From contig JAQXCD010000022.1 of NCBI GenBank assembly GCA_029252045.1, positions 1-64,000 on the forward strand: a stretch of 64,000 nt of DNA, in the 5' to 3' direction. Below are positions 1 to 64,000 of the stretch, piece after piece. Under the pieces are notes generated by a model. It did not search any database. It was not told the DNA's origin and worked only from the letters and a program-made list of their open reading frames with translations. Each line of letters begins with the position of its first letter. Positions within the stretch are counted from its first letter, which is position 1. Made by a program: the position numbers and the translations under genes. The stretch is from Sulfitobacter sp. Lineage in GTDB: Bacteria > Pseudomonadota > Alphaproteobacteria > Rhodobacterales > Rhodobacteraceae.

Positions 1-74
1 CCCGTGGCTCAACTGGATAGAGCAGCCCCCTCCTAAGGGGCAGGTTACTGGTTCGAATCCAGTCGGGGTCGCCA
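1..74 (+). tRNA. tRNA-Arg (anticodon CCT), first ~3 nt cut off by the window edge, CCA encoded
   Basis: D-stem GCTC..GAGC, anticodon arm GCCCC-CTCCTAA-GGGGC (anticodon CCT), T-arm ACTGG-TTCGAAT-CCAGT, 3' acceptor CGGGGTC-G-CCA; matching 5' strand GAC-CCCG lacks only GAC. Confidence 0.93.
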
Positions 75-99
75 CCTTCATTTAACAAAGCTATAGCTT

Positions 100-1582
100 G
101 TGGCGCATATTGAGGGTGAATCTGTGAGCTATATAGGTATTGATCTGGGAGCATCGCGTATACGCGCATTGCTGGCAGGTATGGGCGGAGCGGTGATTGG
201 GGCGGCTGAGGCGCATTATGGCGTGTCTCACCCTCATGAGGGATGGTCTGAGCAGGATCCGCAGGACTGGATTGCGGCGCTGGAGGATGTTGTTGGACAG
301 CTGCGCGCGGCGCATCCGGAGTTTATCGAGCTTCGTGGAATTGGGGTTGCGGGCCATATGCATGGGGCGACCGTGCTGGACGGGGATGACGCTGTTTTGC
401 GGCCCTGCATTTTGTGGAATGATATGCGGAGCCACCAGCAGGCGGCGGCGCTGGATGCTGATCCGGCTTTTCGTGACATCAGTGGCAACATCGTATTCCC
501 CGGCTTTACCGCGCCCAAACTTGAGTGGATGCGGGCAAACGAACCCGAGGTCTTTGCGAAGGTTGCCAAGGTTCTGCTGCCTGCTGCCTGCTGCCTACTT
601 GACGCATTATCTGACGGGCGTGCATGTGGCGGATATGTCTGACAGTGCAGGCACGTCGTGGCTTGATGTGAACGCGCGGGATTGGTCTGACACTTTGCTG
701 GAGCGTAGTCATATGCGGTCTGACCAGATGCCCCAACTTGTGGAGGGGAGCGCACCTGCGGGGCATCTACGCAGTGAATTGGCAGCGCGTTGGGGTGTCG
801 CACAGTCCGTCTGTGTTGCGGGCGGAGCAGGTGACAATGCTGCGGCGGCCTGCGGCATGGGGGTGATGCAGGAGGGGCAGGGCTTTGTCTCGCTGGGGAC
901 ATCGGGTGTGCTGCTGATGGCGCGTGACAGAGTGCAACCCGCGCCCGAGACAGCGTTGCATACCTTCTGCCACGCGGTACCGGATCGGTGGTACCAGATG
1001 TCTGTGATGTTGTCAGCGGCTGACAGCCTGACGTGGCTGGGGTCTGTCACGGGGCGCAAGTCGGCCGAGTTGACAGCGGCGTTGGGGGACAGGCTGCGCG
1101 CTCCGGGGTGTGTGTCTTTTGCACCCTATCTGTCGGGTGAGCGGGCACCGCACAATGATGCAAGCGTGCGGGGCGGGTTTAGCGGGCTGAGTACCAGTAC
1201 CAGCCAAGAAGATCTGACCCATGCGGTTCTTGCGGGTGTCTGCTTTGGTCTGCGCGACGGGTTCGAAGCGATATCGGGTACGGGTGGCACGTTCGAGACG
1301 CTTTATGCTGTCGGCGGTGGCGCTGCCTCCCGCTATTGGCTGCGCATGCTGGCGACCGTGCTGGATACGCCGCTGCATTTGCCCGAAGGGCGCGAGTTTG
1401 GTGCGGCTTTGGGGGCTGCCCGACTTGGGATGACTGCCGCTACTGGTGCTGCCATCGATAGCGTCATGCAGCCGCCCGCCACAGCCGAGATTATTATGCC
1501 GGATGCGGCGCTGGTTGATGCCTACCGCGAGGCATATGCGCAATTCCGCGCGCTGTATCCGGCGTTCAAATCACTGGGTTAG
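100..1582 (+). pseudogene. xylB: xylulokinase (FGGY carbohydrate kinase), frameshifted by a 7-bp tandem repeat
   Basis: N-terminal half in ORF 100-642 (YIGIDLGASRIRALL..GHMHGATVLD..ILWNDMRS), C-terminal half in frame 2 of ORF 197-1582 (YLTHYLTGVHVADMSDSAGTSWLDV..GAGDNAAAACGMG); frame changes at 3x CTGCTGC, 574-594. Confidence 0.88.
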
Positions 1583-1585
1583 GGA

Positions 1586-2680
1586 TCACAGCAAGGTGGT
1601 GTTGAAGTCACCGCGCAATGCGACCTCCAGTAACTCGATATCCGCCGAGGGTGTGAGGTACTGGACTTGCATGCCGGGGGGGACAACAAAGCCGTCACCC
1701 GCTTGCAATGCGCGGTCTCCATGGCCGTCTGCGCGCAGGGTCATGCTGCCATCCATGACAAAGGTGAAGTGGATATCCGCGTCATGGGTAAAAGCCGGCG
1801 CGTTGCCATCTGCGCGGCGTACCACCTGAATACCGGCAACACCTTTGGTGCCTGCGGTGATACCAGTATCACGCGCGGTAAAGCCCGGCACGCGGAAGGG
1901 CTGCCATGTGGCGCGGTCCTTGACGTGGTGCACAAAGGTTTGTCCGTCCCATTCGCGCGCCGGATCACCGACGCCGTTAGGTAGCGTGAAATTATGATCG
2001 ATGGTGGTCACATGTTCGGCTGGTACGCCGATTTCGATCACCTCGATATTGGGTGATGCTTCGACCACGCGGTGGCGAATGCCGGGAGGTTGGGTGACGC
2101 AATCGCCTGCATGCAGGCGGATCATATCGCCTTGGTCTTCGTACAAGACGTCCACCCAGCCACGATAGCAAAAGATCAGTTGGAAGCCGACGGTGTGATA
2201 ATGGACCATGTCTGGCACAGGCCCGCCGTCGGGAATACGGATGTGGCTGGCGATGATGGACCCGCCGAGGCGTGAGGGGATCAGATCACGGTAGTGCATG
2301 CCTGCACGTCCGATGATCCAAGGTGCCTCATCTGCCAGCCTGCGCACCGCGAATTCATGTTTTGCCGTGACATGCTCTACCTTTGGGGTCAGCGGTACAA
2401 TGGATACACGCGTGCCATTGGGGGCTGTCAGCTCGGTCTCGCCATCGGCAAAACCAGCAACGTCATCGGTGAGGATGCGTAAATGGCCGGGAGGCACCGC
2501 TGCACCCTTTTCAATCCGCAGACGCAGGCCGTGACCAGACAAGCTGGCGACAGAGGGATCATCGGCGGGAAAGATATTCTCCAGCCGCATCCCCAGCGTT
2601 TTTGTGAAGAACGGCAGATCATTGCGCAGCTCTTCAGTGGGGAGGAGGAATTCGGCCAATACAGGGGTGTCAGTCATCAC
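1586..2680 (-). CDS. cupin-domain protein (bicupin with glyoxalase-like N-terminus)
   Basis: 364-aa ORF with two cupin-like segments (MVHYHTVGFQLIFCYRGWVDVLYEDQGD.., FTHDADIHFTFVMDGSMTLRADG..). Confidence 0.75.
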   Translation of the reverse strand: MMTDTPVLAEFLLPTEELRNDLPFFTKTLGMRLENIFPADDPSVASLSGHGLRLRIEKGAAVPPGHLRILTDDVAGFADGETELTAPNGTRVSIVPLTPKVEHVTAKHEFAVRRLADEAPWIIGRAGMHYRDLIPSRLGGSIIASHIRIPDGGPVPDMVHYHTVGFQLIFCYRGWVDVLYEDQGDMIRLHAGDCVTQPPGIRHRVVEASPNIEVIEIGVPAEHVTTIDHNFTLPNGVGDPAREWDGQTFVHHVKDRATWQPFRVPGFTARDTGITAGTKGVAGIQVVRRADGNAPAFTHDADIHFTFVMDGSMTLRADGHGDRALQAGDGFVVPPGMQVQYLTPSADIELLEVALRGDFNTTLL

Positions 2681-2816
2681 GGCATCCTTTGGGTGTGCTA
2701 CCGGTGAGCCTGCCAGCTTTTGAGAGCAGCCTCAATCGGCAAAGAAGTCTCCGCAATGCGGCCCTATTGCTGCCGCCGTTCCATGGCATTTTATCCAAAT
2801 GACCAAGGAGCTGAAT

Positions 2817-3068
2817 ATGAAAAAGACCACCCTTATTCTGGCAGCAAGTCTGCTGGCTACCAGTGCTGCCGCCCTGCCCGACAGCGAGCTAAAGGCACTG
2901 AGCGAGGAAATCATCACGCTCAACGGCTATGAATGTGGCCGTGTTCTGGCGGTTCAGCCGACGGATGTGCCGGATGTCTGGCAAGTGTCTTGTATGGCAG
3001 ACGGGGCGATGGATGCGCTCGTCACATATAGAATGGACGCGCGCACCGGTCTTGTGTCTGGCAGTTAA
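2817..3068 (+). CDS. small secreted hypothetical protein
   Basis: Signal peptide [22 protein letters not shown] 2817 preceded by AAGGAG. Confidence 0.6.
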
Positions 3069-4171
3069 AGGCTCGCGTCGAGCGCTTCCAGAATTGCATC
3101 GCCCATCTGGGAGGTAGAGATCGGCGTGCCGCCTTCTTCGCCCATCAAATCAGCGGTGCGTGCGCCATTGGCCAGCACTGTTTCAATCGCTTTTTCCAGA
3201 CGAGTCGCTTCTTCGCCTTGGTCAAAGGAATAGCGCAACGCCATCGCAAAGCTGAGGATACAGGCGATGGGGTTTGCTTTGCCTTGGCCTGTGATGTCTG
3301 GCGCAGACCCGTGTACGGGCTCATACAGTGCTTTCGGGCGGCCATCGGCGTTTGGCGCACCAAGGGAGGCAGAAGGCAACATGCCCAGAGATCCGGTCAG
3401 CATCGCCGCGCAATCGGACAGGATATCACCGAACAGGTTGTCGGTCAGGATGACGTCAAACTGCTTGGGTGCGCGGACCAGCTGCATTGCACCGTTGTCA
3501 GCGTACATGTGGGACAACTCGACATCGGGGTAATCCGTGTCGTGCACGCGCTGTACGACTTCGCGCCACAGAATGCCGCTCTCCATTACGTTGGCTTTCT
3601 CCATGGAGCAGACCTTGTTGCCACGGCGGCGGGCCAGTTCAAAGGCCGAGCGCGCAACGCGGTCGATCTCGGACTCGGTGTAGCGCTGGGTATTGATGCC
3701 GACGCGCTCGTTGCCTTCTTCAAAGATGCCGCGCGGCTCGCCAAAGTAGACACCCGAAGTCAGCTCGCGCACGATCATAATGTCGAGGCCTGCAATCAGG
3801 TGTTTTTTCAGGGACGAGAAATCGGCAAGCGCGTCAAAGCACTGTGCAGGGCGCAGGTTTGAGAACAGGTCCATCTCTTTGCGCAAGCGCAGCAGGCCGC
3901 GCTCCGGCTTTACGCTGAAATCGAGGTTATCGTATTTCGGGCCGCCCACGGCGCCCAGCAGAACGGCGTCTACTTCCAGCGCGCGTTTCATGGTGTCGTC
4001 GTGCAGGGGGGTGCCGTGTTTGTCGTAGGCGCAGCCGCCGACCAGATCATGCTCAACATCAAATGCCAGATCGCGCTTGGCGCCGAACCAGTCGATGATA
4101 CGGGTCACTTGGCCCATAACCTCGGGGCCGATGCCGTCACCGGCGAGGATCAAAAGGGTCGGGTTAGCCAT
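3065..4171 (-). CDS. leuB: 3-isopropylmalate dehydrogenase
   Basis: [68 protein letters not shown]. Confidence 0.97.
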
Positions 4172-4249
4172 GCGTCTTGCTCCTGAAAATTGGTTGAAGC
4201 TGGCGTAGCGCGGGCGGGCGGGGTCGTCAAGGATTGTAGGGTGTGTATG

Positions 4250-5251
4250 TCAGCGCGGTGCGATATCCACCCACATCAGGCTATGGCGGCTGGCAGTCGG
4301 GCTGTGCACGATCCCATGCGCAGCAATTTGCCAGCCTGCGGAGGGGAGTAGATAGTCCAGCCGCAAGGCGCCTGCCGATGCAGCGCCGAAATCAGCTGTT
4401 GGAGTTGCATCAAAGGGGTTTTGCAGGGCGGGATGGGCCAGCAGTGCGTTGATCGCCTCTGGTCGGCCGCTGCCGTTCAAAGGATCGACATTTGCCGTGC
4501 CACCAAGGACAAGAGGCAGCGGACTGTCATCGCGTGCAAGATACTCCAGCCAAAAGGCAACCTCGTCATGGTTGCGGCGGCCATTGCGGTCCTCCGGCCC
4601 GTCATACAGCGGAGGGGTCGCGTAGAAGGTCATCAGGCGCAACGTCCCAAACCCCGGTGTTTCGACCGGAACCACCCAATGCCCGCGCGACGACAGCCTG
4701 TGTGCCGCAAACACATCAGGCCCGCCAAATGGGTCGTTGTCTACCATCGGGTAGATATGCTCCTTCAGGTCACGCCACAGCAGGGGGGTGTAATCTTCGA
4801 CTGCGTCATTGAGGATCGGAAAGCGTGACAGGATCGCCATGCCGCCCATACTATTTAACCGGCCATAGCCGTGGGCATCATCTGCCTCGCCCAGCTTGCC
4901 ATTGCCGTTCAGATCAAGCCCGCTTGCCTGACCGGCATTTGGGGCACTCGCAAAAATGTGGGGATAGGCCAATCCGCCTGCCGCAAGGTCGCGCGCGAGT
5001 GCATCAAGGGCTGTATGGCGCAAATCATAATTGACGCCTTGCAGCATGATGATGTCGGGGCGAATTTCATTCAAAAGCTGTTTGAACGCAGAGATTTGCG
5101 GGTCTTTTCCGCGCTGGATATCGCGCAGCAGCAGGCCGGGGCCTTTGCGCGACAGCTCGGCGTTGAAGGTCGCGATGCGCAGTGTTTCGGCTTGGGCTAT
5201 AGAAATGGTGCCGACCAAGGCCAGCACCAAAACTATGAGGATGCGGCTCAG
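4250..5251 (-). CDS. endonuclease/exonuclease/phosphatase family protein
   Basis: LRIATFNAELS.., DIIMLQGVNYD, VLGGTANVDPLNGSG; signal-like N-terminus begins at a CTG overlapping the upstream stop (CTGA). Confidence 0.75.
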   Translation of the reverse strand: MSRILIVLVLALVGTISIAQAETLRIATFNAELSRKGPGLLLRDIQRGKDPQISAFKQLLNEIRPDIIMLQGVNYDLRHTALDALARDLAAGGLAYPHIFASAPNAGQASGLDLNGNGKLGEADDAHGYGRLNSMGGMAILSRFPILNDAVEDYTPLLWRDLKEHIYPMVDNDPFGGPDVFAAHRLSSRGHWVVPVETPGFGTLRLMTFYATPPLYDGPEDRNGRRNHDEVAFWLEYLARDDSPLPLVLGGTANVDPLNGSGRPEAINALLAHPALQNPFDATPTADFGAASAGALRLDYLLPSAGWQIAAHGIVHSPTASRHSLMWVDIAPR

Positions 5252-6096
5252 GCTGGTTGGAAGCCGCCGTTGCTTTCCGCTTCTGCGTCCGCATAGGCAC
5301 GCTTGCGCTTTTCCTCGATCATGTCTGCGATTTTGCCCATGGCAATACCGCGCATAATGATGCTTGCCGGAAGGAAGGTCCATGCTGCAAGTGTCCAGAT
5401 AAGGGTTTGCGGATGCTGCAATGTAATCGGTGCTATCATATCAGACGCCAGTTTGACCACAGCCGGTACAAGGAACGGCAGTAGGAAGCCGAGAGCGATG
5501 TTGATCCGCGCATCACGTTGCAAACGGTCCAACACATCACCCCCTGCGGTAGGGTCAAACAGTGGCAGATTTACCCAGACGTTGAATGCACCCGAGCGTA
5601 CGGGCCAGTTGAGGATACGCACCAACACTAGAAACGCTGTCATCGCGATCAGGGATACCATGTAGGATAGCCCCGCGGCTGTGCGGACAAAGCCGACCGT
5701 TTCCGCAGACGCATCAGGCGGAAGCATCAAGACAATCATACGCACGGGTGAGTAGGGAAAATCAATCGCATTGCCCACAATCGTCCCGATAGAGGTCACG
5801 GCTGTGGTCATCAGCGTAGGGGCGTCCATGCCGCGCAGGATCACGCTCAGCGAAAAGATGGTGAGAAAAAGAGCGGCAAAACGCAGCCTGTTAAATGGTG
5901 CGGCGTCACGGAATTCGACGATGCTTGGAAATACGGAATTGTATTCAACGAACGTCAATACACCAGCCAGCAATGCAACGAGCAAAACAAACGGTGTCGC
6001 ATCACTGCCAAGATTCGGCAGCAGAAGCGCTGGCGTCAAAATCATGGTCGAAACCAACAGGCCCCGCGCCGCGGCACTGGTCATTCGTACTATCAA
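5248..6096 (-). CDS. hypothetical multi-pass membrane protein
   Basis: 282-aa ORF with several hydrophobic segments; overlaps the next gene by 4 nt. Confidence 0.65.
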   Translation of the reverse strand: MIVRMTSAAARGLLVSTMILTPALLLPNLGSDATPFVLLVALLAGVLTFVEYNSVFPSIVEFRDAAPFNRLRFAALFLTIFSLSVILRGMDAPTLMTTAVTSIGTIVGNAIDFPYSPVRMIVLMLPPDASAETVGFVRTAAGLSYMVSLIAMTAFLVLVRILNWPVRSGAFNVWVNLPLFDPTAGGDVLDRLQRDARINIALGFLLPFLVPAVVKLASDMIAPITLQHPQTLIWTLAAWTFLPASIIMRGIAMGKIADMIEEKRKRAYADAEAESNGGFQPA

Positions 6097-6386
6097 AACT
6101 CTATCCCTTCAAACTGGTCCGCCGCGGTTTCCGCGTGCTTGATCCAACTTGATGCCTTCGGGTTACGGAAGGCTTGCCTCATTGTTGTCACATTTGTGCC
6201 TTCTTTTGCCTTAGTTCTCAAGTCTATTGAGACAGAAGACCCGACAGGTTGGGCGTTTTGAGGGAGGGGGTGGTGCGTTCTTGTATCATTTCAGCGGCGC
6301 AAATAAGGCAACCGCAACACCTTGTGGGCGCGCCGCGCACGCCCACAAGGGAACTCAGTAATATTTAGGCAAAACCTAATTCGAAG

Positions 6387-6992
6387 TTAAACCCAGGGAC
6401 GGCTCTGCGAGGCTGTTGCTTCAAAGCTGTCGATTGAGGCTGCTTTTTCCATTGTCAGGCCAATATCGTCCAAGCCATTCATCAGGCAATGTTTTTTGAA
6501 GGCATCAACTTCGAAGCTGAACACATCACCATCCGAGGAGGTGATTGTCTGGCTTTCCAGATCAATCTCGATCCGCGCGTTGGCGCCTTTTTCGGCATCC
6601 TTCATCAGCACATCCACCTGCTCTTGTGGCAGCACGATGGGCAGGATGCCGTTCTTGAAGCAGTTGTTGTAAAAGATGTCGGCGTAGGACGGTGCAATCA
6701 CGCAGGTGATGCCGAAATCGGCAATCGCCCATGGCGCGTGTTCGCGCGACGAGCCGCAGCCGAAGTTATCGCCCGCTACAAGGATCTGCGCATCGCGGTA
6801 CTGCGGCTTGTTCAGCACAAAGGTAGGGATCTCGTTGCGGTCGTCGTCATAGCGCATCTCGTCAAACAGGTTCACGCCAAGGCCGGAACGCTTGATGGTT
6901 TTCAGGAACTGCTTGGGGATGATCATGTCGGTGTCGATGTTGATCAAAGGCATCGGCGCGGCAATGCCGCTGAGGGTGGTGAACTTATTCAT
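6387..6992 (-). CDS. leuD: 3-isopropylmalate dehydratase small subunit
   Basis: [33 protein letters not shown].., [24 protein letters not shown] upstream of ATG 6992. Confidence 0.96.
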
Positions 6993-7382
6993 GGAACTGG
7001 TCCTTTCGGAATTTTTCAGGGTGCTGCGGGGGTCGGCGTTTGCAGCGGTCTTGGACCGCTGCGCTGCGCGTTCGAACCCCAGAAAGTCGGGCTTGGTGAT
7101 GTTGCTGATTGCTTTTACCTTGGAGCTGCCCAACATCGGTTTGACGAAATTGCTTTCGACCATTTCGCCGATCATGGCTTCAGCTTGTGGCACTGATACC
7201 TTGAGCCGGTGGGCAATGCCTGCCGCACTGATGTGGGTGCGCGTACGGGCATGAAAAACGGCCAGACCGTATTGATAGCGGTTATAACCGGCCATTGCGG
7301 CAGCCGCGCGGCCACCTGCGGCAGGCAAAACCGGCGCAAGCGCTGCGGCTCCCATCAAGGTCATGAAATGGCGTCTTTGCAT
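6993..7382 (-). CDS. small hypothetical protein with a twin-arginine/hydrophobic N-terminus, in frame with leuD without a stop
   Basis: [24 protein letters not shown]..; GAGGAG SD before ATG; ORF runs open into leuD. Confidence 0.5.
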
Positions 7383-7441
7383 GGTATGCTCCTCGGTCCG
7401 TGCGGCCCCTCCTCGCAGTGCAAAGAGAGGCCGCAATTCTG

Positions 7442-8848
7442 CTACATCATCTCGCGCACATCGGTGAGTTTGCCGGTGATCGCCGCCGCCGCTGCCATCG
7501 CAGGTGACATCAGGTGCGTGCGTCCGCCACGGCCCTGACGGCCCTCGAAGTTGCGGTTGGAGGTCGCCGCGCAACGCTCGCCGGGGGCCAGCTGATCGGG
7601 GTTCATGGCAAGACACATAGAGCAGCCTGCAAGGCGCCACTCGAAACCCGCTTCGATAAAGATATCGGCAAGGCCTTCTTCTTCGGCTTGCGCGCGCACA
7701 AGGCCTGAGCCTGGCACAACCATCGCCCGCATACCGTCCTTGATCTTTTTGCCCTTCAGGATCGCCGCAGCGGCGCGCAGGTCTTCGATGCGGCCATTGG
7801 TGCACGAGCCGATAAAGACAGTGTCGATTGCAACGTCGGTCAGCGGGGTGCCAGCTGTCAGCCCCATGTAATCAAGCGAGCGCTGGGCCGCTTCCACTTT
7901 GCCACCTTTAAAGTCGGAGGCGGCGGGAACGTTGGCGGTGATCGGCAGAACATCCTCGGGCGAGGTGCCCCATGTCACAACGGGGGCGATGTCTTCGCCT
8001 TTCAGCGTTACAACCTTGTCCCAATGGGCATCGTCGTCGGAGTAGAGCGTTTTCCACCATGCAAGTGCTGCTTCCCATTGTGCGCCTTTTGGCGCGTGGG
8101 GGCGGCCCATGCAGTACTCGAATGTCTTCTCGTCCGGTGCAATAAGGCCCGCGCGCGCACCGCCTTCGATGGCCATGTTGCAGACGGTCATACGACCTTC
8201 CATGGACAAATCGCGGATGGCTTCGCCGCAATACTCGATCACATAACCGGTGCCGCCAGCGGTGCCGGTCACGCCGATCACCGACAGGGTGATGTCCTTG
8301 GCGGTGACGCCGGGGCGCAGCTTACCGGTGATCTCGACTTTCATGTTCTTGCCCTTACGCTGGATCAGCGTCTGGGTGGCCAGAACATGCTCGACTTCGG
8401 AGGTGCCGATGCCGTGGGCCAGCGCGCCGAAGGCGCCGTGTGTAGCGGTATGCGAGTCGCCGCAAACCACTGTCATGCCGGGTAGGGTCCAGCCCTGTTC
8501 GGGGCCCACGATGTGCACGATGCCTTGGCGCACGTCAGAGACGGGATAGTAGTGGATGCCGAAATCCTTGGCGTTCTTGTCCAGCGCGTCAACCTGAATG
8601 CGGCTGTCTTCTGTCATCGTTGCTGCATTGGCGCGGTCCAGCGTGGTGGGGACGTTATGATCCGGCACGGCGATGGTCTTGTCAGGGGCGCGCACAGTGC
8701 GGCCGGTCATGCGCAGACCTTCAAATGCCTGCGGACTGGTCACTTCGTGGACGAGGTGACGGTCAATATACAGCAGGCAGGTGCCGTCGTCGGCTTCATG
8801 GGCGACATGGGCATCCCAGATTTTATCATAGAGCGTTTTGGGGGACAT
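7442..8848 (-). CDS. leuC: 3-isopropylmalate dehydratase large subunit
   Basis: [78 protein letters not shown]. Confidence 0.97.
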
Positions 8849-9296
8849 TTGGTCCACTCCCGTATTTTGTGTGAATGTGAGGTGCAAAAGCAGAAATGCA
8901 TGCCGTAACGGGCATGCTGGAACGTCGAGCGTTATAGTCGGGCAAGCACCGTATGGGTGGACCCGAAAAACCGTTCGCGCAGACGGGCGCGATCACCGAT
9001 GTTTATGATCTGTGTCATAGGCATGGAATACACCCGCATCGCCTTTGCTGCAAGCCTCTCGGGCGCTGGGCGTATCGCGCACGGTAGCGCCTGACACAAC
9101 TTGCGTTGCGCGTCCGGTTTTTGCGTCATGATTATCGCGCGCCACTTGGGGGATGCCCCCAGCATCAAATTTTTCCCCGAAGATGTGATGCGAGTCGGCC
9201 ATGAAAGCGATGGCATCGGATCCAAAAGTTGATAGGAAAGCTGGGGTTGCCCCTGTTTGGGTTGTTCTGCGACGATTGACCGAGTTAGGAGTAGTT

Positions 9297-10637
9297 ATGG
9301 ACCCCACCATTGATCCCTTTGCCCAGTTTTTAGTTACGCTTCAGGAATTCTGGACTATTGCAATAACCTTTCTTGCTGGCGTAATCCAGCCGGGATGGAA
9401 GCAAAACCAGATCATTATCATTGTGGTTGTGGCGTTGCTGGCTTGGCTGCTGCATGCGCGCAGCGGTGCGATGCTGCAAGATTGGGTGCGGTCGCGCGAG
9501 GGGTGGGAAAAGTGGCAACTGCGCATGGTCGTCCAGATCAAGCGCCGTTTGGGGTTGGTGTGGTTCTGTCTGATAGCAGGCATCGTGTTTGTGGTTATGC
9601 AAAACCTCACATGGCCGTCACGCTCGTACATGGTGGGGCTTGCGGCCCAGCTGGCGTTTGTGTGGCTCTGTATTGCCTTTGCCGCGCGGCTGGTGCGCAA
9701 CCGGCCGATGCGGCGGCTTGTGACGTGGTCTTTGTGGATCTACGGCACTCTTTACCTGCTCAACGTTTCTGACGAAGCCGCCAGTTTTCTGGACCGTCTC
9801 GCAGTTGAAGTCGGCGAATTTAGATTGTCCGCTTTGACCATGATTACCTCTGTTGTTGTGATTGGTGTGCTGGTCACACTGGCGCGGATTGCCTCAACGG
9901 CAACGGCCAGCACGATTCGCAAGAACGAAGACATCAGCCCGTCGATGAAGGTTCTTGCTGTCAAAGGTGTCCAATTGGGCATGTACGGCATTGCTTTTTA
10001 TATGGGTGTAAAGGCTGTCGGGATTGACCTCACCGGCCTTGCGGTCCTGTCTGGTGCCATCGGTGTGGGCCTTGGTTTTGGTCTGCAAAAAGTGGTCTCC
10101 AACCTTGTCTCCGGTGTGATCATCCTGCTCGATAAGTCGATCAAGCCGGGGGATGTGATCTCGCTCGGCGAGACGTTCGGCTGGATCCAGACACTGGGCG
10201 CGCGCTATGCCTCTGTGGTCACGCGCGATGGCAAGGAATACCTGATCCCGAACGAAGACCTGATCACCGGTCAGGTGGTCAACTGGTCCCACTCAAACGA
10301 CTTTGTGCGTCTGGATATCTATTTTGGCACTGCCTACGGCGATGACCCGCACAAGGTACGCAGGCTCGCCATCGAGGCGGCCTCGTCTGTGGATCGCGTC
10401 CTGAGCCATAAGGCCGCTGTGTGCCATATCGTTGGTTTTGGCGACAGCTCGGTCGATTATATCCTGCGGTTCTGGATAAAGGATCCGACTGCGGGCCTCA
10501 CAAACATCCGCGGCAATGTCTATCTGGCGCTTTGGGATATTTTTCAGGAGAACAATATCTCCATTCCCTTCCCCCAGCGCGAAGTCCGTATGCTGGGAGG
10601 CCGTGGGTCGGATATTTCGCAACTGATTCTTGATTGA
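9297..10637 (+). CDS. mechanosensitive ion channel, MscS family
   Basis: AVLSGAIGVGLGFGLQKVVSNLVSGVIILLDKSIKPGDVI; AGGAG before ATG 9297. Confidence 0.93.
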   Translation: MDPTIDPFAQFLVTLQEFWTIAITFLAGVIQPGWKQNQIIIIVVVALLAWLLHARSGAMLQDWVRSREGWEKWQLRMVVQIKRRLGLVWFCLIAGIVFVVMQNLTWPSRSYMVGLAAQLAFVWLCIAFAARLVRNRPMRRLVTWSLWIYGTLYLLNVSDEAASFLDRLAVEVGEFRLSALTMITSVVVIGVLVTLARIASTATASTIRKNEDISPSMKVLAVKGVQLGMYGIAFYMGVKAVGIDLTGLAVLSGAIGVGLGFGLQKVVSNLVSGVIILLDKSIKPGDVISLGETFGWIQTLGARYASVVTRDGKEYLIPNEDLITGQVVNWSHSNDFVRLDIYFGTAYGDDPHKVRRLAIEAASSVDRVLSHKAAVCHIVGFGDSSVDYILRFWIKDPTAGLTNIRGNVYLALWDIFQENNISIPFPQREVRMLGGRGSDISQLILD

Positions 10638-10890
10638 GCGGGCGCAAATGCACGCATAATCAGCCGTAATTTGCCAGACTAGGCACGCCATAGCCCTTAA
10701 AGGCGGATAAAAGCGCCACATTCCGCGCTTGCAAACGCGCGCGATTGTGCATGTCGTTGAATTGTGGCAGTTGCATTGCTAATTTAGAGTATATCCCAGC
10801 GTCGGGGGCCCGACGGCGCAACATAAGGAGGACAATGTCCTGTCTACGCAAACTTACGCAGCTTCCGCTGCACTTAACGGTGCAGTCGTG

Positions 10891-11247
10891 ATGGCTGGCC
10901 AAAAACAAGCCACCAGCGAACTGCTGCTGGAAACCGTTCTTTCGTCGCTGAATGACGACAAAGCGGAAGATGTTGTGCAGATCGATCTGCGCGGCAAGAC
11001 CGAGATTGGCGATTATATGATCGTCTGCTCGGGCCGTTCAACGCGTCAGGTGAGCGCCATCTCCGAAAAGCTCGCTCAGCGGGTTAAGGATGCGTTTGGC
11101 CACGCCGTACGCACCGAGGGCAAGGATTCCGGCGATTGGGTTCTGATCGACACAGGCGATGTTATCGTCCACGTCTTCCGCCCTGAAGTGCGTGAATTCT
11201 ATCAGTTGGAAAAAATGTGGTTGCCGCAGCCCGACGCCGCATCCTGA
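10891..11247 (+). CDS. rsfS: ribosome silencing factor
   Basis: [69 protein letters not shown]; original start may be ATG 10835. Confidence 0.92.
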
Positions 11248-11254
11248 AGCTGTC

Positions 11255-11725
11255 GTGAAGTTACACATCTGTACCGTCGGGCGGCTGCGTGCCGGACCCG
11301 AGAAGATGCTGATTGACGACTATCTGACCAGACTTGACAGAACCGGCCGGGGGCTATCTCTTGGGCCGGTTTCTGTTTTGGAAGTTGATGATCGTAAAGG
11401 CGGGGGAATGGCGGGTGAGGCGGCGCTGTTGCGCCGTGCGATCCCCGATGGCGCAGTGATTTGTGCACTGGATGAACGCGGTACAGTCGAAACATCGCCA
11501 AAGTTTGCAAACCGCATCGCAGGTTGGCGTGATGCAGGGCGGAGTGATCTGGCGTTTGTAATCGGGGGGGCTGACGGCATTGATCCGGCGCTGCGCACCG
11601 AGGCCGACCATCTGCTGTCATTTGGCAAGATGGTCTGGCCGCATATGCTAGTCCGCGTGATGTTGGCCGAGCAGTTATACCGCGCGGCCTCAATCCTTTC
11701 CGGTGGTCCGTATCACCGCGTTTAA
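11255..11725 (+). CDS. rlmH: 23S rRNA (pseudouridine(1915)-N(3))-methyltransferase RlmH
   Basis: LALDERG-like [55 protein letters not shown] start 11255. Confidence 0.96.
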
Positions 11726-12075
11726 GGCAGCTTGACGGTCTTCGTGTTTGTGGACCAGCCGGTCACGGTATCATGCGACTCGATGATAACAGTATCGACG
11801 CCTGCCGGAATTTTTACGCCTGAAATGGACCGTGTGAAGGGCTGCTCGTCAACATGGGGGTGCGCCAGATCACGTTCGCCCAGAACATTACCCGCCGTGT
11901 CCGTGACGCGGAAAGTGTCTGCATAATCATCCCAGCCCGTGTCGGTATGTCTGATTGTTACATCAAATGTGTACCCGTTGCCCGACTTTGACACCTTCAC
12001 ATGGTGTACAGAAGATGGGTCCGCGACTGCGGGCGTTGCGGCAAGGGAGAGAAGCAGGAGTGTTTTCTTGATCAT
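11722..12075 (-). CDS. secreted hypothetical protein
   Basis: Signal peptide [18 protein letters not shown]; overlaps rlmH 3' end by 4 nt (convergent). Confidence 0.6.
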
Positions 12076-12111
12076 TTTAAGAAGTCCAATCTTTGAACAG
12101 TATATAGCTAC

Positions 12112-12810
12112 TCAAATGTCTTGTTCCAAGAGGACACTACGCGACTGTGAAGCGAATTCCCGCCGCCAGATCACAAGGAATGTAACAATGGCTGCGCCAA
12201 TCAGCATGGCGGGGCCTGCCAGCCATGCCACTGTCGCCAAACCGAAATAGATTGCACGCAGGCCGCGGTTAAAGCTGCGGGCGGCCGCGATGTTCAGTTC
12301 TGCGGCCTTATGGGAAAATGCGGTTGCTTTAGGGTCTTCAGAGTTGTTCGGTGTGGCCCCGATCATCACGGAGCAATAGCCGAACAACCGGTTGGACCAC
12401 ACAAATTTCAGGAAGGCATTTGTCAGGAAAACGACGATCACGAGAAGTTTCAGCTCCCAGACAATAGCGGGATCATAGGCCGCAGTCAGATCGGCAGCAA
12501 CTCCGGCCACCTGCTCTGTGTTGCCGATCAGGGCCAGCGCGCCCCCAATCGCAATCACGCAAGTAGAGGCGAAAAACGACGTACCTTGCCTGAGCGTGCC
12601 GATGGTCTGGGCATCAAAAATCCGCACCTCGCGTGCAATCATTTGAAGCATCCATTGGCGCCGGTAGTCGGCCATGATGCTGGAAGTTGACGGGCGCTGT
12701 GCTGAAGAATGCTCGATCCGCCAGCCAACACCGCACCACAGCACGATCAGAGTTGCCAAAGCAGCAGCATCAAGCGCTGACAGGAATGAAAATGTTTCAA
12801 GTGATATCAT
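12112..12810 (-). CDS. DUF599-family membrane protein
   Basis: RQWMLQMIAREVRIFDAQTIGTLRQGTSFFASTCVIAIGGALALIGNTE resembles DUF599 proteins. Confidence 0.7.
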   Translation of the reverse strand: MISLETFSFLSALDAAALATLIVLWCGVGWRIEHSSAQRPSTSSIMADYRRQWMLQMIAREVRIFDAQTIGTLRQGTSFFASTCVIAIGGALALIGNTEQVAGVAADLTAAYDPAIVWELKLLVIVVFLTNAFLKFVWSNRLFGYCSVMIGATPNNSEDPKATAFSHKAAELNIAAARSFNRGLRAIYFGLATVAWLAGPAMLIGAAIVTFLVIWRREFASQSRSVLLEQDI

Positions 12811-12998
12811 AGGACTTCTTTAGAGCGGCCAATTAGGCATGACCAGCAAAGAGCAGCGGGGAGTATCTGAATCTCAGCCAGTTGCGCGTTCATTGCCTGT
12901 AAATTTGTCCACGATATCCCTGATGTTTAAAGGTGCAGCTGTTACAGATTGGCGCAGGACACGCTCCCGTTCAGGCTGTGGCTTGCATTAATCTAAGA

Positions 12999-13019
12999 TT
13001 GGTAATATTATTTTACCAA
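12999..13019. promoter_or_regulatory. inverted repeat TTGGTAA-N7-TTACCAA upstream of glcD, candidate operator
   Basis: Perfect 7-bp arms ~30 bp before the glcD ATG. Confidence 0.4.
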
Positions 13020-13048
13020 ATTGATAATCCCTTGCGGAGCTTGTTGTT

Positions 13049-14497
13049 ATGGAAATGCCTGTCCCAAATCCTGCTGTACTGGCCCGTAAGGCGCGTGTGG
13101 TGGAGCGGTTGTCTGCTGTCCTGCCCGCAAGTGCAGTGATCCATGACGAGCGTGAGACACGGGCGTATGAATGCGACGCGCTCACCGCCTACCGCTGCCC
13201 GCCCATGGTTGCTGTTTTGCCGTCGACAACCGAACAGGTCTCGGCCGTGCTGCGTATCTGTCACGAAGAAGGTGTGCCTGTCGTGCCGCGTGGCTCTGGC
13301 ACATCACTGGCAGGCGGCGCGCTGCCTACGGCTGATTGTGTCATTCTGGGTGTGGCCCGAATGAACGATGTGATCGAGACAGATTATGACAACCGATTCA
13401 TTCGCGTGCAAACAGGCCGGACGAACCTTAGCGTAACAGGTGCAGTTGAGGCGGATGGTTTCTTTTATGCGCCCGATCCGTCCAGCCAGCTGGCCTGTGC
13501 GATTGCGGGTAACATCGCCATGAACTCTGGTGGGGCGCACTGCCTGAAATACGGGGTGACCACCAATAACCTGATGGGCGTGAAAATGGTGATGATGGAC
13601 GGCGAGATCGTCGATGTCGGGGGCGCGTATCTGGATGCAGGCGGGCTGGATCTGCTGGGTGTAATCTGCGGCTCCGAGGGGCAATTGGGCGTAGTGACAG
13701 AGGCGACTTTGCGTATCTTGCACAAACCCGAAGGCGCGCGGCCTGTGTTGATGGGCTTTGACGACAACGAAGTGGCGGGTGCCTGTGTGTCCGACATTAT
13801 CAAGGCGGGCGTTCTACCTGTCGCCATTGAATTTATGGATCGTCCTTGCATCGAGGCGACCGAGGCTTTTGCCCATGCGGGCTACCCGATGTGCGAGGCG
13901 CTGCTGATCGTCGAGGTTGAAGGGTCGGATGCCGAGATTGACCACCAGCTGGAGTTGATCATGGAAATTGCGCGGCGGCACAATCCTGTCGAGCTGCGGC
14001 AGAGTAAATCTGCCGAGGAAAGTGCTGCCATTTGGTTGGGTAGAAAATCGGCCTTTGGCGCCATGGGTCAGATCAACGACTACATGTGTCTGGATGGCAC
14101 AATTCCGGTCTCGAGCCTGCCGCATGTCCTCAAGCGGATTGGTGAGCTGTCCAAGGAATACGGCCTCAAAGTCGGCAATGTATTCCATGCGGGCGATGGC
14201 AACATGCACCCCCTGATCCTGTTTGACGCAAACAAGCCCGGTGATCTGGAGCTGTGCGAGGCGATGGGGGCTGATATCCTCAGGCTCTGCGTTGAAGTGG
14301 GCGGCTGCCTGACCGGAGAGCATGGCGTGGGCATTGAAAAGCGCGACCTGATGCATGTGCAATACGCACACGCTGATCTGGAGGCGCAGATGGCCGTGAA
14401 GGATGTATTTGATCCGCAATGGCTCCTTAATCCCGCCAAGGTGTTCCCGCTTGATGCATCGGACGCGCGCCGCCAGCTGCCGGTTGCGGCTGAATAA
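13049..14497 (+). CDS. glcD: glycolate oxidase subunit GlcD (FAD-linked oxidase)
   Basis: VVPRGSGTSLAGGALPTADCVILGVARMN, VFHAGDGNMHPLILFD, GGCLTGEHGVGIEK. Confidence 0.95.
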   Translation: MEMPVPNPAVLARKARVVERLSAVLPASAVIHDERETRAYECDALTAYRCPPMVAVLPSTTEQVSAVLRICHEEGVPVVPRGSGTSLAGGALPTADCVILGVARMNDVIETDYDNRFIRVQTGRTNLSVTGAVEADGFFYAPDPSSQLACAIAGNIAMNSGGAHCLKYGVTTNNLMGVKMVMMDGEIVDVGGAYLDAGGLDLLGVICGSEGQLGVVTEATLRILHKPEGARPVLMGFDDNEVAGACVSDIIKAGVLPVAIEFMDRPCIEATEAFAHAGYPMCEALLIVEVEGSDAEIDHQLELIMEIARRHNPVELRQSKSAEESAAIWLGRKSAFGAMGQINDYMCLDGTIPVSSLPHVLKRIGELSKEYGLKVGNVFHAGDGNMHPLILFDANKPGDLELCEAMGADILRLCVEVGGCLTGEHGVGIEKRDLMHVQYAHADLEAQMAVKDVFDPQWLLNPAKVFPLDASDARRQLPVAAE

Positions 14498-14506
14498 ATC
14501 TCAGAC

Positions 14507-14557
14507 TTGGGAGGCCAGCCTCCCAAACCCTCCGGAATATTTAAGGCCAAGAAAGAT
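14507..14557 (+). repeat. intergenic GC-rich hairpin plus conserved tail (copy A)
   Basis: TTGGGAGGC-CA-GCCTCCCAA followed by CCTCCGGAATATTTAAGGCCAAGAAAGAT; tail also seen at 33.55 and 46.3 kb. Confidence 0.6.
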
Positions 14558-15640
14558 ATGCACCTTCCCCAGACAGAGGCCGAGCTGGCCGAATTGATCC
14601 GTGATGCGCAGTCGCCGCTTTCCATTTGTGGCGGGGGGACGCGCGGCGTAGCGTCACCGGGCGCCCCTTTGGGAACGTCCGGGCTGAGTGGGATAACCCT
14701 TTATGAGCCGGGGGCGATGACCGTTGTAGCAGGTGCAGGTACGCCCGTTGCCGAGATCGAGACGGCGCTTGCTGCCGAGAACCAACGCCTTGCGTTTGAG
14801 CCGATGGACCATCGCAGGCTTTTAGGAACGACTGGAGAGCCGACAATTGGGGGCGTTATGTCTGCCAATGTCAGCGGGCCACGACGTATATCGGTGGGCG
14901 CCGCGCGTGATTTCCTGCTGGGTGTGCGGTATGTCGACGGTATGGGAAGTATCGTCAAAAATGGTGGGCGGGTGATGAAAAACGTCACCGGTTATGACCT
15001 GGTCAAGCTGATGGCAGGCGCGCATGGTACCTTGGGTGTGCTGAGCGAGGTGTCGCTGAAAGTGCTTCCTTGCCCCGAGACAGCGGCCACTTTAGTTCTG
15101 CACGGGTTGACCGATGCTCAGGCTATTGCAGCGCTTGCAAAAGCGCTGGGCAGTCCGTTTGAAGTGTCTGCTGCGGCGCATGATCCCGCTGCCGGTGAGA
15201 CATTGCTGCGCGTGGAAGGTTTTGAGCAATCAGTGTCCTACCGAATTAGCCAGCTGCAAAATCTGCTGGGTGGCGAGACAACCGTTGAGCGAGACAGTGC
15301 CGCGCGTTGGGCGGGATGGCGCGACGTGACTGCATTTGCCGAAGCTGGTGAAGACATCTGGCGCATTTCGTGCAAGCCGTCGGATGCGCCTGCGCTGGTG
15401 GCAAAGTCGGGCGCTGCGGGTGCGCGTTATGATTGGGCAGGCGGCCTTGTCTGGCTGCGGACAGTGGAGGGGCATGATGTTCGCGCGGCGCTGGGGCGCT
15501 ATGACGGGCATGCCACTTTGGTGCGGGGAACAGGCCAACAGCGGTTCCAACCCGAAGCAGCGGGTGTCGCGCGGATCACAGCCGGATTGCGCGCGCGGTT
15601 TGACCCGCGCGGTTTGCTGAACAAGGGCCTGATGGGATGA
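14558..15640 (+). CDS. glcE: glycolate oxidase subunit GlcE
   Basis: FAD-binding domain between glcD and glcF (LSICGGGTRG.., GVMSANVSGPRRISVGAARDFLLGV). Confidence 0.93.
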   Translation: MHLPQTEAELAELIRDAQSPLSICGGGTRGVASPGAPLGTSGLSGITLYEPGAMTVVAGAGTPVAEIETALAAENQRLAFEPMDHRRLLGTTGEPTIGGVMSANVSGPRRISVGAARDFLLGVRYVDGMGSIVKNGGRVMKNVTGYDLVKLMAGAHGTLGVLSEVSLKVLPCPETAATLVLHGLTDAQAIAALAKALGSPFEVSAAAHDPAAGETLLRVEGFEQSVSYRISQLQNLLGGETTVERDSAARWAGWRDVTAFAEAGEDIWRISCKPSDAPALVAKSGAAGARYDWAGGLVWLRTVEGHDVRAALGRYDGHATLVRGTGQQRFQPEAAGVARITAGLRARFDPRGLLNKGLMG

Positions 15641-16002
15641 GCTATATCGCACTGTTTGTTATTGTTTTCATCGGCGGGCCGTTGAGCTTCCGCGCATTGG
15701 GGCGCGGCGGTCCGTCGCCGGAAGCGTTCCGGCGGCTGGCCCTGTTCACGGCAGTTTGCGCGGCCACCGGCCTGACATTGCGGTATGGATTTCCGGCACT
15801 TTGGGGCTCCAATCTGTTGCTGACTGGGACGGGGGTTGCCTTCATCTGGGGCGGCTGGATCGGCGTGTTGGCCTATGGTGCGCAGGCACTGCGGCGGATG
15901 TACAGTGGGCTGCGCATGCGACGCTGGACAGCTGTCATGGGATCAGCAGGAACAACAGTGCCATGGTTTGGTTTGGCAAGCGCCAGCCTGCTGGTTGCGT
16001 AA
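15637..16002 (+). CDS. small hypothetical membrane protein inside glc operon
   Basis: ATGA overlap with glcE; hydrophobic 121-aa ORF. Confidence 0.6.
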   Translation: MSYIALFVIVFIGGPLSFRALGRGGPSPEAFRRLALFTAVCAATGLTLRYGFPALWGSNLLLTGTGVAFIWGGWIGVLAYGAQALRRMYSGLRMRRWTAVMGSAGTTVPWFGLASASLLVA

Positions 16003-16012
16003 GGATACAAAC

Positions 16013-17389
16013 ATGCAAACTACATTTACCGAAAAGCAGCTGGAAAATCCCGGTACCCAGCGCGCCAATGAAATCCTGCGCGCTTGCGTGCATTGCGGGT
16101 TTTGCACTGCAACTTGCCCTACCTATCAGGTGCTGGGCGACGAGTTGGACAGCCCGCGGGGCAGAATCTATCTGATCAAGGATATGCTCGAGAACGAGCG
16201 GGTGCCGGATGCAAAGACAGTCAAACACATTGATCGCTGCCTCAGCTGTCTGGCCTGTATGACGACATGCCCCTCGGGCGTGCATTACATGCATCTCGTG
16301 GATCACGCCCGCGACTATATCGAACAGCGCTACAAGCGCCCGTTCACAGACCGGGCTTTGCGCTGGGTGCTGGCGCGCATTCTGCCCTATCCGATGCGGT
16401 TCCGTGTGGCGTTACTGGGTGCCAAAATCGGGCGGCCTTTTGCGCGGTTCATGCCGGATGCGCGTTTGCGTGCGATGTTGGAAATGGCCCCGAAGGTGAT
16501 CCCGCCTGTCAGCCGTAATGACGACCCGCAGACCTTTGCACCGCAAGCCCCCAAACGGATGCGCGTGGCGCTGATGACGGGCTGTGCGCAAAAGGCGCTG
16601 AATACGGATATCAATGATGCTACCATCCGCGTTCTGACGCGTTTGGGGGCCGAAGTGGTTGTCGCCGAAGGGGCGGGCTGTTGTGGTGCGCTGACCCATC
16701 ACATGGGCAAGACAAGCGAAAGCCATGCAACCGCCGCCAAGAACATTCGGGCATGGGCGCGCGAGATGGATCAGGATGGGTTGGATGCCATCGTCATCAA
16801 CACATCCGGTTGTGGCACAACGGTAAAGGACTACGGCCACATGTTCCGCCATGATCCGCTGGCGGCGGATGCGGCGCGTGTGGCGGGTATTGCCCGTGAC
16901 ATTTCCGAAGTATTGATGGATTTGACGGCGGGAACAACGGATGCGCCCTGGGCGGCGGCCCCTGAATGGAGCGCTGTTAATTCTACGTCGCGTCCGGCCG
17001 AAGGTATGGTTGTTGCCTATCATGCGGCCTGTTCGTTGCAACACGGTCAGCAGATCAAAACGCATCCCAAGACGCTGCTGAAAAAGGCGGGTTTCACCAT
17101 TGTTGAACCTGCGGATTCGCATTTGTGCTGTGGCTCTGCCGGCACCTATAACCTGATGCAGCCAGAGATATCTGCGCAGCTGAAAGAACGTAAAGTCAAA
17201 ACCTTAGAGGCCAAGAACCCCGATGTGATTGCCGCAGGGAATATCGGCTGCATGATGCAAATCGGTTCTGCCTCTCAGGTCCCGATTGTGCATTCGGTCG
17301 AGCTGCTGGATTGGGCTTGGGGCGGGCCAAAGCCACCGGCACTTGATGGCCGTCTGGCGCAAAAAGATGAGATACCGCGTTTGCGTTAA
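16013..17389 (+). CDS. glcF: glycolate oxidase iron-sulfur subunit GlcF
   Basis: CVHCGFCTATCPTYQVLGDELDSPRGRIYLIK, CLSCLACMTTCPSGVHYMHL, CCGSAGTYNL. Confidence 0.96.
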   Translation: MQTTFTEKQLENPGTQRANEILRACVHCGFCTATCPTYQVLGDELDSPRGRIYLIKDMLENERVPDAKTVKHIDRCLSCLACMTTCPSGVHYMHLVDHARDYIEQRYKRPFTDRALRWVLARILPYPMRFRVALLGAKIGRPFARFMPDARLRAMLEMAPKVIPPVSRNDDPQTFAPQAPKRMRVALMTGCAQKALNTDINDATIRVLTRLGAEVVVAEGAGCCGALTHHMGKTSESHATAAKNIRAWAREMDQDGLDAIVINTSGCGTTVKDYGHMFRHDPLAADAARVAGIARDISEVLMDLTAGTTDAPWAAAPEWSAVNSTSRPAEGMVVAYHAACSLQHGQQIKTHPKTLLKKAGFTIVEPADSHLCCGSAGTYNLMQPEISAQLKERKVKTLEAKNPDVIAAGNIGCMMQIGSASQVPIVHSVELLDWAWGGPKPPALDGRLAQKDEIPRLR

Positions 17390-17461
17390 CTATTTTGCCC
17401 CAATTTTGCCTTAAGACCGCTATATCACGCAAAGGATTGAATTTTACTTGGGGGCGATGTT

Positions 17462-18277
17462 TTGCGGCGATGGATTGCTCTAACCGTTATTGGACTGCTG
17501 CTCACCTCGGGGGCGGTGGCCCAAGATGCGTCGCTTAAGCGTCTCAATAATGGCGATGAAGCCAAAGCATGGGAAGCTGTTGGCCGTCTGGATATTGACG
17601 GCAAGGGCTTTTGTACTGGTGCGCTGATAGCGCCCAAGCTGGTGCTGACGGCGGCGCATTGAATGTTTGACAGTACTACAGGAAAGCGAATCGAAGAGGG
17701 CCATGTCGAGTTTCTGGCGGGCTGGCGAAATGGGCGTGCGGGTGCATACCGTGACGTTCTGCGTGTCGTTGTTCATCCCGACTTTGTCTATAACGAAACC
17801 CTTTCATCAGATCGCGTGCGCAACGATCTAGCGTTGTTGGAGCTGGAACAGCCGATCCGCAATAATTCGATCAAGCCTTTCAAAACTGCGGCCCGTCCGC
17901 GCGCGGGTGACCGCGTAGGCGTGGTCAGCTACGCACTTGATCGCTCCGAAGCCCCGTCTTTGCAGGATGTGTGTGAAGTTTTGGCGCGTCAGGACGGCGT
18001 TCTTGTGACGTCCTGCTCGGTTGATTTCGGGTCCAGTGGCGCGCCGATTTTTGTGATTGAGGACGGTGAGGCGCAGATTGTTTCAGTTGTGTTTGCCAAA
18101 GCCGAGGTGCGCGGCGACGAAGTATCGCTTGGCACGGCGCTGGGCCAACCGCTTGCTGAATTGCAGGCCGAACTGGTAGCGGGCCGCGCAATCTATCTGG
18201 GTGCCAAGCAAGGCGAACGGCGCATTCGTGCAGGCGACAATAAGACCCAGACCGGGGCCAAGTTTGTCCGGCCTTAG
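17462..18277 (+). pseudogene. trypsin-like serine protease with in-frame TGA after LTAAH
   Basis: GFCTGALIAPKLVLTAAH-[TGA 17660-17662]-MFDSTTGKRIEEGHVEFLAGWRNG..DLALLELEQPI..SCSVDFGSSGAPIF; both parts in the same frame. Confidence 0.85.
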
Positions 18278-18426
18278 GGCCGCATACCTACCTCTTGAAA
18301 CCTCCAAATGAATACCCACATCAAAAGGGTCAGGATGCCTATGCAGGGTTCTGGCGCCTTAAAATGCGGGTCTGTCCAATGGTGGAAGGCCCGGTACATC
18401 AATCGCTCACTCATGAGGATGAACAC

Positions 18427-18897
18427 ATGCGTAATTTTGATTTTGCACCGCTTTACCGCTCCACAGTCGGCTTTGACCAGATTGCGAGTATGATGGACCG
18501 CGCACTGACGGCGGAGACTGGCCAGACCAGCTATCCCCCCTACAATATCGAGAAACTTGAAGATGACGCGTATCGGGTTTCGATTGCCGTCGCAGGTTTT
18601 ACGGATGCTGATCTCAGTGTCGAAGTGCGCGATCGGTCTTTGATCGTGTCGGCGCGCAAGGCAGACGAAGATGCGGACAAGACATATCTGCACCGTGGCA
18701 TTGCCACTCGCGCGTTCGAGCGACGCTTCCATCTCGCGGATCATGTGGTTGTGACGGGGGCTACACACGCCGACGGGATGCTGCACATCGAGATGCAGCG
18801 TCAGGTGCCAGATGCCCTTAAACCGCGCCAGATCCAGATTGCCTCTGATGCGCGGCGGATCGGCAAGGATGTTGTTGACTCAACTGCCGTAAACTAA
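18427..18897 (+). CDS. small heat shock protein, Hsp20/IbpA family
   Basis: FDFAPLYRSTVGFDQIASMMDRA..YPPYNIEKLEDDAYRVSIAVAGFTDADLSVEV..YLHRGIATRAFERRFHLADHV. Confidence 0.93.
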   Translation: MRNFDFAPLYRSTVGFDQIASMMDRALTAETGQTSYPPYNIEKLEDDAYRVSIAVAGFTDADLSVEVRDRSLIVSARKADEDADKTYLHRGIATRAFERRFHLADHVVVTGATHADGMLHIEMQRQVPDALKPRQIQIASDARRIGKDVVDSTAVN

Positions 18898-18916
18898 CTC
18901 TTTCTACAGAATAACT

Positions 18917-18944
18917 AAGGCCCGGCGCGCGCGTCGGGCCTTTT
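18917..18944 (+). terminator. rho-independent terminator after hsp20
   Basis: AAGGCCCG-gcgcgcgcgt-CGGGCCTTTT. Confidence 0.75.
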
Positions 18945-19015
18945 GCGTTGTTGGAGTCACCAAATGTAAACCTGTCACGGGCATCTTCTGCATCATCACA
19001 ATGCGGGAGAATTCG

Positions 19016-19756
19016 ATGAGCTTTTGGTCTTGGCTATGCGGCGCGATATGTGGCCTATTCACGGCAACCACCCTCTACGCGGGTGCCATCACTTTGTTGG
19101 ATGTAGGCAGCAAGCCGCGTAGTGCTCTCATCCCCGTTATAGCGCCTGCGCCGGAGGTTCGGACAACCCCGCTCGCCCCATCCAGCCTGTTTATTGGCCG
19201 CACCGGCAGCAGCCTGTTTCCCGAGATAGAAAAGGTTGAGCCGGTGAAGGCGACAGCGGGTGTGTCCGGCATGTCCAGCCGGGCTGTGTTAGTCATTCGT
19301 GACATCATCCAGTAGGCGGAATCCAGTCGCGCAGGTTATGACGCGGTGCAACATGGTGCAAAGATTGCGCCGCCGCGCCTGCCCACCCAGATGACCGTAG
19401 CCGAGATTTATGTATGGATTGACGCGACGCCGAACCAGCCACATGCCATCGGGCGTTATCAGTTTATTCCGTCCACCCTGCGGCGTGTCATGCGCACTGT
19501 GGGTGCCTCTCCAGACCAGCGATTTTCACCGGAGCTGCAAGATAGGCTGGCCGATGTTCTGCTGGCAGAAGCGGGGTATCACGAAGCCAAGCGGGGTGAG
19601 GTGAGCAGACGCGCCTTTATGAATAACCTTGCCAAGATTTGGGCCGGTTTGCCGAATGACACAGGCCGGTCACACTATGACAGCTATGCGGGTAACAAGG
19701 CCAGTATGACATGGGCGCGGTTTGATGCGCAAATGGCGCAAGTGTTTGGGCAGTAA
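19016..19756 (+). pseudogene. lysozyme-like/transglycosylase-like protein with in-frame TAG
   Basis: SRAVLVIRDIIQ-[TAG 19313-19315]-AESSRAGYDAVQHGAKIAPPRLPTQMTVAEIYVWIDATPNQPHAIGRYQFIPSTLRRV; continuous frame across the stop. Confidence 0.75.
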
Positions 19757-19796
19757 CGTGCCGCCGACACCGTCAGCATCGGCGGCATGAAGTGTT

Positions 19797-21275
19797 TTAG
19801 ACGCTCATGCAGATGTATTTCATCTCCAGATAGTCCTCGATGCCGTGGTGGCTGCCTTCGCGGCCAAGACCGGACTGCTTTACGCCGCCAAAGGGCGCAA
19901 CCTCGGTCGAGATCAGGCCGGTGTTCACACCGACGATGCCGTACTCCAGCGCTTCGGCTACTTTGTACACGCGGCTTAGGTCTTTGGCGTAGAAGTAGCT
20001 GGCCAAACCAAAGATGGTGTCATTCGCCATGGCGATCACATCATCCTCGGTGTCGAACTTGAACAGCGGGGCAAGCGGGCCAAACGTCTCTTCCTGCGCT
20101 ACTTTCATGTCCTGCGTGACGCCGGTCATGATGGTGGGAGCAAGGAAGTTGCCGTCCATCGCGCCATTGGCACCCAGCGCGATTGTGGCGCCTTTGGCTT
20201 TTGCATCGTCGATATGCTCTTTCACCTTCTCGCCGGCGGCGGGGTTGATTAGCGGGCCAAGGGCAACGCCTTCCTCAAACCCGTCGCCGACCTTCAGCTT
20301 TTCTACTGCTGCAACCAGCTTGGCTGCGAAAGCGTCATAAACACCGGCCTGAACGTAGATGCGGTTGGCGCAAACACAGGTCTGCCCGTTGTTGCGGAAC
20401 TTGCACAGGATCGCCCCCTCAACAGCTGCATCCAGATCGGCGTCGTCAAACACGATAAACGGCGCGTTACCGCCCAGCTCCATGGAGCATTTCATGACCT
20501 GATCGGCGGCCTGTTTCATCAAGATACGACCCACTTCGGTGGAGCCGGTAAAGGTCAGCTTGCGTACGGCGGGGTTCTCGCAGAACTCTTTGCCGATGGC
20601 GGAGGAGGAGCTGGAGGGCACCACGTTGAACACGCCCGCAGGAATGCCTGCACGCTCGGCCAGCACACCCATCACAATGGCGGACAGCGGTGTCTCGGCG
20701 GCGGGACGCGCGACAAAGGCACAGCCGGCGGCCAGCGCGGGCGCGGCTTTGCGGGTGATCATCGCGTTGGGGAAGTTCCACGGCGTGATGGAGGCGGCCA
20801 CACCGATAGGCTGCTTGATTACGGTGATGCGCTTGTCACGTTGGTGACCAGGGATCGTCTCGCCGTAGATGCGCTTGGCCTGCTCACCGAAGAATTCGAT
20901 GAAGGACGCGCCGTAGGCAATCTCGCCTTTGGCTTCTGCCAGCGGCTTACCCTGCTCGGCGGTCAGAATCATGCCCAGATCGTCCTGATTGGCCATCATC
21001 AGGTCGAACCATTTGCGCATGACTGCGGCACGTTCCTTACCGGTCCATTTGGCCCATTCCTTTTGTGCCGCTTCCGCTTGCGCGATGGCACCGGCCACCT
21101 GTGCGCGGCTCAGGTTTGCCACTTTGGCCACCACATCGCCGCGTGAGGGGTTGGTCACATCAAATGTGCCATCCTCGCCCTCTACCCATTTTCCACCGAT
21201 ATAGGCGCGGGTTTCCAGCAGGCTGGGGTCTTTGAGCATGGATTTCAGGTCAGTTGTCGAAGCTGTCATGTGCAT
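19797..21275 (-). CDS. gabD: NAD-dependent succinate-semialdehyde dehydrogenase
   Basis: ITPWNFPNAMITRKAAPALAAGCAFV, LTFTGSTEVGR, MELGGNAPFIVFDDADLDAAVEGA, NNGQTCVCANRIYV. Confidence 0.95.
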   Translation of the reverse strand: MHMTASTTDLKSMLKDPSLLETRAYIGGKWVEGEDGTFDVTNPSRGDVVAKVANLSRAQVAGAIAQAEAAQKEWAKWTGKERAAVMRKWFDLMMANQDDLGMILTAEQGKPLAEAKGEIAYGASFIEFFGEQAKRIYGETIPGHQRDKRITVIKQPIGVAASITPWNFPNAMITRKAAPALAAGCAFVARPAAETPLSAIVMGVLAERAGIPAGVFNVVPSSSSSAIGKEFCENPAVRKLTFTGSTEVGRILMKQAADQVMKCSMELGGNAPFIVFDDADLDAAVEGAILCKFRNNGQTCVCANRIYVQAGVYDAFAAKLVAAVEKLKVGDGFEEGVALGPLINPAAGEKVKEHIDDAKAKGATIALGANGAMDGNFLAPTIMTGVTQDMKVAQEETFGPLAPLFKFDTEDDVIAMANDTIFGLASYFYAKDLSRVYKVAEALEYGIVGVNTGLISTEVAPFGGVKQSGLGREGSHHGIEDYLEMKYICMSV

Positions 21276-21350
21276 TCTCCTTGAATTCGTCTGGGAACCC
21301 AAAGCAACAATGGGTATGATTGTCCAGTTCACATTGAGAGGATCCGCGCA

Positions 21351-22142
21351 ATGAAGCTGGATGATGCCTATGCCAACGCAGCCCATATCGAGGGCGCCGA
21401 GACCTATCCCCCCCGTTGGGAGGAAGAAGCGAGTGCGTTCCGGGAGAACCTTGGCGCACGGGCGCAGCAGGGGGTCAAATACGGCCCGAGCGCGCGGCAA
21501 ACCTTTGATTTTTTTCAGCCTGAGGGCGTGGCGCGTGGCACCATGATCTTTGTGCATGGCGGATATTGGAAGGCGTTTGATGCGTCGGTCTGGTCCCATT
21601 TGGCGGCGGGTGCGCTTGCGCGGGGCTGGGCCGTCGCGATGCCCAGCTATGATTTGTGCCCTGATGTGCGGATTGCGGATATTACCCGCCAGGTTGCGGC
21701 TGCGGTGACCAAAATTGCGGATCGCACGTTTGGTCCGCTGGCGTTGGCAGGTCATTCCGCGGGGGGGCATCTTGTTTGCCGCATGACAGACCCGCTGATT
21801 CTTCCTTCCGAGATTCGCGAGCGGATCAAACAGGTTGTGGCGATTTCGCCCGTTGGTGATCTGGCCCCGTTGATGGATACCACCATGAACGAAGTCCTGC
21901 GCATCGATGCCGCCGAGGCGCAGGCCGAAAGCCCCGTAAACATGGCGCCACCGCACGGGTTGGACCTGAGCATCTGGGTCGGCGCGGATGAGCGCCCTGT
22001 TTTTCTGGAGCAAGCCGAGAAGCTGGCCCGCACATGGGGCGCGCGTCGCGTGGTCGAAGAGGGCAAACATCACTTTGATATCATCGATGGCTTAACCGAT
22101 CCCGACGGCCTGATGATCAAGGCGCTTTTGGGGCTTAAGTAA
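21351..22142 (+). CDS. alpha/beta hydrolase (esterase/kynurenine formamidase-like)
   Basis: MIFVHGGYWKAFDASVWSHLA, LALAGHSAGGHLVCRM. Confidence 0.82.
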   Translation: MKLDDAYANAAHIEGAETYPPRWEEEASAFRENLGARAQQGVKYGPSARQTFDFFQPEGVARGTMIFVHGGYWKAFDASVWSHLAAGALARGWAVAMPSYDLCPDVRIADITRQVAAAVTKIADRTFGPLALAGHSAGGHLVCRMTDPLILPSEIRERIKQVVAISPVGDLAPLMDTTMNEVLRIDAAEAQAESPVNMAPPHGLDLSIWVGADERPVFLEQAEKLARTWGARRVVEEGKHHFDIIDGLTDPDGLMIKALLGLK

Positions 22143-22366
22143 TCGGATATTGCGTGCTGTCGCCCTCTGTTCGATCGTGGGGCGGAGAGGGGACACACGC
22201 TGTAAATACGAGTCAGGACATATGGGGTCTTTGTCCAATGAGTGGTGTTCGGTCTTTCCTTTAAGCTGAGCTTTTGCGAAACTTTCCGAATATTGAAAAG
22301 CCGGGGATATAAATCTCATTCACATTCCTTATATTGATGAAAAGACACAAAAAGGCGGAGATCCAC

Positions 22367-23444
22367 ATGGCTAATCTTGATGCGCAGGTACGCGAATCTC
22401 AGGCACAAGTTGCCGAAGCGCAGGGCAAAATTGCCGAGCTGACCAGCCGGATCGAGACGGCACGCGCAAAAAATCAACGCGGGGGAAGTGTCCGATATTG
22501 ATATCGAGAACGCCTCACTTGAGGATGTTCACGCGCACACCGAGGTAATGAACGCCAATATTGCAGAGCTGATTATGGGGCTGGATGATGTCACGGCCGG
22601 TTTCAGCCGCGACTTTGACGAAATGCGCTCCAAGACAGGCTGGGAGAGCATGATTGGCATCTTCTTCTCCGCCAAGGCAGACAGCATGCGTCAGGAACGG
22701 GTGCGCAGCGCCAGCATTGACGATAGGTTGCAGGACCTGATTGCGAAATCGGACACTATTGTGAAGCTGCTGGAAGGCCAACTGGCAGTTCTGGAAGAGC
22801 AGAAGACCAAGGTTGAGGGTAACCTGACCGAGACGCTTAGCGACCGCGAGGCGACCGTGGCCGAGCTTGAAAGCCTGCGCACAGATATCGGAAACATGGA
22901 CCCGGAGATCATCAAGCTGGAGAATGCCATCGCGTCCGAGATGGATGCGGCCAAGCGGACTGCGCTGGAAAGCCAGCCGGCGGCAGCGAACGCCCGCTAC
23001 AACGCCATGGTGCAGGACGAGCAGGTCAAACTGGCCAAGAGCCAGACGCTGGAGCGCTACATCGACAAGGGCAAAACCTGGGTGGACAGCTTGCAGAACC
23101 AAGCGGCCACGCAAATGGTGCTGATCAACAAGCTACAAACCGATACCAAGCAGCGTGTGGTGCTGTATGACGCGCTAACCAAATCGTTGAAAACCGCGCA
23201 ACAACAGGACGTAGCCCACCGCATCAACGAGATCGGTGTAAAGACGGACCAAGAGGCGCAATCCGCCATGGCTGGCATCGGTGCCGCCACCAACGCGCGG
23301 ATGGCCGAGATGATGGAAGCCCACGAGGATCACATGGTCTTTGCCCGCGACGTTCTGGAGCAAAAGGCGAAGGCCGACGAGCGGTTTGCGCGGCGGTTTG
23401 CCAAGATTATCGAGAAGCATGATAGCAATGCGTATGGGGAATGA
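22367..23444 (+). pseudogene. long coiled-coil protein, first gene of the AAA+ operon; apparent +1 frameshift in A6 tract
   Basis: MANLDAQVRESQAQVAEAQGKIAELTSRIETARAK continues as INAGEVSDIDIENASLEDVH.. in ORF 22488-23444 only if one A of 22468-22473 is removed. Confidence 0.75.
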
Positions 23445-23564
23445 GCCAGCGCAGCAGGTGCCTGATCCCGCGCCTGCTGTTAAGTCTCGGCGGTTGTTCA
23501 AGGTTGCAATGTTGACAGAAGCGGCAGTTGTACTTGGCCGCGATTTATCGGGTCTGGTCGTTAG

Positions 23565-24683
23565 ATGACGAACCCCAACGTCGATCACTACGACCTGAAG
23601 GACACCTTCGCCAGCCGCCGGTATTTTACCAAGTTCAGCGGCATAATGCAGCATATGCTGCGTGTGGCCGGCGTGATGGAGGCCGAGGGCCAGTTGAACC
23701 GTGACGAAGTCACGATCCTCACCCGTTACGCGGCCAGCCTCACCCACACTTTCCGCGCCCTGAGTTGGAAGTATCTGCTCGTAGGCCGCGAGACGGGCCG
23801 CTTTTTCGGGTCACTCACCATTGACGGGCATGACAGCGGGTTTCCCGTGGCCGAAGAGCTGATGAGCATGGCAAATGATGCGCATCAGGCGCACAGCCAC
23901 CTGTCTTCGATGCCGTCTGTGGATGCGCTGAAAGACAAGATGGTGTCGAGTATCCTCAGTGATCGCAGCATCCCTACAAAGCTCCAGTTTAGTCTCTCGC
24001 AAAGGCTCTATTACGAGGAATTGTTGAAGGGCGACATGTTCTGGGTGCGCAATGATGCGCAGGCCGAATGGTTGGGCGATGTCGGTAAACGCCGCAAATA
24101 CAGGCTGCATTGGGCGACCTATGACAGTCAGGTGAACCTGCCCGTGATCTACATGATGGAGGTCGAGGATTCGGGCCGCGAAGCGTTGCCCGTTGACGCG
24201 CGCCGCTGGCTGGAGGTGCAGTCGCATCTGAGCGCGCAGGCGCTGGGCGGGCTGAAACTGGTCACGATCGCACGCGGCTTTGATGAGGATTTTGCGGATC
24301 TGCATCCTTAACGCCTGCGCCGTTTCCACCTTGGGCCGATGTACAGCCATGCCTACACTCACCAAAACGGCCCTCTGCGCGATGTTCTGGCCGAGGCAAA
24401 AGCCCCCGAGGGCCAAGACTGGGCCATGGTCTGGACCGAGGAAGAGCTGCTGTCAGACCGTGTGATTGAAGAAAAAGAAGGCTGGTTTTCGACGGTCGAG
24501 CGGCAGATTTTTGCGCTGGACCCGATGGGCAATCAACTGCCCGATATGGGTGCCACGCGCACTGTCCGAAGCATCATTTTACCCCAGCGTCCCTATCAGG
24601 TGCTGGAAGAGCATAACCCGCCGGGTTTTATGGGGGTACGGAAGTTTGTTGTGAGCAGCGCGGGACGGGTGCTGCAATATTGA
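23565..24683 (+). pseudogene. conserved-looking unknown protein, split by in-frame TAA
   Basis: ORFs 23565-24311 and 24339-24683 share a frame; ..GFDEDFADLHP-[TAA]-RLRRFHLGPMYSHAYTHQNGPLRD..; no SD before ATG 24339. Confidence 0.65.
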
Positions 24684-24767
24684 GCGGCAGTGCGGATGAG
24701 CCTGCGGGATTGAGCATATATGGCCAAATAAGATAGAGGCCGGAGCGCATTTTAAGGAGAGATCGGG

Positions 24768-26702
24768 ATGAGCCAGACGTGAGACCAGATGGAGCTTCGC
24801 GAGGAAGATATCGCCAAACATATCGCTATTGCACAATCGTTGATCGAAGGGTTTGACCACGCGCCGCGCATTGGCAAGGTGTCTGATGCACCTGCGGAGG
24901 AGCGGTCCTCCGGTATCGGTACGCGGCGGCGGTTCCGCTCGACCACGCTTGGGTTGGTGACGCAGCGGCGGGTGGCATCGGGTGCCGTGCAATTGATTGC
25001 ACGCGTCGAGGCGGCGGATGGTGATGATGCGCTGATGTCACCGTTGCAGGCGACTGTGCTGCATGTGATCCGGCGCGCGCTGGCGATAGCCTTGGCCGTG
25101 GCCGAGAATTTTGCGGACCAGTCTGGTTTGGCGGATCTGAAACGTGCCAACCTTGAAGCGGCTTTGCTCCCCGCGCGTAAAGCCGAGTTTGGCGAGTTGC
25201 TGGCCGCTGATGCGTTGGTGACGCTCCATGTGTTCGGCAATGCCACGGCCTATCTGCTGTCCTCGCATCTGACCGAAGTGACGGTTGAGGTGGGTGACGT
25301 CGAGGAGGTGCTGACCGACATTGGCCAGACGGCGCTGCATGGCGCATTGTGGGAGCTGGATCAGGACATTGCCGCCCACGCCAGTGACGACCATCGGCTG
25401 GTGGCCACCGTTGCCGCCTTTGCCGAGGCATTGATGGAGAAGGTGGCCTTGAGGGCTACAACAGCCCCACGTCTGGAAGCCTTCAGCGCCGCCGCGTGGC
25501 ATGTGGAGGCGGATGATTTCACCGTGCGCGGGTTCAGCCCTGCGTCCAAGGCGAAGTCGACCAAGCTGACCATGACGTTAAAGAAACCCAACGAAGTGGT
25601 CGGAAACCACATCGCGAAATATCAGTCCATGAAGCTGGCGAAAATGCTGATGGCTTATGACTTTGAGCGTCGTCTGAACCCCTTTGCCGAAATGGGCGGG
25701 TTCATCTTTACCTTTATGGGTGACGGAGCACCGGGCACGGGCAAGACGACGCTGATCCAGATGATGGCGGGGTTGATCTCGGAATACTGCGGGCATGCGG
25801 GCTATCCCTTCCGCTATCAGAACCTGAGCACCGATAATATTGACAGTTATCAGGGCAAATCGGGCCAGAACGCCAAGGCGTTTATCAACAACATCATTGA
25901 TCCATCTGTGATCGGCTTTGGGACGATCGACGACATCGACCAGCTTGCAGGCAAACGCGGGGACCGTCAGTCCAGCGCGGGGCAACTGGAAATTACCGCC
26001 GTGTTGATGGAGAGTTTTGCGGGCGCCAATACCGTTGTGCGCGGGAACTGTACGTTCGGGATGTTCTCCAACTATCCCGAAAACGTCGATGATGCGCTGC
26101 GCCAGCGGGCTGGTGCGCGGTTTCTGGTGGACGGGCCGCAGACGCGGGAGGATTACGTTGATATCCTCTATCTGCTGATGGGCAAGAACCACTCGATCCC
26201 GCTGGGCGATCACGAAGTGTTCGAAGCGCAGGCGATCAAAAAGGCGGTTGCCGCCAGCTTTGAAGGCCACTCCCGCCCGCATGAGGCGGGGCTGATCACC
26301 GTCTATGACGCCGTGCAGGAGAAGATCGGCGCGCTGGATACAATCAACAAGTTAGGGACGTATCTGAAAGCGATTCAGGAGGCCGACCCGCGTTTCACCG
26401 GCCGTGCGATCAAGAACATCACCGATGCGGTCAAGGTCCGCGCGATGGATTTCGAACTGCCCGATGAATGGATGGAGCAGCCGGACCTGTTCCTGTTCAA
26501 ACCCTATGACGCCAAGAAAGCGATGATCGAGGATATGCGCCAGCCTATCACGGTGGAGATGGTGGTGCAGGAGATCAACCGCTATGCGGATTCAGAGTTC
26601 CGCTATGCGGATAAGTCGGATGAGGTGGCGATTGAGGGGATGGTGAGGGATATGGGGCGGAGCGTTGAGGCTAAGAAGCGGTATTTGGGAGGGGAGGAGT
26701 GA
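24768..26702 (+). CDS. AAA family ATPase; probable original start ATG 24768 followed by TGA at codon 5, downstream ATG 24789
   Basis: Walker A GDGAPGTGKTTLIQMM, Walker B-like FGTIDDIDQL, sensor-like GNCTFGMFSNYPENVDDALRQR; AAGGAGA SD lies before ATG 24768, not 24789. Confidence 0.85.
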
Positions 26703-27508
26703 AGAGTAAAATCAGAACATCGGGTGCAATATGGACGCGCGGCCCGTTTTGGTTCGGTGTTTTGCTTTCAATAATTGTTGTCGGCTTTGGATACTACAGT
26801 TTGATAAATTGGCCATTATGCGGTGAAATTGGACCATGCATGTCGAACTGGAATCAGCTGAGGTTTCGCTCAACGCCTAATGAGATTGGTGATATGCTAG
26901 CTGGCTTTGCAGGTGCACTTGCATTTATTTGGATCGTTGTGACTGTCTTGCTTCAAGCCGCAGAACTTAGAGAGCAAAGAGAGCAGTTTGAAAAGATGGC
27001 CGATGCTCAAGAAGATCAAGTGAAAATACTGGTAGAGCAGCGGAAGTTTTATGAGAGGGAAGAAAATTCTCGACGTGAAGCATCAGCACGCCTTCAAATC
27101 GATGTGCTTCTTCAAGGTATTTCCGATTTGATAGATTTAGAAGCGCGGTCATCTTCAATCATTAGCGAAGATGGGTGGCCGCAAGTCTTTGGTGACCGTG
27201 GTGCCGATACCGTGGATATTCACCTGTTTAAAAATAGAAATTCAGTGTGCTCATTCTTTTATCAACTTGATGGTGAAATAGTTAGACTTTCTCGGGCTAT
27301 CGAGCCGTATTTGATAATTCAGAGAAGATTAGAAGAAGTAGCTCAGCTTTTCGAAGTCTTTCCAGATGATCAGATTGCTAGACTAAGAAATATGGGGCTT
27401 TACGACTTGCAAACTGGCGTAAATTCGTTTGTCGAAGCAAATATCTGGGAACAGATTGCATCAGATCCGGCTAATCCAAACAATTTTATTAATGGAGGAA
27501 TAGCATGA
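26699..27508 (+). CDS. AT-rich membrane protein with coiled coil, AbiC-like architecture
   Basis: Two hydrophobic segments (FGVLLSIIVVGFGYYSL; DMLAGFAGALAFIWIVVTVLLQ) then AELREQREQFEKMADAQEDQVKILVEQ; GTGA and ATGA overlaps with neighbours; visibly AT-rich. Confidence 0.65.
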   Translation: MKSKIRTSGAIWTRGPFWFGVLLSIIVVGFGYYSLINWPLCGEIGPCMSNWNQLRFRSTPNEIGDMLAGFAGALAFIWIVVTVLLQAAELREQREQFEKMADAQEDQVKILVEQRKFYEREENSRREASARLQIDVLLQGISDLIDLEARSSSIISEDGWPQVFGDRGADTVDIHLFKNRNSVCSFFYQLDGEIVRLSRAIEPYLIIQRRLEEVAQLFEVFPDDQIARLRNMGLYDLQTGVNSFVEANIWEQIASDPANPNNFINGGIA

Positions 27509-28879
27509 ACCGCCTCATCCGCGCCGGCCTGATGTTCGGCAACCTCTTCCATGTCCATTCGCCGGCCTTGGTGGAACGCTATAACCGTGCGCTGCACCAT
27601 CTGACGGGCAAGCGCACCGCGCTCACCGATTTCTACATCGATCTCTCCGGCTACTCGCCCGAAGTGGGCGACGAGCTGGACGACCCCCTCTACCTCAACC
27701 ACAAAGGCGTGAACCGGCAGTTTATCTTGCTCAGTGTGGAGCAGCGCACGGCGCCGTTGCTGAGCGTGAAATTCTCGACCTCCAAGACCATCCTGCAAAA
27801 GTTCATCGCCGAAAACGAGGCGGCGCTGTTTGCGTTGACTGCCAAGGATGCGGTGGCGGGGGAGTTGGTGAACTCGGTCTATGATGTGTCCCAGCCGAAA
27901 CGTCTGTTCGACATCCGCCGTATCACAATCGACGCCGACACCACGGGCGGCACGGTCAAAGACGCCGCCAAGCTGGCCGAGATGGTCGACCGCTTCCGCG
28001 ATTCCGAGAGTGGCTGGTATGACGACGTGCTCATCGCCGAAATGATCGGCCTTGCGGGCAAGACGGGCGATGTGGTGCGCAATCCCGTCAAACTCAAGGT
28101 CATGAGTTTCGAGCAGCGCAATTTTTGGACGGCGCATTTTGGCGGCCTTTATGTGTTTCAGGACGTGGAGCACCCCGCCGTCATCGCGCCTGCGGGCAAG
28201 GACGGGCTGGACGATTTGCCGCTTAAACACGTTTACGACGCGACCCAACGCAACCAGATTGCGCATTTCTTCCAGCTGAACGGGTTGACCCAGACGATAC
28301 TGGAGGCGCGCGGCATCAAGTCCGCCGCCATTCTACGGCAGAAGATGGATTTCATCCTGATTGATGCGGTGGCTGGGCAGGAGGGTGTGGAGTTGACGGG
28401 CCTAACCCGCGCCGACCTGCGCCGCCTTGCGCGGCAGCACGCCGACCACCTGCCGCCCGAATTCCACACGCTGGGGCAATTGGTGAACTGGGCCGAGAAT
28501 GGCGGCGCTTTCCCCAACATCGACAGTGCCGATCCTGTCTATTTCTACACGTTGCGCGCGGCGGATACGTCTGACGCGCCACTGGTGAATATGCTGCTGG
28601 CCCAGCTGGCGCCCAAGGACATCCGCCAGCTGTTCATCTGCCACAAAGACCTGTTTTACACGACCTACGCTGGCTGGCCCGATGCCAAACGCGCCTATGT
28701 TACCGATTTTCTCGAACGCGAGTATCAGGTGGACAAGGCCGGCGTGCGTGACGCACATGTTTGGTCATGCGCCCGCAGTTCAGGTGCCACCCCTGCCGCG
28801 CAAAGGCAAAAAACCGCCCCCCGTTCCGGACCGCATCGCGGCTGTCGGGCCGTGGGGCGCCGTGACGTGGAGGAAATAG
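27505..28879 (+). pseudogene. large unknown protein (DUF6638-like, from memory), +1 frameshift near 28.75 kb
   Basis: MNRLIRAGLMFGNLFHVHSPALVERYN..FLEREYQVDKAGV then frame 2 HMFGHAPAVQVPPLPRKGKKPPPVPDRIAAVGPWGAVTWRK* ending 3 nt before the next ATG. Confidence 0.7.
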
Positions 28880-28882
28880 GAT

Positions 28883-29149
28883 ATGGCCGCACTTGCCCGC
28901 CTGATAGTTATAGGGTTCATCGTCCTGTCGGTGATCTATGTCTGCCTGTCGCTCTATTCCCGCGCTGTCCGCAAGGGCAAGCTGCGCCGCGAATGGCACG
29001 AGGGGCCGCAGGACCAGTCGCTGGACGCCTTTATGGATGAGGGGCTGGAGGACTATGACAAGTCGTTGCGCCGTAAATTGATCCTGTCGGTCTATGTTAT
29101 TCCGGTGATCCTTGTGTCAGTGGTTGTCTATCTTACAAATTTCGCCTGA
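28883..29149 (+). CDS. small membrane protein
   Basis: LARLIVIGFIVLSVIYVCLSLYSRAVRKGKLRREW and C-terminal LILSVYVIPVILVSVVVYLTNF. Confidence 0.65.
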   Translation: MAALARLIVIGFIVLSVIYVCLSLYSRAVRKGKLRREWHEGPQDQSLDAFMDEGLEDYDKSLRRKLILSVYVIPVILVSVVVYLTNFA

Positions 29150-29160
29150 GAGGGTTTTAC

Positions 29161-29793
29161 ATGCTGGGTCTTATCCGTTGGACATTCTGGATCACTGTTT
29201 GGGTGCTGATGGCTGCGGTGTTTCATTATACGCTGCCGCAAGTCGATATCGTCCGCATCACGGACACCTACGAGAAGCGGATTGATCCGGGCGAGAACAA
29301 GCTGTTCTGGGCGCAGGCGGACATCGGGACAGATGGCACTGTGGTCAACCGCGATGTGTTCTTCATCCAGACGCGCCGCGCCAAAGGTGACGTGATGGTA
29401 TACCGGAACGAGGATACCGGCTGGAGCTGGCCACCGTACTTCAAGTTCGACACGTCGAACCTGCAAGCCGAGGCCGGAGATCTTAAATCATCAGAAGCCG
29501 CGCCGCGCTATGCCGCGATCAAACATTACGGCTGGCGGAATGAATTCCTGACAATCTTCCCGAACGCGATTTCCATTCGTCCGGTCGAGGGTCCCGATGC
29601 GGCCAAAGGCATTCCTTGGGTCAATATCGTGATCCTCACTTTGTTCGCGGCTGTGGTCTACGGCATCTGGGTCCGTTGGCGCCGCTTTCGTATGGCTCGC
29701 CTTGATCCGACGTTAGAGGCGATAGAAGATGACTTCGCCGAAAAGTCGGATGCGGTCAGCCGCTGGTTCGGTACATGGCGCAAGAAAAAGTAG
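29161..29793 (+). CDS. DUF1523-family membrane protein
   Basis: LPQVDIVRITDTYEKRIDPGENKLFWAQADIGTDG..VNRDVFFIQT resembles DUF1523. Confidence 0.75.
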   Translation: MLGLIRWTFWITVWVLMAAVFHYTLPQVDIVRITDTYEKRIDPGENKLFWAQADIGTDGTVVNRDVFFIQTRRAKGDVMVYRNEDTGWSWPPYFKFDTSNLQAEAGDLKSSEAAPRYAAIKHYGWRNEFLTIFPNAISIRPVEGPDAAKGIPWVNIVILTLFAAVVYGIWVRWRRFRMARLDPTLEAIEDDFAEKSDAVSRWFGTWRKKK

Positions 29794-29844
29794 AGCGCGC
29801 GTTTTGAAAAACTCCGCGCCTGCTAGTAAGGCGAAGTCCAAGGT

Positions 29845-30225
29845 TCAGCCAGTCGGCTGAACCATCCGGCCCATGCGGCGGCCACCCAGAATATGCACAT
29901 GCAAATGCGGCACTTCCTGAACGCCGTGCTCCCCTGCATTGCTGATCATGCGAAACCCGTCACCGGCATCCAGTGTAACGCCTTCCATGCGGCAGACTTC
30001 ACCCACGGCACGCGTGAAATCAACAATCTCGGCGTCAGATGCTTCAGCGGCAAAGTGGTCATAGCTGACGTAAGGCCCCTTGGGGATCACCAAAACATGG
30101 GTTGGTGCCTGCGGATACAAGTCCCGAAAGGCCAGGGCATGCTCGGTCTCTAGAACGGTTGTATTTGGAATTTCGCCCCGCAGGATTTTCGCGAAAATAT
30201 TCTGGTCGTCATAGGTATACCCCAT
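29845..30225 (-). CDS. HIT (histidine triad) family protein
   Basis: IFAKILRGEIPNTTVLETEHALAFRDLYPQAPTHVLVIPK..HLHVHILGGR. Confidence 0.95.
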   Translation of the reverse strand: MGYTYDDQNIFAKILRGEIPNTTVLETEHALAFRDLYPQAPTHVLVIPKGPYVSYDHFAAEASDAEIVDFTRAVGEVCRMEGVTLDAGDGFRMISNAGEHGVQEVPHLHVHILGGRRMGRMVQPTG

Positions 30226-30237
30226 CAGGCAGGCTCC

Positions 30238-31815
30238 TCAATCGGCAAACAGGTAGTCGGTGGTGGTGATCTCTTTGGCCTTTTCGTGACCGACACCCAG
30301 AAACGTTGCCAGCTCTTGGGCATTATCTTCGGCCGAGGCAACTTCACGGATGCGGTTGTGGTTCTCGAACTGCGCATCGCGGATGGCATCGCTCTCAAAC
30401 ACCATATCATTGCGAATGGTAGGAAGCAGACGGTCCAGCGTTTCTTCTGATGTCTGCTCACCCGCCAGCCCCACACGCATGGCGTGGCCAATCAGGTATT
30501 CGTCAGAAAAGCTGCACTCGACCTCCAGAATTCGCGTGGTTGAGCGGTCGGACGCAAAATCCTCAAGCAAGTCGAGATTGCCGGGGTCCATGCAGACAAT
30601 CAGGCGGTCCGTCTCGAAGTAATCGAACAACATGCGCATCAGCGCGCGGCGGTGGCGCGTGCGCTTGCCCAATGTCTTCTCGATACCGCCAAGCGCGGGC
30701 AGCGGCGTGTCCTCTTCGTTAAAGACATACTCGATCGCGGGCACATTGGTGGTCTGGCGGATGCGGTCCAGTACCCGTTTGGCCACATGCCACTTCTTGC
30801 AGACAACAATCAACAGCTCGCGCTCACGGCCCAGCGTGCTCTCTGTCTCCCAGAACCGGGTCGAGAAACGCCGCCCGATCCGCCCGCGTCCGGTGAGGAA
30901 CGTAAACAGGCTCCGCCCCTCGTTGCTGATCTGGAACTGTACACCTTGCGCCGCATAGAGCAGGCCCAAACGCCGCTTGAGGTCTTGCGCATTCGGGCTG
31001 ATCTTGCGCGCAAACAGGTAATCTTGCCCCAGCAGCAGATCATAGTGGTCGTTGTAAAACGTCACTGGAATCCCGTAGTCGGTGAACATCAAGAATGTCA
31101 GCGTGCGCCCGCGGATTTCTTTTTCGGGCACCAAATGGCGCACCAAGGTTTGGAAAAACGTCTCGTCCGGAATCCATGTCGTCCGGAAGAAGCGAATGAC
31201 ATCGCGGCGTTTTTTGCAAAACTCCAGCAGGCTTTCGATGGTCTGGCGGCGCAGGCACCACCACTGGCTACCAATCTGGACCTGAATATCATGAGGTATC
31301 TCGCGGGTGATGTTAAAGCGTTTCTGGAATTCGAACATCCAGTAGAATAGCTTTTTCTGGCTCCGCTCGTTAAACCAGTGACGGTAGATCAGCCGCTCTT
31401 TGGTCCAACCGGTCTTGATCCAGTCGCTTTCGAAATAGTCAAAGCTCTCGATGAAGTCGGCATCGTTGTTGTCCAGAAACCGGTGGGTATATTCGGCTGA
31501 TTTGATCGCCATGCAGTCACCTGACAGCATGTAAAAATGCGTAGCCCGTGGAAAATTCTCAACGGCTGCTTCAACAGCATGCAGTGTGGCCTGAACCAAA
31601 GACCATTCACCCCAACCGCAGCGTATGCGTTTTTTCGAAAAGGTAACGTGTGGATTTTGGTCAAGCGCCTTGCGGATAATCCTGTAGTGCGCAGGATCGG
31701 CGCTGGCGTCAAAATGGATCGACATATAATCGCCCACAGCTGTCAGCCGCTCCGCCTGCTTGATGATGGCGTCCGGATCTTTATGACACAGCAAGATGTA
31801 GGCAATTTTTGCCAT
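30238..31815 (-). CDS. beta-1,6-N-acetylglucosaminyltransferase-like (GT14) glycosyltransferase with C-terminal DUF5928-like extension
   Basis: AYILLCHKDPDAIIKQAERLTAVGDYMSIHFDASADPAHY, FYMLSGDCMAIKSAEYTH, GSQWWCLRRQTIESLLEF, WIPDETFFQTLVRH. Confidence 0.82.
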   Translation of the reverse strand: MAKIAYILLCHKDPDAIIKQAERLTAVGDYMSIHFDASADPAHYRIIRKALDQNPHVTFSKKRIRCGWGEWSLVQATLHAVEAAVENFPRATHFYMLSGDCMAIKSAEYTHRFLDNNDADFIESFDYFESDWIKTGWTKERLIYRHWFNERSQKKLFYWMFEFQKRFNITREIPHDIQVQIGSQWWCLRRQTIESLLEFCKKRRDVIRFFRTTWIPDETFFQTLVRHLVPEKEIRGRTLTFLMFTDYGIPVTFYNDHYDLLLGQDYLFARKISPNAQDLKRRLGLLYAAQGVQFQISNEGRSLFTFLTGRGRIGRRFSTRFWETESTLGRERELLIVVCKKWHVAKRVLDRIRQTTNVPAIEYVFNEEDTPLPALGGIEKTLGKRTRHRRALMRMLFDYFETDRLIVCMDPGNLDLLEDFASDRSTTRILEVECSFSDEYLIGHAMRVGLAGEQTSEETLDRLLPTIRNDMVFESDAIRDAQFENHNRIREVASAEDNAQELATFLGVGHEKAKEITTTDYLFAD

Positions 31816-31974
31816 TCAGGAACCATTCACCGTAAATATACTCTATAGTTTACCTAGATAATGATGAACACTTATTGAATAAACAGCAATTATTTGCTTT
31901 TGTAGAATGAAAGCCGTCCTAAGAGGCGGCAAAAGCCGTTTGAGCAGGAGTATCATCATGGGTTTTCCCGGCAC

Positions 31975-32703
31975 ATGTACTACTCGGATCACGGGGTGTT
32001 TTTTGACGGCGACATCCATGATGCAAAGGGTGGGATGCACAAATGGGCACTGGAAGAGAGCCAGGACCCGATTGCCCGAAACGTCCAGAACAATAGCTCA
32101 TTCGCCTTCACATGCGTCCGTAATCCGTACACCCGAATCCTCAGTTCGTTCTTTGACAAGATCTGCGGAATTCAACGTAACGGCAAACGCTACCGTGGCA
32201 ATTTGGTCCCACTTTTGATCCAGAAATACGGGATCGAGGTTGGTGGAGACGATGGAAAGCAGGAATTCGATCAAATTGCGAGTTTCCGTCGCTTCTTGTT
32301 GTTCGCCCGTGACACCATCCGTTGGCGCCGCCCAATGGACCCTGACATCCACTGGTCCGGCCAGGCCGGCCACGTCAGCACCTTCATTGTGAATGGCGGC
32401 AAATACGATAAAATCATCTGGACGGAGTCGTTCAACGACGGCATGCGCGACGTGCTGGACTCGATCAAGACCCCTCACCCGATCAACCTCGAAGAAATCC
32501 CCCGGTTTAACGAAAGCGAAGGGCACGGCCCCAAGCGCGCGCATCCGGTTGAAGACTACTTTGACGACCTCTCGATGCATCTGGTCTACGAAATCTACAA
32601 ACGCGATTTTAACCTGTTCAAATACGACTTTGAAAATCCGGGTAATAAGATGCCCATAGGTGAGATTGATCTGGATGAGGTCCACGCCAAACTTGGCGAC
32701 TAA
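31975..32703 (+). CDS. sulfotransferase family protein (5' end uncertain)
   Basis: FAFTCVRNPYTRILSSFFDKI..; coding-like codons extend upstream of ATG 31975 without a start. Confidence 0.7.
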   Translation: MYYSDHGVFFDGDIHDAKGGMHKWALEESQDPIARNVQNNSSFAFTCVRNPYTRILSSFFDKICGIQRNGKRYRGNLVPLLIQKYGIEVGGDDGKQEFDQIASFRRFLLFARDTIRWRRPMDPDIHWSGQAGHVSTFIVNGGKYDKIIWTESFNDGMRDVLDSIKTPHPINLEEIPRFNESEGHGPKRAHPVEDYFDDLSMHLVYEIYKRDFNLFKYDFENPGNKMPIGEIDLDEVHAKLGD

Positions 32704-32847
32704 TACCTTACCCGTTAATTAATACTATATATAAAATGCAAAGGGTTGTTTCGTGTGCGAAACACCCTCTTTGCTGGCGTCTGGACAAATCCCGTGCGGT
32801 TGGGTCTAGTTTGATCATACGTTTATCTCACCCGAAAGGCACGCCAT

Positions 32848-33543
32848 ATGGCTTATGTTTTCCCCGCGCCGGCGCAGGCAAGTCTTGCTGTACAGGGCTC
32901 TGATGCCCGCTTCCCGATCCGCCGGATTTTCTGCGTTGGCCGCAATTACGAGGCCCATGCGCGCGAAATGGGCAATGACCCCGATCGCGAGCCCCCCTTC
33001 TTCTTCACCAAGCCTGCGGATGCTGGCTGTGATACGCCCTGCACCATTCCTTACCCGCCGCTGACCAATGATCTTCACCACGAGATCGAGTTGGTCATCG
33101 CCATCGGCAAAGGCGGCGCTAACATCGCAGCGGCTGATGTGGCGGATCACATCTGGGGTGCGTCCGTGGGCATTGATCTCACACGCCGCGATCTACAAGC
33201 CGAGGCCAAAGCAACGCGCCGCCCATGGGACTGGGGCAAGGCTTTTGACCTCAGCGCACCCATCGCCGCACTCAAACCCATAGCAGACGTGCCCAGCCTG
33301 ACAAAAGGCCGCATCTGGCTGGCTGTAAACGGCGAAGTCCGTCAGGACGCTGATATCGCTGATCTGATTTGGTCGGTGGCTGAACATATCGCCACCCTCA
33401 GCGAAAGCATCACACTCGCGCCCGGTGATCTGGTCATGACAGGCACCCCCGCAGGTGTTGCGGCACTGGTCGAGGGGGATGTTGTCACAGGCGGCGTCGA
33501 TGGCATCGCCACGCTAGAGGTAACAATCGGCCCCCGCGCCTGA
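32848..33543 (+). CDS. fumarylacetoacetate hydrolase family protein
   Basis: RRIFCVGRNYEAHAREMG, FFFTKPADA, HHEIELVIAIGKGG, DLVMTGTPAGV. Confidence 0.92.
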   Translation: MAYVFPAPAQASLAVQGSDARFPIRRIFCVGRNYEAHAREMGNDPDREPPFFFTKPADAGCDTPCTIPYPPLTNDLHHEIELVIAIGKGGANIAAADVADHIWGASVGIDLTRRDLQAEAKATRRPWDWGKAFDLSAPIAALKPIADVPSLTKGRIWLAVNGEVRQDADIADLIWSVAEHIATLSESITLAPGDLVMTGTPAGVAALVEGDVVTGGVDGIATLEVTIGPRA

Positions 33544-33625
33544 TTTCTATCTTTCTTGGCCTTAAATCCTCCGGGGGAATTGGCCCTTGGGTCAATGGGG
33601 GCTGGCCCCCAATCCCGCCGGAGGA
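33544..33625 (-). repeat. intergenic GC-rich element plus conserved tail (copy B, reverse orientation)
   Basis: Reverse complement reads CCTCCGGCGGGATTGGGGGCCAGCCCCC..CCCCCGGAGGATTTAAGGCCAAGAAAGATAG. Confidence 0.6.
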
Positions 33626-33631
33626 CAATGC

Positions 33632-34222
33632 TCAGTGCTGTGGGGCGGGTCCCCACAGGTTTTCTTCGTCCTGCGATTTTGTGCAGTAGAAGACAATCAA
33701 AACGATCCAGCCGATAATTGGCACCAAAAACAATAGGAACCACCAACCGGACCTGCCGATGTCGTGCAAGCGCCGGATGCTTACAGCGATAGAAGGCAGC
33801 AGTGTTGCAAGCGACAGGATAAGGTTGACCGGCCCTGAATCCCCCATCCCCATCATCGTGTCGATGATTACGGCTCCAATGCTCATTAATATCATCCACA
33901 GCGTCCACCACCAGTATTGCGACCGGGTCGAGCGTGTTTTGAAATCCACATAGCGGGCAAAGCCGTCTTTCAGCGCGCCAACAAAAGTGTTGGCATCCGT
34001 GCGGGCAGGGTCTGCGCCGTCGCTCAGGGGCGCATGGGCGGGCTGTGCTTGTTGTCCACTTGCGTTATCTGCCCGTCCATAGGGCAGCCAGTCTTGCATG
34101 CCCTCTTGCCAAACCAGGGTATCGCTGCGGATTGCCCCCGCGGCGACCAATTCGTCAAACTCGCTCTGGCTAACGGGCCCGTTGGAGGCACCTTCAACCG
34201 CGTAATACCATTGTGCACTCAT
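33632..34222 (-). CDS. GYF-like domain + DUF805 membrane protein
   Basis: WYYAVEGASNGPVSQSEFDELVAAGAI..DTLVWQEGMQDWLP; FKTRSTRSQYWWWTLW..SIRRLHDIGRSGWW. Confidence 0.88.
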   Translation of the reverse strand: MSAQWYYAVEGASNGPVSQSEFDELVAAGAIRSDTLVWQEGMQDWLPYGRADNASGQQAQPAHAPLSDGADPARTDANTFVGALKDGFARYVDFKTRSTRSQYWWWTLWMILMSIGAVIIDTMMGMGDSGPVNLILSLATLLPSIAVSIRRLHDIGRSGWWFLLFLVPIIGWIVLIVFYCTKSQDEENLWGPAPQH

Positions 34223-34290
34223 GTTCCGCTTGCATCCTTCCTAATGTCTAAGAAGCAGCCTGGCGCGGCTTTGGCATTGCCGCAACGGAA

Positions 34291-35667
34291 TCAGCGTGGC
34301 TGCCCGGCCAGAGTCTGCGCTGCCCGCGCGCGGGCTTCATCCGCCAATGCAGGTAGGCCCGTTTTGGCATAGACCTCACCCAGCAGCAGGTTCAGCGGCA
34401 CCCCGTCCGGATCATAGGTGCGCCGCATCTCCAGGACTTGTTGCGCCGCCGAGGCGCGGCCGTCTTGCACCAACGCATCCAGATGGATTTGCTCGAACAA
34501 ATCGCGCTGCGCATGGCTGCCCCCGCATTCTGCCATCCGCGGCAGAGCGCGGGCCATCTGTGTAATAACAGTGCTCCAATCGCCCCGCGCGTGGGCGGTG
34601 ATGGCGGTTGCAGCGGGCAGGGCCACATCGCACCATGCAACATGGTCGTGTTGCGTGATGTCGCCCGCGCGTTCCTTGATGGCTTGCATCAAGGGTGCGG
34701 CCTCCGCGCGGCCTGTCCGGCTGAGAGCATAGAGATATTGCAGCGTCAGGAAAGGGCTGACCGTATCCGCGCCGCGCTGTGCGACATGGTCTGCGACATC
34801 CGCCCAACGGTCACCCACATTTACGCCCGCAAACTCCATCCGTGCCAGCAGCGACGTAGCCCCGACCTGATCTTGGGAGTAGTTCTTGGCCAACCCCCAA
34901 ACATGGGTGTCATAAGCGGTGCGCACGTCGTCATGCCGCCCGAGGCTGAGATAGAACAGCGCCAGATGCCACCAGTTATGACTGCGCATAAAACTGTTCA
35001 GCCCGCTCCAAGTGTCGGCCACGCTTTCCATAAACGCGGCGCCCTCGGCCACCCGGCCTTGGGTCAACATCACATGGGCGATGGCGTGATGTGACCAGGC
35101 TTCATCATGTTGCAGCGTCATGGCGTGGCGTGCGGCTGCTTCTGCGCGGTCCAGCAGGTGGCATTGCTCGTACCCGAAGGCAATCATGCCGTGGACATAG
35201 GCAATGTCCTCTGCCTCTGGCAGAGATTTGAGCGCCATGCGCAGCATTCCTGCGGCATCGCCCAGATTGAACAGGTGATACTGCGCCAGTTTCAGTACTG
35301 CCATATCGCGCGGGTGGTCGGCGGTGATCCGGTCGCATATTTCCAACAGTTCGGGCACTGCGCCGCGCGTCCATGCCTCTGCCGCGTCAATCACCAGTGC
35401 TTCGCGTGCTGTCGTTCCGCTGCGCAGGGCCTGTGCGCGGGCCAGATAAGGTGCGGCCTTTTGCGGGGCCACGGGGGCTTCGAGAAACATCCACAACAAG
35501 GCGGCATAGGCATTCGCCAGTGCGCATTCTGGGTCCGCATCGGCAATGGCGACGATGTTAGCGGCTTTGGGTTGATAGCTGAGGAACCCGTGGATGAAGT
35601 CATTGATCCCTTGCAGCGTGTCGGCGTTTTCGCAGGTGAGGGGCAGGCCGTAGAGATCTTGGGTCAT
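34291..35667 (-). CDS. tetratricopeptide-repeat type protein
   Basis: Helical repeat-like ORF, 458 aa; 4-nt overlap with upstream hydrolase. Confidence 0.75.
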   Translation of the reverse strand: MTQDLYGLPLTCENADTLQGINDFIHGFLSYQPKAANIVAIADADPECALANAYAALLWMFLEAPVAPQKAAPYLARAQALRSGTTAREALVIDAAEAWTRGAVPELLEICDRITADHPRDMAVLKLAQYHLFNLGDAAGMLRMALKSLPEAEDIAYVHGMIAFGYEQCHLLDRAEAAARHAMTLQHDEAWSHHAIAHVMLTQGRVAEGAAFMESVADTWSGLNSFMRSHNWWHLALFYLSLGRHDDVRTAYDTHVWGLAKNYSQDQVGATSLLARMEFAGVNVGDRWADVADHVAQRGADTVSPFLTLQYLYALSRTGRAEAAPLMQAIKERAGDITQHDHVAWCDVALPAATAITAHARGDWSTVITQMARALPRMAECGGSHAQRDLFEQIHLDALVQDGRASAAQQVLEMRRTYDPDGVPLNLLLGEVYAKTGLPALADEARARAAQTLAGQPR

Positions 35668-36461
35668 GTCTGTGTCTCCTGAGTAAAGCGGCGCAGATGG
35701 CTTGCCACAGCATCGGGCGCATCCCAGTGGAGGGAGTGTCCCGCCCCCGCAATGACGTGGCTGGCGATGTCACCCAATGTCGGGCGGGCAAGGTCCAGTG
35801 GCAGCAACAGATCATCCGCTGCAAGAAGGGCTTGGACAGGGCAGGAGATGCTATCTGGTGTATCCGGCATATAACCGTCCAGCGCTGCAATCTGGTGTGC
35901 CATGGCCTGCATACTCTGGGCGTAAGGATAAGCAAGCGATGCCGCCGCTGCCTGCGCGACCATCCCCTTCGCGTCGTAGAGCGCGGGCGCGAAAAGCCAT
36001 GGGAACAACGCATGCAGCCAGACATCGGGCGCTGCATCGCTGCGCCGGATCGCCAGAAGCGTCTTGAACAGCGCCACGTTGCGCTCTAGCCGCAGGGGGG
36101 CAGCGGCGGCCAGTGTCAGCGTTTTGACTGCATCGGGATGCGCACAGGCCAGCCGCATACCGATCATCCCGCCCAGCGAATGACCCAAAACATGCGCAGG
36201 GCCCATATCCAGATGGTGCAGCAGCGCGGCACAGTCCGCAGCGAAATGGTCAACGCTTACCGGTGCATCCCACGGGGCCGTCCGGCCCGTCGTGCGGTTA
36301 TCGGGGCGGATCAGGGTGAAATGCGGCTCTAATAAGGGAACCAGTGGCGCCCAACTTGCACTGTCGCTCATCATTCCGGCAATCAGCAGCAGGGGTGGGC
36401 CGTTGCCCGAGATTTCGTAGTGTTGTGCGATGTTGTTGTGATCAAAGATCGGCATTGGCAT
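35664..36461 (-). CDS. alpha/beta hydrolase
   Basis: PPLLLIAGMMSDSASWAPLVPLL, HVLGHSLGGMIGMRLA, AGHSLHWDAP. Confidence 0.88.
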   Translation of the reverse strand: MPMPIFDHNNIAQHYEISGNGPPLLLIAGMMSDSASWAPLVPLLEPHFTLIRPDNRTTGRTAPWDAPVSVDHFAADCAALLHHLDMGPAHVLGHSLGGMIGMRLACAHPDAVKTLTLAAAAPLRLERNVALFKTLLAIRRSDAAPDVWLHALFPWLFAPALYDAKGMVAQAAAASLAYPYAQSMQAMAHQIAALDGYMPDTPDSISCPVQALLAADDLLLPLDLARPTLGDIASHVIAGAGHSLHWDAPDAVASHLRRFTQETQT

Positions 36462-37437
36462 CCCTCCAGCAGGGCATGATGTCACCCGCAGCAGGGGTTG
36501 CGGCATAGACCGCGCGGGCAATGGCACGGCTGAGGCACAGGGCAGCGGCGTGGCCCGTCATCAGCACATCCGCCGCAGGACGCGCGCCTGTGGTGAGGGC
36601 AAAGACCAGATCGCCGTCGTTGGGTGTATGGGCGGGCACACAGGCCCGCGCGATGCCATCATGCGCAGCGGTGGCCACACGGTGGCATTCGGCCTTGGTC
36701 AGGATCGCATCCGTGGCGATGATTGCGATGGTGGTGTTGGCGCGGGCCGACAGGGCGTTAAACTTGCGGCTCTCGCGGCTCAGCCCCAGACCGCTGACAG
36801 GGTCCGGCCCGATACCGCCAAACTCGCCATCCATCTCGAACGGGGCGGCATAGAAATGGCGGTCACCCGGGGTGGTCACAGCGCCTACGGGATTGGCAGC
36901 GACCAAGGCGGCAACCGTGCTGCCATCGGGCAGTTGCAGGGATGCCGTGCCCAGCCCGCCTTTGAGCATTGCCGTCAAGGCACCTGTGCCCGCCCCCACT
37001 GTGCCAATGTCGAATTCGGCTTTCGCCGCGCGGTAGGCGGCTAACCCCAAGGCGCGGTAGGGGTTATCCGCCCAGTCCTTATCGCCGCCGTTGAGCAGAT
37101 CAAAAAGGATCGCCCCCGGGACCAAAGGGATTTGCGCAGGTCCGATGCGAAACCCGCGCCCGTCTGCCCGCAGCCCGTCTACCACGCCGGAGCAAGCATC
37201 CAGCCCGAAGGCCGACCCGCCCGATAGCACCAGCGCATCCACTGCCGCCACGGATTTGTCAGGGGCCAGAAGATCTGTCTCACGCGTGCCGGGGGCGCCG
37301 CCCATCACCGCGACTGAGGCCACAAATGGCGTGTCCCCCACCACAACCGTGGTGCCGGATTTCAGGGCGTGATCCTGCGCGTTGCCAACCCGTAGGCCAG
37401 CGATGTCGCTCAGGCTGTTGGTGGGGCCTGCCTGCAT
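36442..37437 (-). CDS. P1 family peptidase (DmpA/S58)
   Basis: NSLSDIAGLRVGNAQD, DALVLSGGSAFGLDACSGVVDGL, TIAIIATDAILTKAECHRVATAAHDGIARA. Confidence 0.92.
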   Translation of the reverse strand: MQAGPTNSLSDIAGLRVGNAQDHALKSGTTVVVGDTPFVASVAVMGGAPGTRETDLLAPDKSVAAVDALVLSGGSAFGLDACSGVVDGLRADGRGFRIGPAQIPLVPGAILFDLLNGGDKDWADNPYRALGLAAYRAAKAEFDIGTVGAGTGALTAMLKGGLGTASLQLPDGSTVAALVAANPVGAVTTPGDRHFYAAPFEMDGEFGGIGPDPVSGLGLSRESRKFNALSARANTTIAIIATDAILTKAECHRVATAAHDGIARACVPAHTPNDGDLVFALTTGARPAADVLMTGHAAALCLSRAIARAVYAATPAAGDIMPCWRDANADL

Positions 37438-37438
37438 G

Positions 37439-37785
37439 TTAAATCCTCGGCTTGCTGCAGGCGGTCTCGGCGTCGCCGGTGTTGGGGGTGCCTTTCGGCT
37501 CGATCAGCAGGACGTGGCATTCCTCAACCGCGCGGGGGCGGTGGGTAACACCTGCGGGCACAACAAAGACTTCGCCTTCCTTCACAACGTGGCTTTCGCC
37601 TTCGAGGTCCATGGTGAATTCGCCTTGCAGGACCAAAAAGAAATCGTCGGTGTCTTCGTGCAGGTGGAACGGAAACTCGCCCGAGAATTTCGCAACCATG
37701 ATGTCGTTGTCATTGTAGTCTGCGACAATATGCGGGTCCCAATGGGTTGAGAACTGGTTGAGTTTATCCAGCAGGTTCACGGTTT

Positions 37786-37789
<4 letters not shown>
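37439..37789 (-). CDS. cupin-domain protein
   Basis: [47 protein letters not shown]. Confidence 0.88.
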
Positions 37790-39380
<1,591 letters not shown>

Positions 39381-39384
<4 letters not shown>

Positions 39385-40196
39385 GTGCGCATCCTGCGCA
39401 GGCGCGGATCAAGAAGATCACGTAGCCCGTCGCCCATGAGGTTGAGACCCAATACGGTGAGGATGATGGCAAAGCCGGGCATCAGCGCCATATGTGGTGC
39501 GATGCTGACCATGGTTTGTGCATCGGCCAGCATCCGACCCCAGCTGGGGGTGGGGGGCTGTGCGCCCAGACCGACATAGCTGAGCCCTGCTTCGGCCAGA
39601 ATGCCTAGGGAAAACTGGATGGTGCCTTGGACGATCAGCAGGTTGGTGACGTTGGGCAAAATATGCTCGAACGAGATACGCGCAGCGGATTTGCCGGCCA
39701 CACGCGCAGCAAGGATAAACTCGCGCTCCCACAGGGACAGGGCCGCGCCGCGTGTGATGCGTGCGAAAACGGGGATGTTGAAAATACCGATGGCAATGAT
39801 GGCGTTGATGGCACCGGCGCCAAAGACGGCAGTGATCAGGATGGCAATCACAAGGCTGGGGAAGGCGAATACCAGATCGTTGCCGCGCATGATCACCTCG
39901 TCGATCAGGCTGCCACGGCGCGCCGCCGCCCACAGGCCTAGTGGCACACCCAGCCCCATGCCGATGCCCACCGCCACCAGCGCCACAGCGATAGAGGTAC
40001 GCGCACCGACCATAAGCAGGCTGAGAATGTCGCGCCCGAAGTGGTCGGTGCCCAGAAGGTTGGTGTTGTTTGGGCCTTTAAGGCGGACAGGGATGTTCAG
40101 CGCTTCGGCATCGAATGGCGTCCAGACAAAGGACACCAGCGCCGCGAGGATAAAGAGGGCTGACAGCAAACAGCCGAGGATCAGGCTCCGGTTCAT
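39381..40196 (-). CDS. peptide ABC transporter permease (DppC-like)
   Basis: [52 protein letters not shown]. Confidence 0.93.
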
Positions 40197-41140
40197 GCGC
40201 GCGCCCTCAGGCGAGGGTCGACGGCTGCGTAGGCAAGATCAACGGTGAAGTTCACAAATATCACGGCAAAGACCAACAGCATCGTGACACTCTCGACTAC
40301 AATCAGATCGCGGGCAGAGATGGATTGGAAGATCAGCCGCCCGAGGCCGGGCAGATAGAACACCTGTTCGATGATGATACCGCCCGCCAGCAGGAACGAG
40401 AATTGCAGCCCGATAATGGTCAGCACGGGAATCATCGCGTTGCGCAATCCATGCCGCCACAACGCTTGGCGCGCGGTCAGGCCTTTGGCGCGGGCGGTGC
40501 GCATAAAATCTTCGCCCAAGACATCCAGCAAGGCAGAGCGCATGACGCGCGCAAGGATGGCTGCCTGCGGCAAGGCAAGCGCGATGGCGGGCAGGGTGAG
40601 CGAGTGGAGGCCTGCAAAAAGCCCCTTGTCCCAGCCGACAAAACCGCCTGCCGCAAACCAGCGTAGTTTGATGGAGAACAGCAGAACCAGCATCATCGCA
40701 AACCAGAAGTTGGGGATGGCAACGCCCAGCTGTGTGGCTCCCATCACCCCCACATCGCCTGCGCGGCCCCGACGCGATGCCGCATAGATGCCGGCGGGAA
40801 AAGCGATCAAGGTTGAGAGGGTCAGTGCGTAAAGCGCCAGTGGAAGCGATACCCACATCCGCTGTTGCACCATGTCCGCCACGGGTGTGCGGTAGGTATA
40901 GGAGGTGCCGAAATCCCCGCTCAGCATGCCTGCGACCCAGCTGAAATATCGCTCGGGCTTGGAAGTATCCAGACCCAGTTCGGTGCGCAGGGCGGCCAGT
41001 GTTTCGGGCTGTGCATTCATGCCCAGCATAAATGATGCGGGGTCACCGGGCGCAACTTCGATCACTGTAAAAATGACCACAGAAGCGACAGCGAGGCTGA
41101 TCACCAAAGAGAGTAAACGTTTGAGGGTATAGCGCAACAT
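40193..41140 (-). CDS. peptide ABC transporter permease (DppB-like)
   Basis: MLRYTLKRLLSLVISLAVASVVIFTVIEVAPGDPASFMLG; DFMRTARAKGLTARQALWRHGLRNAMIPVLTIIGLQ. Confidence 0.93.
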   Translation of the reverse strand: MLRYTLKRLLSLVISLAVASVVIFTVIEVAPGDPASFMLGMNAQPETLAALRTELGLDTSKPERYFSWVAGMLSGDFGTSYTYRTPVADMVQQRMWVSLPLALYALTLSTLIAFPAGIYAASRRGRAGDVGVMGATQLGVAIPNFWFAMMLVLLFSIKLRWFAAGGFVGWDKGLFAGLHSLTLPAIALALPQAAILARVMRSALLDVLGEDFMRTARAKGLTARQALWRHGLRNAMIPVLTIIGLQFSFLLAGGIIIEQVFYLPGLGRLIFQSISARDLIVVESVTMLLVFAVIFVNFTVDLAYAAVDPRLRARA

Positions 41141-41206
41141 CAGCAAAGCGTAGGCGCTCTTTGGGCGATGGTCTAGCGCCATTTCGCATGTGAACAGGGC
41201 GTCCTG

Positions 41207-41232
41207 AACGCTTGTCTAGGGTGATTGGTTCC
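41207..41232 (-). promoter_or_regulatory. EcfG-type promoter candidate upstream of peptide ABC operon
   Basis: Minus strand GGAAC (41232-41228) - N17 - CGTT (41210-41207). Confidence 0.5.
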
Positions 41233-41254
41233 AAACGAAGTTTTCGAAAAAAAC

Positions 41255-41280
41255 GGAACGTAAACGGTGGCTTGCCTGTT
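41255..41280 (+). promoter_or_regulatory. EcfG-type promoter candidate upstream of small secreted protein
   Basis: GGAAC (41255-41259) - N17 - TGTT (41277-41280). Confidence 0.4.
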
Positions 41281-41322
41281 GTGTCATCAACGAAGCGAGC
41301 ATCGGAGTGATGATCGCAAACA

Positions 41323-41742
41323 ATGGAGATACCTATGACACATCTATTTAAATCCACGGCCATCGCCGCTCTTGCCCTGACAACCGCGATGCCCGCATTT
41401 GCTGCAGCGCATCTGGATATCAGCAACATGACTTGCAACGAATATGAAGAGCTGTCGCGTGCAGACCGAAACAAAGTCGCAGTAATGGCAGTGTCCGAGC
41501 TGAGCAGTGGTGCAGAAGTCGCCGTTGAAACGCCAAAAGCAACAGAAAGCACAAACGTTTCGCCGTCTTCGGAAAGCCCGACGGGTTCCGCCGAAACAAG
41601 TGCCACAGCCACGTCCACAAGTGGCGCTGGCGATGACATGAGCCGCTATGAGGAAGAAATTTCGCTGATGAACCGCATCTGCACGTTCAACCCGACCACA
41701 ATGGTTATGGAAGCAGCGGCAGGCCAACGCGGCAAACGCTAA
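41323..41742 (+). CDS. small secreted protein, HdeA-like
   Basis: Signal peptide FKSTAIAALALTTAMPAFAAA; DISNMTCNEYEELSRADRNKVAVMAVSEL..MNRICTFNPTTMVMEAA. Confidence 0.6.
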   Translation: MEIPMTHLFKSTAIAALALTTAMPAFAAAHLDISNMTCNEYEELSRADRNKVAVMAVSELSSGAEVAVETPKATESTNVSPSSESPTGSAETSATATSTSGAGDDMSRYEEEISLMNRICTFNPTTMVMEAAAGQRGKR

Positions 41743-41839
41743 GCTTTACCTCTCGCGGTAAGGTGTAACGAGTGATGGCGCGGGGGCTGCGGAAACGCGG
41801 CCCCTTTTATTTTGGCGATGCACGGCTAGACTCTGGTGC

Positions 41840-42961
41840 GTGCAAAAGCCCCTCTTCATAGGACACGAGATTTACCGCGGCTCCAGCTATGGGGCGCTGC
41901 ATCCGTTGCGGGTTCCGCGTGTGTCAACGGTAATGGATCTCAGCCGCGCGATGGGCTGGCTGCCGGAGGCGCAATTCATCACTTCACCGCGCGCCAAACC
42001 CAAGGCGCTGAATGCCTGGCACACGCCGGAGTATGTCGCTGCGTTGCAACGGATCGAGGCCCAGCAGGAGGTGCGTGTCGGGGACCGTGAGCGGTTTGGC
42101 ATCGGGACGGTGACCAATCCTGTTTTTCCCGAAATTTTCCGGCGGCCTGCCACTGCGGCGGGGGGATCGATCCTTGCGGGTGAGCTGCTGGCGGAGGGTG
42201 GCATTGTGTATAATCCGGCAGGCGGCACCCATCACGGTATGCCGGATCGCGCCAACGGGTTTTGCTATCTCAACGATCCGGTCTTGGCGATGCTGTCGCT
42301 GCGGCATCACGGGGTCCGGCGGATCGCGTTTGTGGATATTGACGCGCATCACTGTGACGGTGTGGCACATGCTTTTGCGGGTGACCCCGACTGTCTGATG
42401 ATCTCGGTACATGAGGAAGGGCTGTGGCCCCGCACAGGCGTGTTGGAGGATGAAGGGGGTGGGTCTGCGCTGAACCTGCCGGTGCCGCGCGGGTTCACCG
42501 ATAGCGATATGGCGTATGTGCGTGAGGCGTTGATCCTGCCCAAAGTGGCAGAGTTTTCCCCTGATGCGATTGTATTTCTATGTGGGGCGGACGGCGTCGA
42601 GGATGATCCGTTGGCGCATTTGTCACTCAGCAATAACGCCCATTGGGACATCTTGCGCGGACTGCTGGATTTGGGTGTGCCACGTCTGCTGGTTTTGGGC
42701 GGTGGAGGCTATAACCCGTGGACGGTGGGGCGGTTGTGGACCGGCGTCTGGGGTATTCTGAACGGCCGCGATGTGGGTGCGGCGATGCCGCAAGCGGGGC
42801 GTGAGGTATTGCGGGCGCTGACCTTTGAGGGGAATAGCCGGGGGCGTAATCCGCCCGCCCATTGGTTCACTACGTTGCAGGACGCACCGCAGGAGGACGC
42901 AGGGATTTCAGCGGTGGTGCGCCAGCGGGTTGCACATCTAGCGGCGCGGTCTGTGCGCTGA
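41840..42961 (+). CDS. histone deacetylase family protein (acetoin utilization/acetylpolyamine amidohydrolase-like)
   Basis: YNPAGGTHHGMPDRANGFCYLNDPVLAMLSLRHHGVRRIAFVDIDAHHCDGV; VLGGGGYNPWTVGRLW. Confidence 0.93.
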   Translation: MQKPLFIGHEIYRGSSYGALHPLRVPRVSTVMDLSRAMGWLPEAQFITSPRAKPKALNAWHTPEYVAALQRIEAQQEVRVGDRERFGIGTVTNPVFPEIFRRPATAAGGSILAGELLAEGGIVYNPAGGTHHGMPDRANGFCYLNDPVLAMLSLRHHGVRRIAFVDIDAHHCDGVAHAFAGDPDCLMISVHEEGLWPRTGVLEDEGGGSALNLPVPRGFTDSDMAYVREALILPKVAEFSPDAIVFLCGADGVEDDPLAHLSLSNNAHWDILRGLLDLGVPRLLVLGGGGYNPWTVGRLWTGVWGILNGRDVGAAMPQAGREVLRALTFEGNSRGRNPPAHWFTTLQDAPQEDAGISAVVRQRVAHLAARSVR

Positions 42962-43310
42962 TGGCGCCGGCCTCGGGGGTTAGCAGGGTCATGGCTGTGG
43001 CGATCAGGATGAACAAGCCAAGGGCCGCGCCCTGAACCATCCCGACCTCGTTCAATTGGCGGGCGAAGGGCTGTTTGCGTGTTTTGTGGCGGAGTTTCTT
43101 TTGGGCGTATTTCGCACCTGGCCAGCCACCGATCATGGCGTAGAAAAGCAATTTGGCTTCGGGCGTGCGCCACATTCTGTGCTGTGCGTATTCCTTGCTG
43201 CGGGGAACGCCGCTGTTTGCCATGGCCAGAAGTTTGTCATGTGCAAAAGCGTGGTAGGCGAGCCTGCTGACTGCGATCAGATAGGCGAGGATGCAGAGCA
43301 AAAGGATCAT
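42870..43310 (-). CDS. DUF1294-family membrane protein
   Basis: AHDKLLAMANSGVPRSKEYAQHRMWRTPEAKLLFYAMIGGWPGAKYAQKKLRHKTRKQPF. Confidence 0.75.
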   Translation of the reverse strand: MILLLCILAYLIAVSRLAYHAFAHDKLLAMANSGVPRSKEYAQHRMWRTPEAKLLFYAMIGGWPGAKYAQKKLRHKTRKQPFARQLNEVGMVQGAALGLFILIATAMTLLTPEAGAISAQTAPLDVQPAGAPPLKSLRPPAVRPAT

Positions 43311-43353
43311 AACGCGTGCCTGATAGCGGTGGTGTTCATCTGACTTTAAGCAC

Positions 43354-43379
43354 AAAGGCCCCGAATGATCGGGGCCTTT
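43354..43379. terminator. bidirectional-type terminator hairpin
   Basis: AAAGGCCCCGA-ATGA-TCGGGGCCTTT downstream of the substrate-binding protein gene. Confidence 0.75.
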
Positions 43380-43409
43380 GTTAGGTGTTTTCAGGGCAGA
43401 TGGGCCGGC

Positions 43410-44888
43410 TTACTCCGACCAGCTGACTGCCGTGAGATCAGTGGCCTGCGTCGGCGCGTTGGACCACAGTCCCTGCACACCTGCTTTTGCCACCGACAGG
43501 GCGGCCAGCTGGAACAGGTAGCCGTTGACATAGTCCGCGGAAATCATGTTCTGCGCCTCGCCCAGCATCGCGGTGCGCATGTCGGGGTCTGTGGTGCTGT
43601 TGAGTTTTGTCATCAGCTCCTGAAACGCCGGATTGTCGTACTGGAAGTAGTAATCAGGGTTGGCATAGATCCCGATGTCCATAGGCTCGGTGTGGCTGAC
43701 GATGGTCAGGCCAAAGTTCTTGCCTTTGAAGACCGCTTCCAGCCACTGCGCCCATTCGACGTTGGTGATTTCTGCCTTGATCCCAACGGCTGCCAGTTGT
43801 GCTGCGATGATTTCACCGCCGCGACGGGCATAGGAGGGGGGCGGCAAGAACAGGGTTGTCTCAAACCCGTCCGGGAAACCGGCTTCCGCCAGCAATGCCT
43901 TGGACTTTTCAGGGTCAAAGGCACTGTTGCCTGTCAGGTCGACATAGGCGGGGTTGTGCGGTGCAAAGTGGGTGCCGATGGGCGTGCCATAGCCGAACAT
44001 CGCGCCATCAATGATGGCCTGACGGTCAATCGCGTGGCTCACGGCTTCGCGCACCTTGACGTTGTCGAATGGCGCTTGCTTGTTGTTCATCGCCAGAATG
44101 GTCTCGCCCTCGGTAGACCCGATGAGGACTTGGAAGCGTGGGTCTGCTTCGAACTGGGGCAGGTTTTCAGGTGCAGGGAAGCCGGAGAAAACGTCGATGT
44201 CTTCCGCCATCATGGCGCCCAGTGCCGCGGTCGGATCGGAGATGAACTTGAACGTGGCTTTTGTCAGAACTGCGGGCGTGCCCCAGTAGTTTTCATTGCG
44301 CGACAGCTCGATCTTGTCGCCCTGGGTCCAGCTGTCAAATTTGAACGCTCCCGTGCCGATTGGGGTCTGTTTGATGCCCTCAATGCTTTCTGGTGCGACG
44401 ATGACCGCATCACCCCAAGCGAGGTTGAACAGCATGTTGCCATTGGCCTCGGATAGTTTGATCTCGACCGTTGTTGGATCGATCACGTTGACCTCCGTGA
44501 TGGCGGCATAAAGTGCTTTTTGCGCGTTAGCGCTGTCTTCGGCGCCGATACGGTCAAGCGAGAATTTCACATCCTCGGCGTCCATGGTGGAGCCGTCGTG
44601 GAAAGTGACGCCTTCGTTCAGGGTGAACGTATAGGTCAGCCCGTCTTCGGAAATTTCCCAGCTTTTGGCGAGACCGGGGATCACGGCACCTGCGCTGTCA
44701 AAGCGTGTGAGGCCTTCGAAGACGTTGGAATAGAGCACGGAATCGATTGCGCCGGCGGCGGCACTTGTCGGGTCAAGATGCGGTGGCTCCAGCTGGAGGC
44801 CGACGGTTATGTCGTCTTTGGCCGCAGCGGCGCCTGCCAGCAGAGCGGCAGTGCTGACGCCCAGAAGAAGGTGGCGAAGGTGGAACAT
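43410..44888 (-). CDS. peptide/nickel-type ABC transporter substrate-binding protein
   Basis: MFHLRHLLLGVSTAALLAGAAAAKDDITVGLQLEPPHLDPT..SVLYSNVFEGLTRFDSAG..KSWEISEDGLTYTFTLNEGVTFHDGS. Confidence 0.93.
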   Translation of the reverse strand: MFHLRHLLLGVSTAALLAGAAAAKDDITVGLQLEPPHLDPTSAAAGAIDSVLYSNVFEGLTRFDSAGAVIPGLAKSWEISEDGLTYTFTLNEGVTFHDGSTMDAEDVKFSLDRIGAEDSANAQKALYAAITEVNVIDPTTVEIKLSEANGNMLFNLAWGDAVIVAPESIEGIKQTPIGTGAFKFDSWTQGDKIELSRNENYWGTPAVLTKATFKFISDPTAALGAMMAEDIDVFSGFPAPENLPQFEADPRFQVLIGSTEGETILAMNNKQAPFDNVKVREAVSHAIDRQAIIDGAMFGYGTPIGTHFAPHNPAYVDLTGNSAFDPEKSKALLAEAGFPDGFETTLFLPPPSYARRGGEIIAAQLAAVGIKAEITNVEWAQWLEAVFKGKNFGLTIVSHTEPMDIGIYANPDYYFQYDNPAFQELMTKLNSTTDPDMRTAMLGEAQNMISADYVNGYLFQLAALSVAKAGVQGLWSNAPTQATDLTAVSWSE

Positions 44889-45013
44889 GAGAGACTCCCT
44901 GAGTGTGTTATGCGTAAACGTTAGGCCAGGATCCACGGGTTGGCTAGGAGAAACCTTGCGGCATAAGCATCGCGGCGCTATGCGGTGCCCTTTATTGCGG
45001 AAGGGATCAGGGC

Positions 45014-46252
45014 ATGGCGGTTTTAGGTGTGGATTTCGGCACGTCGAATTCGGCGACGGCTGTGGCGCGGGACGGCAAGGCCCATATGATCGCGCTTGAG
45101 CAGGGCGAGATGACCCTGCCCACCGCCGTGTTTTTTGATTTCGACCGAAAAGCGATGCTGATTGGCGGGGCCGCGGGCGCTGCACTGCTGGCAGGTGAGG
45201 AGGGGCGCTATATGCGCGCGCTCAAGAGCATCCTGGGCGCGCCGTTAATGCGGGAGAAACGTAATCTGCTGGGTGAGAAGCTGGACTTCATCGACATTAT
45301 CGCGCGGTTTCTGGGGCAGGTGAAGGCGGCTGCGGAGACGCAGACAGGTGAGCGGTATGAGCGTGCCCTGTCGGGCCGTCCTGTGCGGTTTCACCCTGAT
45401 GATGCGCGCAATGCGCAAGCGGAAGTGGATTTGCGCGAGGCATACGCGCGCGCAGGGTTTGAAGATGTGGCGTTCATGTACGAGCCGGAGGCGGCGGCAT
45501 TGGCCAACCGTGCGGTGTTGGGGCAGGGCGATCTGGGGCTGATCGTTGATATCGGCGGCGGTACGTCGGATTTTACGCTGTTTCGGAACGGTGAAGACAA
45601 CATTGACATTCTGGGCAGCCATGGGGTGCGTCTGGGTGGAACGGATTTTGACCGGATTGTAAGCGTAGAGACGGTTATGCCGCTGTTGGGGCGTGGCAGC
45701 GAGATACGCCATGCCTTTGGAGATGAGACGCATACTGCGCCCGCAACGATCTTTAACGATTTGGCGACGTGGCAGAAAATCCCGTTTCTTTATGCACCAG
45801 ACAGCCGCCGTCTGGCGAAAGATCTGCTGCAATACGCGGTTGAACCGGAAAAGCTGGAGCGGTTGATTTCTGTGCTGGAGGATGAGCTGGGCCATGACAT
45901 TGCCTTTGCTGTGGAAGCGGGCAAGATTGCAGTGAACACTGCGGGTGCGGGCGAGATTGATCTGCGCGTGATCGAGCGTGGATTGCGTGTGGCGCTGGGC
46001 GCGGGGGCGGTTGAAGAATTGTTGGCGCCGATGACATTGCAGATGGCGGAGGCCGCGTTAGAGACTGTTTTGAAGGCGGATTCGCCCCCTGAGGCTGTTA
46101 CCCATCTGGTGTTTGTCGGCGGTTCCAGTTTGATGGAGGTTACGCGATCTGCGTTGGGTGCTGCGTTTCCACATGCGCAAGTGCATCACGGATCTGCGTT
46201 GACTGCGATTGTAGATGGTTTGGGTCTTGCCGCCGAGGCTGCGTTTGGCTGA
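45014..46252 (+). CDS. Hsp70-family protein (YegD-like)
   Basis: VLGVDFGTSNSATAVARDG; YEPEAAALANRA; LGLIVDIGGGTSDFTLF. Confidence 0.9.
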   Translation: MAVLGVDFGTSNSATAVARDGKAHMIALEQGEMTLPTAVFFDFDRKAMLIGGAAGAALLAGEEGRYMRALKSILGAPLMREKRNLLGEKLDFIDIIARFLGQVKAAAETQTGERYERALSGRPVRFHPDDARNAQAEVDLREAYARAGFEDVAFMYEPEAAALANRAVLGQGDLGLIVDIGGGTSDFTLFRNGEDNIDILGSHGVRLGGTDFDRIVSVETVMPLLGRGSEIRHAFGDETHTAPATIFNDLATWQKIPFLYAPDSRRLAKDLLQYAVEPEKLERLISVLEDELGHDIAFAVEAGKIAVNTAGAGEIDLRVIERGLRVALGAGAVEELLAPMTLQMAEAALETVLKADSPPEAVTHLVFVGGSSLMEVTRSALGAAFPHAQVHHGSALTAIVDGLGLAAEAAFG

Positions 46253-46253
46253 A

Positions 46254-46328
46254 GCGGGGGAGGGGGCCAGCCCCCATCGTCCCCGGGGGGACGATCCCCC
46301 GGAGGATTTACGGCCAAATAAGATAGGG
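46254..46328. repeat. intergenic GC-rich hairpin plus conserved tail (copy C)
   Basis: GGGGGCCAGCCCCC, ATCGTCCCCGGGGGGACGAT, then CCCCCGGAGGATTTACGGCCAAATAAGATAG; lies between convergent genes. Confidence 0.65.
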
Positions 46329-46329
46329 G

Positions 46330-47610
46330 TCAGGTTTTTGTCAGCAGCAGGGTTTCCAGTGCCGCGCCCATAACACAGGCGCTGTCGATCATGTCATCCA
46401 CGCCGATCCATTCGTCGGGTTTATGGGCCAATTCGAGCACGCCCGGCCCGTAGGCGATACAGTTTTTCAGTTTGCCGATGCGGTCGATGTGTTTCTGATC
46501 GTAGGTGCCGGGGGAGGCGACGTATTCCGGGGCTTTGCCCATCACGTCCTGAATGGCCTTTGCAACCGTGCGGACCACGGGGGCGTCGCGGTCCGTCATG
46601 GAGGGCAGGACAGAGTTTATTTCGGTAAGTTGGTAGTCGAAGTCGGGCCGGGTGACGCGGAGGCCTTCGAGAAGAGCGGTTACCTCGTCGCGGACCTGAT
46701 CAAGAGGTTCTTCTGAGAGGAAGCGGCGGTCAATTGTGATGCGGCAGCTGTCGGGAACGCAGTGCGACGGCAGGCCGTCGAAGTCTTCGTCTTGTTCTTT
46801 TGCGCCGCCATGGATGGAGTTGATGTTCATGGTGGAGCTGCGCGCGCCTTCGGGCACGACTGGCATATCTGTGGTGCGCGATGCCATGGCGGGGAAGAGT
46901 TTGGATTCAAATTCGGACAGGACCGCACCCATGTGGCGCACGGCGCAATCCCCCAGGAAGGGCATGGAGCCGTGGGCGATTTCGCCCTTTGTCTCGATCT
47001 CGGCCCACCAGCCGCCCCGGTGGCCGAGGCAGATGCGGTCCTTGTTCAGGGGTTCGGGGATGATGACGTGTTGCACGCGTTCGGGATTGAAATAGCCTTG
47101 TTCCGCCAGATAGGCGACGCCACCATAGCCGCCTGACTCTTCATCGGCGGTGCCGGAAATTTCGATCGACCCGGCGAAGTCTTTGTGGGTCTCGATAAAG
47201 GCTTCGGCGGCGATGATAGAGGTCGCCAGGCCCCCCTTCATGTCGCAGGCGCCGCGCCCGTAGATTTTGCCATCATGCAGGGTTGCGCCGAAGGGGTCGA
47301 ACGTCCAGCCCTTGCCTTCTTCCACTACATCTGTGTGGCTGTTGAAGTGGACACATTCGCCTTTGTGCGTGCCTTCGCGCCGCGCAATGATGTTCCAGCG
47401 GGGGTATTTGGTGCTGTCGCCCGGGGTACCATGGGCGCGGATCATCTGGGTCTCGAAGCCGTGGGCCTTCAGGCGCTTGTCGAGGTATTCGCAGATCGCC
47501 AGATAGTCCTGACCGGGGGGGTTGAGCGTGGGAATGCGGATCAGGTCTTGCGTGAGAGCGATCAGTTCATCCCGCTTGGCTGTAATGGCTTTGGTCAGTG
47601 GCGTTTGCAT
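46330..47610 (-). CDS. ArgE/DapE family deacylase (M20 metallopeptidase)
   Basis: HFNSHTDVVEEGKGWTFDPFGATLHDGKIYGRGACDMKGGLA; GTADEESGGYGGVAYL. Confidence 0.93.
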   Translation of the reverse strand: MQTPLTKAITAKRDELIALTQDLIRIPTLNPPGQDYLAICEYLDKRLKAHGFETQMIRAHGTPGDSTKYPRWNIIARREGTHKGECVHFNSHTDVVEEGKGWTFDPFGATLHDGKIYGRGACDMKGGLATSIIAAEAFIETHKDFAGSIEISGTADEESGGYGGVAYLAEQGYFNPERVQHVIIPEPLNKDRICLGHRGGWWAEIETKGEIAHGSMPFLGDCAVRHMGAVLSEFESKLFPAMASRTTDMPVVPEGARSSTMNINSIHGGAKEQDEDFDGLPSHCVPDSCRITIDRRFLSEEPLDQVRDEVTALLEGLRVTRPDFDYQLTEINSVLPSMTDRDAPVVRTVAKAIQDVMGKAPEYVASPGTYDQKHIDRIGKLKNCIAYGPGVLELAHKPDEWIGVDDMIDSACVMGAALETLLLTKT

Positions 47611-47844
47611 CTTGCATCCTCATATTGAACGAAATGGAGGGAGTTTACGTTGGGCTCTCGGACCGCGGCACAGTCGGTTGTATCATTGCGCAACGCCGTC
47701 AGAGTGCAAGCGTCGAATGCCGGATCATCCGGATGTCTGATTGCAGTGCCGGATTTTCCGCATATTGTAACAGGCTCTGCCACGGGCGGTCAGTGCCGGA
47801 CCGTAGCAGAGTGAAGACAGGGCCGGGCCCTGAACGGAGATGGA

Positions 47845-48798
47845 ATGACGGATACCAGATCAATCACAACATCAAGGGGCCTGCTAGCTACGGCTTGGGC
47901 ATTCTTGCGGGACGGGTTTGTGCAAATCGGAGAGACGAACCTCGCGCTAGTCTCGGCTGGTGTGGGGTTCTTCGGTATGTTGTCGCTTTTCCCTGCCATT
48001 GCTGCGGTGATCGCGTTGATGAGCCTTGTCTCTGAACCTGATGTTGTCATCGCCCAGCTGGAGGATATGCGGGGTCTGCTACCCGACGATGTTTATGATA
48101 TTTTCAATGCCCAGATTGTCAGCCTTGTGACCACCAGCCCTGATACTTTGGGGTGGGCGGGTGTCATTTCGATTGCCGCTGCGCTGTGGTCCGCGCGGGC
48201 GGGCGTTGCAGCGATGATGACTGGCCTGAACGCTGTGCATGGCGAAAAGAACAGAGCAACTGCGCATCATTATGTCCGTGCGTTTCTTTTGACGCTGGCG
48301 CTTGTCGGGGTTGGCCTTGTTTCACTGGTGACGCTGGTGATTGCGCCTGTGGCGCTGGCATTTATCCCGCTTGGTGTTGTTGCGGGTTTGTTTGCAGAGG
48401 TCGTCCGTTGGGTAATTGCTGTCGGCGTTTTACTGGCGGGGGTTAGTGTGCTGTACAGGTACGGTCCCAACCGCGGCAAGCCGCACCGGCGCTCTATCCG
48501 GGCGGGGGCTGCTATAGCTGTTGTCAGCTGGGCGGGGCTTTCTATTGTGTTTTCATACTATGTTGCGAACTTTGGTAACTATAATCAGGTCTATGGCTCT
48601 ATCGGGGCGGTGATTGCGATGCTGGTCTGGTTGTGGCTCAGCAGTTTTGTGATCCTGCTGGGTGCTGTTGTGAATGCGCAGGTGGAAAAGCACATCTACG
48701 GTGTTGAAACGCCAGATGGTGCGTCGCCCTTTGAGGAGCTGCCAGAGGTGCCTGCGGATGCGATTGTGGATACGACACCTGAGAATTCATTACCTTAA
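47845..48798 (+). CDS. YihY/BrkB family membrane protein
   Basis: TNLALVSAGVGFFGMLSLFPAIAAVIALMSLV; NFGNYNQVYGSIGAVIAMLVWLWLSSFVILLGAVVNAQVE. Confidence 0.93.
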   Translation: MTDTRSITTSRGLLATAWAFLRDGFVQIGETNLALVSAGVGFFGMLSLFPAIAAVIALMSLVSEPDVVIAQLEDMRGLLPDDVYDIFNAQIVSLVTTSPDTLGWAGVISIAAALWSARAGVAAMMTGLNAVHGEKNRATAHHYVRAFLLTLALVGVGLVSLVTLVIAPVALAFIPLGVVAGLFAEVVRWVIAVGVLLAGVSVLYRYGPNRGKPHRRSIRAGAAIAVVSWAGLSIVFSYYVANFGNYNQVYGSIGAVIAMLVWLWLSSFVILLGAVVNAQVEKHIYGVETPDGASPFEELPEVPADAIVDTTPENSLP

Positions 48799-48889
48799 GG
48801 AATGCAGATCATAATGGGCATTATTGGGAGTGCACGCAGGTGTTTGCTGTCTTATGTTACCCGGCAGATCGCTATTTCAGGAAGATACG

Positions 48890-49273
48890 ATGAGTAATGA
48901 CCAGCAACTGCCCGAATTTATCGTTGTAGAAGACGATCCGCTGGTGCTGATGGACATTCGAGACATGTTGATGCGGGAGTTTAATGCGCTTCCGCTTGGC
49001 CTTGAAACCGTGCGACATCTGGATGAACTACTTGCCGTTGTCGGGCGGCCCGCTGTCATTATTGCCGGGTGCAGTCTGGATGGTTTTTTGGGTGCTATTC
49101 AAGACGCGGTTCGGCAAAAATTGCCGCTTGTGGCTGTTCTAATCGCCGAAAAACCCGAAGGCGCGGCTGAGCTTCCGATTGACCTTACTTTTGTACCAGA
49201 GCCTTTCTCGTCGGAATTTATGCTTGAGGCGGTCAAGAGTGCGTGCGTGCGCCTGCAGTCAATCCCGTCATAA
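48890..49273 (+). CDS. single-domain receiver-like protein, apparently lacking the phospho-acceptor Asp
   Basis: FIVVEDDPLVLMDIRDMLMREF..AVIIAGCSLDG where receivers usually have LxDxxLxG. Confidence 0.7.
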   Translation: MSNDQQLPEFIVVEDDPLVLMDIRDMLMREFNALPLGLETVRHLDELLAVVGRPAVIIAGCSLDGFLGAIQDAVRQKLPLVAVLIAEKPEGAAELPIDLTFVPEPFSSEFMLEAVKSACVRLQSIPS

Positions 49274-49571
49274 ACGCGCTGACCAGTCCATCCATGGTCG
49301 CCTGCGGCGGTTTGGTGGGGGTGTGGTGTAGCGGCTTTGCGCGGCGCATTGTAATTGTGGCAAAACCGATCAGCCCTGCGCCCGTGTAGGCGGCGCCGAG
49401 GATCACGCAGGCGTTCAGCGGGGAAGTCAGCGTGAGCAAAAACAACCATATGGCACCCGTCCAAAAGGCGAGCCCCACGATGAGTGCGAGGCTCGCAAAC
49501 ACACCGATGCCGGCAGATTGTGCTGAATGGCGTGCCTGTGCGCGGGCGTTTGCGAGCATGTTGGACAGCAT
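49233..49571 (-). CDS. small membrane protein, holin-superfamily-like (Phage_holin_3_6/YqjE-like)
   Basis: Two TM segments; partner of the DUF883-like gene, 1 nt apart. Confidence 0.55.
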   Translation of the reverse strand: MLSNMLANARAQARHSAQSAGIGVFASLALIVGLAFWTGAIWLFLLTLTSPLNACVILGAAYTGAGLIGFATITMRRAKPLHHTPTKPPQATMDGLVSAFMTGLTAGARTHS

Positions 49572-49572
49572 A

Positions 49573-49887
49573 TTAGGGACGCGCCGTCATCATGCCGACA
49601 AGAAAACCAAGACCGGCAGCAAGGCCCAGCGATGTTGCAGGCTGATTTTGAACAAACTCTTCCGCCTGCGCCTGGGCCTTGTGTGCGGCATCGCGACTGA
49701 GGGTTTGCACCTCTGCTGCTGTATCTCGGGCGGCACGTTTGGCATCTTGCGACTTGGCAACGCCGTAATCGGACAAGGTTTGCGTTAGGTTTGCCAGATC
49801 ATTTTTCAGGAGGTCGATTTGTGCCGACAGGTCGTCGACAGATACCGTATTTCTGCTTCCGTTGAGTGAGGCATTTGATTTGGCCAT
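49573..49887 (-). CDS. DUF883/ElaB-YqjD-like membrane-anchored protein
   Basis: VDDLSAQIDLLKNDLANLTQTLSDYG..EEFVQNQPATSLGLAAGLGFLVGMMTARP. Confidence 0.85.
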   Translation of the reverse strand: MAKSNASLNGSRNTVSVDDLSAQIDLLKNDLANLTQTLSDYGVAKSQDAKRAARDTAAEVQTLSRDAAHKAQAQAEEFVQNQPATSLGLAAGLGFLVGMMTARP

Positions 49888-49922
49888 AACGTTTCTCCTT
49901 TGGTGTTTGCTCTCAGAGAGAC

Positions 49923-49947
49923 AACGCGTGGCGCGGCGAAATGTTCC
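49923..49947 (-). promoter_or_regulatory. EcfG-type promoter upstream of DUF883-like gene
   Basis: Minus strand GGAAC (49947-49943) - N16 - CGTT (49926-49923). Confidence 0.65.
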
Positions 49948-49953
49948 ACAAAA

Positions 49954-49984
49954 AAAGCCCCGCCTGTGAAAAAGGCGGGGCTTT
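49954..49984 (-). terminator. rho-independent terminator downstream of phyR
   Basis: AAAGCCCCGCC-tgtgaaaaa-GGCGGGGCTTT with T-tract on minus strand. Confidence 0.85.
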
Positions 49985-50008
49985 GACCAAGCAGGGCATT
50001 GCTGGATT

Positions 50009-50818
50009 TCAGGAGTGCAGCGTTTCCGTAGAGGAGAAGAACATCGCCTGACTGACGGCAGAGATAACCTGATCTTCTGTATAGGGTTTTGAGATCAGGA
50101 AGGCAGGCTCGGGCTTGTCGCCTGTCAACAACCGCTCGGGGAAGGCGGTGATAAAGATCACGGGGCGGTGGCCCAGTTCTGTCAGCAGATCATTGACGGC
50201 ATCAATGCCGGAGGAATTATCGGCAAGCTGGATATCCGCCAAAATCAGGTCGGGCGCATCCGCGCGGCCCAGTGCTACGGCTTCTGCACGGGTGCGGGCG
50301 ATGCCGGTAATGCGGTGGCCCATTTCACCAACGATGCTTTCGATGTCCATGGCGATGATCGCTTCATCCTCGACGATCATCACAGAGCCTGTAACGCTGT
50401 CAGCCATTTCGCGGCGCGCAATGGCGACCAGATCTTCGGCTTCCTCGGGTTCAATGCCTATGATGGTTGCGATGTTGGCATATGAAAAGCCTTCGATCGT
50501 GAAGAGCAGTAAAGCTTCGCGGCTGTTGTTGGTCAACTTTGACAAGTGTCGTTCGGCTTTGGCGCGGGGGCCGTTCTCGCCCTCTTCGACGGGCGCGCCG
50601 GCACTGGACCAGATGCCGTACAGAACGCGGAATAGTCCGGCTTTCACATCCGTGCCGTCGAGAACGGAGCGGTCAGTCAGGATTGCTTCAAGCGATGCAG
50701 CTGCGAAATTGTCACCGCTGGTCTGGCTGCCGGTCAGCGCGCGGGCGTAGCGGCGCAGATAGGGAATGAATTTTCCCAGTTGGTCGCTTAAGCTTTCGCT
50801 GTGTGTGGCGTCAGTCAT
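50009..50818 (-). CDS. phyR: general stress response anti-anti-sigma response regulator PhyR
   Basis: N-terminal sigma-like domain (FIPYLRRYARALTGSQTSGD..EALLLFTIEGFSYANIATIIGIEPEEAEDLVAIARREM) plus receiver (VMIVEDEAIIAMDIESIV..DLILADIQLADNSSGIDAV). Confidence 0.95.
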   Translation of the reverse strand: MTDATHSESLSDQLGKFIPYLRRYARALTGSQTSGDNFAAASLEAILTDRSVLDGTDVKAGLFRVLYGIWSSAGAPVEEGENGPRAKAERHLSKLTNNSREALLLFTIEGFSYANIATIIGIEPEEAEDLVAIARREMADSVTGSVMIVEDEAIIAMDIESIVGEMGHRITGIARTRAEAVALGRADAPDLILADIQLADNSSGIDAVNDLLTELGHRPVIFITAFPERLLTGDKPEPAFLISKPYTEDQVISAVSQAMFFSSTETLHS

Positions 50819-50847
50819 GTCAGGTGATCCTTTTTATTTTCTTTTCG

Positions 50848-50880
50848 GGAACCAAACGCCTGCGGTGTGCGTTAGGTTCC
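50848..50880. promoter_or_regulatory. interleaved divergent EcfG-type promoters
   Basis: Plus GGAAC 50848-50852, N17, CGTT 50870-50873; minus GGAAC 50880-50876, N17, CGTT 50858-50855. Confidence 0.85.
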
Positions 50881-50924
50881 CGAATGGGCGATGAAATTTT
50901 AATTTTTTGTGTGATCGAGGGCAG

Positions 50925-51083
50925 ATGTCGGGACAAAAGCAGAGCAAGCAAAGCGAAGATGTGATCGATGAAAGTCTCCGGCGGGTATATCAGGAAGCGG
51001 TAGACGAGGGTATTCCCGACCGGTTCAAGTCATTGTTGGAACAACTCAAACAGCAAGATGCCGAGCAAGGTAAGGGAAAATGA
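50925..51083 (+). CDS. nepR: NepR anti-sigma factor (52 aa, absent from ORF track)
   Basis: MSGQKQSKQSEDVIDESLRRVYQEAVDEGIPDRFKSLLEQLKQQDAEQGKGK*; ATGA overlap with ecfG. Confidence 0.93.
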   Translation: MSGQKQSKQSEDVIDESLRRVYQEAVDEGIPDRFKSLLEQLKQQDAEQGKGK

Positions 51084-51661
51084 GTACCCCAGTATCGGAC
51101 GAACCTCAGCATACGAACCCGCGTGACGAGTTGGTAGAGCATTTGCCGGCCATGCGTGCCTTTGCAATTTCCCTCACACGCAATGGTTCTGTTGCCGATG
51201 ATATGGTGCAGGATACGCTGGTAAAGGCGTGGACAAACATCGAGAAATTTCAGGTGGGTACGAACATGCGCGCGTGGTTGTTCACAATCCTGCGCAACAC
51301 CTATTATTCCTCGCGGCGCAAAGCAAAGCGCGAAGTGGCAGATGTGGATGGTATTTTCACGGAGAGCCTGGCGCAAAAACCGGCTCATGACGGCCACTTG
51401 CAGATGAATGATTTTCGCGTTGCGCTGGGTAAATTAAAGGTTGAGCAACGCGAAGCGCTGCTGTTGATCGGGGCGTCGGGATTTTCCTATGAAGAAGCCG
51501 CCGAGATGTGCGGCGTGGCTGTTGGGACAATCAAAAGCCGCACCAACCGCGCCCGTGCGCAACTGGCGGAGCTGATGGGGTTAAATGAGGACGAAGCGAT
51601 GGAGATGACAGATGATGCGACGATGTCCGTCCTCACGGCCTCAAAGGTAGCAAGTTTTTAA
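51080..51661 (+). CDS. ecfG: ECF sigma factor EcfG
   Basis: DELVEHLPAMRAFAISLTRNGSVADDMVQDTLVKAWTNIEKFQVGTNMRAWLFTILRNTYYSSRRKAKREV..GFSYEEAAEMCGVAVGTIKSRTNRARAQL. Confidence 0.95.
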   Translation: MSTPVSDEPQHTNPRDELVEHLPAMRAFAISLTRNGSVADDMVQDTLVKAWTNIEKFQVGTNMRAWLFTILRNTYYSSRRKAKREVADVDGIFTESLAQKPAHDGHLQMNDFRVALGKLKVEQREALLLIGASGFSYEEAAEMCGVAVGTIKSRTNRARAQLAELMGLNEDEAMEMTDDATMSVLTASKVASF

Positions 51662-51664
51662 CAC

Positions 51665-53392
51665 ATGACCTCAGGCTTTTTGAACAACAGCGTTTTTGGT
51701 GGTCTGGCTTTCAGGACGCTGCTGTTTTTGTCGCTGGCGCTGTTGCCGATCGGGTTGATCGCTGTGGTACAGACCCGTCAAATCGCAGATCAGACACAGA
51801 GATCGGCGGAACTTTCGCTTATTGCGGTGACCGAACAGGCCGCCGCAATAGAGCGGACGACTTTGCAGGAGGCGTTGGGTGCAGGGCGTGCACTGGCGGC
51901 TGTGGTCAAGATCGAACGTGACAACCCGGAGCGATGTTCAACCTTCCTCAACAGTTACGAGGCGGAGGTGAAGAGGTATCTACTGGTCGGGTTTGTGCGG
52001 GCTGATGGTGTGATGAACTGTTCCTCGACCCAGCAAACCTATGATTTGTCGGAATCGGATGTATTCCAAACCACGATGGAACGTGCAACCGTCACAGTGA
52101 CCCCTATCGAGCGCGCGGCGATCTCCGGACAATCGGTTGTGATTGTGACAGTCCCGGTTTTTGCTGAGGATGAGGCGATTGGATTTGTCTTTATATCTAT
52201 CGCGCGCGACACGATGGAGGATCACGAACTTGGTGATCTGCCTGCTCGGCCTGTGTCATTGGTTACGTTCAATGACGTAGGGCAAATCCTGACGTCTGAG
52301 CACGCATATGCGATTGCAGCAGAAGAGCTACCCTTGGCTTATGAGTTGAAACAGCTGACAGGCAGCGTCCGGCAGGTGTTTTATGCGCAGAACACACGGG
52401 GCGAAGAGCGTGTCTATGTTGTAGTCCCGATTGTGCAAAATACAGTCTTCGGCATGAGCGTTTGGCCCAGCAATACGCCGATGCTGCAAACCGATTTTTC
52501 GGGGCGGCTGTCATCCTTGTTGCCGATTGTGATGTGGGTGGCCAGCCTTGTGGTGGCGTTTTGGTCGCTGAACCGGCTGGCTGTGAAACATATCCGCAAA
52601 CTGGGCCGTCAGATGCGGTATTTCGCATTGAACCGGACTTTGCCGCGTGTGCCGCTGGGTGAGGGTGTTCCGTATGAAATTGTCACGATGGAGCAATCGT
52701 TTCTAGGTATGGCGAATTCGATCCTGCAAGATGAGGCGCGGCAAGAGGACAGCCTGCGTGAGAAGAATATGCTTCTGAAAGAAGTGCATCACCGCGTTAA
52801 GAACAATCTCCAACTGATTTCGTCGATCATGAATATGCAAATCCGTCAGGCGCCCACAGATGCAAACCGCAAGGTGCTGCAGCGGCTCCAAGACCGTATT
52901 CTGAGTTTGGCGACAGTGCACAAGAGCCTGTATCGGGACAATGAAATGTCGCGCGTGGATGCGGGGGTTTTGCTGCGCGAGATCGTCTCGCAGAGCCTTG
53001 CAGTGGGGCTGGAGGCGAAAGCGAAAATCAAGGTTGTCGAGACATACGACACAATCATGATCGGGCCGGATGATGCGGCGCCGCTGACCTTGCTGGTCTC
53101 TGAGGCTGTGACAAACGCGCTTAAGTACATTTCTTCCGACGGGACGGGGGCCAAGCGGATCGAGGTCAGCCTGAAAATGACCGGACCGGAGAAAGCGGTA
53201 CTGCGGGTTGTGAATACGAGGGGTGAGGCTGTTGTTTCTGACGATCTCGGTACCGGCCTTGGCTCATGGTTGATACAAGCCTTTGCGCGGCAATTGAACG
53301 GAACCGTCGTGATCCAGGAGAACGAAGACAGCTATGTGCTGGAGCTGGCCTTTCCCGTGCCGTTGGCGGACAAGCAGGCATTTGATTTTTAG
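51665..53392 (+). CDS. sensor histidine kinase, HisKA_2/HWE-type
   Basis: N-terminal TM and periplasmic sensor; LKEVHHRVKNNLQLISSIMNMQIRQAP; linked to phyR-nepR-ecfG. Confidence 0.92.
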   Translation: MTSGFLNNSVFGGLAFRTLLFLSLALLPIGLIAVVQTRQIADQTQRSAELSLIAVTEQAAAIERTTLQEALGAGRALAAVVKIERDNPERCSTFLNSYEAEVKRYLLVGFVRADGVMNCSSTQQTYDLSESDVFQTTMERATVTVTPIERAAISGQSVVIVTVPVFAEDEAIGFVFISIARDTMEDHELGDLPARPVSLVTFNDVGQILTSEHAYAIAAEELPLAYELKQLTGSVRQVFYAQNTRGEERVYVVVPIVQNTVFGMSVWPSNTPMLQTDFSGRLSSLLPIVMWVASLVVAFWSLNRLAVKHIRKLGRQMRYFALNRTLPRVPLGEGVPYEIVTMEQSFLGMANSILQDEARQEDSLREKNMLLKEVHHRVKNNLQLISSIMNMQIRQAPTDANRKVLQRLQDRILSLATVHKSLYRDNEMSRVDAGVLLREIVSQSLAVGLEAKAKIKVVETYDTIMIGPDDAAPLTLLVSEAVTNALKYISSDGTGAKRIEVSLKMTGPEKAVLRVVNTRGEAVVSDDLGTGLGSWLIQAFARQLNGTVVIQENEDSYVLELAFPVPLADKQAFDF

Positions 53393-53435
53393 AGGCATTG
53401 TGTGGGCGTTGCGCACCTGTTTTTCACCATTGAGG

Positions 53436-53460
53436 GGAACTTCCGCTGTGCTCGCGTGTT
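53436..53460 (+). promoter_or_regulatory. EcfG-type promoter candidate upstream of small membrane peptide gene
   Basis: GGAAC (53436-53440) - N16 - TGTT (53457-53460). Confidence 0.5.
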
Positions 53461-53493
53461 ATCTCCCTGAACCCCGTAGAATAGGAGGCGGTC

Positions 53494-53658
53494 ATGACAT
53501 TCGAGATGTTGCTTGGCGGCCTTATGATATTGATGATGGCGGCCGGTATAGTTGTTGTGATGACATCGTCACACAGCGGTAGGTCGAACGGCAGGAGCGG
53601 CCGTGCAAAGAGGGCAAAAGCCGCGATTAAGCTGTGGCTAGAAAACCGGTGGCGTTAG
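53494..53658 (+). CDS. 54-aa single-TM membrane peptide (absent from ORF track)
   Basis: MTFEMLLGGLMILMMAAGIVVVMTSSHSGRSNGRSGRAKRAKAAIKLWLENRWR*; ATAGGAGGCGGTC before ATG. Confidence 0.65.
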   Translation: MTFEMLLGGLMILMMAAGIVVVMTSSHSGRSNGRSGRAKRAKAAIKLWLENRWR

Positions 53659-54252
53659 CGCACTGACAATCTCGCACGGCTCGGTGCCAATGTTGCGGAA
53701 ACGATGTGGCAGGCGGCTGTCAAAGAGATATCCGTCACCGCAATTCAGGAGGCCTATGGTGTCTCCCACGGTCAATTCGATCTGACCGCGCGTGATGATT
53801 CCCGCTTCCTCGCCCTCGTGTGCCAGAAATTCAGGGCCGGTATCTGCGCCAGCAGGATATGTTTCATGCAACACCTGAAGGGTGTGCTTGCGGGCGTTGC
53901 CCAATTGTCGCAAGGAGACCTGCCCGGGACCGTCTTGTGTCAGCTGGATAAATTCGTCTGCGCGGTAGATAAATTTCGGGATGTCCTGTTCTTCGATGGC
54001 GCCGAAAAACTCGGCCATTGAAATGGGGATGGCGTCCAGAAGGCTTTTGAGCGACGCGACAGAGGGCGAGGTTTTATCTGTCTCGATCAACGAGATGGTG
54101 CCATTTGTCAGCCCCGCGCGTGTGGCCAGTTCACGCTGTGATAGGCCGCGTTCGGTGCGGATTTGTTTGAGCCGTTGTCCGATGTCCAAAAGTGCGATCC
54201 TGTTAGATAAATGCGGGCGCTGCCTCAGCGGTGTTTTGCCTGAAATGACCAT
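53638..54252 (-). CDS. XRE-family regulator with C-terminal cupin (PuuR-like)
   Basis: IGQRLKQIRTERGLSQRELATRAGLTNGTISLIETDKTSPSVASL; EFLAHEGEEAGIITRGQIELTVGDTI. Confidence 0.92.
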   Translation of the reverse strand: MVISGKTPLRQRPHLSNRIALLDIGQRLKQIRTERGLSQRELATRAGLTNGTISLIETDKTSPSVASLKSLLDAIPISMAEFFGAIEEQDIPKFIYRADEFIQLTQDGPGQVSLRQLGNARKHTLQVLHETYPAGADTGPEFLAHEGEEAGIITRGQIELTVGDTIGLLNCGDGYLFDSRLPHRFRNIGTEPCEIVSALTPPVF

Positions 54253-54374
54253 CCCTCGCGGAAAAGTACAAGTGTGCAGGTTATCCAGATTGACAATTAA
54301 ATTAAACACGGCACAAGGCTATATTAAACGCGGGTTCTGCCGCGCCCAATTTTCACTTGCTTCAGGAATATGTC

Positions 54375-55754
54375 ATGGCCAGCACCGCAAAACGCGCGCC
54401 ACGCAAAAGCGCAAAGAAGTCGCCACAGATTGCAATCGTCGAAGACGCGGTTCCTGTGACTTATACCAACGCTGATCTGGTCCGCCGCCGCGAAGCGGCT
54501 GTGCCGCGCGGTGTCGCATCTGCAGCCCCGGTATATGCGTCCTATGCAGAAAATGCAGAGCTGTGGGATGTGGACGGCAAGCGTTATATCGATTTCGTGG
54601 GCGGTATCGGCGTGCTGAACACGGGCCACCGTCACCCTGGCGTGATTGCAGCGGCCAAGGCACAAGAAGACCTCTACACGCACACATCCTTTCAGGTTGT
54701 GCCCTATGCGCCCTATATCGAACTGGCGGAAAAGCTGAATGCGCTTGCCCCCGGTGATGCGCCCAAGAAGACACTGCTGGTCACCACAGGTGCCGAAGCG
54801 GTTGAGAACGCGGTGAAAATCGCACGCGCTGCCACAGGCCGTCCCGGGGTAATTGCCTTCACGGGTGGTTATCACGGCCGTACGCTGCTGACATTGGGCC
54901 TGACGGGCAAAGTGTCACCTTACAAAAAGCTGGTGGGGCCTTTCCCTGCGGATGTCTTCCGCGCCCCTTTCCCGAGTGTGCGTGACGGGATCACGGTGAA
55001 GGATGCGCTGATTGGCCTGAAAAACCTGTTCCTGACAGATGCCGATCCGTCGCGTATTGCGGCAATCATCATTGAACCTGTTTTGGGCGAAGGCGGGTAT
55101 ACGCCTGTGCCATTCGAGATGATGACTGCCCTGCGCGACATCTGTGACGAACATGGCATCTTGCTGATTGCAGACGAAGTTCAGGCGGGCTTTGGCCGGA
55201 CGGGCAAGTGGTTTGCGATTGAACATTCCGGCGTTGTACCTGACCTGATCACCGTGGCGAAATCCATGGCGGGTGGCTATCCGCTGGCGGGTGTGATTGG
55301 CCGTGCGGATGTGATGGACGCGATGGACCCGGGCGGTCTGGGTGGCACATATGGCGGCAACCCTGTTGCCTGCGCCGCTGCACTGGCCGCGATCACCGCG
55401 ATCGAGGATGAAGACCTGCTCGCGAAATCCATCGCCATGGGTGACAAGCTGAAGGCGCGTTTTGCCGAGATCGGCGCACGCGCTGCTCCCTACCGGATGT
55501 GGGATATTCGCGGTCTGGGCGCGATGGTTGCAGTTGAATTTGTCACCGACTTCGAAAGCATTGCTCCGGATGCCGCCCTGACCAAACGTGTCATTGCGCA
55601 CGCGCTGGAGGGTGGTTTGCTGCTGCTGAGCTGTGGCATGTCCGGCAACGCCATCCGCGTGATGGTGCCGCTTACAGCTTCGGAAGAGATTGTGGATGAA
55701 GGTCTGGCAATTTTTGAAGCGGCTCTGGCTGCGGCTGTGGCCGAGGTCGCGTAA
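54375..55754 (+). CDS. gabT: 4-aminobutyrate aminotransferase (class III)
   Basis: [77 protein letters not shown]. Confidence 0.95.
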
Positions 55755-55865
55755 GCGCCTTTTATCTATGTGACGGCAATTATGCGCGCGAAGGGTTACC
55801 TTCGCGCGTTTTCGCTTTTCGCGGTGCGGTGAATGTCGTTATCGATTGCGCGGGATGATTGCATA

Positions 55866-56717
55866 ATGCGCCTGTTATTTCTCTTGATTTGTGTGATGCT
55901 GGCTGCCCCGTTGCGTGCACAGGATGCGCTGCGCGTTGGTGTTTTTGGCGTGGTTGAGGGGCTTGATCCGCTTGTGGTTGCCGGCCGCGAGATTTCTGTG
56001 CCGGATGATGTGCGGACGATCAGCCCTTTGGGACCAGGACAGGCAATTGCGCTTGGTGACACTCTGGCTGTTGTTGTGTCGGTTGAGGGCGGGCGCCTCG
56101 TCGCTGTGCGGATGCTGGAGTTCTTTCCTGTTGTGGGGCCGGTTGCGGATGTCCGTGAGGGGACCGCAACTATCATGGGGACTACCGTGCATCTTCCACC
56201 AGAGACCTCCCTGAAATCGGGTCAATGGGTTGCGCTAAGTGGATTGTGGAGCGGGGAACAGGTCATAACCACCAAAGTGCGGCGGGTTGATTGGGATGGG
56301 TTTGGCCAGCTTGCCGGTAGTGTGGAGCTTGCGACCGCTGACCAACCTTTGCGCATCGGGCGCAGTACGGTCTTTGGGGCGGACCCTCCGAAAGACGGGT
56401 TCGGCGACGGGATATGGATGTTGAGCGGTCAGCCCGAGGCGGAAGGACTTCGCGTGCGCCTGATGTCCAAGGGTGTTTTTGGGAGCAAGGTTGATCTGGT
56501 GTTGTGGCAGGGTCATGCTTCGCTGCCCGTTGCCTCACAAACCTACATGATCCACGGGACCGGCATCATTGGCACTGCAACAGATGCCCTGATGCCATCG
56601 GCAGGGGCTTTGATTACGCGCTGCGCATGGCAAGGTCGTGTGGTACGCGCCTCCCCCGAGGGACTGGAGGCGGCGTTTGAGGCGCTAGACTGTGTCAGGC
56701 ATATTCCGGCGGATTGA
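55866..56717 (+). CDS. hypothetical secreted protein, DUF5666-like
   Basis: Signal peptide MRLLFLLICVMLAAPLRA; repeated beta-type segments. Confidence 0.6.
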   Translation: MRLLFLLICVMLAAPLRAQDALRVGVFGVVEGLDPLVVAGREISVPDDVRTISPLGPGQAIALGDTLAVVVSVEGGRLVAVRMLEFFPVVGPVADVREGTATIMGTTVHLPPETSLKSGQWVALSGLWSGEQVITTKVRRVDWDGFGQLAGSVELATADQPLRIGRSTVFGADPPKDGFGDGIWMLSGQPEAEGLRVRLMSKGVFGSKVDLVLWQGHASLPVASQTYMIHGTGIIGTATDALMPSAGALITRCAWQGRVVRASPEGLEAAFEALDCVRHIPAD

Positions 56718-57050
56718 ACGTATCAGCACGCGCCCGCGACCAGCGGTCCTTGTATCCCATGTGATCTGCGGCATCTTCATCCACCAGAAAACCTTCGGGT
56801 AGATAGGGGAACGCGCGGTTGCCTTGGACCATCGAGCGGTCGGACTGACGTTGCATCAGGTGGTGGGGCAGGAAATCACTGGGCAGGGATAGGCCGGCCG
56901 CGCCTGTCATTTCGCCCAGTGCCTTGAGCGTATTGCGGTGGAAGCGGGCCACACGTTCCGATTTGTGGACAGGGTCAAGCGCGCGGGCGCGCAGCGGATC
57001 TTGGGTGGCGACGCCCACGGGGCAATGATTGGTATGGCAGGCCTGGGGCA
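56695..57050 (-). pseudogene. 3' fragment of an FMN-binding glutamate synthase family gene
   Basis: QACHTNHCPVGVATQDPLRARALDPVHKSERVARFHRNTLKALGEMTGAAGL..FLPHHLMQRQSDRSMV..KDRWSRARADTF; upstream portion absent. Confidence 0.82.
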
Positions 57051-57996
57051 TGATCTGGTTCTGCAATCTGCCTTCGGCGATAGCGGGCACACCACGTTCT
57101 TTATCAAGAACGAGGCTGACTTCCGCCGCCACCAGTCCGAGATCATCGGCGAGGGTGAGATCAAGATCATGAAGCGGATCAGTTGCCGTGGCGCCGCGAT
57201 CGAGGCTTGTGCGACCCGTGAAGGTACAATTGTTGGCCCGCTCATGACCGAGCTTGTCGGCTTTAACGAACTGACGCCTTATCGCGGCGGTTGGTGTGGC
57301 AATGAAATCCTGTCCACTGCTTTCCCGCCAAAGGTCCGTCAGCAGGCGCGCGATCTGACTTTCAAGTTCGGTGAGCAGCTGCGCAAGGAAGGCTATCGCG
57401 GATACTTCGAGCTGGACTTCTTGATCGACAAAAAGACAGGCGAGCTTTGGTTGGGCGAGTTGAACCCGCGCATCACTGGCGCGTCGTCGATGACCAACCA
57501 CGCGGCCTTTGCCCACGCGGATGCGCCGTTGTTCCTGTTCCACTTGCTGGAGTTTTCGAAGAAGAAGTTCAATCTGGACGTGGACGAGTTGAACGCACGT
57601 TGGGCAGAGCCGGACAATATCGACAGCTGGTCGCAGATGGTGATCAAGCACACCAAAGACAGTGTGGACACTTGCACCACCAGCCCCGAGACAGGCATCT
57701 ATAAAATGCGCGAAGACGGCTCGGTTGTGTGGGACCGCTTTGATTATCAACGCCGCGCGGTGGAGAGTGAGAACGAGGCGTTCTTTCTGCGTATCATGCG
57801 GCCGGGTGATTACCGCTATGAGGGGGCCGATATTGGCATCCTTGTGACGCGCGGACGGTTGATGACAAAAAGCTTCCAGCTGAACGAGCGGGCAAAGAAG
57901 TGGATTCACGGGATCAAGTCGGCGGTTGAAGGCAAACCGTTGCCCGCGGCCTCCGCTGATCCGTTCTTGTCCGATCCGGCGTTCAAGATCCTTTAA
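57050..57996 (+). pseudogene. 5'-truncated ATP-grasp/biotin carboxylase-like gene
   Basis: DLVLQSAFGDSGHTTFFIKNEADFRRH..ELVGFNELTPYRGGWCGNE..GYFELDFLIDKKTGELWLGELNPRITGASSMTNHAAFAHADAPLFLFHLLEF; N-terminal half absent. Confidence 0.82.
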
Positions 57997-58021
57997 GGTA
58001 AATCTGTCAGGAAGGCGGCCC

Positions 58022-58993
58022 ATGTACTGGCGCGCAATCTCCGAGGATTTGCCCGGCCCCAAGTGGGCCGGGCTTTTCCGTGAATATTGGTCCGATTATC
58101 GGGCTTGGTGGCTCAAAGAAGGTGAGACTGCCCGCCCGACCTATGCCGCAAGCCTGCGCGCCCTGCGGACCCATATGCCCGAGATGGTGCCGCTGTATGA
58201 AGAGCTGTGCGAGCTGGCAGGCGGCGGTGATCACGCAGCACGGTTCCTGAGTTTCTATTGCCCGCCCCCCTATCTGGCGAGCTGTTCACAGGCGGTTTGG
58301 GGCGGCAAACAGCCCGTGCTTGTGCGGAACTATGACTACAACCCCAAGGCTTTCGACAGCCTTGTCCTGCGAACCAAATGGCTGGGCCGCGCGGTGATGG
58401 GTACGTCTGACGGGTTGTGGGGGCTGGTGGACGGTGTCAACGACAAGGGTCTCTCGATCTCCCTTACGTTTGGCGGACGGCGTGTGGTGGGCGAGGGGTT
58501 CGGCGTGCCGCTGATCATTCGTTATGTCCTGCAAGTCTGCGAAACGGCAGAAGAGGCGGGCGAGGTATTGGCCCGCGTGCCTACGCACATGAGCTATAAC
58601 GTGACCGTGCTGGACAGAAAGCGGACCTACCTGACGGTCATGATGTCGCCGGACCGGCCCGCGATTGTGACAAATGCGGCAGTGGCCACGAACCATCAGG
58701 AAAATGTCGAATAGATCAGCCACGCGCGGTTTACATCTACCGTCGAGCGGGAGCGATTCTTGTTGCAGCGCTTGCGCCTGCAACGTGACCCTGAGGAAAA
58801 GTTCATCAACGCGTTTCTGCGCCCGCCTCTGTATTCCACGGCATTCCGTCACGGGTTCGGAACGCTCTACACAGCCGTTTACAGACCGCGTAAACAAGAG
58901 ATGGAACTGCGGTGGCCGGATGTGATCTGGCCGCTGTCGTTAAAGGATTTTATTGAAGGGGCGCGTGAGGTGACCCTGCCGGGAGTAGTGTAA
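58022..58993 (+). pseudogene. C45-family (acyltransferase-like Ntn) hydrolase with in-frame TAG
   Basis: CSQAVWGGKQPVLVRNYDYNPKAFDSLVLRTKWLGRAVMGTSDGLWGLVDGVNDKGL..AVATNHQENVE-[TAG 58712-58714]-ISHARFTSTVERERFLLQRL..AVYRPRKQEMELRWPDVIWPLSLKDF; same frame. Confidence 0.85.
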
Positions 58994-60096
58994 TGTCGGG
59001 ACCGTTGGCATCGTTGAAAGTAGTCGAGTTTTCCGGCCTTGGGCCTGCGCCGCTGGCAGGGCAGCTGCTGGCCGATCTGGGTGCCGATGTGATCACCGTG
59101 GACCGCAAGGCCGCTCCTGCCGATCCTACGGACATCAACAGACGTGGAAAACGCTCGGTTGTGCTGGACCTCAAGCGGCCAGAGGGGCTGGCGGCGGCGC
59201 ACAAGCTGATTGCAGCGAGTGGTGTGTTAATCGAAGGGTTCCGGCCCGGCGTGATGGAGCGGTTGGGGTTGGGGCCTGAGGACTGCCCCGACACGCTGAT
59301 CTATGCGCGGATGACCGGATGGGGGCAGGACGGGCCATGGGCGCAGACGGCAGGGCATGACATCAATTATCTGGCGCTGACCGGCGCGTTGCACGCAATG
59401 GGGGATGCCGACCGTACTCCTGTTCCGCCGCTGAACATGGTGGCTGACTATGGCGGCGGTACAATGTTTTTGCTGCTGGGTATTCTGAGCGCTGTGATCG
59501 AGCGCGGCGTGTCCGGCAAGGGACAGGTGGTCGACGCGGCTATGGTTGACGGTGTCCCTGCCATGATGGGCCTGATCCATGCCATGCTGGCGCAGGGAAA
59601 ATGGAGCGAGCAACGCGGGACCAACTGGCTGGATGGCGGTGCGCCGTTCTACCGGTGCTACACCTGCGCTTGTGGCGGCTACCTGTCGGTCGGTGCGTTG
59701 GAGCCGCAGTTTCATGCGCTGTTGCTGGACAAGGCGGGTTTGCCTGCCGCGCATCAGGCGGACCAGAATGATACGGCGCATTGGTCCGCGCGGCGTGATC
59801 TCTATGCGCAGGCATTTGCGCGCAAGACGCGCGATGAGTGGGCGGCCATCTTCGCGGGAAGTGATGCCTGTGTGGCTCCTGTGCTGACGTTTTCTGAGGC
59901 GCAATTCCACCCACATATGGCAGCGCGGCAGACCCTTATCGCGCCGAACGGTGTGGTGCAGGCGGCCCCCGCACCCCGCTTTAGCCGGACGGCGCCTTTG
60001 CCCCCCTCTGTTCCGGGCGCTGTCGGGGCGGAAACAAATCAGGTGTTGGCAGCCCTAGGGTATAGCGACAGTGAGATTGCCGAAATCGCGGGCTGA
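58993..60096 (+). CDS. CaiB/BaiF CoA-transferase family protein
   Basis: LKVVEFSGLGPAPLAGQLLADLGADVITVDR..DINRRGKRSVVLDLKRPEG..GVLIEGFRPGVMERLGLGP. Confidence 0.94.
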   Translation: MSGPLASLKVVEFSGLGPAPLAGQLLADLGADVITVDRKAAPADPTDINRRGKRSVVLDLKRPEGLAAAHKLIAASGVLIEGFRPGVMERLGLGPEDCPDTLIYARMTGWGQDGPWAQTAGHDINYLALTGALHAMGDADRTPVPPLNMVADYGGGTMFLLLGILSAVIERGVSGKGQVVDAAMVDGVPAMMGLIHAMLAQGKWSEQRGTNWLDGGAPFYRCYTCACGGYLSVGALEPQFHALLLDKAGLPAAHQADQNDTAHWSARRDLYAQAFARKTRDEWAAIFAGSDACVAPVLTFSEAQFHPHMAARQTLIAPNGVVQAAPAPRFSRTAPLPPSVPGAVGAETNQVLAALGYSDSEIAEIAG

Positions 60097-60168
60097 TGAT
60101 TGTTGCAAAAATGTACATGGACGCAAATGGGTGTGTTATCTCTGTGCCAAAGGGGCTAGATATAGTCG

Positions 60169-60813
60169 ATGTTTCGAGAAGATGGTATTTCCCGTGGCCC
60201 GTTGGAGGGCCTGATTGTTTGCCCTGTATGTGATGCAACCTATCAGTTGCAGCGCCCCAAAAATGGTGAGCGCGCGGTGTGCACGCGGTGTCACAAAGTT
60301 CTGATCGCCCCGCGCCGCAAGGCCGGTATGCAAATCATTGCGGTTGCGGTTGCGGTTGTTGTCTTGATTACAGCGGCCAGCGTTTTTCCCTTCCTCGAAA
60401 TATCCGCGGCCGGCCGCAGCAATGCTGTGTCTATCATTGATGCGGCGCTTTCTTTCACGCAGGGGCCTATGTTGGTGCTGGCGCTGATGACAGCTGGATT
60501 TATCCTGTTTGTTCCGCTGGTCCGGATGCTGCTGACGCTCTATGTGCTGATCCCCGTTGTGTTGGACCGCCCGCCGGCGCGCCACGCGATCAGGGCGTTC
60601 CGCTGGGCCGAGGCGATGCGCCCGTGGTCGATGGCCGAGATTTTTGCATTGGGCTGTGCGGTGGCTTTGGTGAAAGTGGCGGGTTTGGCGACGGTTAGTT
60701 TTGGTCCTGCGTTTTGGATGTTCGGCGCCCTTGTGGTGCTGGTCATCGTGCATGACAGTTTTTTGTGTAAGTGGTCTGTATGGAATTCTCTGGAACATCC
60801 CAAAGAACGGTAA
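60169..60813 (+). CDS. paraquat-inducible protein A, first half-type
   Basis: CPVCDATYQLQRPKNGERAVCTRCHKVL plus TM segments. Confidence 0.88.
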   Translation: MFREDGISRGPLEGLIVCPVCDATYQLQRPKNGERAVCTRCHKVLIAPRRKAGMQIIAVAVAVVVLITAASVFPFLEISAAGRSNAVSIIDAALSFTQGPMLVLALMTAGFILFVPLVRMLLTLYVLIPVVLDRPPARHAIRAFRWAEAMRPWSMAEIFALGCAVALVKVAGLATVSFGPAFWMFGALVVLVIVHDSFLCKWSVWNSLEHPKER

Positions 60814-61430
60814 CAGCCCGTGAGGCGGGGTTGGTCGCATGCACGCGCTGTACGCGGGCATGGCCGTTGGGCACGCCTGAATGCGGGCGCTGTGGCGCCA
60901 AGCTGGTGTCGCGCGACGAACACAGCCTGCAAAAGGTGTGGGCGCTGTGGGTTGTCGGGCTGATGTGTTACGTCCCCGCCAATGTCTACCCGATGCTCAA
61001 GACCAAACAGCTGTTTACGGTGGATGAGAGCACGATCATCGGTGGCGCTGTCGAACTCGCCCACCACGGTGCATTTGGCATCGCGGCGATCATCCTGGTG
61101 GCTTCTGTTGTGATCCCTTTGGGCAAGTTCTGGGCGGTTGCCTTTCTGGCTGTCAGTGTCCGTCAACGGGGTGGGTTCACCTCGCACCGGCGTTTGCTGA
61201 TGTATGAGGTGGTCGAGTATATCGGCCGCTGGTCTATGATCGATATATTTGTCGTTGCCATTCTTTCGGCACTTGTGCAACTCAAGGGCCTTGCGACGAT
61301 CTCTCCCGGTCCTGCGGCGTTCTTTTTCGCACTTTCTGTAATTTTTACTATGTTGTCTGCCCAAGCTTTTGACCCACGGATGATTTGGGACGCACAAGAC
61401 AACGATAACGAGGCACCTGATCATGGTTGA
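60780..61430 (+). CDS. paraquat-inducible protein A, second half-type
   Basis: CTRCTRAWPLGTPECGRCGAKL; MCYVPANVYPMLKTKQL; YIGRWSMIDIFVVAIL. Confidence 0.9.
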   Translation: MEFSGTSQRTVTAREAGLVACTRCTRAWPLGTPECGRCGAKLVSRDEHSLQKVWALWVVGLMCYVPANVYPMLKTKQLFTVDESTIIGGAVELAHHGAFGIAAIILVASVVIPLGKFWAVAFLAVSVRQRGGFTSHRRLLMYEVVEYIGRWSMIDIFVVAILSALVQLKGLATISPGPAAFFFALSVIFTMLSAQAFDPRMIWDAQDNDNEAPDHG

Positions 61431-63507
61431 TACTCCCCCCACAGTCGAAATTCAGGCGGCGCGTAAGCCTCGGCTGTCCGGCGCATCCTTCATTTGGGTG
61501 ATCCCGCTTCTGGCGTTGTTTGTGGCATTTGGTGTGGCATGGCAGTCCTATTCGGCGCGCGGGCCGGTGATTATCGTCGGATTCACCGATGGTTCGGGTA
61601 TTGCCGCGGGCGAGACCAAGTTGAAGTACCGCGATATCGAAGTCGGGGAGGTCGAAGAGGTCAGCTTTAGCGAAGGGTTGGCGCAGGTTGATGTGCATAT
61701 CCGCTTGCACAAGGATATTGCTGAATATGTCGATGCCAGCTCGGTTTTCTGGATTGTTCAGCCTGAGGTGACCGCACAGGGCGTGTCCGGTCTCAGCACT
61801 GTTTTGAGCGGTGTTTATATTGAAGGCTCGTGGGATAACGAAGTTGGTGAATATGCGGATACCTTCAAGGGCTCCGACGTGTCGCCGCTGATCAAACCCG
61901 GCGAAAGCGGTTTGCAGATTGCGTTCCGTACGACCACAAACGGCACACTCACCGACAATGCGCCGATTATGTTTCGTGGCATTCAGGTGGGGCAGGTCGG
62001 GCGCGCCCAGATTTCGCGCAGCGGTGCTTTCGCGATCACCGAAGGTCTGATCTATGAGGAACACCGCCATCTGATCAGCTCGTCGACACGGTTCTGGGAT
62101 ACCTCGGGGTTTAGCCTTTCGGTGGGCCCGACGGGGGCCGAGATCGACTTTTCCTCGCTTGCCACATTGATCGGCGGCGGGATTACGTTCGACACTTTTG
62201 TATCGGGCGGGGATTCTGCCTCCGACGGCGAAGTGTTCGAGGTCTTCTCGGATAAAGAGCAGGCGCGTAACAGTCTCTTCACCAAGTCCGAAGTTGATCC
62301 GCTGCGGATGAGTATCATCTTCGACGAGAATATCTCTGGTCTCGCGGTTGGGGCTGCCGTTGAGTTGAGCGGCTTCCGTATTGGCTCGGTTGAGAGCCTG
62401 TCGGGGATTGTGGACTTTAACCAGTTCGGTGACAGCCGTGTGCGCCTGAATGTGATCGTTTCGATCCAGCCCTCGCGCCTTGGATTGCCCGGCGAAGCAA
62501 CGGCTGCCGCTGCTTTGGGTCTCCTGCGTGACCGTGTGACAAGCGGGCTGCGGGCACGGCTGGCTTCGGCCAGCCTGTTGACGGGTGGATTGAAAATTCA
62601 ACTGGTGGAAGTGGAAGGCGCAACAGCTGACCAAATGCTTATTTCCAAGGTTGATCTGCCGATCATGCCAACAACAAAGAGCGAAACTTCGGATGCTGCG
62701 GCAACTGTTGAAGGCGTGTTTACGCGGATCAACAACCTGCCCATCGAAGAGCTGCTTAACAGCGCGATCAATGTGATGAATTCTGCTGAAGTGTTGATGT
62801 CAAACGGTGATCTGCAGAAAGTCCCTGGTAATGTGAGCACGCTGCTGAGTGATATTTCCGGCATTGTGACATCTGAGGATGTGAAGAACATTCCGGTCGC
62901 TTTGAACGCGACGCTGGTGCGTGTAGAAGGGCTGGTCGCAGAGCTGGAGAAGCAGCGCATCGCTGAGACATTGGGCAAGACGCTTTCCTCCGCTGCGGAA
63001 GCGGCTGACGCTGTGACCTCATCGGCTGCGGGTGTGCCCGAGCTGATTGCGAACATCCAGACTGTGGCCGAGAAAGCCGCATCGCTGGAGTTTGATACGC
63101 TTATTCAGGAGCTGACATCCCTCACTTCCTCTGCCGAGGCGTTGATCAGCAGTCCTGAGACAGCACAGCTGCCCGTGGCGCTGTCCGGTGCTTTGGACCA
63201 GCTGAATGCAACGCTGAAAGAGCTGCGCGAAGGCGGGGCGGTGCAGAACGTAAACCAGACACTGGCGTCTGCGCGTAATGCGGCGGATAGCATCGCGGTT
63301 TCTGCCCGTGATCTGCCGCAAGTCATCGACCGTCTGAACACCCTGTTTGTGCAAGCTGGCCAAACAATCGAAGGCTACAACAAGGGCGACCAGTTGAGCC
63401 GTGCTGCGGAATCCGCGTTGCGCGATATTCAACAAGCCGCCGGCGCGCTGGAAAAACTGGCGCGTACCATCGAACGCAATCCGAATTCTCTGCTGCTAGG
63501 AAGATAA
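61423..63507 (+). CDS. pqiB: PqiB/MlaD-family (MCE) intermembrane transport protein
   Basis: GPVIIVGFTDGSGIAAGETKLKYRDIEVGEVEEVSF; repeated MCE domains, 694 aa. Confidence 0.93.
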   Translation: MVDTPPTVEIQAARKPRLSGASFIWVIPLLALFVAFGVAWQSYSARGPVIIVGFTDGSGIAAGETKLKYRDIEVGEVEEVSFSEGLAQVDVHIRLHKDIAEYVDASSVFWIVQPEVTAQGVSGLSTVLSGVYIEGSWDNEVGEYADTFKGSDVSPLIKPGESGLQIAFRTTTNGTLTDNAPIMFRGIQVGQVGRAQISRSGAFAITEGLIYEEHRHLISSSTRFWDTSGFSLSVGPTGAEIDFSSLATLIGGGITFDTFVSGGDSASDGEVFEVFSDKEQARNSLFTKSEVDPLRMSIIFDENISGLAVGAAVELSGFRIGSVESLSGIVDFNQFGDSRVRLNVIVSIQPSRLGLPGEATAAAALGLLRDRVTSGLRARLASASLLTGGLKIQLVEVEGATADQMLISKVDLPIMPTTKSETSDAAATVEGVFTRINNLPIEELLNSAINVMNSAEVLMSNGDLQKVPGNVSTLLSDISGIVTSEDVKNIPVALNATLVRVEGLVAELEKQRIAETLGKTLSSAAEAADAVTSSAAGVPELIANIQTVAEKAASLEFDTLIQELTSLTSSAEALISSPETAQLPVALSGALDQLNATLKELREGGAVQNVNQTLASARNAADSIAVSARDLPQVIDRLNTLFVQAGQTIEGYNKGDQLSRAAESALRDIQQAAGALEKLARTIERNPNSLLLGR

Positions 63508-63508
63508 C

Positions 63509-64000
63509 ATGACCTTTATGAAACCTCTTGCTACCGCGGCCGCGCTGGCGTTTTTGACCGCTTGCGGCGCGCCTGACAGCATTGCTGTCCAGACGCCCGC
63601 AATTACCGAAACCGTGCGCATCGGCTTTTCCTCTGTCGAGGTAAAGGATGTCTCGCTGCCCAGCTATGCGGCAGCGGATGAAGTTGCACAGCAGGCGCCC
63701 GACGGGACTATGGTGACCTCCAAGGTTTTGTGGGCTGATGCGCCCGAGCGCGCCATCGGACTTGAGCTGAGCCGAAACCTTGCGCGCCTGACCAAGCGCC
63801 GCATCGCGTCCGAGCCTTGGCCGTTCGAGGAAGATGCCGCTGCATCTCTTGATGTGCGCTTTGCCGATCTGGTTGCGGGAACTGACGGTGTGTTCCGTGC
63901 CACAGGCCAGTATTTTGTAGGCGTTTATGAGGGCCGCGAGCGGTCCGGCCAGTTCGAGTTGAGCGTGGCCTATGATCCCGACGGTGGGCCGGGTGCAATT
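63509..64000 (+). CDS. PqiC-like lipoprotein, runs off window end
   Basis: MTFMKPLATAAALAFLTACGAPDSIAVQT lipobox LTAC; open to window end. Confidence 0.82.
   Translation, partial: MTFMKPLATAAALAFLTACGAPDSIAVQTPAITETVRIGFSSVEVKDVSLPSYAAADEVAQQAPDGTMVTSKVLWADAPERAIGLELSRNLARLTKRRIASEPWPFEEDAAASLDVRFADLVAGTDGVFRATGQYFVGVYEGRERSGQFELSVAYDPDGGPGAI

Follow-up and report, generated by a model that had tools for sequence, protein, structure and literature searches.

A conserved four-gene AAA+ module of Rhodobacteraceae and an exchangeable cargo slot within its operon

The analyzed window, a stretch of 64,000 nucleotides from a Sulfitobacter sp. genome, contains between positions 22367 and 29793 a run of consecutive genes, all of them on the + strand. 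The run opens with a coiled-coil protein (cc, 22367 to 23444), which gave a split match in the window, followed by a soluble protein, unkB (23565 to 24683), and by an AAA+ ATPase that carries a helical domain at its N-terminus (24768 to 26702; PF00004, E = 2e-11), the start of which was placed by comparison with relatives. The next gene (26699 to 27508), low in GC, encodes a protein with two transmembrane (TM) segments, a coil and a variable C-terminus, and was assigned to the family of alignment A8. Downstream lie the genes for a DUF6638 protein (27505 to 28879; PF20343, E = 4e-209), for a small two-TM protein, smTM (28883 to 29149), and for a DUF1523 membrane protein (29161 to 29793; PF07509, E = 1e-67). 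An earlier note on this DNA had listed a co-directional run of a coiled coil, an unknown protein at 23565 to 24683, an AAA+ ATPase with the motif GAPGTGKTT, a protein of about 458 aa, a small TM protein and a DUF1523-like protein, all of which were confirmed. A scan for promoters and terminators gave no signal above that of shuffled sequences.

The order and strand of cc, unkB, AAA, DUF6638, smTM and DUF1523 were kept in 60/60 relatives, one of these loci being cut at a contig end, and this conservation is far beyond chance. The earlier note had proposed that absence of co-occurrence would speak against the cluster; when relatives were compared, the genes did co-occur. Its boundaries had to be redrawn, however, as the conserved unit consists of four soluble proteins, cc, unkB, the AAA+ ATPase and DUF6638, and leaves out the DUF1523, smTM and 26699 to 27508 genes. 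This unit is inherited or lost as one block: in a count that covered cc, unkB and DUF6638 across 198 genomes of the order, the same 114 held all three genes, in single copy each, and the other 84 had none of them. The same four-gene block occurs with other flanking genes on megaplasmids of Vibrio, Sinorhizobium, Shinella and Rhizobium, where the Vibrio and Rhizobiaceae versions comprise only the four soluble genes, and matches to unkB and DUF6638 fell on an identical set of ten plasmid records. An empty site was observed between abh and DUF1523. DUF1523, present in 191/198 genomes irrespective of the unit, was rejected as a member and is considered a core neighbour. The smTM gene was likewise rejected and regarded as a frequent neighbour: it adjoins the unit in 60/60 Rhodobacteraceae loci, does not accompany the modules of Vibrio and Rhizobiaceae, and is retained in two genomes that lack the unit (L210 and L211). 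The earlier suggestion of an undescribed gene set without assigned function is supported for this strictly linked combination; a literature search retrieved no paper naming DUF6638 and none relevant to the four genes together.

Two of the four core proteins, AAA (PF00004) and DUF6638 (PF20343), scored above curated cut-offs; for DUF6638 the score was 695 bits and the cut-off 27. The cc protein (358 aa in relatives) is highly conserved, with a mean column identity of 84% in the profile of 38 relatives; it matched no Pfam family, including the PspA and Snf7 models at E <= 1, and a PDB profile search returned noise only. Homology to TelA (PF05816) was discarded: hhalign gave a probability of 0.6%, and the genome has TelA as a gene of its own. 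For unkB (372 to 373 aa in relatives), no family was matched and PDB profile searches gave nothing beyond noise; a relative (L089) modelled with AlphaFold2 (pLDDT 85.9) had no structural match in the PDB and no convincing one in viral structure libraries. The PDB profile search with DUF6638 also gave nothing beyond noise. In the AAA protein, the Walker A motif (GAPGTGKTT in the window), a Walker B motif with DD, sensor 1 and the arginines are conserved. Its domain matched Vps4 and fidgetin weakly, while a wider profile preferred i-AAA and proteasomal ATPases, and a fold search with its poor model (pLDDT 62) gave no match below E = 0.1; as judged from sequence, the domain resembles classical AAA proteins as a class (Vps4/fidgetin, proteasomal, i-AAA) and no single group among them. 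A comparison of the core genes with defence families yielded no specific match, only a weak and generic one of the AAA domain to TRIP13. Matches to PHROGs were weak and generic, giving no sign of phage origin, and viral contigs contained neither cc relatives nor relatives of a HEPN-type protein found between AAA and DUF6638 at other loci.

The interval between AAA and DUF6638 is a hypervariable slot that holds exchangeable cargo. Slot genes are low in GC, usually single and in one orientation, and often share 4-bp overlaps with both neighbours; in the window, the cargo gene at 26699 to 27508 overlaps them through GTGA and ATGA, one at each end. Relatives of this gene were found by tblastn at this place in 6/60 loci, and the 269-aa TM/coil gene is therefore variable cargo. 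Small multi-TM proteins are frequent among the slot proteins, most of which had no family match; the recognised families, a minority from which the defence label of the slot derives, were mostly of phage-defence types (AbiC, HEPN, Mrr, AbiJ-NTD4, DUF2971 and DUF559). Flanking ORFs of the same loci, used as control, belonged to ordinary metabolic families, so that conserved flanks surround variable content enriched in defence families, as in a defence hotspot. Intact modules without slot cargo also exist, an IS element occupies the slot position in S. meliloti, and one slot-type family was present in genomes without the module as well.

The content of the slot turns over fast: among 208 species pairs with AAA proteins at least 95% identical, only 30 had a slot family in common. 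In Ruegeria, divergence at fourfold sites drops about threefold beside the slot, which indicates exchange by homologous recombination, a signal that is strong in this one genus group only and comes from pairs that are not independent. Codon constraint is an unlikely cause of the low synonymous divergence near the slot, since the dip almost disappears when distant pairs are compared.

Compared with Sulfitobacter relatives, all four core genes of the window carry apparent disruptive changes, while the slot gene is open. In cc, a +1 frameshift lies near the A-run at 22468 to 22473, and the long ORF therefore begins at 22488; unkB is interrupted by an in-frame TAA (24309 to 24311); AAA, for which relatives use the start at 24768, has an early in-frame TGA (24780 to 24782) and a possible restart at ATG 24789; and in DUF6638 a +1 shift near 28756 puts the last ~40 codons in another frame. 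The window copy of the module looks broken, and real breaks or sequence errors could both account for this. Two further genes of the window also appear broken.

The explanation we favour, with about even confidence, is a soluble AAA+ module of four genes that are inherited or lost together, with a slot for exchangeable cargo in the same operon. The AAA protein would assemble into an ATP-driven ring and remodel or take apart a structure formed on cc, which is highly conserved, and unkB and DUF6638 would act as obligate partners or adaptors. The activity of the core would be independent of the slot gene, since intact modules without cargo exist. Slot genes, in turn, would mostly act in phage defence or abortive infection independently of the core; the operon would provide their expression, and they would spread between species via recombination in the conserved AAA and DUF6638 sequences. 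Two slot families are almost confined to the slot, an observation that counts against independent cargo and would fit functional dependence.

Such dependence is at the heart of a rather less probable reading, in which the whole operon serves phage defence and the cc-unkB-AAA-DUF6638 set is a new proteobacterial immune chassis: a conserved AAA+/coiled-coil sensor and ATPase would control an interchangeable slot effector (a membrane or AbiC-type protein, a HEPN ribonuclease, or an Mrr or DUF559 nuclease), which species would swap by homologous recombination, in a logic like that of effector swapping in CBASS and Lamassu. The translational coupling and defence-like nature of the slot genes are consistent with it, as are the restriction of the HEPN family to the slot (5/5) and the predominance there of the 2TM/AbiC family (17/23), together with the patchy, all-or-none distribution of the module and its loss as a block. 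It is harder to reconcile with the modules that lack cargo, with slot families in module-free genomes, and with a window copy in which the slot gene stayed open and the core genes did not; moreover, cc is extremely conserved and the position of the locus is constant in Rhodobacteraceae, unlike typical mobile defence systems. The earlier suggestion of a phage-defence module therefore holds in part: defence-type genes are carried by the variable slot, but the core genes match no specific defence family.

The other function proposed in the earlier note, a machine for membrane stress or membrane remodelling comparable to PspA/Vipp1 or ESCRT/Vps4, in which smTM and DUF1523 would be the membrane partners, appears improbable. 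The constant adjacency of both genes in Rhodobacteraceae and the weak Vps4/fidgetin matches of the AAA domain would agree with it, yet the matches of that domain to proteasomal and i-AAA ATPases are just as good, family searches with cc gave no match to PspA, Vipp1 or ESCRT-III, and the two membrane proteins are separable from the unit and missing from the soluble Vibrio and Rhizobiaceae blocks. Similarly small is the chance that the slot is a neutral or general insertion hotspot and that its defence annotations reflect a limited and biased sampling of accessory genes; the many slot ORFs without family match, often small multi-TM proteins, and the S. meliloti IS element point that way, whereas the dominance of defence-type families among annotated slot proteins, set against the ordinary metabolic flanks, argues for a more specific content.

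Across Rhodobacteraceae the module is retained or missing as a whole, and it recurs in Rhizobiaceae and Vibrio. For three of its four proteins no relation to characterised proteins could be detected, and one of these three has a confidently predicted fold that lacks a PDB match. The slot would serve as a natural experiment in the exchange of single defence genes between bacteria and, since most of its proteins match no family, is a place to seek undescribed defence genes; should the core control the slot gene, a new form of modular immunity would be at hand.

With regard to known systems, two core proteins fall into Pfam families, DUF6638 (PF20343) and classical AAA (PF00004), whereas cc and unkB match no family or solved structure. 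CBASS with a TRIP13-like ATPase involves a CD-NTase and a HORMA protein, which were not found here; unkB and DUF6638 had no PADLOC match, nor the unkB model a PDB match. With Vps4/ESCRT, proteasomal and i-AAA ATPases the AAA protein shares a domain of the classical type, including the Walker A motif, the sensor and the arginines, but it differs in its unrelated N-terminal domain, the DD of its Walker B and the absence of any subfamily preference, and no ESCRT-III partner was detected for it. At its N-terminus the window cargo has the same two-TM/coil segment as slot proteins whose C-terminal end is a putAbiC domain (PF16872), which three other slot proteins match, although it has no putAbiC match itself. 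The closest likeness of the slot is to defence-gene hotspots, in its variable low-GC genes of defence type, conserved flanks, fast turnover and recombination signal; in contrast to these, it sits inside an operon, and its genes usually come singly and in the same direction, often overlapping the neighbour on either side by 4 bp.

The assembly that contains the window, from a member of Rhodobacteraceae near Sulfitobacter (3.08 Mb, 68 contigs, 90% complete), carries it at the start of contig 22, and the genes that an earlier note had read as a possible membrane machine or phage-defence module (22367-29793) were present there, based on ORFs and sequence. Pfam searches assigned an AAA+ ATPase (AAA, PF00004; 24789-26702), a DUF6638 protein (PF20343; 27505-29040; E = 4e-209) and a DUF1523 membrane protein (29161-29793; E = 1e-67), and family searches of the window proteins gave no convincing family for the rest of the cluster, including a coiled-coil protein (cc), the protein unkB and a small two-TM protein (smTM; 28883-29149).

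Among 198 genomes of the order, DUF6638 was found in 114, as a single copy in each, and profile searches with cc and unkB were positive in the identical 114 genomes and in none of the other 84; the membership of AAA in the unit is based on neighbourhood. Gene order, whose conservation across Rhodobacterales the earlier note had left to be checked, was indeed kept: order and strand of cc-unkB-AAA-DUF6638-smTM-DUF1523 were constant in 60 loci from more than 50 genera, one locus being truncated by a contig end. The coiled-coil protein was remarkably conserved (mean column identity of 84% over 38 sequences). One of the 114 DUF6638 copies was fragmentary, and in that genome (G123) fragments of cc, unkB and DUF6638 were all present together, as if the module were decaying as a block.

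The membrane components envisaged by the earlier note turned out to be only neighbours. DUF1523 was present in 191 of the 198 genomes, and Sulfitobacter genomes without the module retained it near the same downstream glycosyltransferase gene; at one empty site (L213) the upstream hydrolase gene abh was followed by DUF1523 approximately 110 bp further on, and two other loci without the module (L210 and L211) retained both smTM and DUF1523. Moreover, the same four genes occurred without DUF1523 on megaplasmids of Vibrio vulnificus and V. parahaemolyticus, where they were followed by mfd, and on replicons of Sinorhizobium, Shinella and R. leguminosarum; in two more alphaproteobacterial genomes the block adjoined DUF1523. 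The module is thus composed of four genes, cc, unkB, AAA and DUF6638. Searches of the plasmid collection returned one and the same set of ten records for unkB and for DUF6638; cc was recovered from these ten and, additionally, as a solitary, diverged copy (L220:9794-10867, R. leguminosarum pSK03). This copy (26% identity, without a normally invariant stretch) lies between thymidine kinase and DUF2333 genes, the site of the whole module in Sinorhizobium, and is probably a remnant.

Within the module, the interval between AAA and DUF6638 formed a variable slot, ranging in Rhodobacteraceae from 40 to 2,382 bp (median approximately 690 bp, 130 distinct loci). Mean GC was 0.52 in the insert vs. 0.60 in AAA, and among the 120 loci with an insert longer than 150 bp it was lower in 101. 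The insert consisted mainly of same-strand ORF in 100 of these 120 loci; a slot ORF overlapped the AAA stop codon in 64 of the 120, and in 82 one ended at most 8 bp from the DUF6638 start. The slot ORF was absent from several Rhodobacteraceae loci, and the gap was just 8 to 48 bp in Shinella, R. leguminosarum, Vibrio and one further locus (L180). At the S. meliloti pSymB junction (L219:16399-18144), a DUF559 nuclease gene and an IS4-type element (ISRm16 transposase) were found, indicating that the slot is also in use outside Rhodobacteraceae. The junction is a rearrangement breakpoint as well, as DUF6638 was not next after AAA in three loci (L113, L157 and L165) and lay elsewhere in the same genome; cc and unkB were still upstream of AAA in L113 and L157. 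A second, smaller variable slot, often with small proteins of one or two TM segments, was observed between cc and unkB (e.g. loci L043, L060 and L070).

Clustering by sequence divided the slot proteins of 90 aa or more, 142 with that of the window included (141 without it), into 52 clusters. The families that Pfam recognised among them were mainly of defence types (putAbiC, Mrr_cat, AbiJ_NTD4, DUF2971, DUF559, DUF3825 and HEPN), to which PADLOC added PDC-S02, PDC-S31, AbiP and type IV restriction models, whereas 131 flanking ORFs taken from these loci as controls gave ordinary metabolic families and PADLOC matches that, judged by their names, seemed mostly generic. Many loci carried multi-TM proteins of approximately 100 aa with no known family (clusters 0, 3, 6 and 7), often immediately upstream of DUF6638. 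All five members of a HEPN-type family (two RxxxxH-like motifs) found in the 198 genomes were in the slot, based on their coordinates relative to DUF6638. Of the 23 members of the 2TM/AbiC-type family that includes the TM/coil gene of the window (26699-27508), 17 were in the slot, among them the 16 best matches. A third family had nine members, five in the slot and four elsewhere, three of the latter in genomes without the module. All of these family models derive from slot proteins, and the searches are therefore biased towards members in the slot. Slot residence is a strong preference, not an obligation.

Slot content changed rapidly. Species pairs with AAA at least 95% identical had a slot family in common in only 30 of 208 occupied pairs, and at 75-80% AAA identity in 230 of 3,185. 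In the closest pairs, the segments next to the slot showed a divergence of 0.14-0.19 at fourfold-degenerate sites, compared with 0.4-0.6 elsewhere, and the value near the slot was the lower one in 248 of 255 (non-independent) pairs. A shallower dip surrounded the cc/unkB slot, and the profile was almost flat in distant pairs. A dip restricted in this way speaks for interspecies homologous recombination and against codon constraint. The Ruegeria group (28 loci) accounted for almost all of the strong signal, and the signal was weak in the group containing Sulfitobacter.

Comparison with Sulfitobacter relatives, many relatives having intact copies, showed that all four module genes were disrupted in the window: cc by a +1 shift in an A-run, unkB by a Lys codon changed to TAA, AAA by an early TGA with a possible restart, and DUF6638 by a +1 shift near its end. 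Reading frames remained open in the slot gene, in smTM and DUF1523, and in most of the flanking genes. Possible causes are decay of the module in this lineage and errors in the assembly; two other genes (17462-18274 and 19001-19756) also seem broken by in-frame stops, suggesting a genome with either accumulating pseudogenes or sequence errors.

The most likely reading is that of a soluble AAA+ module that would remodel an assembly based on cc, together with its obligate partners unkB and DUF6638, as the anatomy of the module suggests. Its operon would offer defence genes a parking place in which they are co-expressed and accessible to recombination, as the slot statistics suggest. The main rival, an immune chassis with exchangeable effectors, would fit the slot-confined families and the patchy distribution of the module, but cargo-free modules, the combination of an open slot gene with a disrupted core, and the presence of slot families in genomes lacking the module all argue against it and favour the remodelling module with its parking place.

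Regarding the proteins themselves, the unkB model was confident (pLDDT 85.9) and had no match below E = 0.5 in the PDB. An assignment of cc to TelA was rejected, TelA being a separate gene in the window's own genome (L201; contig 55, 68000-82000), with conserved neighbours and unrelated to cc. The AAA protein combines an N-terminal helical domain, for which relatives were not detected, with one classical AAA domain, whose motifs PGTGKT and GTIDDID, sensor-1 region and ALRQR..R arginines were kept from Rhodobacteraceae to Vibrio. Its sequence matches in the PDB were weak and scattered over Vps4/fidgetin, i-AAA and proteasomal ATPases, and its Walker B motif carries DD instead of DE.
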